Of a stretch of 64,000 bases of DNA, positions 1 through 64,000 are shown piece after piece. The DNA comes from Pseudonocardia endophytica. GTDB lineage: Bacteria > Actinomycetota > Actinomycetes > Mycobacteriales > Pseudonocardiaceae. The stretch's first letter is position 1. Each line of letters begins with the position of its first letter. The stretch lies in assembly GCF_004339565.1 (NCBI RefSeq), contig NZ_SMFZ01000001.1, positions 868,001 to 932,000 of the forward strand, in the 5' to 3' direction. The notes beneath the pieces are model-generated. The model searched no databases, was not told where the DNA came from, and was given only the letters and a program-made list of their open reading frames with translations. The position numbers and the translations under genes are program-made.

Positions 1-1666
1 CGGAATCCGCCGCCATCGCGGTCAGCTCGGCGGGCACCGGCAGGATCCAGCGCGGGTCCACGACGGTCACGTCGACGCCCTGGTCGGCCAGCCGCCGGGC
101 CACGGCGACGCCGAGCTCGCCGAACGCGCCGACGCACGCCAGCAGCACCTGCGAACGGCCGTCCTGTGGCTCGTGCAGCACGTCCACCGGGCCGACACGG
201 CGCACCGCGGGCACCGAGGCGATCACCGAGCCCTTCGGGTAGCGCAGCGCCGTCGGACCGTCGGAGACGGCGACGGCCTCGGCCAGCTCCTCGCGCATCG
301 TCTCCTCGTCGCGCGGCGCGGCGACGCGCAGGCCGGGCACCATGCCGAGGATCGACAGGTCCCACATCCCGTTGTGCGACGGGCCGTCGTTGCCGGTCAC
401 GCCGGAGCGGTCCAGCACCAGCGTGACGGCCTCGCGGTGCAGGCCGACGTCCATCAGCAGCTGGTCGAACGCACGGTTGAGGAACGTCGAGTACAGCGCC
501 ACGACCGGGTGCAACCCGCCACGGGCGAGGCCGGCCGCCGAGGCCAGCGCGTGCTGCTCGGCGATCCCGACGTCGATCACCCGGTCCGGGTGGGCGCGGG
601 AGAACGGCTCCAGCCCGACCGGCCCGAGCATCGCCGCCGTGATCGCGACGACGTCCGCGCGCCGGTTCCCGAGCTCGACCATCTCCTCGGCGAACACGTC
701 GGTCCAGCCGGTCGACGGGGCCTTCGTCGGGGCGCCGGTCTCCGGGTCGAACGCCCCGGGGCCGTGCATCTGGTCGGCCTCGTCGTTCTCCGCGGGCGGG
801 TAGCCGTGCCCCTTCTTCGTCACCGCGTGCACGATCACCGGCCCGCCGAACCGCTTGGCCCGCGCGAGCGCCGACTCCATGGCCGCGACGTCGTGCCCGT
901 CGACCGGTCCGAAGTACTTGAGCCCCAGGTCGGAGAACAGCTCCTGCGGGCTGACGGCGTCCTTGACGCCCACCTTGAGCGCGTGCAGGCCGGCGTAGAG
1001 CGCGTGCCCGACGACCGGGGTGCCACGCAGCGTGTGCTTGCCGGCCTCGAGCACCTTCTCGTAGCCGGGCTGCAGGCGCAGCGACGCGAGCCGGTCGGCC
1101 AGCCCGCCGATCGTCGGGGAGTAGGAGCGGCCGTTGTCGTTGACGACGATCACGACGTTGCGGTCCTGGGCGGCCGCGATGTTGTTCAGCGCCTCCCACG
1201 CCATGCCGCCGGTCAGCGCGCCGTCCCCGATCACGGCGACGACGTGCCGGTTCCGACCGGTCAGCGACTGGGCGCGGGCGATGCCGTCGGCCCAGGACAG
1301 CGACGACGACGCGTGGCTGGACTCGACGTGGTCGTGCTCGCTCTCGGCGCGGCTCGGGTAGCCGGACAGCCCGCCGGTCTTCTTCAGCTCGTCCCAGCCG
1401 GTGTGCCGTCCGGTGAGCAGCTTGTGCACGTACGCCTGGTGGCCGGTGTCCCAGATCAGGGTGTCCCGCGGCGAGTCGAACACACGGTGCAGAGCGATGG
1501 TCAGCTCGACCACCCCGAGGTTCGGGCCGAGATGGCCACCGGTCCGGGACACCGCCCTGATCAGGAAGCCGCGGATCTCCGCAGCCAGCTTGTCGATCTC
1601 GGCACGGTCGAGGCCGCGCAGGTCGGCCGGACGCCGGACGGCCGCCAGGCCGCGGGTCGTGGACAC
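1..1666 (-). CDS. dxs: 1-deoxy-D-xylulose-5-phosphate synthase, 5' part (runs off the window)
   Basis: DXS condenses pyruvate and glyceraldehyde 3-phosphate in a thiamine-diphosphate-dependent reaction, the first step of the MEP isoprenoid pathway, in the cytoplasm. The 555 codons present cover most of a protein usually near 640 residues; the C-terminal end lies beyond base 1. Visible are the early substrate motif [15 protein letters not shown], the ThDP motif [16 protein letters not shown] ending in VNDN, and the second-domain start DVFAEEM with AMLGP and [10 protein letters not shown] chose the GTG at 1666 because GAGGAG lies 7 bases before it and the protein then starts MSTTRG. Upstream on the same strand lie a hairpin and three micro-ORFs, so dxs may share or follow their transcript. 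Confidence 0.96.
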
Positions 1667-1770
1667 GGATCGCCTCCTCACCGCCGGCGCCGCCGCAGGG
1701 CCTGCCGGCTCGCTGTCGGGCCCGGTCCCACTCTACGGAGCGGCCGCGTGGCGCGACGGGGAGTCCACCC

Positions 1771-1806
1771 GCACGGAGGTGACCGCAGTCGGTCACCTCC
1801 GTGCGC
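1771..1806 (-). terminator. Perfect 16-bp stem hairpin between the micro-ORF trio and dxs
   Basis: The arms CGCACGGAGGTGACCG and CGGTCACCTCCGTGCG are exact reverse complements separated by CAGT. The hairpin lies 32 bases past the stop of the last micro-ORF and about 105 bases before the dxs start. No U-tract follows, as is common in actinobacterial terminators. It could end the micro-ORF transcript or attenuate read-through into dxs. Confidence 0.7.
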
Positions 1807-1837
1807 GGAGGCGTAGTGGTAGGGGTGGTGGGCGTCG

Positions 1838-1858
1838 TCACCAGGTCCAGTTGCGCAC
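1838..1858 (-). CDS. Micro-ORF C: hexapeptide MRNWTW, third of a tandem trio
   Basis: This is a six-codon ORF, GTG CGC AAC TGG ACC TGG followed by TGA. AAAGGAGA at 1864-1871 lies 5 bases before the GTG, an excellent Shine-Dalgarno. The coding bases are identical to the copies at 1903 and 1968, while the spacers between copies differ. Starts of successive copies are exactly 65 bases apart, so each copy is in a different frame. A longer reading is possible from a GTG overlapping the stop of micro-ORF B (22 residues), but the local Shine-Dalgarno points to the short form. Function unknown; it could be a peptide, a minimal RiPP precursor or a regulatory translated leader. Confidence 0.6.
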   Translation of the reverse strand: MRNWTW

Positions 1859-1902
1859 GACGATCTCCTTTCGAGGTCGCGATCTCCGAGGTCGTGGTGC
1901 GG

Positions 1903-1923
1903 TCACCAGGTCCAGTTGCGCAC
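1903..1923 (-). CDS. Micro-ORF B: hexapeptide MRNWTW, second of a tandem trio
   Basis: GTG CGC AAC TGG ACC TGG TGA, preceded by AAGGAGA at 1928-1934. The coding bases match micro-ORFs A and C exactly. The reading frame is open upstream to an ATG at 2037 (44 residues ending in the same VRNWTW), but that ATG has no Shine-Dalgarno and the hexapeptide start has a strong one. It lies in the middle of a roughly 290-base transcription unit running from the -10 box at 2066-2071 to the hairpin at 1771-1806. Two of the six residues are Trp, which also allows a Trp-sensing role. Confidence 0.6.
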   Translation of the reverse strand: MRNWTW

Positions 1924-1967
1924 GTCGTCTCCTTCGTGTGATGTGGTCTCCGGACGGCATGATCGAA

Positions 1968-1988
1968 TTACCAGGTCCAGTTGCGCAC
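1968..1988 (-). CDS. Micro-ORF A: hexapeptide MRNWTW, first of a tandem trio
   Basis: GTG CGC AAC TGG ACC TGG TAA, with GGGGAGA at 1993-1999 as Shine-Dalgarno. The stop is TAA here and TGA in the other two copies, so the coding part is conserved while the stop and flanks vary. No in-frame ATG, GTG or TTG occurs between this GTG and the predicted transcription start near 2059, so the short ORF is the only normal reading on that transcript. Confidence 0.6.
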   Translation of the reverse strand: MRNWTW

Positions 1989-2065
1989 GGGCTCTCCCCT
2001 TTTCGATATCGGGACGCAGAGAAGGCCGGCCGACCATCGGATCGGCTGATCCCGGGTACGCGTAC

Positions 2066-2099
2066 ATTATAAATTTCGGCCCGGACGACCCATGGTCAA
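2066..2099 (-). promoter_or_regulatory. Promoter of the MRNWTW micro-ORF unit
   Basis: On the minus strand a perfect TATAAT lies at 2071-2066 inside a locally AT-rich stretch. TTGACC lies upstream at 2099-2094, but with a 22-base spacer that is longer than usual. A perfect -10 box is rare in DNA this GC-rich and predicts a strong start near 2059, about 70 bases before micro-ORF A. Confidence 0.55.
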
Positions 2100-2265
2100 A
2101 TCAACGGCCGTGACACCGATGGCCCAGAACGCGCGAGGATCGAATTCTCGTCGTTTTGACCACACGCGGTGAAACGCCATTGCTCCATCGGAGCCGGCCT
2201 CCGGTCGGACCCGGCTGGGATCCGTGACCGGCCGGGTGGACGGTCACGCCGAGCCACATCGCGGC

Positions 2266-2271
2266 TAGCAT
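2266..2271 (+). promoter_or_regulatory. Possible -10 box (TAGCAT) of the first diguanylate cyclase gene
   Basis: TAGCAT fits the actinobacterial TANNNT pattern and would give a leader of roughly 57 bases before the ATG at 2335. No convincing -35 box is seen. It is divergent from the micro-ORF promoter, about 200 bases away. Confidence 0.35.
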
Positions 2272-2334
2272 CTCGGTGAACCGCACCGCCGGGGCCGCGG
2301 TCGGCGACGGCGTGAGGAGGAGGGGCGCGCACCG

Positions 2335-3678
2335 ATGCAGTCCCCCCGAGCGTCGCTACGGCACGTCACCCGCTGGCCCGTGTGGGCGATACCTCCCCGT
2401 CTACTGCTCTCCGTCCTGGTCGTGGAGTTGCTCGCGATCGGTCTCGTCACCGCCGACGCGCTCAGCCTCGTGCCGGTGACCTGGACGGACGCCCAGGCCG
2501 GCCTGCTGCTGTGCGGGGCGGCGGTGCTGCACGTCGAGGCCGTGCTCGGGGTGGAGCGGATCCGGCGGGGATCCCAGGAGAGCCACCACGTCGACCTCAA
2601 CTCGGTCTGGACGTTCGCCGGGGCCCTGCTGCTGCCGCCCGTGCTCGCGTCGGCCGCCGTCGTGGTGATCTACGCGTACCTGTTCGCGAGGGTGCAGCGC
2701 CCGACCGGCATCCCGGCCTACAAGCAGGTCTACAGCGCCGCCACGGTCGTGATCGCCGTGCACGCGGCCGGGGTGGTCCTCCTGCTCACCGCGCCCGGCC
2801 AGCTCTACGGCACGGTCGGCGGCACGTTCGCCCTGCTGCTGGCGCTGCTCGCGTACACGGTCGTGAACACCTGCCTGGTGCTCGGCGTCGTCGCGATGGC
2901 CAGTCCGAACGTGCGGATCCTGCGTGTGCTCGGATCCGGCGACGAGGTGATCCTGGAGATCGCCACGCTGTCACTCGGCGCGCTCGTCGCGGCGGCACTG
3001 ACCACGACCACGCCGCTGGCCGTGTTGCTCGTCATACCGCCAATTCTTGTCCTGCACCGGACAATTCTGGTCAAGAAGCTCCAGGAACGCGCGGACACCG
3101 ACGCGAAGACGGGCCTGCTGAATTCCGCCGCGTGGCACTCGCAATCGCGGTCCGCCCTGCGTGCGGCGGAGCGGTCGGAAACCACGGCAGGCGTACTGGT
3201 CCTCGATCTCGACCATTTCAAGATTGTCAACGACCGGCACGGGCACCTCGCGGGCGACGAGGTTCTCCGAGTGGTCGCGAACACACTGCGCGAGGAAGTG
3301 CGCGATCACGATCTGGTCGGCCGGTTCGGCGGCGAGGAGTTCGTGGTGCTCCTCTCCCGGCTCGCCGACACGGACCAGACGCCGGAGGACGCCGCGGTCG
3401 AGGTCGGACGGATCGGCGACCGGATCCGGCGGCGCGTGCGCGAGCTGCGGGTCAGCTCCTCGGCCGTGGACGGCTCCGACGCGACGATCGAGGGCGTCAC
3501 GGTGTCCGTCGGGGGCGCCGTGTTCCCGAGCGACGGGCACTCGCTCACGACGCTCGTCGCCACGGCCGACGCCGCCCTCTACGCGGCCAAGCGGGCCGGG
3601 CGGGACACCGTGCGCGTCGGCCCGGACCTGGCCCGCAGTCGCGACGAGAGCCCTGGCGGCGACCCGCTGGCCGGCTGA
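2335..3678 (+). CDS. Membrane-bound diguanylate cyclase (GGDEF domain), copy 1
   Basis: A 447-residue protein predicted to make cyclic di-GMP from two GTP. Residues about 15-245 form several hydrophobic segments without a recognised sensor domain. Residues about 255-430 are a GGDEF domain that starts DTDAKTGLLN, continues LDLDHFKIVND and carries GGEEF at 332-336. RDHD at 323-326, five residues before GGEEF, matches the RxxD inhibitory site. There is no EAL domain. The ATG is preceded by GAGGAGGAGG. It is convergent, with a 9-base gap, with a paralogue that has the same architecture, and divergent from the MRNWTW micro-ORFs. The shared layout of both copies suggests an inverted duplication. 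Confidence 0.93.
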   Translation: MQSPRASLRHVTRWPVWAIPPRLLLSVLVVELLAIGLVTADALSLVPVTWTDAQAGLLLCGAAVLHVEAVLGVERIRRGSQESHHVDLNSVWTFAGALLLPPVLASAAVVVIYAYLFARVQRPTGIPAYKQVYSAATVVIAVHAAGVVLLLTAPGQLYGTVGGTFALLLALLAYTVVNTCLVLGVVAMASPNVRILRVLGSGDEVILEIATLSLGALVAAALTTTTPLAVLLVIPPILVLHRTILVKKLQERADTDAKTGLLNSAAWHSQSRSALRAAERSETTAGVLVLDLDHFKIVNDRHGHLAGDEVLRVVANTLREEVRDHDLVGRFGGEEFVVLLSRLADTDQTPEDAAVEVGRIGDRIRRRVRELRVSSSAVDGSDATIEGVTVSVGGAVFPSDGHSLTTLVATADAALYAAKRAGRDTVRVGPDLARSRDESPGGDPLAG

Positions 3679-3687
3679 GCGGACGCG

Positions 3688-5001
3688 TCAGGGGGCAGGG
3701 CGGCCGGGGCGGCCGATCCGGACCTGGTTCCGGCCCGCCCTCTTGGCCGCGTACAGCGCGAAGTCCGCGACCTGCATCAGCTCGTCGACCGTGTGGCCGT
3801 CGCTCTCGGACAGCGCCGCTCCGACCGACACGCTGAGGTCACCGATCCGCAGCGGGCCCGCCGGGGTGTCGATCTCCACCTCGAGCATCCGCACGGTGCG
3901 CCGGATCCGTTCCGCGGCCGCGTGCGACTGCACCCGCCCGGCCTCGGCGAGCGGGAGGCCGCCGAGCAGTACGACGAACTCCTCGCCGCCGAACCGGCCG
4001 ACGAGGTCCCCGTCGCGGACCTCGCGGAGCAACGTGCCCGCCACCGCGCTGAGGACCTCGTCCCCCGCCAGGTGGCCGTGGTTGTCGTTGACGGTCTTGA
4101 AGTGGTCGAGGTCGAGGATCAGGACGGCCACCGACGTCCGCGTCCGCGCGGCCCGCTGCAGCGCCCGGTTCGCCCTCCCCCGCCACGCCGACGACGTCAG
4201 CAGCCCGGTCTTGGCGTCGGTGTCCGCCCGCTCCTCGAGCTGGCGGATCAGCACGGCGCGGTGCAGCACGAGCAGCGGTGGGAGCACGAGCAGGACGAGC
4301 GCGGGCTGCCGGAGCACGACGACCGACGCCAGCACGCCGAGGCACAGCGTCGCGCCCTCCAGGATGTGGTCGTCCCAGTCCCCGACCAGATCGGACCAGC
4401 TCGTACGGCGGTCCGCCGTCAGCCCCAGCGCCAGCGTCACGAGCAACTGGTTCACCAGCACGTAGACGACCATCGCCAGCGCGAGCATCCCGTAGTCGCG
4501 CAGGGCCGTCAGGCGCTCCGGGTCGACGAGCGCGCCCGCGGCCTGGCAGGCCAGCACGACCGTCGCCGTCGTGTAGACGTGCCGGTACAGCGGCGCGCCG
4601 GCGGGCCGCCACACGCGCGCCCACAGGTGCGCGTAGATGACGACCACCACGAGGGACGCCGCGGCCGGCGGGAGCAGGACCGCCCCGGCGAACGTCCAGA
4701 CGGAGCTGAGGTCGAAGTACGAGCTGTGCGCGACCCGGCGCCGGACCCGCTCGATGCCGGTGGCGAGCTCGGTGTGCACCACACCGAGGAACGCCAGCCC
4801 GAGCGCGCCGAGCCAGACCGCGGCCGCCGGCGGTTCCGTGACGAGCCCGACGACGGACAGGCCGGCCGCCGCCAGCTCGACCACGGAGAGCAACGCGATG
4901 ATCCGGCCGGGCTGCGACCACACCGGCCAGCTGCGCGGGCCGCGCCGGCGCCGGGGGATCACCGGGGTGCCGTCGTCGCCGGTCGTCGGCGTGTCGGTCA
5001 C
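3688..5001 (-). CDS. Membrane-bound diguanylate cyclase (GGDEF domain), copy 2
   Basis: A 437-residue paralogue of the neighbouring plus-strand cyclase. Its N-terminal hydrophobic region shares SSVWTFAGAVLLPP and VVVIYAHL with that gene, and the GGDEF domain has DTDAKTGLL, LDLDHFKTVND, the RxxD inhibitory site RDGD at 329-332 and GGEEF at 338-342, so it should be active and product-inhibited. I chose GTG at 5001 (MTDTPTTGDD) because GGAGAG lies just before it; a TTG at 5025 would add eight residues. The gene is divergent from the two MRNRGW micro-ORFs, mirroring the arrangement at copy 1. Confidence 0.92.
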   Translation of the reverse strand: MTDTPTTGDDGTPVIPRRRRGPRSWPVWSQPGRIIALLSVVELAAAGLSVVGLVTEPPAAAVWLGALGLAFLGVVHTELATGIERVRRRVAHSSYFDLSSVWTFAGAVLLPPAAASLVVVVIYAHLWARVWRPAGAPLYRHVYTTATVVLACQAAGALVDPERLTALRDYGMLALAMVVYVLVNQLLVTLALGLTADRRTSWSDLVGDWDDHILEGATLCLGVLASVVVLRQPALVLLVLPPLLVLHRAVLIRQLEERADTDAKTGLLTSSAWRGRANRALQRAARTRTSVAVLILDLDHFKTVNDNHGHLAGDEVLSAVAGTLLREVRDGDLVGRFGGEEFVVLLGGLPLAEAGRVQSHAAAERIRRTVRMLEVEIDTPAGPLRIGDLSVSVGAALSESDGHTVDELMQVADFALYAAKRAGRNQVRIGRPGRPAP

Positions 5002-5048
5002 CTGAGTCTCTCCGTGACGATGCAACTACCATCTGTCACACCACCGGG

Positions 5049-5054
5049 TACAAT
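5049..5054 (+). promoter_or_regulatory. -10 box of the MRNRGW micro-ORF pair
   Basis: TACAAT matches the consensus at five of six positions within an AT-rich island (TACAATAGTAAA). It predicts a start near 5061, about 40 bases before the first micro-ORF. No clear -35 box is visible. The promoter is divergent from the second diguanylate cyclase gene. Confidence 0.5.
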
Positions 5055-5100
5055 AGTAAACGCTCGATCGCTCCGCGTGACCGGAGAGTGAGGTGTCGTC

Positions 5101-5121
5101 GTGCGCAATCGCGGCTGGTGA
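5101..5121 (+). CDS. Micro-ORF 1: hexapeptide MRNRGW, first of a tandem pair
   Basis: GTG CGC AAT CGC GGC TGG TGA. GAGGTG at 5090-5095 lies 5 bases before the GTG. An in-frame TGA at 5089-5091 closes the frame immediately upstream, so the ORF cannot be longer. The peptide shares MRN at the start and Trp at the end with the MRNWTW trio on the other side of the cyclase pair. Compared with its neighbour at 5164 it has two base changes, both synonymous (AAT/AAC for Asn, CGC/CGA for Arg), which points to selection on the peptide. Confidence 0.6.
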   Translation: MRNRGW

Positions 5122-5163
5122 GAACCGTGCCTGAAACCCGACGTCCGGAACGGAGGTGTCGCC

Positions 5164-5184
5164 GTGCGCAACCGAGGCTGGTGA
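5164..5184 (+). CDS. Micro-ORF 2: hexapeptide MRNRGW, second of a tandem pair
   Basis: GTG CGC AAC CGA GGC TGG TGA with GGAGGTG at 5152-5158 as Shine-Dalgarno. It is 63 bases after micro-ORF 1 and in the same frame, with the stop of micro-ORF 1 and no start codon in between, so only the six-residue reading is possible. Downstream on this strand there is no gene until 7697; the next sequence is the 3' end of an opposite-strand MFS gene (stop at 5195). It therefore cannot be a leader peptide for a downstream gene. Confidence 0.6.
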   Translation: MRNRGW

Positions 5185-5194
5185 CCCGACCCTG

Positions 5195-6466
5195 TCACGC
5201 CGGTACACCGCTCGCCGGAGGAGCGGACGTCCCCGTGGCCCCACGCGTCCGTGCCAGGAGCAGGACGCCACACGCGAGCAGCAGACCACCCGCGCCGCAG
5301 GCGGCGAGCGCGACCGGCGGGCTCGTGCGTTCCGCGACGAGTCCGCCCAGCAGGATCGCGACGCCCTGTGCCGCGACCAGGCCGGACGCGGCCACGCCGG
5401 TCGCGGTTCCGCGGACGTCGGCGGGGGTGGCCCGCACGAACCCGGCCTGCGCCTGGACGAGTGCGGCCGTCGCGCACGCGCCGGACACGGCCCACAGCGC
5501 GAACGAGGCCGGGAGCGTCGCGGTCAGCGGCGCGACCAGCAACGGCACCGCGGCCCCTACGGCGAGCGGCACGAGCGCCCGGTCCCGCCACGCGACCGGG
5601 ACGAGCCGGGCGAACAGCAGCGCCCCGACGACGCTACCGACCGGGTCGGCGGACATCAGGATCCCGGTTCCGACCGCGCCCACCCCGATGGCCTGCGCGT
5701 ACGACGCGGCCAGCGCCTCGGGCAGCACGAAGATCCCGACGAGCCACGCGATGCAGACGAGGTAGCGCCTGCGCGGATGGCGCAGGACGAGCCGGAGCCC
5801 TGCCCGCACGCCGTGCGCGCCGGCCGTCGGGGAACCGGATGCGGGCCCGGCGTCCGCGCGCGACGGCTCGCCGCGCCGCACGAGCGTGCCGACGACGAGC
5901 GCCGACAGGCCGAACGTCGCGGCGTCGATCAGCAGCGCGGCGGACGGGGTGAGCACGGCGACGACGAGCCCGCCGACCGCGAACCCGGCCACCTGGGCCA
6001 CCTGCCCGGTGATCTGGCGGACGGCGATCCCGCGCTGCAGCAGGTCGCCGTCGAGCACGTCCGGCAGCAGGGCGCCCTGCGCCGCCGTGTGCGGGGCACC
6101 GGCCAGCACGACGAGCACGACGAGCGTCGCGAGCACCCACAGCGGGACGCCGGGGACGGCCATCACGGCGACCATGCCGAGCCGCACCAGGTCCGCGACC
6201 ACCATGACGGTGCGCCGCGGGAACCGGTCGGCCAGCGGGCCCAGCAGCAGCCCGCCGGCCAGAGCGGGGAGGAAGGTGAGCGCGTAGACCACGGCCGACC
6301 ATGCCGGTGACCCGGTGCGCTGCAGGACGACGACGGTCAGCGCGAGCCGCGCGAGCTGGTCGCCCGCCACCGAGAGGACCTCCGCGAACCAGAGTGCGCG
6401 GAACTCCGCCACCCGGAACACCGCGGTCAGACGCGGAGAGCCGGTCCCCTGCTGGACGCGCCCCAT
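5195..6466 (-). CDS. MFS exporter (EntS/MFS_3-like)
   Basis: A membrane transporter of the major facilitator superfamily, about 423 residues with roughly 12 hydrophobic segments. The N-terminal FRVAEFRALWFAEVLSVAGD and the loop LADRFPRRTVMVVADLVRLG match the branch that contains enterobactin and macrolide exporters; the substrate is unknown. I chose ATG 6466 because TACCCT lies 7 bases before it, fitting a leaderless start, and because the protein then begins close to the first membrane segment. An ATG at 6571 overlaps the stop of the upstream phosphatase gene and would add 35 Arg- and Pro-rich residues; it cannot be excluded. Confidence 0.88.
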   Translation of the reverse strand: MGRVQQGTGSPRLTAVFRVAEFRALWFAEVLSVAGDQLARLALTVVVLQRTGSPAWSAVVYALTFLPALAGGLLLGPLADRFPRRTVMVVADLVRLGMVAVMAVPGVPLWVLATLVVLVVLAGAPHTAAQGALLPDVLDGDLLQRGIAVRQITGQVAQVAGFAVGGLVVAVLTPSAALLIDAATFGLSALVVGTLVRRGEPSRADAGPASGSPTAGAHGVRAGLRLVLRHPRRRYLVCIAWLVGIFVLPEALAASYAQAIGVGAVGTGILMSADPVGSVVGALLFARLVPVAWRDRALVPLAVGAAVPLLVAPLTATLPASFALWAVSGACATAALVQAQAGFVRATPADVRGTATGVAASGLVAAQGVAILLGGLVAERTSPPVALAACGAGGLLLACGVLLLARTRGATGTSAPPASGVPA

Positions 6467-6570
6467 CCTACCGAGGGTAGGTACTCGGGCGCGGAACGTC
6501 ATGTCCGGCGGCCGGACGGTCGGACCAACGGGCTCCCGGCGGCGGCGAGCGGGTGCGTCCGTCGAGGTCA

Positions 6571-7188
6571 TCACCCGGCCGGGGGTCCGTCGCCGAGCAG
6601 GTCCGCGACGTGCGCGACCTCGTTGACGGTGCGCACCCGTCGCCGGCCGGAGCGGCTGCACAGCACCCGGGTCACGCCGACGTAGTCCAGCGGGAACGGC
6701 AACGGCACCGGGATCCCGAGCGCGGCGGAGAGGTAGGCGTTGACGACGCCGGCGTGCGCGACGACGACGGCCGTGGCGTGCCCGGGGTGTGCCGCGACGA
6801 CGCCGTCGACGGCGGCCACCGCGCGGGCGGTGAACGCCTCCGCGTCCACGTGCGCGGGCAGGTGCCCGGCCCGCATCCGTTCCCAGTCGTCGGGCCGCTC
6901 GGCGGCCATCGCGGACACCGGCACGTAGGAGTCCCGGTCGGCGTCGTACTCCCGCAGGTCGTCGACCACGTCCGGCTCGACCCCCCGCGCCGCCGCGAGC
7001 GGGGCCGCCGTGTCCTTCGCCCGCCGCATCGAGCTGGTGACCAGCGCGTCGATCGCCACGCCGTCCAACGCGTCGACCAGCCGCACGGCCTGTTCCCCAC
7101 CGCGCGTGGTCAGGCCGGGATCGGCCCGGCCGTCCGGGGCGTCGACGAGCCGTTCCGGTTCGGCGTGCCGGACGAGGATCAGCAGCAC
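6571..7188 (-). CDS. Histidine phosphatase family protein
   Basis: A 205-residue protein of the phosphoglycerate-mutase-like histidine phosphatase superfamily. It begins MLLILVRHAEPERLVD, placing the catalytic RHAEP motif at residues 7-11. SSMRRAKDTA and a later AHAGVVNAYL, with the second catalytic His, follow. The substrate cannot be told from sequence. The GTG at 7188 puts the RHG-type motif at its usual position; the Shine-Dalgarno is weak. The next gene on the strand is the MFS exporter, and the stop here overlaps a possible ATG of it. Confidence 0.88.
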   Translation of the reverse strand: MLLILVRHAEPERLVDAPDGRADPGLTTRGGEQAVRLVDALDGVAIDALVTSSMRRAKDTAAPLAAARGVEPDVVDDLREYDADRDSYVPVSAMAAERPDDWERMRAGHLPAHVDAEAFTARAVAAVDGVVAAHPGHATAVVVAHAGVVNAYLSAALGIPVPLPFPLDYVGVTRVLCSRSGRRRVRTVNEVAHVADLLGDGPPAG

Positions 7189-7210
7189 GGAGGGACCCCG
7201 CCCGTGCTCC

Positions 7211-7639
7211 TCACGCCGCCGGGACGGACGCGCCGTGCCCGGCGCCGCGCAACGTCTCCCGCAGACGCTCTGCGTACCCGTCCTGCTCCGCACCGTCGAC
7301 CGACGCGGCCGCGTTCGCGAAGTCGAACGCGGTCATGTCCGGCGCCGGGAACACGTGCACGTGCAGGTGCGGCACCTCGAACCCGGCGACCATCAGCCCC
7401 ACCCGCGGCGGCGCCCAGATATCGCGGACCGCGACGCCGATCGCGTGCGCGACCCGGGTCAGGTGCTCCACCAGCGCGGGCGGTGCGTCCAGCCACTGGT
7501 CGATCTCGGCGCGCGGGACCACCAGCGTGTGCCCCGGACCGAGCGGGTTGATCGAGAGGAAGCCGACGCAGTGCTCGTCGGACCAGACGAACCGGCCCGG
7601 CAGCTCACCGTCGATGATCTTCGTGAAGACGCTGCTCAT
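7211..7639 (-). CDS. HIT family nucleotide-binding hydrolase
   Basis: A 142-residue member of the histidine triad superfamily, nucleotide hydrolases or transferases acting on AMP- or GMP-linked substrates. The triad is HLHVHVFPAP near residues 95-104, after MVAGFEVP. The N-terminus MSSVFTKIIDGELPGRFVW is typical. TAGGGT lies 8 bases before this ATG; another ATG at 7645 adds Met-Thr. The gene is divergent from the PPOX protein and 22 bases upstream of the phosphatase gene, so the three minus-strand genes from here to 5195 may be co-transcribed. Confidence 0.9.
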   Translation of the reverse strand: MSSVFTKIIDGELPGRFVWSDEHCVGFLSINPLGPGHTLVVPRAEIDQWLDAPPALVEHLTRVAHAIGVAVRDIWAPPRVGLMVAGFEVPHLHVHVFPAPDMTAFDFANAAASVDGAEQDGYAERLRETLRGAGHGASVPAA

Positions 7640-7696
7640 CGTCATGGACCCTAGCGTGGGCGGGCAGCGGACACGCGGGGATCCTAGGCTTCGACC

Positions 7697-8197
7697 ATGC
7701 CTCGCACGATCGCCACGAACACCTCCGTCGGCCGCGACGAGCTGACCGAGTTCCTGCGCCACCGCCACCACATGGTCCTGCTCACCACGCGCTCCGACGG
7801 CGGTGTGCAGGGCTCCCCGGTCACCGGTGGGGTGGACGACGACGGCCGGATCGTGATCGCCACCTACCCGGAGCGCGCGAAAGCGCGGAACGTCGCCCGG
7901 GCGGGCAGGGGGTCGGCAGCCGGCGGGGCGGGGACAGCGCAAGCGTCCGTCGTCGTGCTCTCCGACGAGTTCAACGGGGCCTGGGTCCAGGTCGACGGCG
8001 ATGCGGAACTCCTCACACTCCCGGACGCGCTGGAGCCGCTCGTGGACTACTTCCGGGCGATCTCCGGCGAGCACTCGGACTGGGACGAGTACCGCCAGGC
8101 CATGCGTGACCAGGGAAAGGCCCTGATCCGGATCACCCCGACCCGCTGGAGCCCGATCGCCACCGGCGGGTTCCCGCCGCGGCTCGCGGACACCTGA
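7697..8197 (+). CDS. PPOX-class flavin/F420-dependent oxidoreductase family protein
   Basis: A 166-residue protein with the split-barrel fold of the pyridoxamine 5'-phosphate oxidase-like family. Segments LRHRHHMVLLTTRSDGG, SPVTGGVDDDGRIVIAT and VVVLSDEFNGAWVQVDGDAE are typical of the actinobacterial branch that often uses F420. Between RNVARAG and ASVVVLSD there is a Gly/Ala-rich stretch (RGSAAGGAGTAQ) longer than I would expect at this loop. TAGGCT at 7685-7690 followed by six bases and the ATG indicates a leaderless mRNA. Confidence 0.82.
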   Translation: MPRTIATNTSVGRDELTEFLRHRHHMVLLTTRSDGGVQGSPVTGGVDDDGRIVIATYPERAKARNVARAGRGSAAGGAGTAQASVVVLSDEFNGAWVQVDGDAELLTLPDALEPLVDYFRAISGEHSDWDEYRQAMRDQGKALIRITPTRWSPIATGGFPPRLADT

Positions 8198-8270
8198 GCG
8201 ACCCGGCGCCCCGACGGCTGTCGGTGCCCCCCTCCATACTGGGCCGCGTTCGAGACGAAAGGGATCGCCA

Positions 8271-10466
8271 ATGCAGCCCTGGCCGGGGCACGCCTACCCG
8301 CTCGGCGCCAGCTACGACGGCGCCGGCACGAACTTCGCGCTGTTCTCCGAGGCGGCGGACAAGGTGGAGCTCTGCCTGTTCGACGCCGACGGCACCGAGA
8401 CGCAGATCCCGCTGACCGAGGTGGACGGCTTCGTCTGGCACGGCTATCTGCCCGGCGTCGAGCCGGGCCAGCGCTACGGGTACCGGGTGGACGGCCCGTA
8501 CGACCCGTCGCAGGGCCAGCGGTGCAACCCGACCAAGCTGCTGATCGACCCGTACGCCAAGGCCGTTGACGGCCCGGTGCACTGGGACGAGGCCGTGTTC
8601 GGCTACCCGTTCGGTGACCCGGACGGCCGCAACGACACCGACTCGGCGCCGTACGTGCCGAAGTCGGTCGTCGTGAACCCGTTCTTCGACTGGGGGTCGG
8701 ACCGCCCGCCGAAGACGCCGTACAACGAGACCGTCGTGTACGAGGCGCACGTGCGGGGCCTCACGATCCGGCACCCGGAGATCCCGGAGGAGCTGCGCGG
8801 CACCTACTCCGGCATCGCACACCCGGCGATGATCGAGCACCTGCAGCGACTCGGGGTGACCGCGATCGAGCTCATGCCCTGCCACGAGTTCGTGAACGAC
8901 CACCACCTCGAGGAGAAGGGCCTCTCGAACTACTGGGGCTACAACACGATCGGCTTCCTGGCCCCGCACCACGGCTACGCCGCAGAGGGGCACCGTCCGG
9001 GGGCCCAGGTCCCCGAGTTCAAGGCGATGGTCCGGGACCTGCACGCCGCCGGCATCGAGGTGATCCTCGACGTCGTCTACAACCACACGGCCGAGGGCTC
9101 CGACATGGGCCCGACGCTGTCCATGCGCGGCATCGACAACCACGCCTACTACCGCCTGGTCTCCGACGACCCGCGGTACTACATGGACTACACGGGCACC
9201 GGGAACTCGCTGAACGTCCGCAACCCGCACACCCTGCAGCTGATCATGGACTCGCTGCGGTACTGGGTCACCGAGATGCACGTCGACGGCTTCCGGTTCG
9301 ACCTCGCGTCCACGCTGGCCCGCGAGTTCTACGACGTGGACCGGCTCTCCACGTTCTTCGACCTGGTCCAGCAGGACCCGGTGATCTCGCAGGTCAAGCT
9401 CATCGCCGAGCCATGGGACGTCGGCCCGGGCGGGTACCAGGTCGGCAACTTCCCACCGCTGTGGACGGAATGGAACGGCAAGTACCGGGACACCGTGCGC
9501 GACTTCTGGCGCGGCGAGGCAGGCACGCTCGGCGAGTTCGCGTCCCGGATCACCGGCAGCTCGGACCTCTACCAGGAGGACGGCCGCCGCCCGTACGCAT
9601 CGATCAACTTCGTGACCGCGCACGACGGGTTCACGCTGGCCGATCTCGTGTCATACAACGAGAAGCACAACGACGCCAACGGCGAGGGCGGCAACGACGG
9701 CGAGAGCCACAACCGCTCGTGGAACTGCGGCGTCGAGGGCCCCACCGACGACGAGGCCGTGCTCGCGCTGCGCGCCTCGCAGCAGCGGAACTTCCTGGCC
9801 ACGCTGATGTTCAGCCAGGGCACGCCGATGCTGGCGCACGGCGACGAGCTGGGCCGCACGCAGGGCGGCAACAACAACGTCTACTGCCAGGACAACGAGA
9901 TCTCCTGGCAGGACTGGTCGCAGGCGTCCAAGCACGCCGACCTGATCACGTTCACGTCCGGCGTGTCCGCGCTGCGCGCCGCACACCCGGTGTTCCGCAG
10001 GCGCCGGTTCTTCGCGGGCCGTCCGATCGGCCGGGTCCGCCGCCCGGCCGGCTCGCCGCGGGCCGCCGCGGCCACCCCGTCCGGTGCGCTGCTGCCGGAC
10101 ATCGGCTGGTTTTCCCCGTCCGGTGAGGAGATGACCGAGGAGAACTGGGACTCCGACCTGAGCCGCTGCATCGGGGTGTTCCTCAACGGCGAGGGCATCG
10201 CCGACGTCGACGCCCGCGGCGAGCGGGTGGTCGACGACTCGTTCCTGCTGTGGTTCAACAGCTACTGGGAGGGCATCGAGGCCACGCTGCCGCCGTCGGA
10301 GTTCGGGGTGGCGTGGGAGACGGTCGTGGACACCGCCTCCGGCGTGGTGCACCCACCCACCTGGAACGGTGAGGCGACGGACATCCCGCCGGTCGCGGCA
10401 GGGACCGTCCTGACCGTCCCGCCCCGCGCCCTGCTCGTGCTGCGGCGGAAGGCGGCCACGCGATGA
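8271..10466 (+). CDS. glgX: Glycogen debranching enzyme GlgX (TreX type)
   Basis: A 731-residue GH13 enzyme that hydrolyses alpha-1,6 branches of glycogen and supplies linear maltodextrins to TreY. The N-terminal CBM48-like part begins GHAYPLGASYDGAGTNFALF. The catalytic motifs are DVVYNHTAE (region I), GFRFDLAST (II, nucleophile Asp), AEPWDVG (III, acid Glu) and VTAHDGF (IV). In the C-terminal third a Pro/Ala-rich stretch (RRPAGSPRAAAATPSGA) interrupts the otherwise conserved RRRFFAGRPI...DIGWFSPSG region. GAAAGGGA precedes the ATG. The stop overlaps the treY start, so it is the first gene of a glgX-treY-treZ operon. Confidence 0.97.
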   Translation: MQPWPGHAYPLGASYDGAGTNFALFSEAADKVELCLFDADGTETQIPLTEVDGFVWHGYLPGVEPGQRYGYRVDGPYDPSQGQRCNPTKLLIDPYAKAVDGPVHWDEAVFGYPFGDPDGRNDTDSAPYVPKSVVVNPFFDWGSDRPPKTPYNETVVYEAHVRGLTIRHPEIPEELRGTYSGIAHPAMIEHLQRLGVTAIELMPCHEFVNDHHLEEKGLSNYWGYNTIGFLAPHHGYAAEGHRPGAQVPEFKAMVRDLHAAGIEVILDVVYNHTAEGSDMGPTLSMRGIDNHAYYRLVSDDPRYYMDYTGTGNSLNVRNPHTLQLIMDSLRYWVTEMHVDGFRFDLASTLAREFYDVDRLSTFFDLVQQDPVISQVKLIAEPWDVGPGGYQVGNFPPLWTEWNGKYRDTVRDFWRGEAGTLGEFASRITGSSDLYQEDGRRPYASINFVTAHDGFTLADLVSYNEKHNDANGEGGNDGESHNRSWNCGVEGPTDDEAVLALRASQQRNFLATLMFSQGTPMLAHGDELGRTQGGNNNVYCQDNEISWQDWSQASKHADLITFTSGVSALRAAHPVFRRRRFFAGRPIGRVRRPAGSPRAAAATPSGALLPDIGWFSPSGEEMTEENWDSDLSRCIGVFLNGEGIADVDARGERVVDDSFLLWFNSYWEGIEATLPPSEFGVAWETVVDTASGVVHPPTWNGEATDIPPVAAGTVLTVPPRALLVLRRKAATR

Positions 10467-12817
10467 CCCCGGGCTCCACCTACCGGCTGCAGTTCTCCAA
10501 GGACCGGACGTTCGCCGACGCGGTCGCCGCGCTCGGGTACCTGGACCGGCTCGGTGTCGGTGCGCTCTACGCGTCGCCGCTGCTGGCGTCCGGAACCGGG
10601 TCGAACCACGGGTACGACGTCGTCGACCCGACCCGTGTGTCCGACGAGCGCGGCGGCGAGTCCGGGCGCACCGCGCTGCTGGCCGCGCTGCGCGAGCACG
10701 GGATGGGGCTGCTGCTCGACGTCGTGCCGAACCACCTCGGTGTCGCCGTACCGAAGGAGAACCCCTGGTGGTGGGACGTGCTCACGCACGGGGAGGCGTC
10801 CCGCTGGGCGCGGCACTTCGACATCGACTGGGGCGCGGGCCCGCTGCTGATCCCGGTCCTGGACGCCGACGAGGAGGGAGCGCTCGCCCGGCTCGAGCTC
10901 TCCCCCGACCGTGACGAGCTGCGCTACTACGAGCACGTGTTCCCGGTCGCGCCGGGCAGCGGTGACGACGGGACGGCCCGTGCCGTGCACGAGCGCCAGC
11001 ACTACCGGCTCGTCTCCTGGAAGCGCGGCGCCGCGGAGCTGACCTACCGGCGCTTCTTCGACGTGTCCGACCTGGCCGCCGTCCGCGTCGAGGACGACGA
11101 GGTCTTCGCGGACACGCACCGCGAGGTCCTGCGCTGGCTGCGCGACGGGACCGACGGCGCCACGATCGTCGGCCTGCGGGTCGACCACCCGGACGGGCTG
11201 AGCGACCCGGGCGGCTACCTGCGCAGGCTGCGCGAGGAGATCGGCGCGGACCGCTGGCTGCTGGTGGAGAAGATCCTCGGCGTCGGCGAGAGCCTGCCGG
11301 TGTCCTGGCCGGTCGACGGCACGACGGGCTACGAGGCGCTGCGCGAGGTGTGCGGCCTGTTCGTCGACCCGGACGGCGCGGGCCTGCTCACCCAGTTCGC
11401 CGCGGAGCACACCGGCACCCGGTCGTCCGTCCACGCCGTCGAGTCCGACGGCAGGCACCTCGTGGCCCGCGAGATCCTGGTCGCCGAGGTGCTCCGGATC
11501 GCCGACGCCTACCGCGCAGGCCCCGGCGCGGGTACGGCCGAGCCGGACGAGTACACGGCGCAGGACGTCAACGACGCGGTCACCGAGCTGCTGTGCGGTT
11601 TCCCGGTCTACCGGTCCTATCTCCCGGAGGGACGCGCGGACGCGGACACGGCCGTGTCGGTGGCGCGCACCCGCCGCCCGGATCTCGGACCGCTGATGGC
11701 CGCGATGCACACCGCGCTCGTCGACGACCCGGGGTCGGAGTTCGCCCGCCGCGTGCAGCAGACGTCCGGCATGGTGATGGCCAAGGGCGTCGAGGACACG
11801 GCGTTCTACCGGTACAACCGGCTCGTCGCGCTGAACGAGGTGGGCGGGGCGCCGGACCGGTTCGGCGTGACCCCGCACGAGTTCCACACCGCGGCCGCCG
11901 CCCGCGAGGCAGCGACCCCGCACACCATGACCACACTGTCCACACACGACACGAAGCGCTCCGAGGACGTCCGGGCCCGGCTGGCCGTGCTGTCCGAGCG
12001 CCCGGCCGAGTGGGCGGACCGGCTGCGGACGTGGTCGGTGCGCCACCCGCTTCCGGACCGGTCGCTGGAGCTGCTGGCCTGGCAGTCGCTGGTCGGCGCG
12101 TGGCCGATCGACGCCGACCGGATGGCCGCCTACCTGGGCAAGGCGTCCAAGGAGGCGAAGCTCGTCACCAGCCACACCGAGCCGGTGTCCGAGGTGGACG
12201 ACGCGATCGCGGCATGGCCCCGGCAGGTGCTGGGTGACCCGGAGACGGTCGCCGAGGTCGCCACGCTCGTCGCGGAGATCGCCGGCCCCGGCCGGTCGAA
12301 CTCGCTGGGCCAGAAGCTGCTGCAGATGGCCGGGCCGGGCGTCCCGGACGTCTACCAGGGCACCGAGCTGTTCGAGTACTCGCTCGTGGACCCGGACAAC
12401 CGCCGCCCCGTCGACCTCGGGCAGCGCGAGGCGATGCTGGCCCGGATCGACGACGGCGAGCTGCCGCCCGTGGACGCGGACGGCGCCGCGAAGCTGCTGG
12501 TCACCGCGGCCGCCGCGCGGTTGCGGCGCTACCGTCCCGAGCTGTTCACCGGGTACCGGCCGGTCCCGGCCGACGGGCCGGCGGCCGACCACGCCGTCGC
12601 CTTCAGCCGGGGCGGTGGGAACCTCGTCGCGGTCGCGACCCGGCTGCCGGAGGGGCTGGCCCGCCGCGGCGGATGGGCGGACACGGTGCTGCCGTTGCCC
12701 GGCGGAGCCACCGACTGGCACGACATGATCTCGGACCGCCCGGTCGACGGGGCCTCCCCGCGCCTGGACGCCCTGCTCGAGCGGTACCCGGTGGCCCTGC
12801 TGGTGCGCCCCGCGTGA
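10463..12817 (+). CDS. treY: Maltooligosyl trehalose synthase
   Basis: TreY turns the reducing-end alpha-1,4 bond of maltodextrins into the alpha,alpha-1,1 bond of trehalose by intramolecular transglycosylation. The protein is 784 residues, the family length. It begins STYRLQFSKDRTFADAV and contains DVVPNHLGV, GLRVDHPDGL, LLVEKIL and TLSTHDTKRSEDVRARL, the four GH13 regions in TreY form. The ATG overlaps the glgX stop by four bases (ATGA), and its own stop overlaps the treZ GTG, so the operon is translationally coupled. Confidence 0.97.
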   Translation: MTPGSTYRLQFSKDRTFADAVAALGYLDRLGVGALYASPLLASGTGSNHGYDVVDPTRVSDERGGESGRTALLAALREHGMGLLLDVVPNHLGVAVPKENPWWWDVLTHGEASRWARHFDIDWGAGPLLIPVLDADEEGALARLELSPDRDELRYYEHVFPVAPGSGDDGTARAVHERQHYRLVSWKRGAAELTYRRFFDVSDLAAVRVEDDEVFADTHREVLRWLRDGTDGATIVGLRVDHPDGLSDPGGYLRRLREEIGADRWLLVEKILGVGESLPVSWPVDGTTGYEALREVCGLFVDPDGAGLLTQFAAEHTGTRSSVHAVESDGRHLVAREILVAEVLRIADAYRAGPGAGTAEPDEYTAQDVNDAVTELLCGFPVYRSYLPEGRADADTAVSVARTRRPDLGPLMAAMHTALVDDPGSEFARRVQQTSGMVMAKGVEDTAFYRYNRLVALNEVGGAPDRFGVTPHEFHTAAAAREAATPHTMTTLSTHDTKRSEDVRARLAVLSERPAEWADRLRTWSVRHPLPDRSLELLAWQSLVGAWPIDADRMAAYLGKASKEAKLVTSHTEPVSEVDDAIAAWPRQVLGDPETVAEVATLVAEIAGPGRSNSLGQKLLQMAGPGVPDVYQGTELFEYSLVDPDNRRPVDLGQREAMLARIDDGELPPVDADGAAKLLVTAAAARLRRYRPELFTGYRPVPADGPAADHAVAFSRGGGNLVAVATRLPEGLARRGGWADTVLPLPGGATDWHDMISDRPVDGASPRLDALLERYPVALLVRPA

Positions 12818-14568
12818 CCGGGTTCGGCGTCTGGGCACCGGACCGGCGGCAGGTCTCGGTGCTCGTGGAGGGCACGCAGCACCCGATGCGGCGCGGGCCG
12901 GACGGGTGGTGGCGGGCCGACGTCGAGAACGGCGGTCACGCGGTCTCCTACGGGTTCCTGCTCGACGACGACGCGAACCCGCTGCCCGACCCGCGGTCGC
13001 AGTGGCAGCCGTTCGGTGTGCACGGCGCGTCCCGCTACTACGACCAGGACGCGTTCTGGTGGACCGACGACGCCTGGACCGGGCGGGCGCTGGCCGGGTC
13101 GGTGCTCTACGAGTGCCACATCGGCACGTTCACGCAGGACGGCACGTTCGACGCGGCCGTCGGCCGTCTGGACCACCTCGTCGCGCTCGGCGTGGACATG
13201 GTCGAGGTGCTGCCGGTGAACGCCGTCGACGGCCCGCGGAACTGGGGCTACGACGGCGTCGGCTGGTACGCCGTCACGGACAACTACGGGGGCCCGGACG
13301 CGTTCAAGCGGTTCGTCGACGCCTGCCACGCCCGCGGGCTCGGCGTCGTGCTGGACGTGGTCTACAACCACCTCGGCCCGTCCGGCGCCTACCTGGACCG
13401 CTTCGGGCCGTACTTCGCCGGCTCGAACATCTGGGGCCCGTCGCTGAACCTGGACGGACCCGGGTCGGACGAGGTCCGCCGGTACATGATCGACAACGCG
13501 TTGATGTGGCTGCGCGACTTCCACGTGGACGGCCTGCGCATCGACGCCGTGCACGCGTTGCGGGACACGCGCGCGCAGCATGTGCTCGAGCAGCTCGCCG
13601 TCGAGGTGACCGCGCTCCAGGTGCACGTCGGCCGCCCGCTGTCGCTGATCGCCGAGTCCGACCTGAACGACCCGCGGATGGTCACCGCCCGCGAGGGCGG
13701 CGGCTACGGGCTCGACGGCCAGTGGTGCGACGACGTGCACCACAGCCTGCACTGTGTCCTCACCGGCGAGTCCCAGGGCTACTACGCGGACTTCGCCGAG
13801 GCCGGGCTGAACGGCCTCGCGCACGTCCTGACGCGCGCGTTCCTGCACGAGGGCACGTGGTCGTCATTCCGGCAACGCAGCCACGGCGCCCCGGTGGACA
13901 CCGCCCGGATCCCGGGCAGCCGGTTCGTCACGTACCTGCAGAACCACGACCAGATCGGCAACCGCGCCACCGGCGACCGGCTCACCCGGACGCTCACGCC
14001 GGGCCTGCTGGCGTGCGGGGCCGCGTTGCTGTTCACGTCCGGGTTCACGCCGATGCTGTTCATGGGCGAGGAGTGGGGCGCCCGTACGCCGTGGCAGTTC
14101 TTCTCGCACTTCCCCGACGCAGGCCTGCGCGAGGCCGTCCGAACAGGACGGACGTCGGAGTTCGCCGAGCACGGCTGGGACTCCATCGGCGGTGGAGCCG
14201 ACGTCCCCGACCCGAACGACGAGCAGACGTTCCTGGACTCGAAGCTGGACTGGTCCGAGCCGGAGCAGGAGCCGCACGCGTCGTTGCTGCGCACGCACCA
14301 GGAGCTGATCGCGCTGCGCAGGCGACACCCGGAGCTCTCCGACCCGTGGCTGGACCAGGTCGGCGTGGACGTGCACGAGAACGCGCGCACGCTCGTCGTG
14401 CACCGGGGCGGCCTGCGCGTGGTGGTGAACCTCGGCCCGGAGCCGGTGACGCTCTCGCTCGGTGCGCGGATCACCCGGATCCTGCTCGCCTCGGAACCCA
14501 CCCGGAGCCGCGAGGACGAGGTCACCGTCCCCGCCGAGGCGTTCGCGATCGCCGAGATCGCGGGCTGA
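12814..14568 (+). CDS. treZ: Maltooligosyl trehalose trehalohydrolase
   Basis: TreZ releases free trehalose from maltooligosyl trehalose, the last step of the TreYZ route from glycogen. The 584-residue protein starts MTGFGVWAPDRRQVSVL, the expected N-terminal domain, and has DVVYNHLGPSG, GLRIDAVHAL, LIAESDLNDPR and LQNHDQIGN as catalytic regions I-IV. The GTG at 12814 overlaps the treY stop (GTGA). A long palindromic hairpin follows 40 bases after the stop. Confidence 0.97.
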   Translation: MTGFGVWAPDRRQVSVLVEGTQHPMRRGPDGWWRADVENGGHAVSYGFLLDDDANPLPDPRSQWQPFGVHGASRYYDQDAFWWTDDAWTGRALAGSVLYECHIGTFTQDGTFDAAVGRLDHLVALGVDMVEVLPVNAVDGPRNWGYDGVGWYAVTDNYGGPDAFKRFVDACHARGLGVVLDVVYNHLGPSGAYLDRFGPYFAGSNIWGPSLNLDGPGSDEVRRYMIDNALMWLRDFHVDGLRIDAVHALRDTRAQHVLEQLAVEVTALQVHVGRPLSLIAESDLNDPRMVTAREGGGYGLDGQWCDDVHHSLHCVLTGESQGYYADFAEAGLNGLAHVLTRAFLHEGTWSSFRQRSHGAPVDTARIPGSRFVTYLQNHDQIGNRATGDRLTRTLTPGLLACGAALLFTSGFTPMLFMGEEWGARTPWQFFSHFPDAGLREAVRTGRTSEFAEHGWDSIGGGADVPDPNDEQTFLDSKLDWSEPEQEPHASLLRTHQELIALRRRHPELSDPWLDQVGVDVHENARTLVVHRGGLRVVVNLGPEPVTLSLGARITRILLASEPTRSREDEVTVPAEAFAIAEIAG

Positions 14569-14608
14569 CCCACCGCACCGACCGCGCCGCCCCCTCCCGC
14601 CTTTCACG

Positions 14609-14657
14609 AACGAACGGCACCTTCGAGCAATGTCATTGCTCGAAGGTGCCGTTCGTT
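14609..14657. terminator. Long palindromic hairpin, copy 1 of a dispersed family (bidirectional terminator)
   Basis: The arms of 24 bases are perfect complements around a single central base and begin AACGAACGGCACC. The hairpin lies between the convergent genes treZ and mdh. Copies with the same design occur at 19502-19556 and 60862-60910. Position and symmetry fit a bidirectional terminator. Confidence 0.75.
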
Positions 14658-14691
14658 GGGCGGGTGAGGCGACAGCCCCGACCGGGAGGGC

Positions 14692-15816
<1,125 letters not shown>

Positions 15817-15833
15817 TCACGACGCGGCCGGGC

Positions 15834-16562
15834 TCAGGCGATGCCGCCGTTGGCGAACAGCACCTGCCCGTTGACCCACCGGGCGGGACCGGCCAGGAAC
15901 GCGACGGACTCGGCGATGTCGGCCGGCTCGCCGAGGCGCTCCAGCGGCGCCTGCGCGGCCATCCGCTCGATCGTCGCCTGGTCCTTGCCGTCCAGGAACA
16001 GCGGCGTCGCCGTCGGCCCGGGTGCGACGGCGTTGACCGTCACGTCGCGCCCGCGCATCTCCCGTGCCAGCACCGGGACGAGCGCCTCGACCGCGCCCTT
16101 GCTCGCGACGTACCCGCCGTAGGTCGGCAAGGATAGGCGCGTCACCGACGTCGAGAACAGGATGACGGCCCCGCCGGAGCGCACCCGACGTGCCGCCTGC
16201 TGGGCGACGACGACCGTGCCGCGGATGTTCGTGCGGTGCATGCGGTCCAGGTCGTCGAGGTCGATCTCGGTGACCGGCGCCAGCAGCATCACCCCGGCCG
16301 TGTGGACGACGACGTCGATCCCGCCGAACGCGGTCTCGACGGCGGCGAACGCCTCGGACATCGCGTCCGGGTCGGCGACGTCGCCACCCACGGCGATCGC
16401 CCGGCCTCCCGCCCGCTCGATCGCGGCCACGGCCTCGAGCGCCCGGTCTTTGTTACCTGCGTAGTGCACGCCGACGGCCGTGCCGTCCGCGGCGAGCCGC
16501 TCGGCGGTGGCCCGTCCGATCCCGCCGGAGCCGCCGGTCACCAGTGCCACGCGATCCGTCAT
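15834..16562 (-). CDS. SDR family oxidoreductase
   Basis: A 242-residue classical short-chain dehydrogenase/reductase. It has the dinucleotide-binding motif VTGGSGGIGRATA at the N-terminus, a central SGGAVILFSTS with catalytic Ser, YGGYVASKGAVEAL with catalytic Tyr and Lys, and NAVAPGPTATPLF. The substrate is unknown. GAGGAGG precedes the ATG at 16562. The gene is divergent from a TetR regulator across 84 bases holding two copies of a palindromic operator, so it is very likely that regulator's target. Confidence 0.92.
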   Translation of the reverse strand: MTDRVALVTGGSGGIGRATAERLAADGTAVGVHYAGNKDRALEAVAAIERAGGRAIAVGGDVADPDAMSEAFAAVETAFGGIDVVVHTAGVMLLAPVTEIDLDDLDRMHRTNIRGTVVVAQQAARRVRSGGAVILFSTSVTRLSLPTYGGYVASKGAVEALVPVLAREMRGRDVTVNAVAPGPTATPLFLDGKDQATIERMAAQAPLERLGEPADIAESVAFLAGPARWVNGQVLFANGGIA

Positions 16563-16584
16563 GGCGATCCTCCTCGGTTCGATG

Positions 16585-16628
16585 TGAACGCTTCGTTCAT
16601 ATAACCATACTTGTGAACACTCCGTCCA
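16585..16628. promoter_or_regulatory. Pair of TetR-type operators between the SDR and TetR genes
   Basis: TGAACGCTTCGTTCA (16585-16599) is a perfect 6-3-6 inverted repeat. TGAACACTCCGTCCA (16614-16628) is a diverged copy 29 bases further on; both are followed by TATA. The likely ligand is the adjacent TetR protein, controlling itself and the SDR gene. Confidence 0.65.
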
Positions 16629-16646
16629 TATACGAGGCTGTGATCC

Positions 16647-17225
16647 ATGACCCGAGGACGCGGACGGCGGCCGGCACACGAGGTGCGCGGCGAGGTGCTC
16701 GACGCCGCGGGGCGCCTGCTGCTCGGCGAGGGGATGCCGGCGGTGACGTTCGAGCGCGTCGCGGCCGAGGCGGGCGCCAGCAGGACGACGCTCTACAAGT
16801 GGTGGCCGTCGCGGGGTGCGCTCGCGCTGGAGGGCTACTTCCACGCCGTCGAGTCCACGCTCGCCTTCCCGGACACCGGAGACATCGAGGCGGACCTGAC
16901 GTCCCAGCTCACGGCGTTCGTGCGGCTTGTCGGCACGACGCGTGCGGGGCAGGTCGTGGCGGAGCTGATCGGCCAGGCACAGACCGACCCGGACCTCGCC
17001 GAGGCCTACCGCACCGGCTACTCGCGACCCCGGCGCGACCTCGCCGTCGAAGCGCTGCACCGGGCCCGTGACCGCGGGCAGCTGCGCGCCGACGTCGACG
17101 CCGAGGCCGTCGTCGACCAGCTCTGGGGTGCCTGCTACCACCGGCTCCTGATCCGCGACGAGCCGCTGACCGACGCGTTCGCCACCACCCTGGTCCGCCA
17201 GCTCCTGGGTGGCCTGCGCCCCTGA
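16647..17225 (+). CDS. TetR family transcriptional regulator
   Basis: A 192-residue regulator. Residues about 10-55 form the TetR helix-turn-helix: VTFERVAAEAGASRTTLYKWW. The rest is the variable ligand-binding domain, of the type often labelled TetR_C, with no hint of the ligand. The ATG at 16647 lies 19 bases past the second operator repeat. It is divergent from the SDR gene and probably represses both in the absence of ligand. Confidence 0.92.
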   Translation: MTRGRGRRPAHEVRGEVLDAAGRLLLGEGMPAVTFERVAAEAGASRTTLYKWWPSRGALALEGYFHAVESTLAFPDTGDIEADLTSQLTAFVRLVGTTRAGQVVAELIGQAQTDPDLAEAYRTGYSRPRRDLAVEALHRARDRGQLRADVDAEAVVDQLWGACYHRLLIRDEPLTDAFATTLVRQLLGGLRP

Positions 17226-17504
17226 CACACCGTCCACCGGCCGCGTCTCCTGCGCCCGCCCCCGCGACGGTCGTCACGCCGTGCGGCACCCCGAGGTCCG
17301 ACGCGGGCGGCCCGGCTCGCGCCCCACGGCGCGGACGTGTCCCCACCCGACGTACCGGTGCGCGCGGAAATCCGGCTCCCGCGCGCATCCGGGACCGCGC
17401 GGGAGCACCACGACGCGCGCGGATGCGGGCGCCGCTACCCGCCGGACGCGCGTGGGAGCACCGGGATCCGCGCGGGACCGGGGTGCGTGTCCTACGGTCG
17501 GACC

Positions 17505-17930
17505 GTGCCGCGCGAGGAGCCCGACGAGCCGCCGTTCCCCTGGCAGGGCGCGCCCGGGTACTCGGGCTTCGACCCGGACCGGTTCCCGCCGCACGCGCCG
17601 ATGCCCGGCGCCCCGCCGTACCCGGCCGGAACCGAGCCGGAACGCGGACCCGTCGCGAACCGGACGCCCGGCGCCCCATCGGTCCCGGCGGTCCTCCCCC
17701 GCTGCCTGGTCGCCGCCGGGCTCTGGGTCCTGGTGGCGCTCGTGCTCGCGGTGGTCACCGGCGTCGTGTCCTGGCCGCTGCGGGCCGCCGCGCTCGCGCT
17801 GCCGTTCGTGATCACCACGGCGGTCCTGGTGGTCCCGGCGCGACGCGGTGCCCGCCCGGGGATGCTGGTGCTCGTCGCGTTCGCGATCTTCTGGGTGCTG
17901 CACGCGGTGGCCGTCGCCCTGCTGGGGTGA
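17505..17930 (+). CDS. Small membrane protein with a Pro-rich N-terminus
   Basis: A 141-residue protein of unknown function. Residues 1-60 are hydrophilic and rich in Pro, Gly and Glu (EEPDEPPFPWQGAPGYSG). Residues about 63-140 contain three hydrophobic segments (LVAAGLWVLVALVLAVV, AAALALPFVITTAVLVV, MLVLVAFAIFWVLHAVA). TACGGT at 17493-17498 followed by six bases and GTG indicates a leaderless start, so the ORF extending further upstream is unlikely to be coding. The stop abuts the stop of the convergent VOC gene with no gap. Confidence 0.7.
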   Translation: MPREEPDEPPFPWQGAPGYSGFDPDRFPPHAPMPGAPPYPAGTEPERGPVANRTPGAPSVPAVLPRCLVAAGLWVLVALVLAVVTGVVSWPLRAAALALPFVITTAVLVVPARRGARPGMLVLVAFAIFWVLHAVAVALLG

Positions 17931-18338
17931 TCAGCGCACCGGGTTCCGCGCGAGCGCCTCGTCGCCGACCGGGGTGAACAGGTTGACCAGGTTGCCGTCC
18001 GGGTCCCGGACGAGAGCGGAGCGGTTGCCCCACGGCATCGTCGCCGGCTCCATCACGACGTCGGCGCAGGACGGCGAGCCGGACAGGGCGTCGAATGCCG
18101 CGTCCACGTCGTCGGACCGGAACTCGATGATCACGCTGTGGTTGTCGGCCGGGCCGGCGGCGCCGTCGCCGAACAGCCCGACGGTGCGGCTGCTCGCGAT
18201 CGCGAGCGTGCCGGCCGACGTGCGGAGCTCGGCGAACAGCTCGTTGCCCCACCGTGCGGTGACGCCCGCGATCGGCTCGTAGAACGCGACGAGGCGCGCG
18301 ACGTCGTCGGTGATGATCCGGATCGAGACGAAGTTCAT
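17931..18338 (-). CDS. VOC (glyoxalase-like) family protein
   Basis: A 135-residue vicinal-oxygen-chelate fold protein. It begins MNFVSIRIITDDVARLVAFYE, has IIEFRSDDVDAAFDAL in the second half and ends NRSALVRDPDGNLVNLF, the usual C-terminal motif with the metal-ligand-like Asp/Asn region. The catalytic role is unknown. GGGGAGGA precedes the ATG at 18338. It is divergent from a WYL regulator, a pairing common in actinobacteria that suggests the regulator controls it. Confidence 0.88.
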   Translation of the reverse strand: MNFVSIRIITDDVARLVAFYEPIAGVTARWGNELFAELRTSAGTLAIASSRTVGLFGDGAAGPADNHSVIIEFRSDDVDAAFDALSGSPSCADVVMEPATMPWGNRSALVRDPDGNLVNLFTPVGDEALARNPVR

Positions 18339-18427
18339 GGGTCCTCCCCAGCCGAAGTGGTCGATGGCCACGACGCTAGGAGCGATACCGGGCGGAATCG
18401 GCCCGGTACCCGGAAGAATCTCGACGC

Positions 18428-19372
18428 GTGTCCCGACCGACCGCGCGCGTGCTGACCCTGCTGGAGGCTCTGCAGTCCGGCGGTACCCGCACCGTCGCCG
18501 ACCTGGCCGCCCGTCTCGACGTCGACGAGCGCACCGTCCGCCGCTACGTCGACCACCTCCGCGATCTCGACGTACCGGTGCGCACGGTCCGCGGGCGGTA
18601 CGGCGGCTACCGGCTCGCGCCCGGCTTCCGGATGCCGCCGCTCATGCTCACCGACGACGAGGCGGTCGCCGTCCTGCTCGGGCTCGTCACCGGTCGCCAC
18701 GAGGACCCGGATGCGGCGGGCGTCGCGGCGGAGAAGGTCCGACGGGTGCTGCCACGGGCCCTGCGGGACAGGGTGGACGCCCTGTTCGAGACGGCGGAGT
18801 TCACGGCTCCGGACCGTCCGGTCGTCGTGCACGAGGCGCGGGTGCTCCTGCTCCTGGCCGGGGCCGCCAGGGACCGCAGACCGGTCGCGATCAGCTACAC
18901 CGACCGGGACGGCAGATCCAGCGAGCGGACCGTGGAGCCGTACGGGCTCGTCGCGCACTCCGGTCGCTGGTACGTCACCGGCGCGGACTCGGCGAGCGGC
19001 GACGTCCGCACGTTCCGGCTCGACCGGATCACCGCCCCGGCCGTGCGGTCCGGCACGTTCGACGTCCCCGACGGCTTCGACCCGTCCGCTCACGTGACCG
19101 CGGGCCTCGCCGGTACACCGTGGCGCCACCAGGTGTCCGTGCTGGTGGACGGCCCGGTCGAGCAGGTCCGTACTCGCCTGCCCGTCGGGCTGGCGATCCT
19201 GGAGGACGTGGACGGACGGGTCCGGCTGCGGCTGCGTGCCGAGCGGCTGGACTGGGTCCCGGCACTGCTCGCCGGGCTGGATCTCCCGTTCGTCGTCGAG
19301 GAACCGGACGCGCTCCGCGACGGCGTCCGCGCGCTGGCCAGACGCCTCGACGCGGCCACCAACCAGCCGTGA
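18428..19372 (+). CDS. YafY-type HTH/WYL domain transcriptional regulator
   Basis: A 314-residue regulator with an N-terminal DeoR-like HTH (residues about 5-60, SGGTRTVADLAARLDVDERTVRRYV) and a WYL domain from about 140 (RPVAISYTDRDGRSSERTVEPYGLV, SGRWYVTGAD). WYL domains bind ligands or nucleic acid; the ligand is not known. It is divergent from the VOC gene, with an 89-base gap. The C-terminal end is followed by a C-rich low-complexity stretch and a palindromic terminator. Confidence 0.92.
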   Translation: MSRPTARVLTLLEALQSGGTRTVADLAARLDVDERTVRRYVDHLRDLDVPVRTVRGRYGGYRLAPGFRMPPLMLTDDEAVAVLLGLVTGRHEDPDAAGVAAEKVRRVLPRALRDRVDALFETAEFTAPDRPVVVHEARVLLLLAGAARDRRPVAISYTDRDGRSSERTVEPYGLVAHSGRWYVTGADSASGDVRTFRLDRITAPAVRSGTFDVPDGFDPSAHVTAGLAGTPWRHQVSVLVDGPVEQVRTRLPVGLAILEDVDGRVRLRLRAERLDWVPALLAGLDLPFVVEEPDALRDGVRALARRLDAATNQP

Positions 19373-19501
19373 CCCTCCGCCCCGGCCACCCGCCCCCGGC
19401 CCCGGCTCTGCCCCGGTCCGGCCGCCGGCACCCGGCACCCGGCGCCCGCTCCAGCCCCCGGCCCCGGCTCCGGCCCACGGCCCCCGCTCCAGCCCCCGGC
19501 C
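19373..19501. repeat. C-rich low-complexity spacer with a direct repeat
   Basis: On the plus strand this spacer is almost only C with some G and contains two copies of CCGCTCCAGCCCCCGGCCCC. No gene is seen. It precedes the palindromic hairpin, and a G-rich stretch follows that hairpin. Confidence 0.6.
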
Positions 19502-19556
19502 CCGAACGAACGGCACCTTCGAGCAATGCGATTGCTCGAAGGTGCCGTTCGTTCGG
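19502..19556. terminator. Long palindromic hairpin, copy 2 of the dispersed family
   Basis: Arms of 26 bases are perfect complements around a three-base centre (GCG) and share nearly all arm bases with the copy at 14609. It lies between the convergent WYL regulator and the FAD oxidase genes and probably terminates both. Confidence 0.75.
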
Positions 19557-19561
19557 TCTGT

Positions 19562-19628
19562 ATGGGGTGAGGGCTGGGCTGGGTGGGGCTGGGCGGGGTG
19601 GGGCTGAGCGGGAGTGGGGGCTGGGTGG
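19562..19628 (+). other. G-run tract with strong G-quadruplex potential
   Basis: The plus strand carries more than eight runs of three or more G separated by one to four bases (for example GGGTGGGGCTGGGCGGGG). It lies directly after the palindromic hairpin and just past the 3' end of the FAD oxidase gene, whose stop is at 19630. Confidence 0.55.
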
Positions 19629-19629
19629 G

Positions 19630-21039
19630 TCAGGGTGCCGGGAGGATGTTCGCGTTGCGGTGGAACACGTTCTCCGGGTCGACCTCGGCCTTGATCCGCG
19701 CGAGTCGCTCGTACTTGCGCCCGTACAGCGCGGACACCCCGTGGCCGTCGCCGGAGCCCATCGCGTTCACGTAGATCGCGTCGGTGATCGCGAGCGGCAT
19801 CAGCGCCGTGTGGAACGCCCGCACCCAGTCGCGTTCGGCCTCGAACCCGACGCCGTCCGGGAGCGTCAGGCCGATGATGAACACCAGGAGCCGCGGCGTG
19901 CGCTCCCCGCCGAACGACGTCGCGTCACCGTCGGCGTCGCAGTAGGCCCCGTCAGCCGTCAGCACGTTCACCACCGACAACGGCGACTGCTTGCGCGCGA
20001 CGTGCTCGGTCACGACCTCGATGATCGGGTCGCTCAGCTCCGTGAGGAAGCAGCTCTTGTCGTAGCAGTGCACACCCCACGCGTTCGGTTCGTCGATCAT
20101 CTGCTGCAGCGCGACGTACGGCATCGGGGACCGGAAGTCGAACAACGGCGGCGGCCCGCCGGCACGCAGCGACTCGCACACCGCGTCGGCGTCGGTGTCG
20201 GCACCACCCGGGTCACCCATCCCGATCACGACCAGCGCGTATCCGGGCCGGAAGCGCACCGCCTCCGGGACGAACGGCTCCGGGGGCGCGTTCATCGCGA
20301 TCACCTGGAACGTCACCGACGGGGGCAGCGTCGGCACCGTCTCCCTGGCGAGGCGCAGGACCGCGGCGGCGTCGTCGAGACCGTAGAACAGCATCCCGAT
20401 CGACACCATCGGCCCGACCGGGTAGCACTCGAACTCGAACTCGGTCACGACGCCGAAGTTCCCGCCGCCACCGCGCAGGGCCCAGAACAGGTCCGGGTTC
20501 TCGTCGGCCGACGCGTGGACGGTCCGCCCGTCGGCCAGCACCACCTCGGCACCGCGCATCGCGTCGACGCTCAGCCCGGCCATGCGGGTCAGCCAGCCGA
20601 AACCGCCGCCGAGTGTCAGCCCGCCGACCCCGGTGTGCCCGATCTGCCCGCACGGGACCGCCAGGCCGTACTCCTGCGTGGCGGCGTCCATCTCGCTCAG
20701 CAGGGCTCCGCCCCCGACGCGGGCCCGGCGGGTGGCCGGGTCGACCTGCACGGAGTTCATCGCACTCAGGTCGACCACCAGGCCGTCGTCGACGACGGAG
20801 TGGCCCGGGATGCTGTGCCCTCCGCCGCGGACCGCGATCTCCAGTCCTTCGCTGCGGGCGTAGGTGATCGCGGCGGCGACGTCGGCGGCGTCGCGGCAGC
20901 GCGCGATCACGGCCGGTCGGCGGTCGACGGTGCCGTTCCAGCGGCGACGGGCGTCGTCGTAGTCGGCGTCGCCGGGCAGGACGACGTCGCCGGTCATCCG
21001 TCCACTGAGCCCGGAACTGTGGTCGATGGTGGCGGTCAT
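19630..21039 (-). CDS. FAD-binding oxidoreductase, berberine-bridge-enzyme type
   Basis: A 469-residue flavoprotein of the PCMH/BBE family. The FAD domain has AVRGGGHSIPGHSVVDDGLV, whose His in RGGGHS is the usual site of covalent 8-alpha-FAD attachment, and VPCGQIGHTGVGGLTLGGGFG; the Cys there could be a second flavin link as in bicovalent BBE-like oxidases. The C-terminal BBE motif is NVFHRNANILPA. The substrate is unknown; relatives oxidise sugars, alkaloids or polyketides. GGGAGAG precedes the ATG at 21039. Confidence 0.92.
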   Translation of the reverse strand: MTATIDHSSGLSGRMTGDVVLPGDADYDDARRRWNGTVDRRPAVIARCRDAADVAAAITYARSEGLEIAVRGGGHSIPGHSVVDDGLVVDLSAMNSVQVDPATRRARVGGGALLSEMDAATQEYGLAVPCGQIGHTGVGGLTLGGGFGWLTRMAGLSVDAMRGAEVVLADGRTVHASADENPDLFWALRGGGGNFGVVTEFEFECYPVGPMVSIGMLFYGLDDAAAVLRLARETVPTLPPSVTFQVIAMNAPPEPFVPEAVRFRPGYALVVIGMGDPGGADTDADAVCESLRAGGPPPLFDFRSPMPYVALQQMIDEPNAWGVHCYDKSCFLTELSDPIIEVVTEHVARKQSPLSVVNVLTADGAYCDADGDATSFGGERTPRLLVFIIGLTLPDGVGFEAERDWVRAFHTALMPLAITDAIYVNAMGSGDGHGVSALYGRKYERLARIKAEVDPENVFHRNANILPAP

Positions 21040-21202
21040 GGCGGCTCTCCCTGAAGAACGACGTCGCCCGGGGCGGCCGGGCTGCTCGTCGTCCACGTCG
21101 GGCGTAACCGGTTTCCCGTCAGGGTCCCGCCCGCCATTTCGTCACAACACGGTAGGCCGCGTGGCGACCGGTGGAGCCGGACTGGGCCGTCCGCCGGTCC
21201 GG

Positions 21203-21694
21203 CTACGCCGTGCGCCGCTTCGAGGAGATGACGCCGGTGTTGAACCCGGCCAGGTGCAGTCCACCGTGGAACCGGGCGTGCTCGACCTTGAGGCAGCGGT
21301 CCATCACCACCTCGAGTCCGGCGGCCTCCGCGCGGCGGGCCAGGTCGGAGTCGAACAGTCCGAACTGGAGCCAGAACGTGCTCGGGCGCGGGTCCAGCGC
21401 GAGCGCCTCGTCCAGCACCGACGACAGGTCCTCCGGCCTGCGGAACACGTCCACCAGGTCCGGTGCCACCGGGAGCGCGGCCAGCGACGGGTACACCGGC
21501 TTCCCGAGGATCTCGGTCGCGTTCGGGTTCACGAAGTAGACGTCGTAGTCGGTCGAGGCCAGCAGGTACGTCGCGACGAAGTTGCTGGCGCGCGACGGGT
21601 TCGCGGACGCCCCGACCATCGCGACGGTCCTGGTGGCGCGCAGGATCTGCTGGCGGCGGACGGCGGGCGGGTTCTGCCAGTTCGCGGTCGTCAC
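21203..21694 (-). CDS. CoA-binding domain protein (YccU/CoA_binding_2 family)
   Basis: A 163-residue single-domain protein with a Rossmann-like CoA-binding fold: TVAMVGASANPSRASNFVATYL at the start, FVNPNATEILGKPVYPSL in the middle and EVVMDRCLKVEHARFHG near the end. The biochemical role of the family is not established. The GTG at 21694 overlaps the stop of metY (GTGA), so it is the second gene of a metY operon; the pairing with the sulfhydrylase is recurrent in actinobacteria as far as I recall. Confidence 0.9.
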   Translation of the reverse strand: MTTANWQNPPAVRRQQILRATRTVAMVGASANPSRASNFVATYLLASTDYDVYFVNPNATEILGKPVYPSLAALPVAPDLVDVFRRPEDLSSVLDEALALDPRPSTFWLQFGLFDSDLARRAEAAGLEVVMDRCLKVEHARFHGGLHLAGFNTGVISSKRRTA

Positions 21695-23025
21695 GGGCTC
21701 TGTGTCTCCTTGGTCGCCGCCGCCAGGGCCTGGTCCAGGTCCCAGACGATGTCCTCCGGGTCCTCCAGTCCAACGCTGATCCGGATCAGATCTTCCGGGA
21801 CCCCGGCCGCGACGAGCTGGTCGTCGGTGAGCTGCTGGTGCGTCGTCGAACCCGGGTGCAGGACGAGCGTGCGCGCGTCGCCGACGTTGGCCAGGTGGCT
21901 GCACAGCTGCACGTTCTCGATGAAGCGGGCGCCGGCGTCGCGGCCGCCGACGACGCCGAACGCGAACACGGCGCCGGGCCCCTGCGGCAGGTACTGCCGC
22001 GCGCGCTCGTGGTGCGGGTGCGACGCCAGGCCGGGGTAGCGGACGTAGGCCACGCGCGGGTCCGCCTCCAGCCACTCGGCCACGTACTGCGCGTTCGCGA
22101 CGTGCGCCTCCATCCGCTGCGGCAGCGTCTCCACGCCCTGGAGCAGCAGGAACGCCGAGTGCGCCGACAGCGTCGCGCCGACGTCGCGCAGCTGCTCGGC
22201 CCGCAGCTTCGTCAGGAACCCGAGCTCCTGGAAGTTGCCCCACCACGTCAGCCCGCCGTACGACGGCACCGGCTCGGTCATGCCGGGGAAGTTCCCGTTG
22301 CCCCAGTCGAACGTGCCGGCCTCGACGACGACGCCGCCCAGCGTCGTGCCGTGCCCGCCGAGGAACTTCGTCACCGAGTGGATCACGATGTCCGCGCCGT
22401 GCTCGATCGGCCGGCACAGGTACGGCGTGCCGAGCGTGTTGTCGACGATCAGCGGGATGCCGCGGGCGTGGGCGACCTCGGCCAGCCCGGCGATGTCCTG
22501 GACCTCGCCGCCCGGGTTCGCGATCAGCTCGGCGAACACGAACTTCGTGCGGTCGGTGATCGCGGCGGCGAAGTCGGCCGGATCGGTGCCCCGCACGAAC
22601 GTCGTGTCGATCCCGAAGCGGCGCAACGTGACGTCGAGCTGCGTGATCGTGCCGCCGTACAGCGCGGACGCGGCGACGGCGTGGTCCCCCGCCCCGGCGA
22701 GCGCGGCGAACGTGAGGAACTCGGCGGACTGGCCACTTGCCGTCGCGACCGCACCGATGCCGCCGTCCAGGCTGGCGAGCCGCTCCTCGAGCACCGAGAC
22801 CGTCGGGTTCGCGATCCGCGAGTAGATCAGCCCGTACTTCTGCAGCGCGAACAGCGACGCCGCGTCCTGCGCGTCGGAGAACACGTAGCTCGTCGACTGG
22901 TAGATCGGCACCGCCCGCGACCCGGTGGCCGCGTCCGGCACCGCTCCGGCGTGCACCGCGCGGGTGCGGAAACCCCAGTTCCGGTCCTCGTGCGGTCCCG
23001 ATGGTTCGCTCGCAGGCTCGCTCAC
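21691..23025 (-). CDS. metY: O-acetylhomoserine aminocarboxypropyltransferase (sulfhydrylase)
   Basis: A PLP enzyme that makes homocysteine from O-acetylhomoserine and sulfide in methionine synthesis. It has 444 residues, the family length of about 430. Motifs seen are TRAVHAGAVPDAATGSRAVP, IYQSTSYVF, the PLP lysine region IHSVTKFLGGHG and LCSHLANVGDARTLVLHP. GTG 23025 (MSEPASEP) follows AGGATGG. It is translationally coupled to the CoA-binding protein downstream and divergent from the LLM oxidoreductase across 53 bases. Confidence 0.95.
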   Translation of the reverse strand: MSEPASEPSGPHEDRNWGFRTRAVHAGAVPDAATGSRAVPIYQSTSYVFSDAQDAASLFALQKYGLIYSRIANPTVSVLEERLASLDGGIGAVATASGQSAEFLTFAALAGAGDHAVAASALYGGTITQLDVTLRRFGIDTTFVRGTDPADFAAAITDRTKFVFAELIANPGGEVQDIAGLAEVAHARGIPLIVDNTLGTPYLCRPIEHGADIVIHSVTKFLGGHGTTLGGVVVEAGTFDWGNGNFPGMTEPVPSYGGLTWWGNFQELGFLTKLRAEQLRDVGATLSAHSAFLLLQGVETLPQRMEAHVANAQYVAEWLEADPRVAYVRYPGLASHPHHERARQYLPQGPGAVFAFGVVGGRDAGARFIENVQLCSHLANVGDARTLVLHPGSTTHQQLTDDQLVAAGVPEDLIRISVGLEDPEDIVWDLDQALAAATKETQSP

Positions 23026-23078
23026 GTCACCATCCTGCCTCGTTGCGCTCCGGTGGGCCCCGGCGGCAGCCTGACACC

Positions 23079-24062
23079 GTGAAGATCGACGCACGGCTGC
23101 GGGACGCCTGGGAGACGGTCACCGACGACGTCCGGGTCGCCGAGGAGGTCGGCTACGACGGGGCCTGGAACGCCGAGAACACGACCGACCCGTTCCCCGG
23201 GCTCGCACTGGCCGCCGAGCACTCGTCGCGGATCGAGGTCGGGCCGTCAGTGGCGATCGCGTTCGCGCGCACGCCGATGACGGTCGCGAACCCGGCGTGG
23301 AACCTGCAGCGGTTCTCCGGCGGGCGGCTCGTGCTCGGGCTCGGCAGCCAGATCCGCCCGCACGTCACCCGGCGGTTCTCGATGCCGTGGTCACGCCCCG
23401 CGGCGCGGATGCACGAGTTCGTGACGGCGCTGCGGGCGATCTGGCACGCGTGGGAGACCGGCGGGACGCTGGAGCACCGCGGCGAGTTCTACGACCACTC
23501 GCTGATGACGCCGAACTTCGTCCCGCCGCCGAACCCGTACGGGCCGCCTGCGGTGTTCCTCGCCGCCGTCGGGCCGCACATGCTGCGCACGACGGCGCAG
23601 GTCGCGGACGGGCTGTTCGCGCACCCGTTCCTCACCGAGCGGTACCTGCGCGAGGTGATGGTCCCGGAGATCGCCGCGCACCGGCCGGACGGCGCGGAGC
23701 CGCTGGAGATCGCGCTGTCCCCGTTCGTCGCGCTGGACGAGGCCGACCGCGAGGCCGTGCGCAGGCAGATCTCGTTCTACGGCTCGACGCCCGCGTACAA
23801 GCCGGTGCTCGACCTGCACGGCTGGGGCGACCTGCAGACCGACCTCAACGCACTGTCCAAACAGGGCAGGTGGGACGAGATGGTCCCGCTCGTCGACGAC
23901 GAGATCCTGGACGCCATGTGCGCGTCCGGCACCGAGACCGAGGTGGCCGCGACGCTGCGGGAGCGCTACGGCGACGTCGCGCACCGGGTGCGGTTCAACC
24001 GCCCCGGCGAGACGCCGTCGCCGTCGCGCTTCGCGGGGCTGGTGGAGGCGCTGCGCGGCTGA
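23079..24062 (+). CDS. LLM class F420-dependent oxidoreductase
   Basis: A 327-residue luciferase-like monooxygenase fold protein. The pieces VAEEVGYDGAWNAENTTDPF, IAFARTPMTVANPAWNLQRF and GGRLVLGLGSQIRPHVTRRF are typical of the TIM-barrel family that uses F420 or FMN in actinobacteria. The substrate is unknown. GTG at 23079 is chosen because it starts exactly at the conserved MKIDARL-type N-terminus; a longer ORF upstream overlaps the divergent metY gene. It is convergent with the dienelactone hydrolase gene, 4 bases apart. Confidence 0.9.
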   Translation: MKIDARLRDAWETVTDDVRVAEEVGYDGAWNAENTTDPFPGLALAAEHSSRIEVGPSVAIAFARTPMTVANPAWNLQRFSGGRLVLGLGSQIRPHVTRRFSMPWSRPAARMHEFVTALRAIWHAWETGGTLEHRGEFYDHSLMTPNFVPPPNPYGPPAVFLAAVGPHMLRTTAQVADGLFAHPFLTERYLREVMVPEIAAHRPDGAEPLEIALSPFVALDEADREAVRRQISFYGSTPAYKPVLDLHGWGDLQTDLNALSKQGRWDEMVPLVDDEILDAMCASGTETEVAATLRERYGDVAHRVRFNRPGETPSPSRFAGLVEALRG

Positions 24063-24066
24063 CCGC

Positions 24067-24774
24067 TCACAGGTGCTCGCGGAAGAACGCGAGCATCCGC
24101 GCCATCGCGTCCGTGGCGCTCGCCTCGTGGTACTCGGCGTGGATCGGCGTGCGGGACACGACCTGCCCCATGACGCCCTCCGTGCGCGTCATGAACGAGT
24201 GCCCGGCGTCCGGGTAGGTCTTCACGTCGTGCGGGACGCCGAGCGCCTGCAGGTTCTCGGCCAGGCGGTCCGGGTAGGCGGACGGTGTCCCCGCGTCCCG
24301 GCCGCCGAAGCTCGCGACGACGGGGCAGGCCCGCTCCAGGGGCAGCGTCGTCTGCCCGTAGAACGGTGCGCTGACCTTGTACAGCCCGGTGTCCGCCAGC
24401 ATCAGCGCGAACCCGCCGCCCATGCAGAACCCGAGCGTGCCGATCCGGTCGGCGTCCACGGTGGGCTGCGCGGCGAGCCACCGGCGGGCGGACTCCAGGT
24501 CGCCGAGCGCCGCGCCCTTGCCGGTCAGCATCGTGCGCATGGTCGCCGCCACGCACAGCGCCTTGATCTTCCCGCGGGCGAACAGGTCCGGCACGAGCAC
24601 CGTGTAGCCCTCGGCGGCGAGCTCGCGGGCGATCCGGCGCATCTCGGCCGTCATGCCGAACGCTTCGTAGATCATCAGCAGCGCGGGGAACGGGCCGTCC
24701 CCCTCCGGGCGCACCAGGAAACCCGGAAGATGCCCGCCGTTGAGGCTGGGCATCGAGACGTCGGACTCGACCAT
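24067..24774 (-). CDS. Dienelactone hydrolase family protein
   Basis: A 235-residue alpha/beta hydrolase. The family triad is visible: nucleophile Cys in GFCMGGGFAL, Asp in GGRDAGTPSAY and His in DAGHSFMTR; the gating Glu is in MIYEAFGMT. Dienelactone hydrolases act in chloroaromatic breakdown, but many members have other esterase roles. The ATG at 24774 overlaps the tesB stop by one base (TGATG), so it is the last gene of a pyk-tesB-hydrolase run. Confidence 0.92.
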   Translation of the reverse strand: MVESDVSMPSLNGGHLPGFLVRPEGDGPFPALLMIYEAFGMTAEMRRIARELAAEGYTVLVPDLFARGKIKALCVAATMRTMLTGKGAALGDLESARRWLAAQPTVDADRIGTLGFCMGGGFALMLADTGLYKVSAPFYGQTTLPLERACPVVASFGGRDAGTPSAYPDRLAENLQALGVPHDVKTYPDAGHSFMTRTEGVMGQVVSRTPIHAEYHEASATDAMARMLAFFREHL

Positions 24775-25688
24775 CACTCTCCCGTCCGGGACGGGTCCGG
24801 CAGCCGGACCAGCCCCTCCTGCATCGTGCTGGCGATCAGCCTGCCGTCCTCGGTGAAGATCTGCCCCTGGGCCAGCCCGCGGCCACCGGACGCGGCCGGC
24901 GAGTAGCAGCTGTAGAGGAACCACTCGTCGGCCCGGAACGGCTGGTGGAACCACATCGCGTGGTCCAGGCTCGCCATCTGCGGGCGGGTCGCGGGCGGCT
25001 CGTGGCGGGCCAGCACCGAGCCGAGCAGCGTCAGGTCGCTGGCGAACGTGAGCAGGCAGACGTGCAGCAGCTGGTCGTCGGGCAGGACGCCGTCGGCGCG
25101 CATCCAGACCCGCATCGGGTCGTCCGAGCGGCCGGTGCGGTGCGGTGACCACACGGGCTCGTCGACGAGCCGGATGTCCAGCGGGCGCGGGACCCCGGCC
25201 ATCCAGCCGGCGCTGCCGTCGCGCGCGGCCCGCTCCCCCAGGTCCGGCACCGTCTCCGGCGCCGGGACGTCGCGCGGCATCGGCTCGGTGTGCTCGAGGC
25301 CGCGCTGGTGGGTCTGGAACGACGCGGACAGCGAGAAGATCGCCTCCCCGCGCTGGATGCCGAGCACGCGGCGGGTGGTGAACGACCGGCCGTCGCGGAC
25401 CCGCTCGGTCTCGTAGACGATCGGGATGTGCGGGTCACCGGGCCGGATGAAGTACGCGTGCAACGAGTGCACGTGCCGGTCCTCGGGGACGGTCCGTCCG
25501 GCCGCGACGAGGGCCTGACCGGCGACCTGACCTCCGTAGACCCGGGGCAGCGACTCCTCGGGGCTGACGCCGCGGAACAGGTTCCACTCCAGCTGCTCGA
25601 GGTCGAGCAGGCGGACCAGGTCGTCGAGCACCGCCTGCCCGCGGGGCCTGCCGTCGGCCGCGATCTCCGGCTGCTGCGTCTCGGTCAC
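24774..25688 (-). CDS. tesB: Acyl-CoA thioesterase II
   Basis: A double hot-dog thioesterase that hydrolyses medium- to long-chain acyl-CoA. The 304-residue protein has LLDLEQLEWNLFRG at the N-terminus, VYGGQVAGQALVAAGRTV, HSLHAYFIRPGDP, and ASLDHAMWFHQPFRADEW followed by GRGLAQGQIF, the second-domain motif with the catalytic Asp. GTG 25688 gives MTETQQPEI; a TTG at 25706 would add six residues and lies only 8 bases after the pyk stop. Both starts lack a clear Shine-Dalgarno, so coupling to pyk translation is likely. Confidence 0.92.
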   Translation of the reverse strand: MTETQQPEIAADGRPRGQAVLDDLVRLLDLEQLEWNLFRGVSPEESLPRVYGGQVAGQALVAAGRTVPEDRHVHSLHAYFIRPGDPHIPIVYETERVRDGRSFTTRRVLGIQRGEAIFSLSASFQTHQRGLEHTEPMPRDVPAPETVPDLGERAARDGSAGWMAGVPRPLDIRLVDEPVWSPHRTGRSDDPMRVWMRADGVLPDDQLLHVCLLTFASDLTLLGSVLARHEPPATRPQMASLDHAMWFHQPFRADEWFLYSCYSPAASGGRGLAQGQIFTEDGRLIASTMQEGLVRLPDPSRTGE

Positions 25689-25713
25689 GGGCGGAGAGTC
25701 TGCCAAACCGGGC

Positions 25714-27138
25714 TCAGCCGTGGTCGTCCTCGCCGAGGCGGTGCACGCGGATCAGGTTCGTCGACCCGACCGTGGACGGCGGCGACCCGGCCACGACGAC
25801 CACCAGGTCGCCCGGCTTGAACCGCCCGATCGACAGGATCGCCTGGTCCACCTGCCGCACCATCGCGTCCGTCGTGGTGACCTTGTCCACCAGGAACGTC
25901 TCGACGCCCCAGGTCATGGCCAGCTGGCTACGCACCGCGGGTTCCGGCGTGAACGCCAACAACGGCAACCGCGTGTGCAGGCGGGCGAGCCGGCGCACCG
26001 TGTCCCCGGACTGGGAGAACGCGACCAGCGCCCGCGCCGAGAGCCGCTCCCCGATGTCACGGGCTGCGTAGGAGAGCACCCCACGCTTCGTGCGCGGCAC
26101 GTGGTTCAACGGCGGCGCGGTCGCCGGACCGGCCTCCACCGCCTCGATGATCTCGGCCATCGTGCGCACCGTCTTGATCGGGTACCGCCCGACACTCGTC
26201 TCACCGGAGAGCATCACCGCGTCCGTGCCGTCCAGCACGGCGTTCGCGACATCCGAGGCCTCGGCCCGGGTCGGCCGCGAGCTGGTGATCATCGAGTCCA
26301 GCATCTGGGTCGCGACGATCACCGGCTTCGCGTTCTCCCGAGCGATCTGGATGGCCCGCTTCTGCACCAGCGGCACGTTCTGCAGCGGCAGCTCGACACC
26401 CAGGTCGCCGCGGGCGACCATCACGCCGTCGAACGCCAGCACGACCGCCTCGAGATTGTCGACGGCCTCCGGCTTCTCGATCTTGGCGACGACCGGCAAC
26501 CGCCCGCGACCGGACGAGTCCATGACCTTGTGCACGAGATCGACGTCGGCCGGGCTGCGCACGAACGACAACGCGATCACGTCCACCCGCAGCCCGACCG
26601 CGAACTCCAGATCCTCCATGTCCTTGTCGGACAGGGCCGGCACCGAGATGTTCATGCCCGGCATGTTCAGGCCCTTGTTGTCGCTGACCGGGCCCCCCTC
26701 GGTCACCCGGCAGACGACGTCGTCGCCCTCGATGCCGACCACGCGCAGGCCGACCTTGCCGTCGTCGACCAGCAGGCGGTCGTCGACCCGCGCGTCCTGG
26801 GCGAGGCCCTTGTACGTCGTGGAGACGCGGTCGTGCGTGCCGACGCAGTCCTCGACGGTGATCCGCACCTCCTCGCCGGTGGCCCACTCGGTGGGACCGT
26901 CGGCGAAACGGCCGAGACGGATCTTCGGGCCCTGCAGGTCGGCGAGGATCCCGACCGCCTTGCCCGCCTCGTCACTGGCCTCCCGGATCATCGTGTAGAC
27001 ACGCTCGTGGTCACTACGGTCGCCGTGGCTGAAGTTCAGCCGCGCCACGTCCATCCCGGCGTCGATGAGGTCCCGGATGCGATCAGGGGTCGCAGTCGCC
27101 GGGCCGATGGTGCAGACGATCTTCGTACGCCGTGTCAC
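25714..27138 (-). CDS. pyk: Pyruvate kinase
   Basis: The last enzyme of glycolysis, making pyruvate and ATP from phosphoenolpyruvate. It has 474 residues with RRTKIVCTIGPAT, MDVARLNFSHGD, DLQGPKIRLG, VVAKIEKPEAVDNL, VMVARGDLGVEL, ATQMLDSMITSSRPTRAE and DAVMLSGETSVGRYP, all diagnostic. The C-terminal domain is complete. TAGGGT lies 7 bases before the GTG at 27138, so the transcript is probably leaderless. It is followed closely by tesB and divergent from a VanZ-like gene. Confidence 0.97.
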   Translation of the reverse strand: MTRRTKIVCTIGPATATPDRIRDLIDAGMDVARLNFSHGDRSDHERVYTMIREASDEAGKAVGILADLQGPKIRLGRFADGPTEWATGEEVRITVEDCVGTHDRVSTTYKGLAQDARVDDRLLVDDGKVGLRVVGIEGDDVVCRVTEGGPVSDNKGLNMPGMNISVPALSDKDMEDLEFAVGLRVDVIALSFVRSPADVDLVHKVMDSSGRGRLPVVAKIEKPEAVDNLEAVVLAFDGVMVARGDLGVELPLQNVPLVQKRAIQIARENAKPVIVATQMLDSMITSSRPTRAEASDVANAVLDGTDAVMLSGETSVGRYPIKTVRTMAEIIEAVEAGPATAPPLNHVPRTKRGVLSYAARDIGERLSARALVAFSQSGDTVRRLARLHTRLPLLAFTPEPAVRSQLAMTWGVETFLVDKVTTTDAMVRQVDQAILSIGRFKPGDLVVVVAGSPPSTVGSTNLIRVHRLGEDDHG

Positions 27139-27191
27139 GGGACCTACCCTAGCGCGCGTCTGAAACGATCGAGGAAACGGAAGGAGGACAG

Positions 27192-27527
27192 GTGCGCAGC
27201 GTCCCCTTCGCCGTCGCGGTCCTGCTGAGCCTCGTCGTGCTGTTCACGCCGGAGTCCGGCGTGCCGACGGCGCCGGCCGGCACGGACAAGGTGGTCCACC
27301 TGCTGCTGTTCGCTCTGCTCGCGTTCACCGGACGGCGCGCCGGGATGCACTGGGCGGCGCTGCTCGCGGGCCTCGTGGCCTACGCGGGCGTGTCCGAGGT
27401 TCTGCAGGCCACGCTCCCGATCGGGCGCGACGGCGACCTGGGCGACGCGCTCACCGACGTCACCGGAGCAGCGTTCGGACTGGCGGCGTTCGCGCTGGTC
27501 GCGATCCGTAACCGGACCCGATCATGA
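27192..27527 (+). CDS. VanZ family membrane protein
   Basis: A 111-residue protein with about four hydrophobic segments. TDKVVHLLLFALLAFTGRR, with the conserved Asp-Lys-x-x-His, and the later DGDLGDALTDVTGAAFGL match VanZ-like proteins, named after a teicoplanin-resistance accessory gene but mostly of unknown function. GGAGGACAG precedes the GTG. No resistance genes are nearby, so a role in glycopeptide resistance is not suggested. Confidence 0.82.
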   Translation: MRSVPFAVAVLLSLVVLFTPESGVPTAPAGTDKVVHLLLFALLAFTGRRAGMHWAALLAGLVAYAGVSEVLQATLPIGRDGDLGDALTDVTGAAFGLAAFALVAIRNRTRS

Positions 27528-27686
27528 ACGAACAACCGGGTCGCGCGCCGCGAAGCCAGGTCCTCAGCGCACGACCCGATTCCCCCTCACTGCTGCACGA
27601 GCGACCAGAGCCGTTCGTGGGTGATCCACACTAACGCCGTCGGGGACGCACGAGCCCGTACTTGAGTGAATCTTGAGGTTCGCCGT

Positions 27687-28013
27687 TCACGTCTGCATCT
27701 GCACCTCGCCCATCGGCGCCCACCCGTCGCCGTCGAGCTCGCGGTAGACGATCGTCGGCTGCTCCGCCAGCACCGACGGCAGCCACCCGAAGAACCACCG
27801 CGCGTGCTCCGACCCGACGTGCGCCTCGCCCGCGGCCGGATCCTCGTACGACGCGAGGATCGCGAACCGGTTCGGCTCCTCGACGCTCTCGAAGCACCGG
27901 AACTCGAGGTTGCCGGGCTCGTCACGGACCTGGCGGGAGTACCGGACGACACCGTCCAGGAACTCGTCCCGCTTGTCCGGACGGGCCTCGGCCCGGATCG
28001 ACACGAAGATCAC
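27687..28013 (-). CDS. Antibiotic biosynthesis monooxygenase (YgiN-like) domain protein
   Basis: A 108-residue protein of the dimeric alpha/beta-barrel ABM family. It starts MIFVSIRAEARPDKRDEFLD and has EPGNLEFRCFESVEEPNRFAI, the usual core; the C-terminal third (FFGWLPSVLAEQPTIVYREL) is also typical. Members are quinol monooxygenases or cofactor-free oxygenases; the substrate is unknown. AAGGAGG before the GTG at 28013 fixes the start. Confidence 0.85.
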   Translation of the reverse strand: MIFVSIRAEARPDKRDEFLDGVVRYSRQVRDEPGNLEFRCFESVEEPNRFAILASYEDPAAGEAHVGSEHARWFFGWLPSVLAEQPTIVYRELDGDGWAPMGEVQMQT

Positions 28014-28217
28014 GATGCGCCTCCTTGCGGCGTGACTGCGGACCACCGATCCTTCCAGCCGCTCGGCCCGGACGGGAGTCCCGTGATCAGCGAAAGCCCG
28101 TTGCCACTCATCGAGCACGGCCCCTAGCGTCGATCACCTCGCCACCGGGTCCGCCGCTTCCTCCGGCCGACAACACACCCGGTCCCGTCGTCGTCCGCCC
28201 CGCCGGAGGTCCCGCCC

Positions 28218-28751
28218 GTGCTCCCTGCTCTCTTCCCCGCCGTCCTCACCGCACTGGCCGCGATCGCCGGCGTCGTCATCGGCCGGTTCTGGGAGACGCG
28301 CAGCGAGATCGGCAGGCACAAGCGGGACCGACGGGTGGCGGCCTACGAGAACGTGTGCGGCCACTACTTCGAGATCCGCGAGCGGATCCGCAAGCTCAGC
28401 ACGACCGTGCCGTCCAGCGTCGAGTCGTACTCCGCGCGGACCGAGGTCCTGGAGATGGGCGCGAAGTGGAACAAGGCCGTCGCGACGGTGTGGCTGCACT
28501 CCACCGCCGACGTCTGCCGGAGCCTCGGCGAGCTCGACCACCGGCTCACCGAGAGCGTCCACCGAGCCCTCGACCGTCGCTACAGCTGGGACGAGTGGCG
28601 GGTCGAGCGCCAGTTCGCCGAGGAGGGGCTGGAGGCGTTCCTGGAGGCCGTCCGCGTCGAGCTCCGGCGCCCGCCGGTGCCGGTGCGCCTGCGCACGTTC
28701 TCCGTCGAGGACCTGGAGAGCCGGATCCGCGACGAGCAGGCGCGCCGCTGA
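28218..28751 (+). CDS. Hypothetical protein with an N-terminal membrane anchor
   Basis: A 177-residue protein of unknown function. Residues about 3-23 (PALFPAVLTALAAIAGVVIG) form one hydrophobic segment, followed by a charged, probably helical region (RRVAAYENVCGHYFEIRERI, YSWDEWRVERQFAEEGLEAF). The arrangement resembles single-pass anchored coiled-coil proteins. GGAGGT lies before the GTG at 28218. It is convergent with a TetR gene, 3 bases apart. Confidence 0.65.
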   Translation: MLPALFPAVLTALAAIAGVVIGRFWETRSEIGRHKRDRRVAAYENVCGHYFEIRERIRKLSTTVPSSVESYSARTEVLEMGAKWNKAVATVWLHSTADVCRSLGELDHRLTESVHRALDRRYSWDEWRVERQFAEEGLEAFLEAVRVELRRPPVPVRLRTFSVEDLESRIRDEQARR

Positions 28752-28754
28752 TTC

Positions 28755-29414
28755 TCAGCGGCGCCGGTACACGGCAAGGACGACGTCGACGGCGTGGTCG
28801 GCCGCGGCGTCGACGTCCACCAGGACCTCCCCGGCCGGACGGAACATGCCTTCGTCGAGCGGCCGCCCCACCAGCAGGAACGCGAAGTCCGACGCCGCAG
28901 TGGCCGGATCCGGGACGTCCAGGAACCCGCGCTCGCCGAGCCGGGCGAACTGGCCGGCGATGGCGTCGAGGACCCGGGCAGGCGCACGGTCGTGGTAGCC
29001 GGCGGCGAGGTCGGGGAACCGCGCCGCCTCGCTGATCACCAGTCGTCGCAACGCCATGACGTCCGGGGAGATCACGGCGGAGAGGTACCGGCGAGCGAGA
29101 CTCCGCAGCGTCGGCTCCAGGTCCGCGGCCGTCTCGACACCCTCGAGCGTCTCGACCAGGTCGACGGTGAACGCCTCCGCGGTCGCGGTGACCCCGAGGA
29201 CGATCTGCTCGAACAGCGCCTTCTTGTCACCGAACTGGTTGTAGACCGTCTGTTTCGACACCGCGGCGGCGGTGGCGATCTGCTCGGTGCTGGTCGCCTG
29301 GAAGCCGCCCCGCAGGAACAGCGTCGTCGCCGCCCGGACGATCGCCGCCCGCTTGCCGCCGGGTTCCTCCGGTTCTCGTGCGCTGATCCGCACGAGGAGG
29401 CCGTCCTCGGTCAC
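28755..29414 (-). CDS. TetR/AcrR family transcriptional regulator
   Basis: A 219-residue repressor. The HTH at residues about 20-65 reads ATTLFLRGGFQATSTEQIATAA and KQTVYNQFGDKKALFEQIV. The C-terminal part (LAAGYHDRAPARVLDAIAGQ) is like the AcrR C-terminal family. GTG 29414 is chosen because AGGAG lies 6 bases before it; the alternative GTG at 29420 overlaps that Shine-Dalgarno. It is divergent from the DUF998 gene across an inverted repeat that is probably its operator. Confidence 0.92.
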   Translation of the reverse strand: MTEDGLLVRISAREPEEPGGKRAAIVRAATTLFLRGGFQATSTEQIATAAAVSKQTVYNQFGDKKALFEQIVLGVTATAEAFTVDLVETLEGVETAADLEPTLRSLARRYLSAVISPDVMALRRLVISEAARFPDLAAGYHDRAPARVLDAIAGQFARLGERGFLDVPDPATAASDFAFLLVGRPLDEGMFRPAGEVLVDVDAAADHAVDVVLAVYRRR

Positions 29415-29431
29415 GGTCACCTCCTGTCTCT

Positions 29432-29467
29432 GGACCGAACGGTACCGACCTGAGTACCGTACGGTCC
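29432..29467. promoter_or_regulatory. Large inverted-repeat operator between the TetR and DUF998 genes
   Basis: GGACCGAACGGTAC (29432-29445) and GTACCGTACGGTCC (29454-29467) are complementary at 13 of 14 positions across an 8-base spacer. The right arm contains TACCGT, the likely -10 box of the leaderless DUF998 gene starting at 29468, so a bound repressor would block transcription directly. Confidence 0.7.
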
Positions 29468-30232
29468 ATGTCCGGTACTGATCAGTCCAGTCACGGTACC
29501 GACGGGTCCACGGCACGTCCGACGGGTCCGTCCGGGAGTCCGCTGGTCGGGCGCGGCGACGCCGACCGGACGGCCGCGATCACCCGGTCGCTGCTGGGCT
29601 ACGGCGTGGTCGCCGGCCCGTTCTACGTCGTGGTCGGCCTGGTACAGGCCCTCACCCGCGACGGGTTCGACCTGACCCGCCACGACCTGAGCCTGCTCGC
29701 CAACGGCTCGTGGGGCTGGGTACAGATCGTGAACTTCGTCGTCACCGGGCTGATGGTGATCGCCGCGGCGGTCGGGATCCGCCGGAGCCTGCGCACGCTC
29801 GGCGGCGGCCCCGGCTCGGTCTGGGGCCCACGGCTGCTCGGCGTCTACGGCGTCGGGCTGATCGGCTCCGGCGTGTTCGTCGCGGACCCGATGAACGGCT
29901 TCCCGCCCGGCACCCCGGACGGCCCGGCGACGACGGTCGGTGTCGGCGGGATCGGACACGTCCTGTTCGGTGCGATCGGGTTCATCGGGCTGATCGCCGC
30001 GACGATCGTGCTGTCCCGCCACCACGCCGCCCTCGGGAAGGCCGGTACGGCCTGGTTCTCCCGCGTCACGGGCGTCGTGTTCCTGCTCGCGTTCGTCGGG
30101 ATCGCGAGCGGGTCCTCCGCACCGGCGATCGTGCTCGGATTCTGGGTGGCCGTGATCCTCGCCTGGGTCTGGCTCGCCGTGACCTCGCTCGACCTCTACC
30201 ACCGGACGCCGCTGCTGACGCCGGCCGGCTGA
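29468..30232 (+). CDS. DUF998 domain membrane protein
   Basis: A 254-residue integral membrane protein with six to seven hydrophobic segments after a 40-residue Ser/Gly/Thr-rich hydrophilic N-terminus. VAGPFYVVVGLVQALTRDGF, LTRHDLSLLANGSWGWVQIV and FVADPMNGFPPGTPDG are typical of DUF998 proteins, whose function is unknown. TACCGT ends 7 bases before the ATG, so the mRNA is probably leaderless. It is the likely target of the divergent TetR regulator. Confidence 0.85.
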   Translation: MSGTDQSSHGTDGSTARPTGPSGSPLVGRGDADRTAAITRSLLGYGVVAGPFYVVVGLVQALTRDGFDLTRHDLSLLANGSWGWVQIVNFVVTGLMVIAAAVGIRRSLRTLGGGPGSVWGPRLLGVYGVGLIGSGVFVADPMNGFPPGTPDGPATTVGVGGIGHVLFGAIGFIGLIAATIVLSRHHAALGKAGTAWFSRVTGVVFLLAFVGIASGSSAPAIVLGFWVAVILAWVWLAVTSLDLYHRTPLLTPAG

Positions 30233-30248
30233 GCGCCCACCCGACGCA

Positions 30249-30311
30249 TGATCACCCGTTGTGGAGGAGAACGGCCTCTCAGTGACCGTCCCGCTCCTCA
30301 GCCGGTGATCA
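30249..30311. terminator. Interrupted hairpin between convergent DUF998 and DUF2461 genes
   Basis: TGATCACC and GGTGATCA pair at the base, and GGAGGAG pairs with CTCCTC inside, leaving an internal loop. It lies in the 148-base gap between convergent genes and probably terminates both. Confidence 0.45.
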
Positions 30312-30380
30312 AGCGCGCCGGATGCTCGGGGGCGGGCCGAACCTGCGCGCGTGCACGGCTGTGCCGTTCGTGCAGGCGCG

Positions 30381-31019
30381 TCAGCGCCGCGGCTGCTCCG
30401 ACGGGCCGACGTGGTCGTCCAGCCACTCCGCCAGTGGTGTCGCCGCGCGCCACACCTTCCGGACACGGTCCCGGGCCTTCGGGCCGTGCAGCACGTCGTC
30501 CGGCGGCCACCGGCGCGACACGTGAATACCCTTGTGGCGCAGCAGGTCCAGCCGCGGGTGCTCCGGGTCGGTGCCCTTCGGGCGGGTTTTGAGCTTCTCC
30601 CCGCCCACCGTCAGACCGGCGTCCTCTGCGGCGGAGAGGCGCGAGCGCAGGTCCTCGCCGCGACGCTCGTCGTCGACGGCCGTGCGGAACCGGGTCACCT
30701 GGTCCGGCGCCATCATGTAGTAGCCGCCCGCGGCCATCAGACCGTTCGGGCCCACCTCGACGTAGTACGGCGCCGCGTACCCGCCGCAGTGCGTCTTGTA
30801 CGGCGTCTTGTCGTGCGAGAACCGCACGTCACGGTGCGGGCGGAACACCTTGCCCGCGCCGAACTCCGGCTCCAGATCGGCCAGGAGCGACTCCATCGGG
30901 CCGCGGACGTCGCGCTCGTAGACCTCGCGGTTGTCGGTCCAGTAGGCCTTCGAGTTGTCCGCGATCAGGCCGTCGTAGAACTCGACGGCCGCGTCGCCGA
31001 AGCCTGCGAAGGCGCCCAT
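30381..31019 (-). CDS. DUF2461 / TIGR02453 family protein
   Basis: A 212-residue protein of a widespread family without known function. FYDGLIADNSKAYWTDNREV, FRPHRDVRFSHDKTPYKTH and GGYYMMAPDQVTRFR are the family hallmarks. The ATG at 31019 starts MGAFAGFGD, directly at the conserved N-terminus. It lies 31 bases after the lgt stop on the same strand, so it may be the last gene of the trpE-lgt transcript. Confidence 0.88.
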   Translation of the reverse strand: MGAFAGFGDAAVEFYDGLIADNSKAYWTDNREVYERDVRGPMESLLADLEPEFGAGKVFRPHRDVRFSHDKTPYKTHCGGYAAPYYVEVGPNGLMAAGGYYMMAPDQVTRFRTAVDDERRGEDLRSRLSAAEDAGLTVGGEKLKTRPKGTDPEHPRLDLLRHKGIHVSRRWPPDDVLHGPKARDRVRKVWRAATPLAEWLDDHVGPSEQPRR

Positions 31020-31050
31020 CAGGCAGGGCCGCCGAACACGGAGAACGTGC

Positions 31051-32037
31051 TCACGGGGAGCGCTCGCCCGCGGACCTCGCGGCGGAGTCGGACCCGGCGG
31101 ACTCGGGCTCCTCGTCGGGCTCCCCGGCCGAGACCGGGGCATCCTGTGGCGGATACCCGTCGGGATCCGGGCGCACGATCTCCTCGCGGCCGCGTTTCGC
31201 GAGCGCCACGTACGCGACGGCACCGAGGAACACGATCGCCGAGACCAGCACGTTGATCCGCACCCCGAACACCGTCGTCGCCGGGTCGGTGCGCATCAGC
31301 TCGATGAAGAACCGGCCGAGCGTGTAGCCGGCGACGTACACGGCGAACGCGCGCCCGTGCCCGAGCCGGAAGCGACGGTCCGCCAGCACGACGACGAGGG
31401 CCACCAGCAGGTTCCAGATCAGCTCGTACAGGAACGTGGGGTGCACGACCTCGATCGGCGTGTGGTTCAGCGCGACGCCGCCGATCGGGTCCGGCGTCCC
31501 GGTCGAGGGGTCGACCCGCTGGTAGATCTCCAGGCCCCACGGCAGCGTCGTCGGGCCGCCGTAGAGCTCCTGGTTGAACCAGTTGCCCAGCCGTCCGACC
31601 GCCTGCGCGGCCACGATCCCGGGCGCGACGGCGTCGGCGAACAGCGGCAGCGGGACGCCGCGGCGACGGCAGCCGATCCAGGCGCCGACCCCGCCGAGCG
31701 CGATCGCGCCCCAGATGCCCAGCCCGCCGTTCCAGATCTCCAGCGCGCCGAGCGGGTTGCCGCCGGGCCCGAAGTACTTCGGCCAGTCCGTCGCGATGTG
31801 GTAGAGGCGCCCGCCGACCAGCCCGAACGGGACGGCCCACACGGCGACGTCGAGCACCGTACCGGGCTCTCCGCCGCGGGCGACCAACCGGCGCTCGCCC
31901 CACCAGAGCGCGAGCCCGATGCCGGCGATGATGCACAGCGCGTAGGCCCGCAGCGGGATCGGGCCGATGTACCAGACGCCCCGGTCGGGACTGGGGATGG
32001 TGGCCGGGAGGACGGCCGCCAGCAGCGTGGGGGTCAC
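31051..32037 (-). CDS. lgt: Prolipoprotein diacylglyceryl transferase
   Basis: Lgt attaches diacylglycerol from phosphatidylglycerol to the lipobox Cys of prolipoproteins at the outer face of the cytoplasmic membrane. The 328-residue protein has about seven membrane segments, [12 protein letters not shown] with the essential-His region, the signature [16 protein letters not shown], and [13 protein letters not shown]. The last 50 residues are acidic and hydrophilic ([20 protein letters not shown]), a tail common in actinobacterial Lgt. The GTG at 32037 overlaps the trpC stop (GTGA). Confidence 0.96.
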
Positions 32038-32972
32038 TCCCGGACCATACGGCTGCACGACGGGTGGAAGCCCGCGGCCACGAGCCCGCGCACCGCGACG
32101 GCCGGGTCGCCGCTGGTGACCAGGCCCTCGCCGACGAGCACGGCGTCCGCGCCCCACCCGGCGTAGGTGAGCAGGTCGCCCGGGCTGCGCACGCCGGACT
32201 CGGCGACCCGCATCACGTCGTTCGGCAGGCCCGGCGCGATCTCACCGAAGATCGAGCGGTTCACCTCGAGCGTGTGCAGGTTGCGGGAGTTCACGCCGAT
32301 CAGCTTCGCGCCGGCCTCGAGTGCGCGGTCGCACTCCTCCTCGGTGTGCACCTCGACCAGCGGGGTCATGCCGAGCGACTCGACGCGGTCCAGCAGGGAC
32401 TCCAGGACGTTCTGCTCCAGCGCCGCGACGATCAGCAGCACCATGTCCGCCCCGTGCGCCCTGGCCTCGTGGACCATGTACGGCGAGACGACGAAGTCCT
32501 TGCGCAGCACCGGCACGTCCACCCGCTCGCGGACGGCGTCCAGGTCGGCGAGCGACCCGCCGAACCGGCGTTGCTCGGTCAGCACGCTGATCACCCGCGC
32601 GCCGTTCGACGCGTACTGCTCGGCCAGCTCGGCGGGGTCCGGGATCGCCGCCAGGTCGCCCTTCGACGGGCTGCGGCGCTTCACCTCGGCGATCACGCCG
32701 ACGCCGGGCTCGCGCAGGGCGGCCATCGCGTCGCGCGGGGGTGGGGCGGCCGCGGCACGGCGCTTCATCTCGGCGAACTCGACGGTGGCCTCGCGCACGG
32801 CGAGGTCCTCGCGGACCCCGGCGACGATGGCGTCCAGAACGCTCCCGCCGCCGGTCGCGGACGTGCCGTTCGCGGCGGCACCGTTGGTACCGCCGTGCGG
32901 TCCGGACCCGTTCTGCTCGCCCACCGCGCTGAGTCCCCCTTCGGATCCGCGGCCCTGGTCGTCTCCGGACAT
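32034..32972 (-). CDS. trpC: Indole-3-glycerol phosphate synthase
   Basis: TrpC makes indole-3-glycerol phosphate in tryptophan synthesis. The core has [48 protein letters not shown] and [13 protein letters not shown], a complete TIM barrel. From ATG 32972 the protein is 312 residues, about 40 longer than usual, because of a Gly/Ser/Asn/Thr-rich N-terminal stretch (residues 1-40). A GTG at the conserved [14 protein letters not shown] would remove it. The ATG follows the upstream stop by one base, supporting the long form. lgt follows directly; the usual trpB and trpA are missing here. Confidence 0.93.
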
Positions 32973-32973
32973 G

Positions 32974-33648
32974 CTAGAGGTCGTGCCCCCGGCCCTCCCG
33001 GCTCGGGTCGGCCGCCGGGCCGACCGGGTGGTCGACGTCGGGATCCGCCATCCGGTCGACCGTGGGGTCATCGCCGTCGTCGAGCTGCTCCCACGCCGCA
33101 CGGTCCGGGTCGGACGGGGTGGTCGCCGAACCGGGGGCGGCGTAGCGCGCGCCGAGCCGGGCCATCCGCCGTTCCTTCACGACGAGCAGCACCCCCGCCG
33201 CCACCGCCAGCACGGCGGCCGCGACCGCCACCCAGGCCCCCGCCCCGGTGGAGACCGGGGACGTCCCGATCGGCTGGCCCGCGGTGTTCAGGCCGGCCCT
33301 GGCGGAGACGATCTCGGCGGGCGTCGGCGGCGTGACGAGCCGCGCGACCGTCGTCCAGCCCGCCGCGACCCCGGCCAGCACCACCAGCACGCCCAGCACC
33401 CGGCGGGCGATCCCGGACAGCGCGACGGTCGCCGCGACGGCCGCGAGCAGCACCGCGGCGACGGCGGTGACCGTCGGCTGGATCTGCGACCCGGTCACCG
33501 ACGCCGCACCGGCGCCTCCGGTAGCCGAGGGCACCTGCACCGAGAACCAGGTCACGGTGCCGGACAGCCACGCCGTCCCGGCACCGACGAGCAACAGGAC
33601 GCAGGCGACGGCGAGCGAGCGGCGGTCGTCGCGCTCCGGGGCCGTCAT
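32974..33648 (-). CDS. Tryptophan-biosynthesis-associated membrane protein (TIGR02234)
   Basis: A 224-residue membrane protein found in actinobacterial trp operons between trpE and trpC; its role is unknown. Four hydrophobic segments are seen ([70 protein letters not shown]), with [15 protein letters not shown] after the first. The C-terminal 60 residues are hydrophilic and Asp/Pro-rich. The ATG overlaps the trpE stop (ATGA), so the two are coupled. Confidence 0.88.
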
Positions 33649-35243
33649 GCGCGGACCTCCGGCGGTCGCAGGGACCCGGCTGCCGCGACGGCGGACAGCA
33701 CCGCCCGTGCCTTGTTCAGGGTCTCGGTGTCCTCGGCCTCCGGGTCGGAGTCGGCGACGATGCCGCCGCCGGCCTGGACGTACGCCGTCCCGTTGCGGAT
33801 CAGCCCGGTGCGGATGGCGATGGCGGTGTCCGCGTTCCCGGCGAAGTCCAGGTAGCCGACGATGCCGCCGTACAGGCCGCGACGGGTCGGCTCGAGTCGG
33901 TCGATGACCTGCATCGCGCGGACCTTGGGCGCACCGGACAGCGTCCCGGCCGGGAAGCAGGCCAGCACCGCGTCGAACGCCGTCCGGTCGCCGCGCAGCA
34001 GCCCCGTCACCGTCGAGACCAGGTGCATGACGTGCGAGTACCGCTCGACGGAGAAGAAGTTGTGCACCTTCACCGAACCCGGCTCGCAGACCCGGCCGAG
34101 GTCGTTGCGCCCGAGGTCGACGAGCATCAGGTGCTCGGCGCGCTCCTTGTCGTCGGAGCGCAGGTCCTTCTCCAGCTGCTGGTCCTCCTCGTCGGTGGCG
34201 CCGCGCCAGCGGGTCCCGGCGATCGGGTGCGTCGTCGCGCGCCCGTCGTACACGTTGACCAGCGCCTCCGGGCTGGATCCGACGATCGCGAACGGCTCGC
34301 CGGTGGCGGGGTCCTCGAGGTGCAGCAGGTACATGTACGGGCTCGGGTTCGTGGTGCGCAGCACCCGGTAGACCTCGAGCGGGTCGGCGTCGCAACGCGC
34401 CTCGAACCGCTGGGAGACGACGATCTGGAACGCCTCACCGGCCCGGATCTCCTCCTTCGCGACCTCGATGGCGGCGTGATGCTCCGCGGGGGTGCGGCGC
34501 CGGACGAACTCGGGCTCGCCCGGGAGGTACACCGCGACCGTCGACGGAGCCGGGGCGGCCAGCTCGGCGGTCATCCGGTCCAGGCGGGTGACGGCGTCGT
34601 CGTAGGCCTGGTCGACGCGCTCGTCGGTGGCGTCCCAGTTGATCGCGTTCGCGATCAGCGTGACCGTGCCCTCGTGGTGGTCGAGCGCGGCGAGGTCGGT
34701 GGCCAGCAGCATGCCGAGCTCGGGCAGCCGCAGGTCGTCGACGGGTGGGTCGTCCGGGTCCGCGATGTGTTCCAGGCGGCGCACCGTGTCGTAGCCGAGG
34801 TAGCCGACCATCCCGCCGGTCAGCGGCGGCAGGCCGGGCAGCGGCTCGGAGTGCAGCTCGGTCAGGACGGTGCGCAACGCGTCCAGCGGGTCGCCGTCGG
34901 TCGGCAGCCGGTCCGGCACGTCCCCTGTCCAGCGCAGACCGCCGCCCTGCGGCGCGGACAGCATCGCCGCGCTGCGCGCCCCGACGAACGACCACCGCGA
35001 CCACGACCGCCCGTTCTCCGCGGACTCCAGCAGGAACGTGCCCGGCCTGTACCGATGCCCGTTCCGCGTGCGCTCCTCTCCGGCACCGGCCAGCTTGCGG
35101 TACACCCCGACCGGCGTCTCGTCGTCGGCCAGAAGGCGGCGCGTCACCGGGATCACCCGGTGGCCGCGGGCCAGCTCGTGGAACTCCTCACGGGACGGGG
35201 TGACCGCGCCGAGGCCGGCCGTGCGGGTGCTGCTCGCGGTCAT
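33645..35243 (-). CDS. trpE: Anthranilate synthase component I
   Basis: TrpE converts chorismate to anthranilate with ammonia from a glutaminase partner (TrpG, not in this window). The 532-residue protein has the Trp feedback-site motif [62 protein letters not shown] and [23 protein letters not shown] 35243 gives the usual [12 protein letters not shown] start; an ATG at 35252 adds three residues. No Trp leader peptide or T-box is visible upstream. It heads a coupled trpE-TIGR02234-trpC-lgt operon and is divergent from a TetR gene by 25 bases. Confidence 0.96.
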
Positions 35244-35268
35244 GCGTTCCATTGTCAATGATGGAGGG

Positions 35269-35904
35269 GTGAGTTCCGCGACCGGACCGGACGGGTCCGC
35301 CCCCCGCCGACGCGGGCGGCGGGGCACCGGGGAGGACACGAAGGCCCAGCTGCTCGTCGCCGCCCGTGCGGAGTTCTCGGCCCACGGCTACGACGGCGCC
35401 ACCGTGCGGCGCATCGCGGAGCGGGCCGGCGTCGACGCGGCGATGGTCAACCACTGGTTCGGCGGCAAGGACTCGCTGTTCACCGCGTCGCTGCAGGTGC
35501 CGGTCGATCCCGCGATGATCCGGGAGAAGGTGCTGCCGGGTGATCCGGAGCGCCTCGGTGAGCGGATCGTGCGGATGTTCCTGTGGATCTGGGACGAGTC
35601 CGGGCCGGACCCGTTCGTGGCGTTGCTGCGCTCGGTCGCCGCCTATCCTCCCGCGGCCCGGATGATGCGGGAGTTCGTCGGCCGGGTGGTGATCGCGCCG
35701 GTCGTCGGAGCGGTCTCTCCCGACCGGCACGCCGAGCGGGGTGCGCTCCTCGCGTCCCAGATCGTCGGGCTGGGCATGGTGCGCTACGTCGTGCAGCTCG
35801 AACCGCTGGCCACGGCCGGCCACGACGACGTCGTCGCCGCGATCGCCCCGACGCTGCAGCGCTATCTGACCGGCGACCTCGGGTCGATGAACCCGGACTC
35901 GTAG
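35269..35904 (+). CDS. TetR family transcriptional regulator
   Basis: A 211-residue regulator with the HTH at about residues 25-70 ([40 protein letters not shown]). The C-terminal region ([19 protein letters not shown]) resembles TetR_C_17-type domains. Its GTG is 26 bases from the trpE start on the other strand, so it may affect trp operon expression, but no operator is evident. Its last 43 bases overlap the 3' end of the convergent response regulator gene. Confidence 0.9.
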
Positions 35905-36515
35905 GCCCGCACGACGGCCTGGGTCCGGTCCCGGGCACCGAGCTTGGCCAGCACGTTCCCGACGTGGGTCTTCACCGTCTCGACGCCGACAACGAGCTCG
36001 GCCGCGATCTCGGCGTTGGACAGTCCCCTGGCCATCAGCCGCAGCACCCCGGACTCCCGCTCGGTCAGACCGACGCCGGCGAGCCGGTCCCCGTCGACCG
36101 GCCCGAACCCGGCGAGCAGCTCCCGCACGGCGGCCGGGAACAGCAGCGACTCGCCGGTCGCGACGGTGCGCACCGCCTGCACGATCTCCGCCGGACGGGT
36201 GCGCTTGAGCAGGAACCCGGCGGCCCCGGCGCGCAGCGCGTCGTAGACGTGGCCGTCGTTGCCGAACGTGGTCAGCACCAGCACGCGCGGCGGGTCGGCG
36301 CGGCGCAGCAGGTCGCGGGTCGCCGTGATCCCGTCCACGGCCGGCATCCGGACGTCCATCAGCACGACGTCCGGGTGCAGTCGCGCGACGAGCCCCGGCA
36401 CCTCGGCACCGTCCGAGGCCTCGCCGAGGACGTGCAGGTCGGGCTGGGCGTCCAGGACGGCGCGCAGGCCGGTCCGGACGAGCTCCTCGTCGTCGACGAT
36501 CAGGATGCCGGTCAC
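35862..36515 (-). CDS. NarL/LuxR-type response regulator
   Basis: A 217-residue DNA-binding response regulator. The receiver domain (1-120) has DDEELVRTGLRAVLD, the phospho-acceptor Asp in VVLMDVRMPAVDGI, LTTFGNDGH and LKRTRP with the conserved Lys. The C-terminal LuxR HTH is LTERESGVLRLMARGLSNAE and VETVKTHVGNVLAKL. GGGAGG precedes GTG 36515, which overlaps the kinase stop (GTGA). It is the cognate regulator of the kinase upstream; targets are unknown, the membrane-protein gene divergent from the kinase being a candidate. Confidence 0.95.
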   Translation of the reverse strand: MTGILIVDDEELVRTGLRAVLDAQPDLHVLGEASDGAEVPGLVARLHPDVVLMDVRMPAVDGITATRDLLRRADPPRVLVLTTFGNDGHVYDALRAGAAGFLLKRTRPAEIVQAVRTVATGESLLFPAAVRELLAGFGPVDGDRLAGVGLTERESGVLRLMARGLSNAEIAAELVVGVETVKTHVGNVLAKLGARDRTQAVVRAYESGFIDPRSPVR

Positions 36516-37747
36516 CGCACCTCCCCCGGTTCGACGACCGGTCCGCCGCAGGGCAGCCGCGCGGCGAGCCGCCACACGCCGTCGTCGGGTCCCGCGGTGA
36601 GCTGCCCGCCGAGCAGCGCAGCGCGTTCGGCCATGCCCCGCAGCCCGCGGCCGCCACGGCCGGTGCGCGTCCCGTCCGACGGGAGCGGGTTGTCGACGGT
36701 CAGCTCCAGACCGGTCCGCGCGGCCGACAGGCGCACCGTCACCGGCACCGGACCGGCGTGGCGCAGCGCGTTCGTCAGTGCCTCCTGGACGAGCCGGTAC
36801 CCCTCCCGGGACACGACGGCGGGCAGGCCGGCCAGCTCGCCGTCGCGGTACACCTCCACCTCGACGCCCGCGGTCCGGGCGCCGTCCACGAGCGTGTCGA
36901 GCGCGTCGAGGTCGCGAGGCGCCTCCACGGCACCGTCGTCCTCCCGCAGGACGCCGAGCACGTGGTCGAGGTCGTCCAGCGCCCTCCGGCCGGTCTCCTC
37001 GATCGCGGCCAGCGCACGCCGCGCGAACGCCGGGTCGGAGTCGAGCAGCTCGGACGCGGCTCCGGCCTGCAGCGTGGTGACGGTGAGCGCGTGACCCACC
37101 GAGTCGTGCAGCTCGCGGGCGATCCGGGCGCGTTCGGCCTGGCGGGTGGCCCGCCGCTGTGCGACGACGAGCTCCGCGGCGAGCCGTTCCGACGGCGTCG
37201 GCCCGAGCAGACGCGGCGCCGCGCGGGCGAGCAGCGCACCGGCCGCCACGACGACGGCGACCGACGCGACGACGGTCAGCACGCCGACCACCGGCGCCCA
37301 CCACGCGTCGGCGCCGGTGGGCAGTGGCGGCTGCGGCAGCCACGGCGCGATCAGGAACCCGACCGCCGTCGGCAACCCGAGCAGCAGCAGGAGCGCGCCG
37401 AGCCCACCGAGCACCATGCAGAGCAACAGCCACAGCGCCCCCCGACGCCGGACCGACCAGTCCCGCTCGGTCGACGGATCGGGCTCCGGCAGCGTCACCC
37501 CGAGCAGGGACCGCGCAGCCGTGACCTCCAGCGCCCGCACCCCCGGCACGACGGCCACGGCGACACCGACCACCACCGTCAGCGCGAGCAGCGGGACCAG
37601 CGCCGCAGGTGTCATCCCGGTGGACACGGCCAGCGTGAACAGCCAGCCGAACGCGACGTACGGCAGCAGCACGACGGCGCCGAGCAGCACGTGCACGACG
37701 CGGCGGCCGGCCGTCCCGACCGCCGCACGCACCCGGACCGGGTTCAC
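36512..37747 (-). CDS. Sensor histidine kinase (HisKA_3 type)
   Basis: A 411-residue NarX/DesK-like kinase. The N-terminal 160 residues hold four hydrophobic segments and a short loop (PWLPQPPLPTGADAWW) that may be extracellular. The phospho-accepting His is in ARIARELHDSVGHALTVTT, and the HATPase domain carries EALTNALRHAG and GRGLRGMAERAALLGG. It is coupled to the LuxR-type regulator. CAGGAT six bases before the GTG is a possible -10 box. The signal is unknown. Confidence 0.93.
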   Translation of the reverse strand: MNPVRVRAAVGTAGRRVVHVLLGAVVLLPYVAFGWLFTLAVSTGMTPAALVPLLALTVVVGVAVAVVPGVRALEVTAARSLLGVTLPEPDPSTERDWSVRRRGALWLLLCMVLGGLGALLLLLGLPTAVGFLIAPWLPQPPLPTGADAWWAPVVGVLTVVASVAVVVAAGALLARAAPRLLGPTPSERLAAELVVAQRRATRQAERARIARELHDSVGHALTVTTLQAGAASELLDSDPAFARRALAAIEETGRRALDDLDHVLGVLREDDGAVEAPRDLDALDTLVDGARTAGVEVEVYRDGELAGLPAVVSREGYRLVQEALTNALRHAGPVPVTVRLSAARTGLELTVDNPLPSDGTRTGRGGRGLRGMAERAALLGGQLTAGPDDGVWRLAARLPCGGPVVEPGEVR

Positions 37748-37855
37748 GAGGTGATCCTGGCAGACGGCACCGACAACCCTGCTCCCTCGCGCGGGGGAGC
37801 CGGTCCCCCCGCGGTCGGGAGGGCACGGACGCCGTCGCGGACCAGGCTCGTTCCC

Positions 37856-38923
37856 ATGACCCGCTCACTGACGACGAACACCCGGCCGCTCGCCGTGGCC
37901 GCCGCCCTCGGAACCCTCCCCTACCTGCTGCTCAAGGTGTTCTGGCTGACCGGGAACCCGGTCGGCGTCACCGATCCGGCACTGATCTCGTCGACGTCGA
38001 TGGTCGCGCTGAACGCGGCCACGGCCGTGCTCGACGCCGCCGTCGTGGCGCTCGCGTTCACGCTCACGTCGGCGTGGGGACGGCGGCTCCCGGCGGTGGC
38101 CGTGCTGCTGCCCGCGTGGGTGGCGACCGGGCTGCTCGGGCCGATCGCGCTGGCCGGCCTGCCTGCGGCGCTCGTCGTCGCGGCGTCCGGCAACGGTTCC
38201 GGAGACGCCCTCGGGCTGGCCGGCTGGGTCCGGCCGATGGTCTACGGCGGGTTCACCTGGCAGGCGGTGTTCCTGCTGGCCGCGTTCGCCGTGTACGCAC
38301 GCGGCCGCTGGTCCAGCGCCGTACGGCGGCCGGCGCCGGTGGACGGGCCGGTCGCGACGCTGCTGCGGGCGTGCGTCGGCGGCGGGGTCGTGACGGCGGT
38401 GCTCGGCGCGGTGCTCGCGCTGCTCGGCGGGATACTCGACGGCGGGTGGGTCCCGATCGTCGGTGCGGTCGCGAACGGCGCGTTCCCGCTGGCCGGAGCC
38501 GTGGGTGTACTGGCGCTGGCCCGCGGACGGGCGTCGGGGCGGGCACGGACGGCCGCCGTGGTCGCGGCGTGGTGCGGATCGGCGGCCGCGTTCTCCGGCG
38601 GGCTCTGGGTCGCGGTCACGACGCTCGGCACGACGGACCTGGCCGCGGCGGGCAACCCGGCGGCGGGTCTGGCCCAGCTGTGCTGCCTGCTCGCCGGGTT
38701 CGCCATGGCCGTCGCCGGCCTCCTGGCCGTGTCCGGGGCGGGCTCCCCCACCGGCGCGGCCTCTCCCACCGACGCGGCCTCCCCCACCGGGGCGGCATCC
38801 CCCACCGGCGCGGCCTCCCCCACCGGCGCGGCATCCCCCACCGGCGCGGCCTCCCCCACCGGCGCGGCCCCCTCCGGCACGGCCCACGGACCGGAGCGTC
38901 GAACCGTGCCGGCCGGGCAGTGA
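37856..38923 (+). CDS. Polytopic membrane protein with a C-terminal AASPTG hexapeptide repeat
   Basis: A 355-residue protein of unknown function. Eight to nine hydrophobic segments span residues about 10-295 (for example AVAAALGTLPYLLLKVFWL, VVTAVLGAVLALLGGIL, LCCLLAGFAMAVAGLLAV). The rest, about 60 residues, is a Ser/Pro/Thr/Gly/Ala repeat followed by GTAHGPERRTVPAGQ, likely disordered. Divergent from the histidine kinase by 108 bases, so it may be controlled by that two-component system. Confidence 0.8.
   Translation: MTRSLTTNTRPLAVAAALGTLPYLLLKVFWLTGNPVGVTDPALISSTSMVALNAATAVLDAAVVALAFTLTSAWGRRLPAVAVLLPAWVATGLLGPIALAGLPAALVVAASGNGSGDALGLAGWVRPMVYGGFTWQAVFLLAAFAVYARGRWSSAVRRPAPVDGPVATLLRACVGGGVVTAVLGAVLALLGGILDGGWVPIVGAVANGAFPLAGAVGVLALARGRASGRARTAAVVAAWCGSAAAFSGGLWVAVTTLGTTDLAAAGNPAAGLAQLCCLLAGFAMAVAGLLAVSGAGSPTGAASPTDAASPTGAASPTGAASPTGAASPTGAASPTGAAPSGTAHGPERRTVPAGQ
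38743..38870 (+). repeat. 18-bp tandem repeat encoding (AASPTG)n
   Basis: About seven imperfect copies of an 18-base unit such as GGCGCGGCCTCCCCCACC lie inside the membrane-protein gene. One copy reads AASPTD. The unit length is a multiple of three, so copy number can change without breaking the frame. Confidence 0.8.
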
Positions 38924-38931
38924 TCAACTCC

Positions 38932-38993
38932 CGCCGAGATGTGGTTCAGCGGGCCTTCCCGATCCCGGGAGCCCGCTGGGCCGCATCTCGGCG
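38932..38993. terminator. Two-part hairpin after the membrane-protein gene
   Basis: CGCCGAGATG pairs with GCATCTCGGCG at the base, and AGCGGGC pairs with GCCCGCT above an internal loop. It lies 9 bases past the stop at 38923 and 44 bases before the MpaB-type gene, and would separate the two transcripts. Confidence 0.55.
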
Positions 38994-39036
38994 TCGCACG
39001 CTGGTCGGCTGGCCGGGTCGTCGAGGTGGACGCATC

Positions 39037-39945
39037 ATGGAACGCATGGTCGATCTGTCGGAGTCCGTGGGCGCGGGGCTCTCCGCGCTGCGCTCGCGGA
39101 TCGGCGGAGCCGTGTTCGCGAAGGTCGCCGGACCGGAGGGATCCGGCCGGCGGGACCGCATCCACGCCACCGAGGGCCCGCGATGGTTCGCCGAGGACCG
39201 TCCGATCCGGCGGGTGCACGGCGACGCGTCGATGTTCGTCGGCGGCGTCCGGGCGCTGCTGCTGCAGTCGCTGCACCCGCTGGCGATGGCCGGGGTCGCC
39301 GGCCACTCCGGCTTCCGCGGCGACCCGTGGGGCCGGCTGCAGCGCACCAGCTACTTCCTGGCCGCGACGACGTTCGGCCCGGCCGAGGAGGCCGACCGCG
39401 TGATCGCGACGATCAAGCGCGCGCACACGTTCGTGCACGGCACCGCCCCGGACGGGCGGCCCTACTCGGCACAGGACCCGCACCTGTTGCGCTGGGTGCA
39501 CATCGCGGAGATCGACAGCTTCCTGCGCGCGCACCAGCGCTACGGCCACCGCCCGTTGGACCAGGACGGCCGCGACGGCTACGTCGCCGACACCGCCCGT
39601 GTCGCCCGTGAACTCGACGTGCCGGACCCGCCGGAGACCGAGGCGGAGCTGGACGCGCAGATCGCGGCGTACCGCCCGGAGCTGGAAGGCACGCCGGACG
39701 CCCGGGCCGCGGCACGGTTCCTGCTGCTCAACCCGCCGTTACCGCTCGCGGCCCGCGTCCCGTACGGCGCGCTGGCGGCCGCGTCGGTGGGTCTGATGCC
39801 GCGCTGGGCGCGGGTGCCGCTGCGGCTGCCGTACCTGCCGCTGGCCGAGGCGACGGTCGTCCGCGCCGGTGGGCAGGCGATCACCGCCGGCATCCGGTGG
39901 GTGACCACGGCACCGACCCCTCCGATGCCGCCGGTGCATCCGTAG
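39037..39945 (+). CDS. Oxygenase MpaB family protein (DUF2236)
   Basis: A 302-residue protein of the DUF2236/MpaB family, which includes the latex-clearing rubber oxygenase Lcp and fungal MpaB; characterised members bind haem b. It has DASMFVGGVRALLLQSLHPLAMAGVAGHSGF, where the His before Pro is the conserved position, and LLRWVHIAEIDSFLRAHQRYG. There is no signal peptide, unlike secreted Lcp. GAGGTGG precedes the ATG. It sits inside the interrupted his-trp region without apparent link to it. Confidence 0.88.
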   Translation: MERMVDLSESVGAGLSALRSRIGGAVFAKVAGPEGSGRRDRIHATEGPRWFAEDRPIRRVHGDASMFVGGVRALLLQSLHPLAMAGVAGHSGFRGDPWGRLQRTSYFLAATTFGPAEEADRVIATIKRAHTFVHGTAPDGRPYSAQDPHLLRWVHIAEIDSFLRAHQRYGHRPLDQDGRDGYVADTARVARELDVPDPPETEAELDAQIAAYRPELEGTPDARAAARFLLLNPPLPLAARVPYGALAAASVGLMPRWARVPLRLPYLPLAEATVVRAGGQAITAGIRWVTTAPTPPMPPVHP

Positions 39946-39997
39946 GCGGCCGATCACTCCCTGATACGGCGGGCGACCGGGAGGCGAGCGGACGGGA

Positions 39998-40396
39998 TCA
40001 GGAGCCGTCGTCGGCGAGGAGCACGTCGGTGTCGAAGCACGTGCGGGTGCCGGTGTGGCACGCCGGACCCTCCTGGTCCACGACGACGAGGACGGCGTCG
40101 CCGTCGCAGTCCAGCCGCACCTCGTGCACGTGCTGGACGTGCCCGGAGGTGTCGCCCTTGACCCAGTACTCCTGGCGCGAACGCGACCAGTACGTCCCGC
40201 GGCCGGTGGTGAGCGTGCGGTGCAGGGCCTCGTCGTCCATCCAGCCGACCATGAGCACCTCGCCGGCGCGGGACTGCACGACGGCGCAGACCAGCCCGTC
40301 GGCGTCCCGCTTGAGGCGCGCGGCGATCGACGGGTCGAGCATCGAGTCCGTCGCGCGGACGCGCTGCGCCGACGGTTCGCTCGCGAGCTCGCTCAC
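39998..40396 (-). CDS. hisI: Phosphoribosyl-AMP cyclohydrolase
   Basis: HisI opens the purine ring of phosphoribosyl-AMP in histidine synthesis. The 132-residue protein has [40 protein letters not shown], the DCDGDA metal-binding Asp cluster and the Cys pair in [10 protein letters not shown]. It lacks the HisE domain, so phosphoribosyl-ATP pyrophosphatase must be elsewhere. GTG 40396 overlaps the hisF stop (GTGA) with GGAGGTG before it. Confidence 0.95.
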
Positions 40397-41166
40397 CGCA
40401 CCTCCACCTCCGCGCCCCGCAGAGCGTCCTTGACCTCGGCGATCCGCAGCGTCCCGAAGTGGAACACGCTGGCCGCCAGCACGGCGTCGGCCCCGGCGCG
40501 CACGGCGGGCGGGAAGTGCGCGACCTCGCCCGCCCCGCCGGACGCGATCACCGGCACCTCGACGACCGCGCGCACCGCAGAGATCATCTCCAGGTCGAAG
40601 CCGTTGCGGGTGCCGTCGGCGTCCATCGAGTTCAGCAGGATCTCCCCGACACCGAGGTCCTGGCCACGACGGGCCCACTCGACGGCGTCGACGCCCGCAC
40701 TGCGGCGGCCCCCGTGCGTCGTGACCTCCCAGCCCGACGGCTGCGGCTCACCACCGTCGGGCACGCGTCGCGCGTCGACGGAGAGCACGATGCACTGCGA
40801 CCCGAACCGCCGTGACATCTCGTGCAGCAGCTCAGGGCGGGCGATCGCGGCCGTGTTCACGCTGACCTTGTCCGCCCCTGCACGCAGCATCAGGTCGACG
40901 TCGTCCGGGGTGCGGATCCCGCCGCCCACGGTGAGCGGGATGAACACCTGCTCCGCGGTGCGGCGCACGACGTCCACCATCGTCCCCCGCTCCGACGACG
41001 ACGCCGTCACGTCCAGGAACGTCAGCTCGTCGGCGCCCTCGGCGTCGTACACGCGGGCCATCTCGACGGGGTCGCCCGCGTCGCGCAGCTCCCGGAAGTT
41101 GACGCCCTTCACCACGCGCCCGGCGTCGACGTCCAGGCACGGGATCACGCGCACCGCGACGCCCAC
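40393..41166 (-). CDS. hisF: Imidazole glycerol phosphate synthase subunit HisF
   Basis: The cyclase subunit that uses ammonia from HisH to make imidazole glycerol phosphate and AICAR. The 257-residue TIM barrel has the catalytic Asp in [27 protein letters not shown] [38 protein letters not shown] with the second catalytic Asp, and [11 protein letters not shown]. Its start overlaps the priA stop by one base (TAGTG) and its stop overlaps hisI. Confidence 0.96.
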
Positions 41167-41912
41167 TAGCCGACCTTCCGGACCGCGTCCAGCGCCTCGG
41201 GCAGCGTGAACCGCTGCGCGTAGAGCGCCTTGCCGACGATCGAGCCCTCGATGTTCACGCCGGACGCGGCCACCTCGGCGAGCCGCACCAGGTCCTTCAC
41301 CTCGGAGATCCCGCCGGACGCGATCACCGGCGCCGTGGTCGCGTTCGCCACGTCGGTCAGCAGCTCGACGTTCGGTCCCTGCAGCGTCCCGTCCTTCGAG
41401 ACGTCGGTGACGACGTAGCGGGCGACGCCGTCGCGGTCCATGCGCGCCAACGTCTCCCAGAGGTCGCCGCCGTCGGTGGTCCAGCCGCGCGCGGCCAGCC
41501 GGTGCCGCTCATCGATGATCTTGACGTCCAGCCCGACGGCGATCCGGTCGCCGTGCTCCGCGACGACGCGGGCGCACCACGCGGGGTCCTCCAGCGCGGC
41601 GGTGCCGAGGTTGACCCGGCGGCAGCCGGTGGACAGCGCACGCTCCAGCGACGCGTCGTCGCGGATGCCGCCGGACAGCTCGACGGCCACGTCCAGCCTG
41701 CCGACGACGTCGGCGAGCAGCTCGGCGTTCGACCCGCGCCCGAACGCGGCGTCGAGGTCGACCAGGTGGATCCACTCCGCGCCGTCGCGTTGCCAGGTCA
41801 ACGCCGCCTCGAGCGGCTCGCCGTAGCCGGTCTCGGTACCGGCCTCGCCCTGTACGAGACGGACGGCCTGACCGTCGGCGACGTCGACGGCCGGTAGCAA
41901 CGTGAAACTCAC
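41166..41912 (-). CDS. priA: Bifunctional HisA/TrpF isomerase PriA
   Basis: A 248-residue TIM barrel that in actinobacteria catalyses both the ProFAR isomerase step of histidine synthesis and the PRA isomerase step of tryptophan synthesis. It has [54 protein letters not shown] and [14 protein letters not shown] with the two catalytic Asp residues. The dual role is inferred from family and from the absence of trpF in the cluster. TAGGCT six bases before the GTG at 41912 suggests a leaderless operon promoter for priA-hisF-hisI. Confidence 0.95.
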
Positions 41913-42205
41913 CCGGCCAGCCTACTTCCGCGCGCCGACCGTTCCCGGACAGGCCGAGGGGACCGCATCGCGCGGCCGGCGGCCCGCCCGCACGCCCGGA
42001 CCGCGGGCGCGGTCGTGCGCCGCAGCGACATCCGCCCGCGGCACGTCGTCCACGGCCCCGCTCCGCGGCCCTGCCGGCGATGCGGCACGGCGGTCGCGTT
42101 CGCGCCGGCGGCGCGGACCCCGCACGGCCGGGGGACGTGGCGGTGCCCGCAGTGTCCGGTCCGACGGCTCTGGGAGATCCGTCCTTTCCGGACTAACATC
42201 CCGCC

Positions 42206-43015
42206 ATGCCGACGCCCCGCACGCGCGCCAGGGACGCCGACCGCACGGCGGCCTGCGACGCACTCGACGCGGCGTACGCCGACGGACAGATCGACGGCGT
42301 CGAGCACCGGGAGCGCACGGCCACGGCACTGCAGGCGACGACGCTCGGTGAGCTGCACGCCGTCGTCGAGGACCTGCAGGTGGCCGTCCCACCGGCTGCG
42401 GCCCCACGACTGCAGCCCGCCCGGCGACGACGGGCGTGGCCGGTCGTGGTCGCGGCCGTCACGGTGCCGGCGGTCGTCGTCGCCGGGGTCGCGTGGAGCG
42501 TCGCCGACCGGCCGGTCGCGAACGGCGTGGACCGTCCGCAGGTGGAGGCCGTCACGCCCCGGGTGGTCGGGCCGACGAACGTCCAGACGCCGGAGGGGTA
42601 CCGGGCGTTCGTCGACGCCGTCCGGGCGGAGCTGGGGACGACGGTCGTCGACCAGGCGACGCTCTACCCGGACTACGCGATCGTGCAGGCGCTGGTCCCG
42701 GGCGAGCCGCGCCGGATCCGGATGTACATCTTCCGCGGCGGGATGGACTCCTCGCCGACGACCGGCAGCACGCGGGATGCCGACGACCCGACCGTCGACC
42801 TCGCGTCGTTCGACCCGCAGCCGATGCTCGCTCTGCTGGCCGGGGCGCCGCAGAGCCTGAACGTCCGGGACGCCTCGATGCGCTACGTGATCGTCGACGG
42901 CGGCGACGGCGCGGGACCGCGGCTCGCCGTGCACGCGTCGAACTCGTTCGGCGAGTCCGGGTACCTGCAGGCGAAGCCGGACGGGACGGTCACGACGAGG
43001 TTCCCGTTCGAGTGA
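42206..43015 (+). CDS. DUF1707 domain membrane protein
   Basis: A 269-residue protein of unknown function. Residues about 8-60 form a DUF1707 domain (RDADRTAACDALDAAYADGQ, VEHRERTATALQATTLGELH), usually at the N-terminus of actinobacterial membrane proteins. One transmembrane segment follows (WPVVVAAVTVPAVVVAGVAW), and residues 95-269 should lie outside. TAACAT at 42194-42199 six bases before the ATG indicates a leaderless mRNA. Its 3' end overlaps the convergent MFS gene by 26 bases. Confidence 0.85.
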   Translation: MPTPRTRARDADRTAACDALDAAYADGQIDGVEHRERTATALQATTLGELHAVVEDLQVAVPPAAAPRLQPARRRRAWPVVVAAVTVPAVVVAGVAWSVADRPVANGVDRPQVEAVTPRVVGPTNVQTPEGYRAFVDAVRAELGTTVVDQATLYPDYAIVQALVPGEPRRIRMYIFRGGMDSSPTTGSTRDADDPTVDLASFDPQPMLALLAGAPQSLNVRDASMRYVIVDGGDGAGPRLAVHASNSFGESGYLQAKPDGTVTTRFPFE

Positions 43016-44201
43016 GGATCGGGCGCGTTCCCACGGTGAGCACCGCCGCGACCATGGCCACGCCGGCGAGCAGCGCGAACACCTCCGGGTAGCCGCCGAA
43101 CAGCGCGGCCAGACCGGATCCGGCGGCGGGCCCGAGGGCGATCGCGATCGTCGCCGGGGCCTGCAGGATGCCGTTCAGGCGGCCGTACACCTCCGGCGAC
43201 CAGCGGTCGGACAGCGCGGTCGCCTGGAGCAGCGTGAAGATCCCGCGGGCCAGTCCGGCGCCGACCGCGGCGAGCACGAGCAACCACGCCGGGCCGGGCA
43301 GCACGGCCAGCAGCCCGGTCGCGACGCCGAGCGCCCCGAGCACCAGCGCCGCCCGGCCGCGGACCCCGGTGCGCGCGACCAGGCGCGGGTAGAACAGGCG
43401 ACCGGTGACCTGCCCGAGCCCGCCCAGGCCCAGTGCCCACGCGGCGAGCCCGGTGGACAGCCCGCGTTCGAGCAGCAACGGGACCTGGTTCACGGTCACC
43501 GCGAACGACGTGAACGCGCCGAGGCAGATCGCGCCCGTGAGCAGCAGGAACGGGCGGCTGCGGGCGATCGCCGCCGGGCCGCTCGCGTCCCCGGTCACGC
43601 GGTCGGCCGGCAACGCATCGGGCCACGCGCCGCGCAGGCCGAACAGGTGCGCCGGGACCGTGACGGCCAACAGCACCGCGGCCAGCACCAGGTAGGTGCC
43701 CCGCCATCCGAACGTCGTCAGCAACGCGGCCGTCAGGGGCGCGAACACCGTGCTCGCCAGGCCTCCGACCAGCGTGAGCGACGTCAGCGCCCGCACCCGG
43801 TCGTCGCCCCACCAGCGGGTCAGCGCCGCGAACGCGGGCGGGTACAGCGTCCCGGCCTGCGCCACGCCGACGACCAGCCACGCGGCCGTGAACAGCCAGA
43901 ACGACCCGGCCGTCGCCACCGCGGCGACCGCGGGCACACCGAGCACCGACGCCCCGGTCATCAGCCACCGCGGACCGTGCCGGTCGAGGATCCGGCCCAC
44001 CGGGACACCGACCAGCGCCGAGACGACCAGGCCGGCGGAGAACGCGGCCGTGACGGCGCTGACCGGCCAGCCGGTGTCGCCGGAGATCGACGGGGCGAGC
44101 ACCGGGAACGCGTAGTACAGGACGCCCCAGCTGGTGATCTCGGTCAGGCAGAGGACCAGCAGCACCCGCCGCCGCCCCGCACGACCGAGCTCCGGAGTCA
44201 C
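42990..44201 (-). CDS. MFS transporter
   Basis: A 403-residue major facilitator with 12 hydrophobic segments. EITSWGVLYYAFPVLAPSIS, VGVPVGRILDRHGPRWLMT and LYPPAFAALTRWWGDDRVRA resemble the monocarboxylate/oxalate-type MFS_1 proteins common in actinobacteria; the substrate is unknown. It lies between hisH and priA on the same strand as the his genes and may be an insertion into the histidine operon; hisH ends 92 bases upstream of its GTG start. Confidence 0.9.
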   Translation of the reverse strand: MTPELGRAGRRRVLLVLCLTEITSWGVLYYAFPVLAPSISGDTGWPVSAVTAAFSAGLVVSALVGVPVGRILDRHGPRWLMTGASVLGVPAVAAVATAGSFWLFTAAWLVVGVAQAGTLYPPAFAALTRWWGDDRVRALTSLTLVGGLASTVFAPLTAALLTTFGWRGTYLVLAAVLLAVTVPAHLFGLRGAWPDALPADRVTGDASGPAAIARSRPFLLLTGAICLGAFTSFAVTVNQVPLLLERGLSTGLAAWALGLGGLGQVTGRLFYPRLVARTGVRGRAALVLGALGVATGLLAVLPGPAWLLVLAAVGAGLARGIFTLLQATALSDRWSPEVYGRLNGILQAPATIAIALGPAAGSGLAALFGGYPEVFALLAGVAMVAAVLTVGTRPILTRTGTSS

Positions 44202-44292
44202 CCGGACACGATCACACTCGGCGCCGAGATCCGCTCCGCACGCTCCGCTCGGCCTCGAGATCCGCTCCGCACGGCCTCGAGGTTCGCGCCGC

Positions 44293-44928
44293 TCAGCGGA
44301 CGACGTCGCGCAGCCAGTTCTCCAGGACGGTGGCCCCCGCGTCGCCGGACTTCTCCGGGTGGAACTGGGTGGCGGCCAACGCCCCGTTCTCGACGGCGGC
44401 GACGACGTCCTCGCCGTGGTGCGTCCAGGTCACCAGCGGCGGGCGCATCGCGTGCGACTCCGCCAGCTCCCACCGGGTCACGCCGAAGGAGTGCACGAAG
44501 TAGAACCGCGTGCCGGCGTCCAGCCCGGCGAACAGCGTGCTGCCGTCGGGCACGGTGACGGTGTTCCAGCCCATGTGCGGCAACACGTCCGCCGTGATCC
44601 GCTCGACCGTGCCGGGCCACTCGCCGCAGCCCTCGGTGTCCTCGCCGAACTCGACACCGCGGTCGAACAGCACCTGCATGCCGACGCAGATCCCGAGCAC
44701 CGGACGCCCACCGGCGAGCCTGCGGCCGATGATCCGCGGACCGCGCACGGCGTTGAGACCCTTCATGCACGCCGCGAACGCGCCGACGCCAGGGACCACC
44801 AGGCCGTCGGCGTTCAGGGCGGCGTCGAAGTCGTCGGTGACGGTGACGTCGGCGCCCACCCGCTCCAGCGCTCGCTCCGCGGAGCGGAGGTTCCCCGACC
44901 CGTAGTCCAGCACGACGACGTTCGACAC
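44293..44928 (-). CDS. hisH: Imidazole glycerol phosphate synthase subunit HisH
   Basis: The glutaminase subunit that feeds ammonia to HisF. The 211-residue class-I amidotransferase has [20 protein letters not shown], the nucleophile Cys in [21 protein letters not shown] and the catalytic His-Glu pair in [20 protein letters not shown] six bases before the GTG at 44928 fits a leaderless start, so hisH has its own promoter here, separated from hisB by a MocR/YczE pair. Confidence 0.96.
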
Positions 44929-45038
44929 CCGCCCAGGATAAACGCCCACGTCACGCCCGTTCGGGCGATGCCGGGCACCGGCCGTGCCCGCGACACCGCG
45001 AAGCACGTCGCCGCCGCGTCCGGAGTGGACACGACGTC

Positions 45039-45671
45039 CTAGGTGGACAGTCGCACGGTCAACCGTGGCAGGAACCACTGGATCAGCGGTCCGACGAGCA
45101 GGGCGTAGGCCACGGTGATCACACCGAACGTGCCGCCCAGCAGCCAGCCGGTGAGCACGACGACCACCTCGATCGTCGTGCGCACCAGCCGGACCGAGAA
45201 CCGGGTGCGGGCGGCGAGCCCGGTCATCAGCCCGTCGCGCGGGCCGGGGCCGAGGCCGACGCCGATGTAGGCCGCCGTCGCCGCCGCGTTCAGCACGATC
45301 CCGGCGACGGCGAACGCGATCCGCACCCCCAGCACGTCGACGACCGGGATCAGGGCGAGCGCGAGATCGACGGTCAGCCCGATGACGACGACGTTCGCGA
45401 CCGTCCCGATCCCCGGCCGTTCCCGCAGCGGGACCCACAGCAGCAGGACGACGACACCGGTCACGACGGTCGTCGCGCCGATCGACAGCCCGGTGTGCCG
45501 CGCGAGGCCCTGGTGCAGCACGTCCCACGGCATCGAGCCGAGCCCGGCACGCATCATCAGCGCCATCGACACGGCGTAGGCCGCCAGCCCGACGACGAGC
45601 TGCGTCAGCCGCCGTCCCCGCCGCGGCATCCGGGTCAGCGACCAGCGGGTGGTACTTCTGTCGACCGTCAC
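45039..45671 (-). CDS. YczE-type membrane protein
   Basis: A 210-residue membrane protein with five hydrophobic segments. [24 protein letters not shown]... and the mid-part [15 protein letters not shown] match YczE/YyaS/YitT-like proteins. Such genes are often divergent from MocR regulators, as here, and regulated by them; the transported compound, if any, is unknown. GTG 45671 is chosen; the GAAGGAAG upstream is about 11 bases away, so a later ATG at 45632 is possible. Confidence 0.85.
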
Positions 45672-45692
45672 GAAATGGCATGCTTCCTTCTC

Positions 45693-45741
45693 GACTGGCC
45701 TGGTGTCATCGAGCCAATCGGAGGGAAGTGGACTGGATTGG
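45693..45741. promoter_or_regulatory. Candidate MocR direct-repeat operator
   Basis: GACTGGCCTGG (45693-45703) recurs as GACTGGATTGG (45731-45741), 38 bases apart on the same strand, in the gap between the YczE-like gene and the MocR gene. MocR regulators typically bind spaced direct repeats. The second copy overlaps the proposed TTG start of the MocR gene. Confidence 0.45.
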
Positions 45742-47177
45742 ACGGCATCGGCGCGACGCAGCTGGCCGAGCTCTGCGGCGACGTCCACACCGGACGCGAT
45801 CCGGCGTACCGCACGCTGACCGACGCGATCCGGGTGCTCGTGTCCGACGGCCGGCTGCCCGCCGGGACCCGGCTGCCCGCCGAACGCGCGCTCGCCGAGC
45901 GGCTGCGGGTCAGCCGGGTGACCGTCACCCGCGCCTACCGCGACCTGCGTGAGGACGGCTGGGCGGACGCCCGGCAGGGCGCCGGGACGTGGGTGCGGCT
46001 CCCGGGCGGGCGGGTCGACGGCGTCTGGGCACCCGGGCCGAGGCGCAGCGGGGTGATCGACCTAGCGCACGGCGCGCCCGCCGCCCCGGACGTGCTGTCC
46101 ACACTGGTCCGCCGGGCCGCCGACCGGCTCGACGCGGAGCTCACCGGGCACGGCTACGGGCCGGAGGGCCTGCTCGCGCTGCGCGAGCGGATCGCCGCCC
46201 GGTACACCGCCCGCGGCGTGCCCACCGAGCCGGACGCGATCGTCGTCACCGGCGGTGCACTGCACGCGATCCACCTCGCCGTCGCCGAGCTGGCCTTGGC
46301 GGGTGACCGGGTGCTCGTCGAACACCCCACGTATCCGTCCGCTGTGGACGTGCTCGCCGACGCGGGAGTGCAGGCAGTCCCGGTGGCCGTCGAGGGCGCC
46401 GACGTCGAGACCGTGCTGCCGCGGGCCGCGCGGCAGACCGCCGCCAGGGCCGCGTACGTGATGACCGACTTCCAGAACCCGACCGGCGTCCTCCTCGACG
46501 ACGACGCCCGCGCCCGCCTGCTGCACCGTCTGGCCCGGCAGGGCACGGTGACGATCGTCGACGAGACGTTCGCCGAGCTGGACCTGCGGTCGTCCGGACC
46601 GGCGTTCCTGCCGTGCGCGGCACACGCGCCGCGCGAGGCCGACGTGGTGACCGTCGGCGGATTGAGCAAGATCGCCTGGGGCGGGTTGCGGCTCGGCTGG
46701 GTCCGTGCCGGGTCCGAGCACGCGGCCCGGATCCGGCGGCGGCTGGCCCGCTCCCAGATCGCGCCGCCGGTGATGGAACAGCTGATCGCCGTCGAGGTGC
46801 TGGACGCGATCGACGGGATCCGCGCCGAGCGGGTAGCGGCGCTGCGGGCGCGGAGGGACCACCTGGTCCGCGAGCTGCGACGGGAGCTGCCGGACTGGAC
46901 GTTCACCGTGCCGGACGGCGGGCTGATGCTGTGGTGCGACCTGGGCGCCGAGGTGTCCACCGCGCTGACCGCGCACGCCGCACGGCACGGGCTGGTGCTC
47001 GCCCCGGGACCGCGGTTCGGGGCCGGACACGCGTTCACCGACCGGCTACGGCTCCCGTTCACCCATCCCGAGCCGGTGCTCACCGAGGCCGTGCGGCGGC
47101 TGCGGCGCGTGTCCGACGAGGTCGTCGGCGGCGCCGTCACGCGCGCCACGCCCCCGGTCGGGGAGCTCGTCGTCTGA
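45738..47177 (+). CDS. MocR-type regulator (GntR HTH fused to aminotransferase domain)
   Basis: A 479-residue PLP-binding transcription factor. Residues about 15-80 are a GntR winged helix (YRTLTDAIRVLVSDGRLPAG, RLRVSRVTVTRAYRDLRED). Residues 110-460 form a fold-type I aminotransferase-like domain with LAHGAPAAPDV, GYGPEGLLALRERIA, MTDFQNPTGVLLDD and the PLP-Lys region VTVGGLSKIAWGGLRLGW. TTG 45738 is the first start in frame after GGAGGG; the choice is uncertain. It is divergent from YczE, the usual target type. Confidence 0.92.
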   Translation: MDGIGATQLAELCGDVHTGRDPAYRTLTDAIRVLVSDGRLPAGTRLPAERALAERLRVSRVTVTRAYRDLREDGWADARQGAGTWVRLPGGRVDGVWAPGPRRSGVIDLAHGAPAAPDVLSTLVRRAADRLDAELTGHGYGPEGLLALRERIAARYTARGVPTEPDAIVVTGGALHAIHLAVAELALAGDRVLVEHPTYPSAVDVLADAGVQAVPVAVEGADVETVLPRAARQTAARAAYVMTDFQNPTGVLLDDDARARLLHRLARQGTVTIVDETFAELDLRSSGPAFLPCAAHAPREADVVTVGGLSKIAWGGLRLGWVRAGSEHAARIRRRLARSQIAPPVMEQLIAVEVLDAIDGIRAERVAALRARRDHLVRELRRELPDWTFTVPDGGLMLWCDLGAEVSTALTAHAARHGLVLAPGPRFGAGHAFTDRLRLPFTHPEPVLTEAVRRLRRVSDEVVGGAVTRATPPVGELVV

Positions 47178-47194
47178 TCGGTCGCGCGGACCGG

Positions 47195-52466
<5,272 letters not shown>

Positions 52467-52524
52467 CGGTGATCGCGGCTCGTCGGGTCCCCACCGCGCC
52501 GCATCCCTCGGATAGGTTGTGCCG

Positions 52525-52824
52525 ATGGCAGACAGTGCGCCGCTGCACGTCGTGCGCGACGGTCGGAAGGTCCGCATCCGGCTGGGTGCGCCGATCGAGC
52601 GCGCGGACGTGACGGTGGCGAGCCGGATCCGCCGGGCGATCTCCCGCGGCGAGCTGGTGGCGGGCGACAAGCTGCCGAGCGAGAACCAGATGGCCCGCGC
52701 CCTCGACGTGAGCCGCGACCCGATCCGGCGCGGCCTCCAGCTCCTGGCCGCCGACGATCTCGTGGAGGGCAGGCAGGGCTCCGGATGGTTCGTGCGCGAG
52801 GGCGTCACGACCGACTCGGTCTGA
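52525..52824 (+). CDS. Small GntR-type winged-helix protein without effector domain
   Basis: A 99-residue protein that is little more than a GntR helix-turn-helix (ADVTVASRIRRAISRGELVA, LPSENQMARALDVSRDPIRR, GLQLLAADDLVEGRQGSGWF). No ligand-binding domain follows, so it would act as a minimal repressor. TAGGTT at 52513-52518 followed by six bases and ATG indicates a leaderless start. It is at the left edge of a patch of very small genes that may be accessory DNA. It is convergent with the next gene. Confidence 0.82.
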   Translation: MADSAPLHVVRDGRKVRIRLGAPIERADVTVASRIRRAISRGELVAGDKLPSENQMARALDVSRDPIRRGLQLLAADDLVEGRQGSGWFVREGVTTDSV

Positions 52825-52843
52825 CGCCGGCGACGGCGCCGCA

Positions 52844-53266
52844 TCAGAAGAACTGCCCGTCCGACCCGCGCACCACGTAGACCAGCCCCTTCCCCTCCGG
52901 ACCGGTCGGGGACCCGGCCCGTTTCAGGGCACCGTTGCGCAGCAACGACTTCGCCCGGCCCAGGTGGTCCTCGGTCCCGACCACCGCGATCCGGTTCTCG
53001 AGCGTCGACACGACGGCCCACACCGCCCCGGCGGCGTGCGCGGCCTCGACGCCGGCACGCCGGACGGGCTCGTGCCAGCGGGCCGCGGAGGCGCAGGCCG
53101 ACGGCAGGCAACGGCGATGGTCGCCGAGGCCGCACTGGATCTCGATCATGGCGGCGCAGCGGTCGTCCAGCCGACCGAGCGCCTCGGAGCACAGATCCGG
53201 CCACATACCGTCCTCGGCGCACCAGGCGCACGGGTAACGGCGGGTTCGCGGGTCACGGGCAGGCAC
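52844..53266 (-). CDS. Hypothetical Cys-rich protein
   Basis: A 140-residue protein of unknown function. The N-terminal part holds YPCAWCAEDGMWPDLCSEAL and later CGLGDHRRCLPSACASA, seven Cys residues in a pattern that could bind zinc or be disulfide-linked. The C-terminal half (AVWAVVSTLENRIAVVGTED) looks like a small alpha/beta unit. GTG 53266 follows GGGAGGG at some distance. Neighbours are the HTH-only GntR gene and small CxxC proteins. Confidence 0.6.
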   Translation of the reverse strand: MPARDPRTRRYPCAWCAEDGMWPDLCSEALGRLDDRCAAMIEIQCGLGDHRRCLPSACASAARWHEPVRRAGVEAAHAAGAVWAVVSTLENRIAVVGTEDHLGRAKSLLRNGALKRAGSPTGPEGKGLVYVVRGSDGQFF

Positions 53267-53323
53267 CGGACCACCCTCCCACAGCTTGTCATCTCGTATC
53301 CATGTAGGGCACAGTTGTCTTCC

Positions 53324-53551
53324 ATGCCCGACGCACCGGAGACCGGCCGCCCCACGCTGGTCAGCACCCTGGCCGAGATGCCGGACTTGTTAGCCCGGCT
53401 ACAGGCCGACCATCGCGACGACGGCCGCGGCCTGTGTACGGGTTGCCGGACACCGGGCTACGGAACGCCCGGCGAGCGCTGGCCCTGCACGCCGGCCCGG
53501 CTCGCACGAGCGGCACAGGAGATCCTCGACCGGCAGCGGGGCCCGGAGTGA
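53324..53551 (+). CDS. Small CxxC protein
   Basis: A 75-residue protein of unknown function. After an acidic N-terminus (TLVSTLAEMPDLLARLQADH) it has GLCTGCRTPGYGTPGERWPC and ends ARLARAAQEILDRQRGPE. Short proteins of this kind, with one CxxC and a Trp-Pro-Cys, are common in Pseudonocardiales and streptomycetes, often near small regulators. Its stop overlaps a GTG of the next small ORF (GTGA). Start ATG 53324 has no clear Shine-Dalgarno. Confidence 0.6.
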   Translation: MPDAPETGRPTLVSTLAEMPDLLARLQADHRDDGRGLCTGCRTPGYGTPGERWPCTPARLARAAQEILDRQRGPE

Positions 53552-53856
53552 GCACGATCCCCGGCCTGCCAACGCTGGCGTGGCGGACGAGCGACTTCCG
53601 ACTCTTGTCGAACATACGTTCGATACTAGCGGTCGAGCCGACAATTCCGGTCCGGCGACCGCCCGCCGGGCAGGAGCGGCTCGAGCTCGTGTCGGCCACC
53701 GACGGACGGACCCACCGGGTGACGGAGTGGGCCTACGGCTCCGCCCTGGCCGCCCGCACCGGACACTGCGCCGCGGTCTGCGGCCACGTCGTCGTCCTGT
53801 GCGCGCTGGTCACGCCTCCGGGGCCGCCGTGCAGGCGATGCACGCTCCTGCCGTGA
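53548..53856 (+). CDS. Small hypothetical protein with a CxxC end; start uncertain
   Basis: If started at the GTG overlapping the upstream stop, the protein has 102 residues. Only the part from about residue 45 looks like a conserved protein: SATDGRTHRVTEWAYGSALA, RTGHCAAVCGHVVVLCALVT and PPGPPCRRC. The first 45 residues cross an AT-richer stretch with a perfect SOS box. An in-frame GTG at 53689 preceded by GGAGCGG would give a 55-residue protein downstream of that box and may be the true start. Confidence 0.45.
   Translation: MSTIPGLPTLAWRTSDFRLLSNIRSILAVEPTIPVRRPPAGQERLELVSATDGRTHRVTEWAYGSALAARTGHCAAVCGHVVVLCALVTPPGPPCRRCTLLP
53608..53623. promoter_or_regulatory. Perfect actinobacterial SOS box (LexA site)
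   Basis: TCGAACATACGTTCGA matches the actinobacterial LexA consensus TCGAAC-N4-GTTCGA at every fixed position. It lies upstream of the possible GTG 53689 start of a small CxxC gene. No DNA-repair gene is adjacent; the site could be the leftover promoter of a lost gene, for example of the DUF222/HNH type that often carries such boxes. Confidence 0.7.
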
Positions 53857-53862
53857 GCACGG

Positions 53863-54786
53863 TCAGGTCCGGTCCGGCTCCAGGTCGAGGCCGAGGTCAA
53901 GGGCCGTGACCGAGTGCGTCAGGCCTCCGACCGAGATGAAGTCGACACCGGTCGCGGCGAACTCGGCCGCGTTCGCCAGCACCAGCCCTCCCGAGGACTC
54001 CAGCAGGGTGGGGCGGTCGCCCCTGCGCCGGACCGCCTCGGCCGTCTCGGCCGGGGTGAAGTTGTCCAGCAGCACCAGCTCGGCGTCCAGGCCCAGCACG
54101 TCGTCGAACTGCTCGAGCGAGTCGACCTCGATCTCGCACGGCAGGTCCGGGGCGGTCGCGCGGGCGGCGGCCAGCGCCGCGGCGACCGATCCGGCCGCGG
54201 CCACGTGGTTGTCCTTGATCAGGACGGCGTCGCCGAGGCCGAGCCGGTGGTTCATCCCGCCGCCGCAGCGCACGGCGTACTTCTCCAGCAGCCGCAGCCC
54301 GGGCAGCGTCTTGCGGGTGTCCCTGATGGCGGGGCTCGCGGCTCCGACGACCGTGACGGCGTCCACCCAGGCCCGCGTCGCCGTCGCGACACCGGACAGG
54401 TGGCAGAGCAGGTTCAACGCCGTCCGTTCCGCGGTGAGCAGACCGCGGACCGGTGCCCGGACCACGAGGGCAGGCTCGCCGGGGACCAGCGGACGGCCGT
54501 CGTCGAGCGCGGAGAGGACCTCGTAGCCGGACCCGAGCACCTCGTCCAGCACCGCGATCGCGACCGGCACCCCGGCCAGCACGCCTGCCGCCCGCGGCGT
54601 GAACGCGCCGACCCCGACGGCGTCCGCGGGGACGGTCGCCGCCGTCGTCGCGTCCGGGCCGTACCGCAGGTCCTCCTGCAGCGCGGTACGGACGACGCGG
54701 AGCAGGTCCTCGCGATCCGGCTCCCCGATCCCGGACACGCCGCCGACGCCGGCGGCGACCCGCCCGCGCGTGTCGGTCCGGGTCAC
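53863..54786 (-). CDS. nadC: Nicotinate-nucleotide pyrophosphorylase (quinolinate phosphoribosyltransferase)
   Basis: NadC joins quinolinate with PRPP to give nicotinate mononucleotide in de novo NAD synthesis. The 307-residue protein has RTALNLLCHLSGVATATRAW, IRDTRKTLPGLRLLEKYAVR, GGGMNHRLGLGDAVLIKDNH and EIEVDSLEQ, all active-site segments. The first 20 residues ([20 protein letters not shown]) are longer than usual. GTG 54786 overlaps the nadB stop. It is the last gene of nadABC. Confidence 0.96.
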   Translation of the reverse strand: MTRTDTRGRVAAGVGGVSGIGEPDREDLLRVVRTALQEDLRYGPDATTAATVPADAVGVGAFTPRAAGVLAGVPVAIAVLDEVLGSGYEVLSALDDGRPLVPGEPALVVRAPVRGLLTAERTALNLLCHLSGVATATRAWVDAVTVVGAASPAIRDTRKTLPGLRLLEKYAVRCGGGMNHRLGLGDAVLIKDNHVAAAGSVAAALAAARATAPDLPCEIEVDSLEQFDDVLGLDAELVLLDNFTPAETAEAVRRRGDRPTLLESSGGLVLANAAEFAATGVDFISVGGLTHSVTALDLGLDLEPDRT

Positions 54787-56375
54787 GCGGCACCCGCCAG
54801 GGCGTCCGTGGCCACGACCGGTCGCCCGGCACCGTCCAGGACGATCCGCAGGCTCTCCGCCTGCCACCGGTCGTCGCGCTCCGGGAAGTCGGTCCGCACG
54901 TGAGAGCCGCGCGACTCGCGCCGCGTGCCCGCGGCCGCCAGCACGGCCTGCGCCAGCAGCGTCAGCGCCGCGTCCTCGACACCGGAGCGGTCGACCGGGG
55001 CGGCGAGCACGGTCGCCGCCTCGACGGCGTCCGAGGCGGCCGCGAGACCGGCGCCGTCGCGACCGATCGCGGCGCACGTGCTCATCGCCCGCTGCACCAC
55101 CGCGCGGTCCGCGACCGGCACCGCGGGCGATGGCGGGACCAGGTCCGCGTCACGGACACCGTTCCGGTCGGCGACCACCGCCCGTACCACGCGCTCACCG
55201 ACGACCAGGCCTTCGAGCAGGCTGTTCGACGCCAGCCGGTTCGCGCCGTGCAGACCGGTGCGGGCGACCTCGCCCGCCGCGTAGAGGCCGGGAACCCCGG
55301 TCCGGCCGTCGACGTCGGCGACCACCCCGCCACACGCGTAGTGCGCGGCGGGCGTGACCGGGATCGGGTCCCGCGCGGGGTCGATCCCGATCTCACGGCA
55401 GGATGCGGACACGGTCGGGAACCGGCCGGCGAACCCGTCGAGCCCGGTCGCGTCCAGGAAGACGCAGTCGGCACCGGTCTCGGCCATCCGCCGGGTGATC
55501 GCGGCGGCGACGACGTCGCGCGGAGCCAGGTCGGCCAGCGGGTGCACGTCCGCCATGAACGCCTGCCCGGCCCGGTCCCGCAGGATCGCGCCCTCGCCGC
55601 GTACGGCCTCGGTCACCAGCGGGCGCCGCCCGACGGCCGGACCGCTGAAGAGGACGGTCGGGTGGAACTGCACGAACTCCAGGTCCGCTGCGGCGGCACC
55701 GGCCCGCAGCGCGAGCGCGACGCCGTCGCCGGTCGCCGTCTCCGGGTTCGTCGTGCTCGCGTAGAGCTGTCCGTAGCCGCCGGTGGCCAGCAGCACGGCG
55801 GGGGCGCGCAGCACGCCGGGACGTCCGACCCCGTCGAGCACGGCGAGCCCGCCGGCGCGTCCTGTCCGGTCCCGCAGCACGTCGGTCGCCACGTGTCCGG
55901 TGAGGACGGTCAGCTCGCGCTTCCGCGCCGCGGCCACGAGCGCCCGTTCGATCTCCGCACCGGTGGCGTCGCCGCCGGCGTGCACGACCCGGAACGCCGA
56001 GTGCCCGCCCTCTCGGGTGCGGTCCAGGCGGGCCGGGCGGGTGGCATCGGGCACTGCGTCGAACAGGGCCCCGCGCTCGCGCAGCCTGCGCACCGCGCCG
56101 GGCCCGGCGCCGACGATGGCGGCGACGGCGGCCGCGTCGTTCAGGCCCCCGCCCGCGGCGAGCGTGTCCGCCACGTGCGCGTCCACCGAGTCGCCCGCCA
56201 CGTCGCCGAGCACGACGGCCACGCCGCCCTGCGCCCAGCGCGTGCTGCCCGCGTCGACGTCGTCCTTGGTCACGACGACGACGCGCAGGCCGGCCGAGAC
56301 GCCGTCGAGCGCGGCCGTCAGGCCCGCCACACCGGAGCCGACGACGACCAGGTCGGCCTCCGCCTGCCAGGTCAT
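54783..56375 (-). CDS. nadB: L-aspartate oxidase
   Basis: NadB oxidises L-aspartate to iminoaspartate with FAD, the first step of NAD synthesis. The 530-residue protein has the FAD motif [73 protein letters not shown] and a succinate-dehydrogenase-like C-terminal helical region. ATG 56375 overlaps the nadA stop (ATGA). Confidence 0.96.
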
Positions 56376-57373
56376 TCGCCGCTCCCCGGGTTGCCGATCT
56401 CGATCATCCGCTGCACCGCGGTGCGGCCGCGCTCGGCCAGCTCGCGGTCGACGTGCACCTCGTCGGTGCCCTCGCGGACCGACCGGAGCAGCGCCTCGGG
56501 GGTGATCATCTTCATGTAGCGGCAGGACGCCCGCTCGTTCACCGCCCGGAAGTCGATTTCCGGCGCCGCCCTGCGGAGCTGGTGCAGCATCCCGACCTCC
56601 GTCGCGACCAGCACCTCCTTCGCCCCGGTCGCGCGCGCCGCGTCGACCATCCCGCCGGTGGAGAGGATCTTGACCCGATCCTCGGGAACCGAGCCGGACG
56701 TCGCCAGGTAGAGCGCGGACGTCGCGCAGCCGCACTCGGGGTGCACGAACAGGTCGGCGTCCGGGTGGGCCTGCGCCTGCGCCGAGAGCTCGGCGCCGTT
56801 GATCCCGGCGTGCACGTGGCACTCCCCCGCCCACACGTGCATGTTCGTGCGGTCCAGGACCCGGCGGACGTGCGCGCCGAGGAACTGGTCGGGCAGGAAC
56901 AGCACCTCACGCTCGACCGGGATCGAGGCCACGACGTCCACCGCGTTCGACGACGTGCAGCAGACGTCCGTCTCGGCCTTCACGGCGGCGGTGGTGTTCA
57001 CGTACGAGACGACGACGGCGTCCGGGTGCTCGGAGCGCCACTCGCGCAGCTGGTCGGCCGTGATCGAGTCGGCGAGCGAGCAGCCCGCGCGGGCGTCCGG
57101 GATCAGCACGGTCTTGTCCGGGCTGAGGATCTTCGCGGTCTCGGCCATGAAGTGCACGCCGCAGAACACGATCGTCGACGCGTCGGACTCGGCCGCGATC
57201 CGGGACAGAGCCAGCGAGTCCCCCACGTGGTCGGCGACGTCCTGGATCGCCGGTAGCTGGTAGTTGTGCGCCAGCAGCACCGCGTCGCGACGTCGGGCCA
57301 GCTCACGGACCTCGGCGAACCACTCCGGCGACGGCTCGGCCGCCGCATCCGGGAGCAGCGTCTCCACGCTCAT
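56372..57373 (-). CDS. nadA: Quinolinate synthase
   Basis: NadA condenses iminoaspartate with dihydroxyacetone phosphate using a [4Fe-4S] cluster. The 333-residue protein has [65 protein letters not shown] and [10 protein letters not shown], which contain the cluster cysteines. GAGGAGG precedes ATG 57373. It is the first gene of nadABC; TACGAT on the minus strand near 57430 is a possible -10 box followed by an inverted repeat that may bind the divergent NrtR regulator. Confidence 0.96.
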
Positions 57374-57397
57374 GGTCGTCCTCCTCGGACGCATCCG

Positions 57398-57420
57398 GTT
57401 TTCGCCTGTCCGGCGGAAAC
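57398..57420. promoter_or_regulatory. Candidate NrtR operator upstream of nadA
   Basis: GTTTTCGCC and GGCGGAAAC form an inverted repeat with one mismatch across TGTCC. It lies 25 bases before nadA, just downstream of a possible -10 box (TACGAT on the minus strand). The adjacent Nudix-HTH regulator is the natural candidate to bind it. Confidence 0.5.
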
Positions 57421-57538
57421 TGCCGAGATCGTAACACCGGGGCCGACCGGAGGGCACCGTCCGAGTGACCTGGACCTCACCTCCCGGCAACCTGCACGAC
57501 ACCCGCCGGCCTCCGGCCCCGACACCGCTCCTCGCGGA

Positions 57539-57573
57539 GATCCGGCGAACGCACCGGGATCCGGCGAACGCAC
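57539..57573 (+). repeat. Short tandem duplication in the nadA-nrtR gap
   Basis: GATCCGGCGAACGCAC occurs twice, separated by CGG, in the intergenic region between nadA and the regulator gene. No gene is seen in this part of the 287-base gap. Confidence 0.6.
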
Positions 57574-57660
57574 GCGCCCGGACGAGCGCGTCCTCCGCCG
57601 CGGTGCGCGGAGAGCGGATCACGAGGCGGACGGGTCGGGACGCCGCTCTACGCTGCGGCC

Positions 57661-58377
57661 ATGACGTCCCACCCGATCGGTCACGAGGTGCTCGCGGCCG
57701 TCCTGCAGATCCGCGGCGAGCGGCTGCGGGTCCTCGTCTGGGAGCGGGCGATGGAGCCGGACGCGGGTCGGTGGGCGCTGCCAGGGGGCCGGCTCGGGGA
57801 CGACGAGGACGTCGAGACGTCGGTGCGCCGCCAGCTCGCGGAGAAGGTCGACGTCCGCGAGGTCACGCACGTCGAGCAGCTGTCGGTGTTCTCCGATCCG
57901 CGGCGGATGGGCGAGGGGCCGCGCCTGATCGCCACCGCGTTCCTCGGGCTCGTCCCGTCCGACGCCGACCCGGCGCTTCCGGACGACACCGCATGGCACG
58001 CCGTCGACGATCTCCCCGCGACCGCGTTCGACCACGACCTGATCATCGACGACGCGCGGGACCGGTTGCGCGCCAAGCTCTCCTACACGAACCTCGGGTT
58101 CGCGCTCGCGCCCGGCGAGTTCACCATCTCCGCGCTGCGCGAGCTCTACGTCGCCGCGCTAGGGCACCCCGTCTCGGCGACCAACCTGCAGCGCGTGCTG
58201 ACCCGCCGCGACCTGCTGGAGCCCACCGGCGAGACGGTCCCTCCGGGCCGCGCGGGCGGGCGCCCGGCCGCGCTGTTCCGGTTCACCGACCGGAGCCTGC
58301 TCGTCACGGACGCGTTCGCCGTCCTGAGACCACCCGGCCGACCATCCGGCACGGGAGCCCGCCCCGTACTACCGTGA
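57661..58377 (+). CDS. nrtR: NrtR-type NAD biosynthesis regulator (Nudix-like domain plus winged helix)
   Basis: A 238-residue protein with an N-terminal Nudix-like domain (1-145) and a C-terminal winged helix ([37 protein letters not shown]), the NrtR architecture. The Nudix box [20 protein letters not shown] has Gln and Lys in place of catalytic Glu residues (RQLAEKV instead of REUxEExG), which fits a ligand sensor rather than a hydrolase. NrtR proteins sense ADP-ribose or related nucleotides. Divergent from nadABC, its probable target. TACGCT six bases before the ATG indicates a leaderless start. Confidence 0.9.
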
Positions 58378-58381
58378 CCCG

Positions 58382-59068
58382 GTGGCCGATCGGATCCCGC
58401 TGTTCCCGCTGGGAACGGTGCTGATGCCGGGCGCGGCCCTGCCCCTGCACATCTTCGAGCCGCGGTACCGGCAGCTCACCGTCGACCTGATCACCGGCGA
58501 GATCCCGGAGAAGGAGTTCGGCGTCGTCGCGGTCCGCGAGGGGCACTCCGCGGACACCGACGGGCTCGACGGGATGTACCCGATCGGCTGCACGGCCGCG
58601 CTGCTCGACGCGCGCCGGCTCCCGGACGGGCGCTACGACGTCGTCACCCGCGGCGCGCGGCGCTTCCGGCTGCTGGAGCTGGACGGTGCCGACTCGGAGA
58701 AGCCGTACCTCACCGGTTCGGTCGAGTTCGTGCCGGACGCCGCCGACGACGAGCCCGACGAGCGGCTGGTCAAGATGCTCGACGCGGCCGCGCGGGACGC
58801 GCACCGCCGCTACTGCAGCACGGCGTGGCGTTCCCGGGACTGGAGCGAGCCGGACGACGACGTCCCGTCCGACCAGCTGGCCCACCTGCTGGCGGCGGAC
58901 TGCCTGCTGCCGCTCGGCGAGCGTCAGCAGCTGCTCGAGGAGACCAGCCCGCTGCACCGGCTGCGCGAGATCCGCGCGCTGATGGCCCGGGAGACCGGCC
59001 TGCTCTCGAAGCTGCACGCCGTGCCGGCCCCGCTGGGCGCGTTCTCCGGCGAGCACAGCCCGAACTGA
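58382..59068 (+). CDS. LON peptidase substrate-binding domain protein
   Basis: A 228-residue protein made of a Lon N-terminal-like domain only: IPLFPLGTVLMPGAALPLHI, FEPRYRQLTVDLI, GCTAALLDARRLPDGRYDVV and GARRFRLLEL. No ATPase or protease domain is present. The family is widespread in actinobacteria without a clear role, perhaps as a protein-binding adaptor. TACCGT at 58370-58375 followed by six bases and GTG gives a leaderless start inside the end of the NrtR gene. Confidence 0.9.
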   Translation: MADRIPLFPLGTVLMPGAALPLHIFEPRYRQLTVDLITGEIPEKEFGVVAVREGHSADTDGLDGMYPIGCTAALLDARRLPDGRYDVVTRGARRFRLLELDGADSEKPYLTGSVEFVPDAADDEPDERLVKMLDAAARDAHRRYCSTAWRSRDWSEPDDDVPSDQLAHLLAADCLLPLGERQQLLEETSPLHRLREIRALMARETGLLSKLHAVPAPLGAFSGEHSPN

Positions 59069-59248
59069 CGTCCCAGGCGCGCGACGCGCACGGCCTGCCC
59101 GACGCGCCGCCCGCCACGGCCAGCACGCTCGCCCCCGGAGGGCCCACAAACCCCGAAGAACGCGGAGATCGCGGATCCAACCAGGACGGGCCGCGCAAGC
59201 TCGTCGGACGTCACCGGCCGAGCACGGACCTGCTGCGTGCGCTCCTGC

Positions 59249-59749
59249 TCAGCTCCAGCCGTAAGCCTGCCGCAGCTCGGCGGCGACCCGGTCGAACCGG
59301 TCCCGGTCCAGGACGGCGCCCTCGCGGCGGATGCCGTGCTCCTCGACCTCGAGCACGCGGTCGAGCCGGATGAACGACCCCCGCCCCTCGCGGTCCCACT
59401 CGCCCGACCCGATCGAGATCCAGTTCGCGTCGTCGGCGCGGTGCTGCTGGCTGGAGAGCATCAGGCCCAGCATCTCGGACCCGGATCGGCCGACCACCAG
59501 CAGCGGCCGGTCCTTGCCCTGGGACGGGTCCTCCTCGAACGGCACCCAGGTCCAGACGATCTCCCCCGGGTCGGCGGCGCCGTCCGGCTCCGGCGCGTAG
59601 ACGATCTGGCGCGCCCGCTCCCCCGCGGGAGCGGTCCGCACGCCGGTGTGCCCGGCCGGCGGCGGGGTCGCCTGCTTGTCGTCGGTCTCGGTCAGCATGC
59701 TCAGAACGACGTCCACGCCCTGGCGCAGGAACGAACCCCAGTCAGCCAT
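59249..59749 (-). CDS. PemK/MazF-like family protein
   Basis: A 166-residue protein with a PemK/MazF-type fold in its C-terminal two thirds: GEIVWTWVPFEEDPSQGKDR, PLLVVGRSGSEMLGLMLSSQ and SGEWDREGRGSFIRLDRVL. No antitoxin gene is adjacent, and the form with an N-terminal extension is found as a single gene in many actinobacteria, so a classical toxin role is doubtful. ATG 59749 lies 7 bases after CATGCT, a weak -10 candidate, and is divergent from the alcohol dehydrogenase. Confidence 0.82.
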   Translation of the reverse strand: MADWGSFLRQGVDVVLSMLTETDDKQATPPPAGHTGVRTAPAGERARQIVYAPEPDGAADPGEIVWTWVPFEEDPSQGKDRPLLVVGRSGSEMLGLMLSSQQHRADDANWISIGSGEWDREGRGSFIRLDRVLEVEEHGIRREGAVLDRDRFDRVAAELRQAYGWS

Positions 59750-59792
59750 GGATCACAGCATGGTGCATCGGCGCCGCGGGTATGCGGCCGGT

Positions 59793-60827
59793 ATGCGAGC
59801 GACACTCATCCACGGCAAGCACGACGTCCGGGTCTCGGAGGTGCCCGACCCGACGATCCGGGACGACACCGACGCGATCGTGCGGGTCGTGCGGTCCTGC
59901 ATCTGCGGCAGCGACCTGTGGCCGTACAACTCGGCCGAGCCGGACGAGGCCGGTGACCGGATCGGTCACGAGTTCCTCGGCGTCGTCGAGGAGGTCGGCT
60001 CCGGCGTCACGCGGACGAGGAAGGGCGAGCTCGTCGTCGCACCGTTCGTCTGGGCGGACAACACGTGCGACTTCTGCCGGGAGGGGCTGCAGACGTCCTG
60101 TCGCAACGGCGGCGGCTGGGGCGCCGACGGCACCGACGGCGGCCAGGGCGAGTACGTCCGGGTCCCGTTCGCCGACGGCGTGCTGGTCGGCCTCCCCGGT
60201 GAGCCGGACGACGCGCTGCTCGCGTCGATGCTCACGCTGTCCGACGTGTTCTCCACCGGCCACCACGCCGCGGTGAGCGCGGGAGTGCGCGAGGGCGACA
60301 CCGTCGCCGTCGTCGGTGACGGGGCGGTGGGCCTGTCCGGCGTGCTGGCCGCGAACCGCCTCGGCGCCGAGCGGATCATCCTGCTCGGACGCCACGTCGA
60401 CCGGACCGACTTGGGCCGCGAGTTCGGCGCCACCGACGTCGTGGCCGAGCGCGGCGACGAGGGCATCGAGCGTGTCAGGGAGCTGACCGGCGGCGACGGC
60501 GCGCACGCCGTCCTGGAGTGCGTCGGGTTCGGCGAGGCGCTGCGCACGGCCATCGAGATCACCCGCGACGGCGGGACGGTCGGGCGTGTCGGCGTCTCCC
60601 AGTACAGCGACGTGCCGCTCGGCGTCGGGTCGTTCATGCGCAACGTCGGGATCAACGGCGGCGTCGCGCCGGCGCGGGCCTACATCGAGGAGCTCCTGCC
60701 GGACGTGCTGGAGGGCCGGGTCCAGCCCGGCAAGGTGTTCGACCGGACCGTCGGTCTCGACGAGGTGCCGGACGGCTACCGCGCGATGAACGAGCGCGAG
60801 GCACTGAAGGTGTTGGTCGCGCCGTAA
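59793..60827 (+). CDS. Zinc-dependent alcohol dehydrogenase family protein
   Basis: A 344-residue medium-chain dehydrogenase. The catalytic zinc ligands are in RSCICGSDLWPYN and DRIGHEFLGVVEEVGSGV; the structural-zinc lobe DNTCDFCREGLQTSCRNGG has three Cys instead of four. The nucleotide motif is VAVVGDGAVGLSGVLAA. The sequence fits NAD(P)-dependent alcohol or threonine-like dehydrogenases; the substrate is unknown. The gene is followed by the third palindromic hairpin. Confidence 0.92.
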   Translation: MRATLIHGKHDVRVSEVPDPTIRDDTDAIVRVVRSCICGSDLWPYNSAEPDEAGDRIGHEFLGVVEEVGSGVTRTRKGELVVAPFVWADNTCDFCREGLQTSCRNGGGWGADGTDGGQGEYVRVPFADGVLVGLPGEPDDALLASMLTLSDVFSTGHHAAVSAGVREGDTVAVVGDGAVGLSGVLAANRLGAERIILLGRHVDRTDLGREFGATDVVAERGDEGIERVRELTGGDGAHAVLECVGFGEALRTAIEITRDGGTVGRVGVSQYSDVPLGVGSFMRNVGINGGVAPARAYIEELLPDVLEGRVQPGKVFDRTVGLDEVPDGYRAMNEREALKVLVAP

Positions 60828-60861
60828 CGGCCCCGGCCACACCTCCCGCCCTCCCGACGCG

Positions 60862-60910
60862 AACGAGGGGCACCGTCGAGCAATGGCATTGCTCGACGGT
60901 GCCCCTCGTT
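60862..60910. terminator. Long palindromic hairpin, copy 3 of the dispersed family
   Basis: Arms of 24 bases are perfect complements around one central base. Compared with the copy at 14609 several arm bases differ (for example AGGGGC for AACGGC and GTCGAG for TTCGAG), and each change is matched on the other arm. It lies between the convergent dehydrogenase and thioredoxin genes. Confidence 0.75.
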
Positions 60911-60934
60911 GCCGGTGGGGTGCCGCGTGGACGG

Positions 60935-61330
60935 TCAGGCGGTCGGCTCGGAGCCGCCCTCCTGCTGCTTCTCCTGCTCGGCGACGGCGGCACGGACCTC
61001 GTCCATGTCGACGCCCTTGACCTGGGTGATCAGGTCCTCGAGCGCCTCGGCAGGCAGGGCGCCGGGCTGGGAGTAGAGCACCACCCCGTCGCGCACGGCC
61101 ATCACGGTCGGGATCGAGGAGATCCCGAACGCGCCGGCCAGCTCCTGCTGCGCCTCGGTGTCGACCTTGGCGAACGTGACGTCGGTGTGCTTGTCCGACG
61201 CCTCGTCGTACACCGGCGCGAACTGCTTGCACGGCCCGCACCAGGACGCCCAGAAGTCGACGAGGACCGTCGCGTCGGGCGCGCCCACGACGTCGTTGAA
61301 GTTCTCGGAGGTCAGTTCGACGGTGGCCAT
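60935..61330 (-). CDS. trxA: Thioredoxin
   Basis: A 131-residue thioredoxin with the redox motif VDFWASWCGPCKQFAPVYDE and the cis-Pro loop ISSIPTVMAVRDG. The C-terminal 25 residues are an acidic, Gln-rich tail (AAVAEQEKQQEGGSEPTA) beyond the usual fold. ATG 61330 gives the typical MATVELTSENF; a longer frame upstream would cross a terminator hairpin. It lies downstream of the SulP gene on the same strand but is separated by that hairpin. Confidence 0.95.
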   Translation of the reverse strand: MATVELTSENFNDVVGAPDATVLVDFWASWCGPCKQFAPVYDEASDKHTDVTFAKVDTEAQQELAGAFGISSIPTVMAVRDGVVLYSQPGALPAEALEDLITQVKGVDMDEVRAAVAEQEKQQEGGSEPTA

Positions 61331-61346
61331 GCCCCCCAGAACAGCA

Positions 61347-61377
61347 CGACCCCGCCGGGTTGTTCCCGGCGGGGTCG
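61347..61377 (-). terminator. Terminator hairpin between sulP and thioredoxin genes
   Basis: CGACCCCGCCGGG and CCCGGCGGGGTCG are perfect complements around the loop TTGTT. It lies 18 bases past the stop of the SulP-carbonic anhydrase gene and 17 bases upstream of the thioredoxin ATG. Confidence 0.8.
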
Positions 61378-61394
61378 CACCCGTCATGTCCGGA

Positions 61395-63623
61395 TCATCC
61401 GGGTACCCGGTCACCGGCGTGGCCGTGGCCTGCGGCGATCCGGGCCAGCATGCCCACGGTGTCCAGCCCCTCGGTGCGGGGTGCGACGAACCGCTGGGTG
61501 TCGCCGTCGAGCACCAGGACCCTCGCCGACGCGATGTCGTAGAACAGGCCCATCAGCTCGGCGCCGGTGTCCTTGGCGCGCAGCATCTCCAGCTGCATCG
61601 CCACGTTCACCATGGCCAGCTGGTCCACCTCGGAGAAGCCCCTCGCGGCGGCCACGTGGCCGACCGGGTGCCCGCGCTCCCATGCGCGCAGCACGGAACG
61701 GGCCTCCAGCAGCCAGGTGCCCAGCTCGCCGTCCTGACCCGCGGCGCCCGAGCGCAGCCCGGTCATCGCGCCGCAGCCGGAGTGCCCGCAGACCGCGATC
61801 AGCGGCACCTTGAGCACCGTGCTCGCGTACTCCACGGCCGCCGACGTGCCCTGGCAGCTCGCCAGGTTGCCCACGTTCTGCACGGTGAACACGTCACCCG
61901 GCCCGCTGTGCGTGATCATGTGCGGCATCACACGCGAGTCCGCACAGCTGATCATCATCGCGGACGGCGACTGGCCGGAGGCCAGCTCGGACATCGTCGG
62001 ACGGATCTCCTCGGCCGTCCGCTCGTGGTACGCGGCGAGACCGGCGAGCAGCGGGCCCTCCGGGTGCCCGCCCAGCTCGTGGCCCGCCTGCCACTGCGAC
62101 CACGTCGCGTACCGGACACCGCCGGCGCCCTCCGCGCGGGACGCGGCGTCGACCGGCTCGATCACCTCGACGGTCGCGCCGGTCGCCCGGTGCCGCGCCT
62201 GCCAGGCCTGCAGGTGGTCGTAGGCGGCGTGGTCGAGGTAGTCGGTGACCAGCCGGACCGTCACGTTCGTGCCGGCCGGGATCGCGTTCAGCTCACGAGA
62301 GAGCCGGGGCACGGCCAGGAACGACAGCGATCCCTCGACGACGAGCTCCTTCGGACCACCGTCCGGGCCCTCCAGCCGCGGGCGCGACCGCACGGCCCGC
62401 CAGACGAGCATCACCGCCGCCAGCGCGAGTCCGATCAGGACGCCCTCGAGCAGGTTCAGCGCGACGACACCGAGCAGCGTGGCCAGGTAGATCGGCAGCT
62501 CGCCGTGGGTGCGGGCGGTGCGGATGTCGGACGGCTTGACCAGCTGCGACCCGACGACGACCAGGAGCCCGGCCAGTCCGGCCATCGGCACCATCTCGAT
62601 CACGCCGATCAGCACGATCGCGAACACGGCGATCCAGACGCCGTGCAGCACGGCCGAGGCGCGGGTCTGCGCGCCCGCCGTCACGTTGGCCGAGCTGCGG
62701 ACGATCACACCGGTCACCGGCAGGCCGCCGACCAGCCCGGACACCGTGTTCGCGGCGCCCTGGCCGAGCAGCTCGCGGTCGGCGTCCGTGCGCGTGCCGG
62801 GCCGCATCCGCTCCACGGCGACGGCCGAGAGCAGGCTCTCCACGCTGGCGATAAGGGCGACGGTCAGCATGCCGCCGAGCACGCCCGCCCAGTCCGACTC
62901 CGGCAGCATCGGCAGTGCGACGGCGTCCAGCAGCGAGCCCCCCAGCTCGACGCGGGTGACGTCCGGGAACGCGAGCGCGACGACCGTCGCGACGACGACG
63001 GCGACCAGCGCGCCGGGGACGAGCGTGAGCTTCCCGGGCAGCCGCGGCCACGTCAGCATGATCGCGATGACGATCGCGCCGACGAGCAGCGTCGGCCAGG
63101 ACACGTTCGCGATCGAGCCGGGCAGCGCGGCCAGGCTGTCCAGCGCGGCGGTCTGCGACCGGCCGCCGAACACGACGTTGAGCTGCGCCAGCGCGATCGT
63201 CACGCCGATGCCGGCGAGCATCCCGTGCACGACGGCGGGTGGGATCGCCTGAGCGAAGCGGGCCAGCCGCGTCATCCCGAACACGATCTGGAGCAGGCCG
63301 GCCCCGGCCGTGATCAGACAGGTGACCTCCCACCCGAACCGGGCGACGAGCTCCGCGACGATCACCGTCAGACCGGCGGCGGGCCCGCTGACCTGCAACG
63401 GCGAACCGCCGAGGAGGCCGGCGACGACCGCACCGACGACAGCCGCGATCAGCCCGGCCAGGATCGGCGCGCCGGAGGCGACGGCGATCCCGAGCGAGAG
63501 CGGGACGGCGACCAGGAACACGACGATCGAGGCCGAGAAGTCGGCTCGGGCGTGCGGGAACCACGCGCGCGGGCCGGTCGGCGACGCATCGGGCGGGGAG
63601 TGCTGCGAGGCGCGAGTCTGCAC
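61395..63623 (-). CDS. SulP family anion transporter fused to beta-carbonic anhydrase
   Basis: A 742-residue fusion. Residues about 1-420 are a SulP/SLC26 transporter (FLVAVPLSLGIAVASGAPIL, GGSPLQVSGPAAGLTVIVAE, ESLLSAVAVERMRPGTRTDA). A shortened STAS-like part follows (about 430-510). The last 180 residues are a beta-carbonic anhydrase with zinc ligands in ISCADSRVMPHMI and VCGHSGCGAMTG. This suggests bicarbonate uptake coupled to CO2/bicarbonate conversion at the membrane. GTG 63623 follows GGAAAGAG; an in-frame GTG at 63692 would add 23 residues. Confidence 0.93.
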   Translation of the reverse strand: MQTRASQHSPPDASPTGPRAWFPHARADFSASIVVFLVAVPLSLGIAVASGAPILAGLIAAVVGAVVAGLLGGSPLQVSGPAAGLTVIVAELVARFGWEVTCLITAGAGLLQIVFGMTRLARFAQAIPPAVVHGMLAGIGVTIALAQLNVVFGGRSQTAALDSLAALPGSIANVSWPTLLVGAIVIAIMLTWPRLPGKLTLVPGALVAVVVATVVALAFPDVTRVELGGSLLDAVALPMLPESDWAGVLGGMLTVALIASVESLLSAVAVERMRPGTRTDADRELLGQGAANTVSGLVGGLPVTGVIVRSSANVTAGAQTRASAVLHGVWIAVFAIVLIGVIEMVPMAGLAGLLVVVGSQLVKPSDIRTARTHGELPIYLATLLGVVALNLLEGVLIGLALAAVMLVWRAVRSRPRLEGPDGGPKELVVEGSLSFLAVPRLSRELNAIPAGTNVTVRLVTDYLDHAAYDHLQAWQARHRATGATVEVIEPVDAASRAEGAGGVRYATWSQWQAGHELGGHPEGPLLAGLAAYHERTAEEIRPTMSELASGQSPSAMMISCADSRVMPHMITHSGPGDVFTVQNVGNLASCQGTSAAVEYASTVLKVPLIAVCGHSGCGAMTGLRSGAAGQDGELGTWLLEARSVLRAWERGHPVGHVAAARGFSEVDQLAMVNVAMQLEMLRAKDTGAELMGLFYDIASARVLVLDGDTQRFVAPRTEGLDTVGMLARIAAGHGHAGDRVPG

Positions 63624-63705
63624 GACAGGTGTCTCTTTCCGTGACTGAGGGTCCGTGGGGGCGAACGCGACAGTGCATCCGTTGATCTTCACGGAACCGG
63701 ATCAG

Positions 63706-63724
63706 GATGAGAGCACCTCTCATC
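63706..63724. promoter_or_regulatory. Perfect palindrome upstream of the SulP-carbonic anhydrase gene
   Basis: GATGAGAG and CTCTCATC are exact complements around CAC, 83 bases before the chosen GTG. It may be an operator or a 5'-leader hairpin. Confidence 0.4.
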
Positions 63725-63756
63725 TGCCGAACGGCGCAGCGCAAAGTTCCACGTCA

Positions 63757-63776
63757 TGTCCGACCATGATCGGACA
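63757..63776. promoter_or_regulatory. Second perfect palindrome upstream of the SulP-carbonic anhydrase gene
   Basis: TGTCCGA and TCGGACA are exact complements around CCATGA. On the minus strand it includes TTGTCC, a possible -35 element. With the palindrome at 63706 it suggests regulator binding in this promoter region. Confidence 0.45.
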
Positions 63777-63858
63777 AACGTGACGATCCTCACCAGCTAG
63801 ATCACTCCGAACGGTGGCGCGAACCACCCGGATCGGGGTCGCACGGCCTGTGCGGTCC

Positions 63859-64000
63859 TCAGCCGGCGAGTGCGGCGGCCCGCATCCCGGCCGTGATCGT
63901 CGCGACGTCGGCGCGCGTGCTGACGAACGGCGGGACCGTGTAGACGAGGTTGCGCATCGGCCGCAGCCACGCCCCGGCCAGCACCGCAGCGGACGTCGCG
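63859..64000 (-). CDS. bioA: Adenosylmethionine-8-amino-7-oxononanoate aminotransferase, 3' end only
   Basis: Only the last 47 codons are in the window. The peptide reads ...AGAWLRPMRNLVYTVPPFVS and ends ADVATITAGMRAAALAG, which matches the C-terminus of BioA, the PLP enzyme that makes 7,8-diaminopelargonate in biotin synthesis. The gene continues to the right of base 64000. The assignment rests on this short segment, so another class-III aminotransferase is possible. Confidence 0.75.
   Translation of the reverse strand, partial: ATSAAVLAGAWLRPMRNLVYTVPPFVSTRADVATITAGMRAAALAG

Follow-up and report, generated by a model that had tools for sequence, protein, structure and literature searches.

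The short peptides encoded by tandem arrays of six-codon micro-genes in Pseudonocardia endophytica are probably the dedicated ligands of the membrane diguanylate cyclases whose genes diverge from these arrays, each cyclase being predicted from sequence to bind the peptide core through its sensor domain and to set c-di-GMP. Both components were studied in a window, i.e. the whole stretch of DNA that was analysed, of 64,000 nt (assembly GCF_004339565.1, contig NZ_SMFZ01000001.1, positions 868,001 to 932,000, forward strand), and in related loci from other genomes.

All five ORFs named in a preliminary description of this DNA, three MRNWTW on the minus strand and two MRNRGW on the plus strand, were recovered (1838-1988 and 5101-5184; Table 1), each with a GTG start and, as had been claimed, a Shine-Dalgarno-like purine run just 5' of it. 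The motif RTGCGNAAYNNNNNNTGGTRR matched five times in the 7.57 Mb genome, always at the window locus, and the reversed control pattern gave 0 matches in the same sequence. The two cyclase genes are convergent and their proteins are 49% identical, so that the inverted duplication that had been proposed holds at the protein level; loci L040 and L041, from two further genomes of the genus, share the mirrored layout with both arrays. For DGC2, the GTG at 5001 is, by eye, more probably the start than the TTG at 5025. The AT-rich promoters described earlier survived only in part: the boxes TATAAT and TACAAT can be seen by eye, but a consensus promoter and terminator scan of the locus, requiring a -35 element for promoters, found no match, and we therefore regard the promoters of both arrays as only plausible. 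Hexamer enrichment 5' of the first micro-ORF in 88 loci mostly returned the Shine-Dalgarno sequence, along with candidate parts of -10 boxes (CATACT in 19/88, GACAAT in 12/88), and no common operator was recognised by it. The hairpin 3' of array 1 folds at -41.4 kcal/mol (z -7.1), with none of 200 shuffles equally good. From window position 1 on, the neighbouring proteins are dxs, two GGDEF, MFS, His_Phos, HIT, PNPOx and alpha-amylase proteins. A dxs gene also lies 3' of the cyclases in locus L038.

Table 1. Features of the window locus (positions are those of the window)
Feature	Position	Strand	Basis
Micro-gene 1 of array 1, VRNWTW, stop TAA	1968..1988	-	motif match + ORF
Micro-gene 2 of array 1, VRNWTW, stop TGA	1903..1923	-	motif match + ORF
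Micro-gene 3 of array 1, VRNWTW, stop TGA	1838..1858	-	motif match + ORF
Micro-gene 1 of array 2, VRNRGW	5101..5121	+	motif match + ORF
Micro-gene 2 of array 2, VRNRGW	5164..5184	+	motif match + ORF
Array 1 candidate -10 box, TATAAT	2066..2071	-	by eye
Array 2 candidate -10 box, TACAAT	5049..5054	+	by eye
16-bp hairpin 3' of array 1, between array 1 and dxs, likely terminator	1770..1805	-	
DGC1, membrane sensor domain and GGDEF domain (GGEEF, RxxD I-site), divergent from array 1	2335..3678	+	
DGC1 sensor domain, 8 predicted transmembrane helices	2365..3096	+	
DGC1 codon of sensor residue D87, co-varies with acidity of peptide residue 5	2593..2595	+	
DGC1 codon of sensor residue Y174, co-varies with acidity of peptide residue 3	2854..2856	+	
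DGC2, architecture as DGC1, divergent from array 2; TTG 5025 also open	3688..5001	-	
MFS transporter (MFS_1; also MFS_3), convergent with array 2, start uncertain	5195..6523	-	
dxs, runs off the window; neighbour, no part of the module	1..1666	-	

DGC1 and DGC2 are predicted to be diguanylate cyclases that make c-di-GMP, with matches to PF00990 at E 5.7e-36 and 2.6e-37 and a GGEEF motif that is invariant across 29 aligned proteins. Their N-terminal domains matched no Pfam family over the cut-off, and the sensor domain had no sequence match among PDB chains at E 0.01. Its fold likely has a core resembling the S-components of ECF transporters, differing from those known (RibU, BioY, ThiT) in being fused to GGDEF, in having two extra helices and in an apparently inverted position in the membrane. 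Another point of comparison is MASE9 (PF20972), for which we know of no ligand. Of the 128 sensor domains, 14 match this family at E <= 0.01, the best of them at 3.2e-5; in the window DGC2 scores 15.1 bits against a cut-off of 24.3 and DGC1 is not listed, and a search across the window's own genome gave no MASE9 match.

That arrays and cyclases form one module, as the preliminary description had it, is supported by gene linkage well beyond the window. When 84,980 species genomes were scanned for two MRNxxW copies 30-60 bases apart, 30 tandem stretches emerged, all labelled Pseudonocardia or Pseudonocardiales, and a homologue of DGC1/DGC2 diverges from the array in 29 of them. The 30th (L078) starts within an array at the end of the locus and L075, from the same species and another contig, ends in one, so that the two are probably a single broken locus. 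A divergent cyclase homologue is likewise present in all 20 Pseudonocardia loci that were picked among the matches listed, leaving aside TGG-ending and isolated single matches (G004:C94, G021:C130), although one of these genes is cut by transposases; 16 of the 20 also carry an MFS gene. Relatives thus do hold tandem MRNxxW ORFs near orthologous cyclases, the observation on which the earlier claim had been made to depend. Arrays in Pseudonocardia reach 18 matching copies, e.g. in P. dioxanivorans CB1190. The pattern was found in 49/62 genomes of the genus, an upper bound because it accepted TGG as last codon, and the tandem MRNxxW pattern in 5/200 genomes of the family, all five from the same genus.

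The system reaches past MRNxxW and past Pseudonocardia, further than had first been described, and an MFS gene belongs to its usual neighbourhood. The sensor domain is present in 61/62 Pseudonocardia genomes, in 121/150 Pseudonocardiaceae genomes (up to 10 matches per genome) and in 48/296 genomes sampled across the class; within a phylum sample it was found in 1/296, the window's own genome. On the divergent strand, a Shine-Dalgarno-preceded ORF of 5-8 codons accompanies 38 of 59 cyclases (4 on the other strand; mean of shuffles 3.7), and a repeated core 17 of 59 (other strand 0; shuffles 0.08). Both the 60-locus panel and 60 additional loci were hand-picked from the matches listed in these genus, family and class searches, blind to the upstream DNA, and are a non-random sample. 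Other Pseudonocardiaceae genera have SWDW, NKDW, SKDL, NRDN, SRDN and DKIW types in at least two copies, and GVEY, GRED, NRDS and others in single copies. A further group probably belongs to the Jiangellaceae, since the cyclase of its locus L120 has named Jiangella proteins as its best matches; its micro-genes encode MRDNTWT, MRDTTWS, MRDNNWN and MRANSWD, with up to 13 in one run. Several of these non-MRNxxW arrays keep the core constant and differ in the one or two residues at the start of the peptide, the Jiangella-like ones in the last residue.

An automatic peptide call was obtained for 102 of 128 sensor-domain loci. The 26 cyclases without one, a point against the ligand reading, comprise one missed micro-ORF (MRGQNW in L207), six ORFs with internal repeats and 19 for which none was seen. 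In the repeat ORFs the core recurs in frame, as SEWH four times (L199), RPNDW three times (L209), RPSEWT twice (L211), DSHW four times with two variants (L213), REIRWT twice (L226), and RDTNW twice in a 15-codon ORF that itself occurs in several copies (L116); one of the additional loci (L273) has GRPADWR three times. Judged from their sequences, arrays and repeat precursors look like two routes to many copies of one core. Precursors of the yeast alpha-factor type also provide several copies of one signal per locus; here the copies usually are separate ORFs, with an in-frame repeat precursor in some lineages.

Evidence that the peptide is what the cyclase reads comes from co-variation between peptide and sensor. 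Each core was taken as the four residues up to and including a Trp close to the C-terminus, or else as the last four, a rule that misplaces some (KTRD cases); the 102 cyclases were reduced to 99 by dropping doubtful cores (L138, L206, L225), and to 88 by removing near-identical sensors. With GGDEF distance held constant, peptide-core distance correlates with sensor distance (partial r 0.364, 0/2000 permutations). Two sensor residues stand out. Residue 87 is Asp in 51/54 cyclases whose third core residue (peptide residue 5) is neutral and something else in 32/34 where it is acidic; put as losses of Asp87, 32/34 against 3/54, on several branches. It changes four times on a combined tree; three of these changes share their branch with the peptide change and the fourth sits immediately above it. 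Arg occupies position 174 in 15/18 cyclases whose first core residue is acidic and in 0/70 others. Among loci without an automatic call, L116 and L213 have Asp-first cores by reading together with Arg174, and L226 has a Glu-first core with Trp174.

These residues also lead when all columns are compared on a GGDEF-only tree. For core position 3, Asn/Asp87 comes first among 1838 column tests, coinciding with 4/6 peptide changes and itself changing 5 times; for position 1 it is Arg174, with 4/6 peptide changes and 4 changes of its own. Some other columns, including one within GGDEF, reach equal top counts but change more often. On the combined tree, residue 87 is at the top (3/5) with two other columns equal, and Arg174 is missing from the top rows. 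Of the 60 additional loci, 28 lacked an automatic call; in the 32 with one, Asp87 was absent from 16/16 with an acidic third core residue and present in 11/16 others, and the Arg174 rule, to the detriment of the ligand reading, held only partly, six acidic-first cases having Gln174 and 0/26 others having Arg or Gln. Locus L293 has Arg174 and no peptide was seen there. Peptide and sensor part thus change together in evolution, which makes the peptides likely to be the signals that the cyclases read.

How such a signal would travel bears on the MFS gene. Outside Pseudonocardia, and counting only loci with at least 1,200 bases of flank, a homologue of the window MFS protein (about 37-53% identical) is found near 49/69 loci with a micro-ORF and 4/23 without (Fisher p 1.4e-5); three of these four (L207, L209, L213) do have a peptide. 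The gene is convergent with the array in 52 of these 53 MFS-bearing loci. This association, the resemblance of the window protein to the enterobactin exporter EntS (below the cut-off) and the repeat precursors, which suggest processing, would all fit a cell-to-cell pheromone in the first place, exported by the MFS protein and sensed by the cyclase from outside, on the model of other quorum-sensing peptides. We consider such a pheromone possible though the less favoured reading, since a six-codon ORF is too short for a signal sequence, 18 of the 20 strongest co-varying sensor positions lie in the putative cytoplasmic half with short outer loops, and 20/69 loci have no MFS gene within the flank examined.

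Under the dedicated-ligand reading, the arrays would be transcribed and translated into many copies of one short peptide, which would be trimmed to a core of about residues 3-6, as suggested by the in-frame repeat precursors and by arrays whose core stays the same while the first or last residues differ. The peptide or its trimmed core would then bind the S-component-like sensor, likely from the cytoplasm given the loop charge and the depth of the co-varying residues, and binding would set c-di-GMP synthesis. The MFS protein may carry the peptide through the membrane and thereby either close a pheromone loop or control the internal peptide level, while copy number would serve dose and different cores would keep paralogous cyclases apart.

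Co-variation could also arise from neighbourhood and shared descent, with the peptide acting on some other target. Linked genes share trees, and the plain correlation between peptide core and GGDEF distance is 0.45; however, with sensor distance held constant the GGDEF half of the same gene retains none of it (partial r -0.005, 88 cyclases), and on the GGDEF-only tree coincident changes are commoner in sensor columns than in GGDEF columns, which renders this account unlikely.

It is less probable still that the micro-genes are minimal RiPP precursors of a secreted metabolite, with the cyclase merely regulating. Biarylitides, whose five-codon precursors are encoded by a gene of 18 bp that evades automatic detection according to the accessible text of PMC13417212, are a precedent for so small a precursor gene, many of the present cores end in Trp, and a lysine/ornithine monooxygenase and a methyltransferase were among the scanned neighbours of L039 and L044, respectively. 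Biarylitides have a dedicated P450, however, and none was found among the window neighbours or in a set of ten proteins taken from five further loci; the copies here are often tandem, non-aromatic cores (NRDN, SKDL, TREG) occupy the equivalent place, and the sensor co-varies with the core.

Whether the letters of the arrays matter as codons was assessed in 36 arrays with 263 units, which were picked by Shine-Dalgarno and ORF length, ignoring codon content. Differences from the commonest unit of each array were 108 synonymous and 30 non-synonymous, 19 of the latter in codon 2, while the same letters read one base later gave 6 and 150, and one base earlier 15 and 127. Because synonymous changes dominate in the coding frame alone, this pattern indicates that the array codons are selected at the peptide level. 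One array (G010) mixes AGC and TCC serine codons.

That the arrays act as regulatory RNA, i.e. as attenuators or as ribosome or protein sponges with irrelevant peptides, is accordingly the least probable account. In its favour, tandem repeats rich in Shine-Dalgarno sequences could serve as a sponge, dxs follows array 1 on its strand, beyond the hairpin, and in the RNRAW-type Pseudonocardia loci (3/16 among the chosen loci with an MFS gene, 8/21 in the collection scan) the MFS gene is co-directional 3' of the array. Against it stand the in-frame synonymous excess, the replacement of arrays by single repeat precursors, the lack of any Rfam match at gathering and permissive thresholds, and a layout in which array 2, like nearly all the non-Pseudonocardia arrays with an MFS gene, faces a convergent MFS gene, leaving nothing to attenuate there. 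Both arrays diverge from the cyclases, and array 1 may yet act as an attenuator of dxs. Tryptophan-based attenuation was rejected as a general explanation, many cores having no Trp, and so was a defence system, PADLOC matching 0/3 proteins.

Among known systems, the RRNPP pairs (Rap-Phr, PlcR-PapR, AimR-AimP), as described in the accessible part of PMC10075063, are alike in that a short-peptide gene adjoins the gene of its receptor. They have been described for Bacillota, with propeptides of 10-100 aa that usually carry a secretion signal and receptors of 250-500 aa with TPR repeats, whereas here ORFs of 5-9 codons (six in the window), often in tandem, accompany in Actinomycetes a membrane diguanylate cyclase in which Pfam finds only GGDEF and membrane helices are predicted. 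Searches of the open-licence literature listed no description of such a peptide/cyclase system, in agreement with the earlier statement that none was known, although a paper behind subscription may have been missed, and six literal peptide strings occurred in none of the papers. The accessible part of a review on c-di-GMP sensing (PMC8846402) has 'peptide' once, for periplasmic binding proteins, and does not have 'pheromone'. Apparently, then, these loci represent an undescribed family of peptide-ligand/diguanylate-cyclase pairs, new in kind. With somewhat less assurance than for the single pairs, we favour a signalling class of Actinomycetes in which 5-9 codon genes in tandem, or else repeat precursors, would supply barcode-like tetrapeptide cores to cognate membrane cyclases with S-component-like sensors, so that one cell could run several insulated channels from peptide to c-di-GMP. 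Within it, paralogues would have their own cores and often a partner MFS transporter.

If this is true, the many membrane diguanylate cyclases of this large family, so far orphans, would gain their ligands, the specificity between peptide and sensor would be partly readable as a code, and six-codon gene arrays would have come to light that gene finders likely miss. According to the accessible part of PMC10075063, Actinomycetes typically signal with small molecules that enzymes produce, and c-di-GMP controls development and antibiotic production in Streptomyces, as far as the consulted excerpt goes. Genetically encoded peptide signalling would thereby be brought to Actinomycetes and linked to c-di-GMP.

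MASE9 (PF20972), a Pfam sensor domain for which we know of no ligand, is a distant relative of the sensor family represented by the sensor domain (window:2365-3096, plus strand) of DGC1, one of the two predicted diguanylate cyclases of the window. Among the loci fetched from other genomes, L293 encodes a cyclase with Arg at residue 174, the sensor position that co-varies with the acidity of the first core residue, and an acidic-core peptide would therefore be predicted; no micro-ORF was found in the DNA upstream of this cyclase. In class family f18 (L139-L143), a stretch around ACACAATAGTTGCGGAGTGTGCG is conserved 5' of the cyclase, with no clear micro-gene there in L139-L142, and it is perhaps a shared operator or promoter.

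At L043, the partner of an array is disrupted: a DDE transposase gene interrupts the cyclase, and between this cyclase and the adjoining array lies a transposase gene of the ISL3 type. Single arrays with four tandem paralogous cyclases of this family, all on one side, occur in L048, L050 and L053.

Array with an interrupted cyclase
Feature	Coordinates	Source
Cyclase and eight-copy array	L043:1832-5463	Pseudonocardia, G008

In seven further loci (L199, L209, L211, L213, L226, L273 and L292) the micro-gene arrays are replaced by a single small precursor with in-frame core repeats, that of L292 carrying RPHEW just once, plus the related RPNAG. Arg lies close to many of the core repeats in these loci, and this proximity may mark the processing of the repeat precursors.
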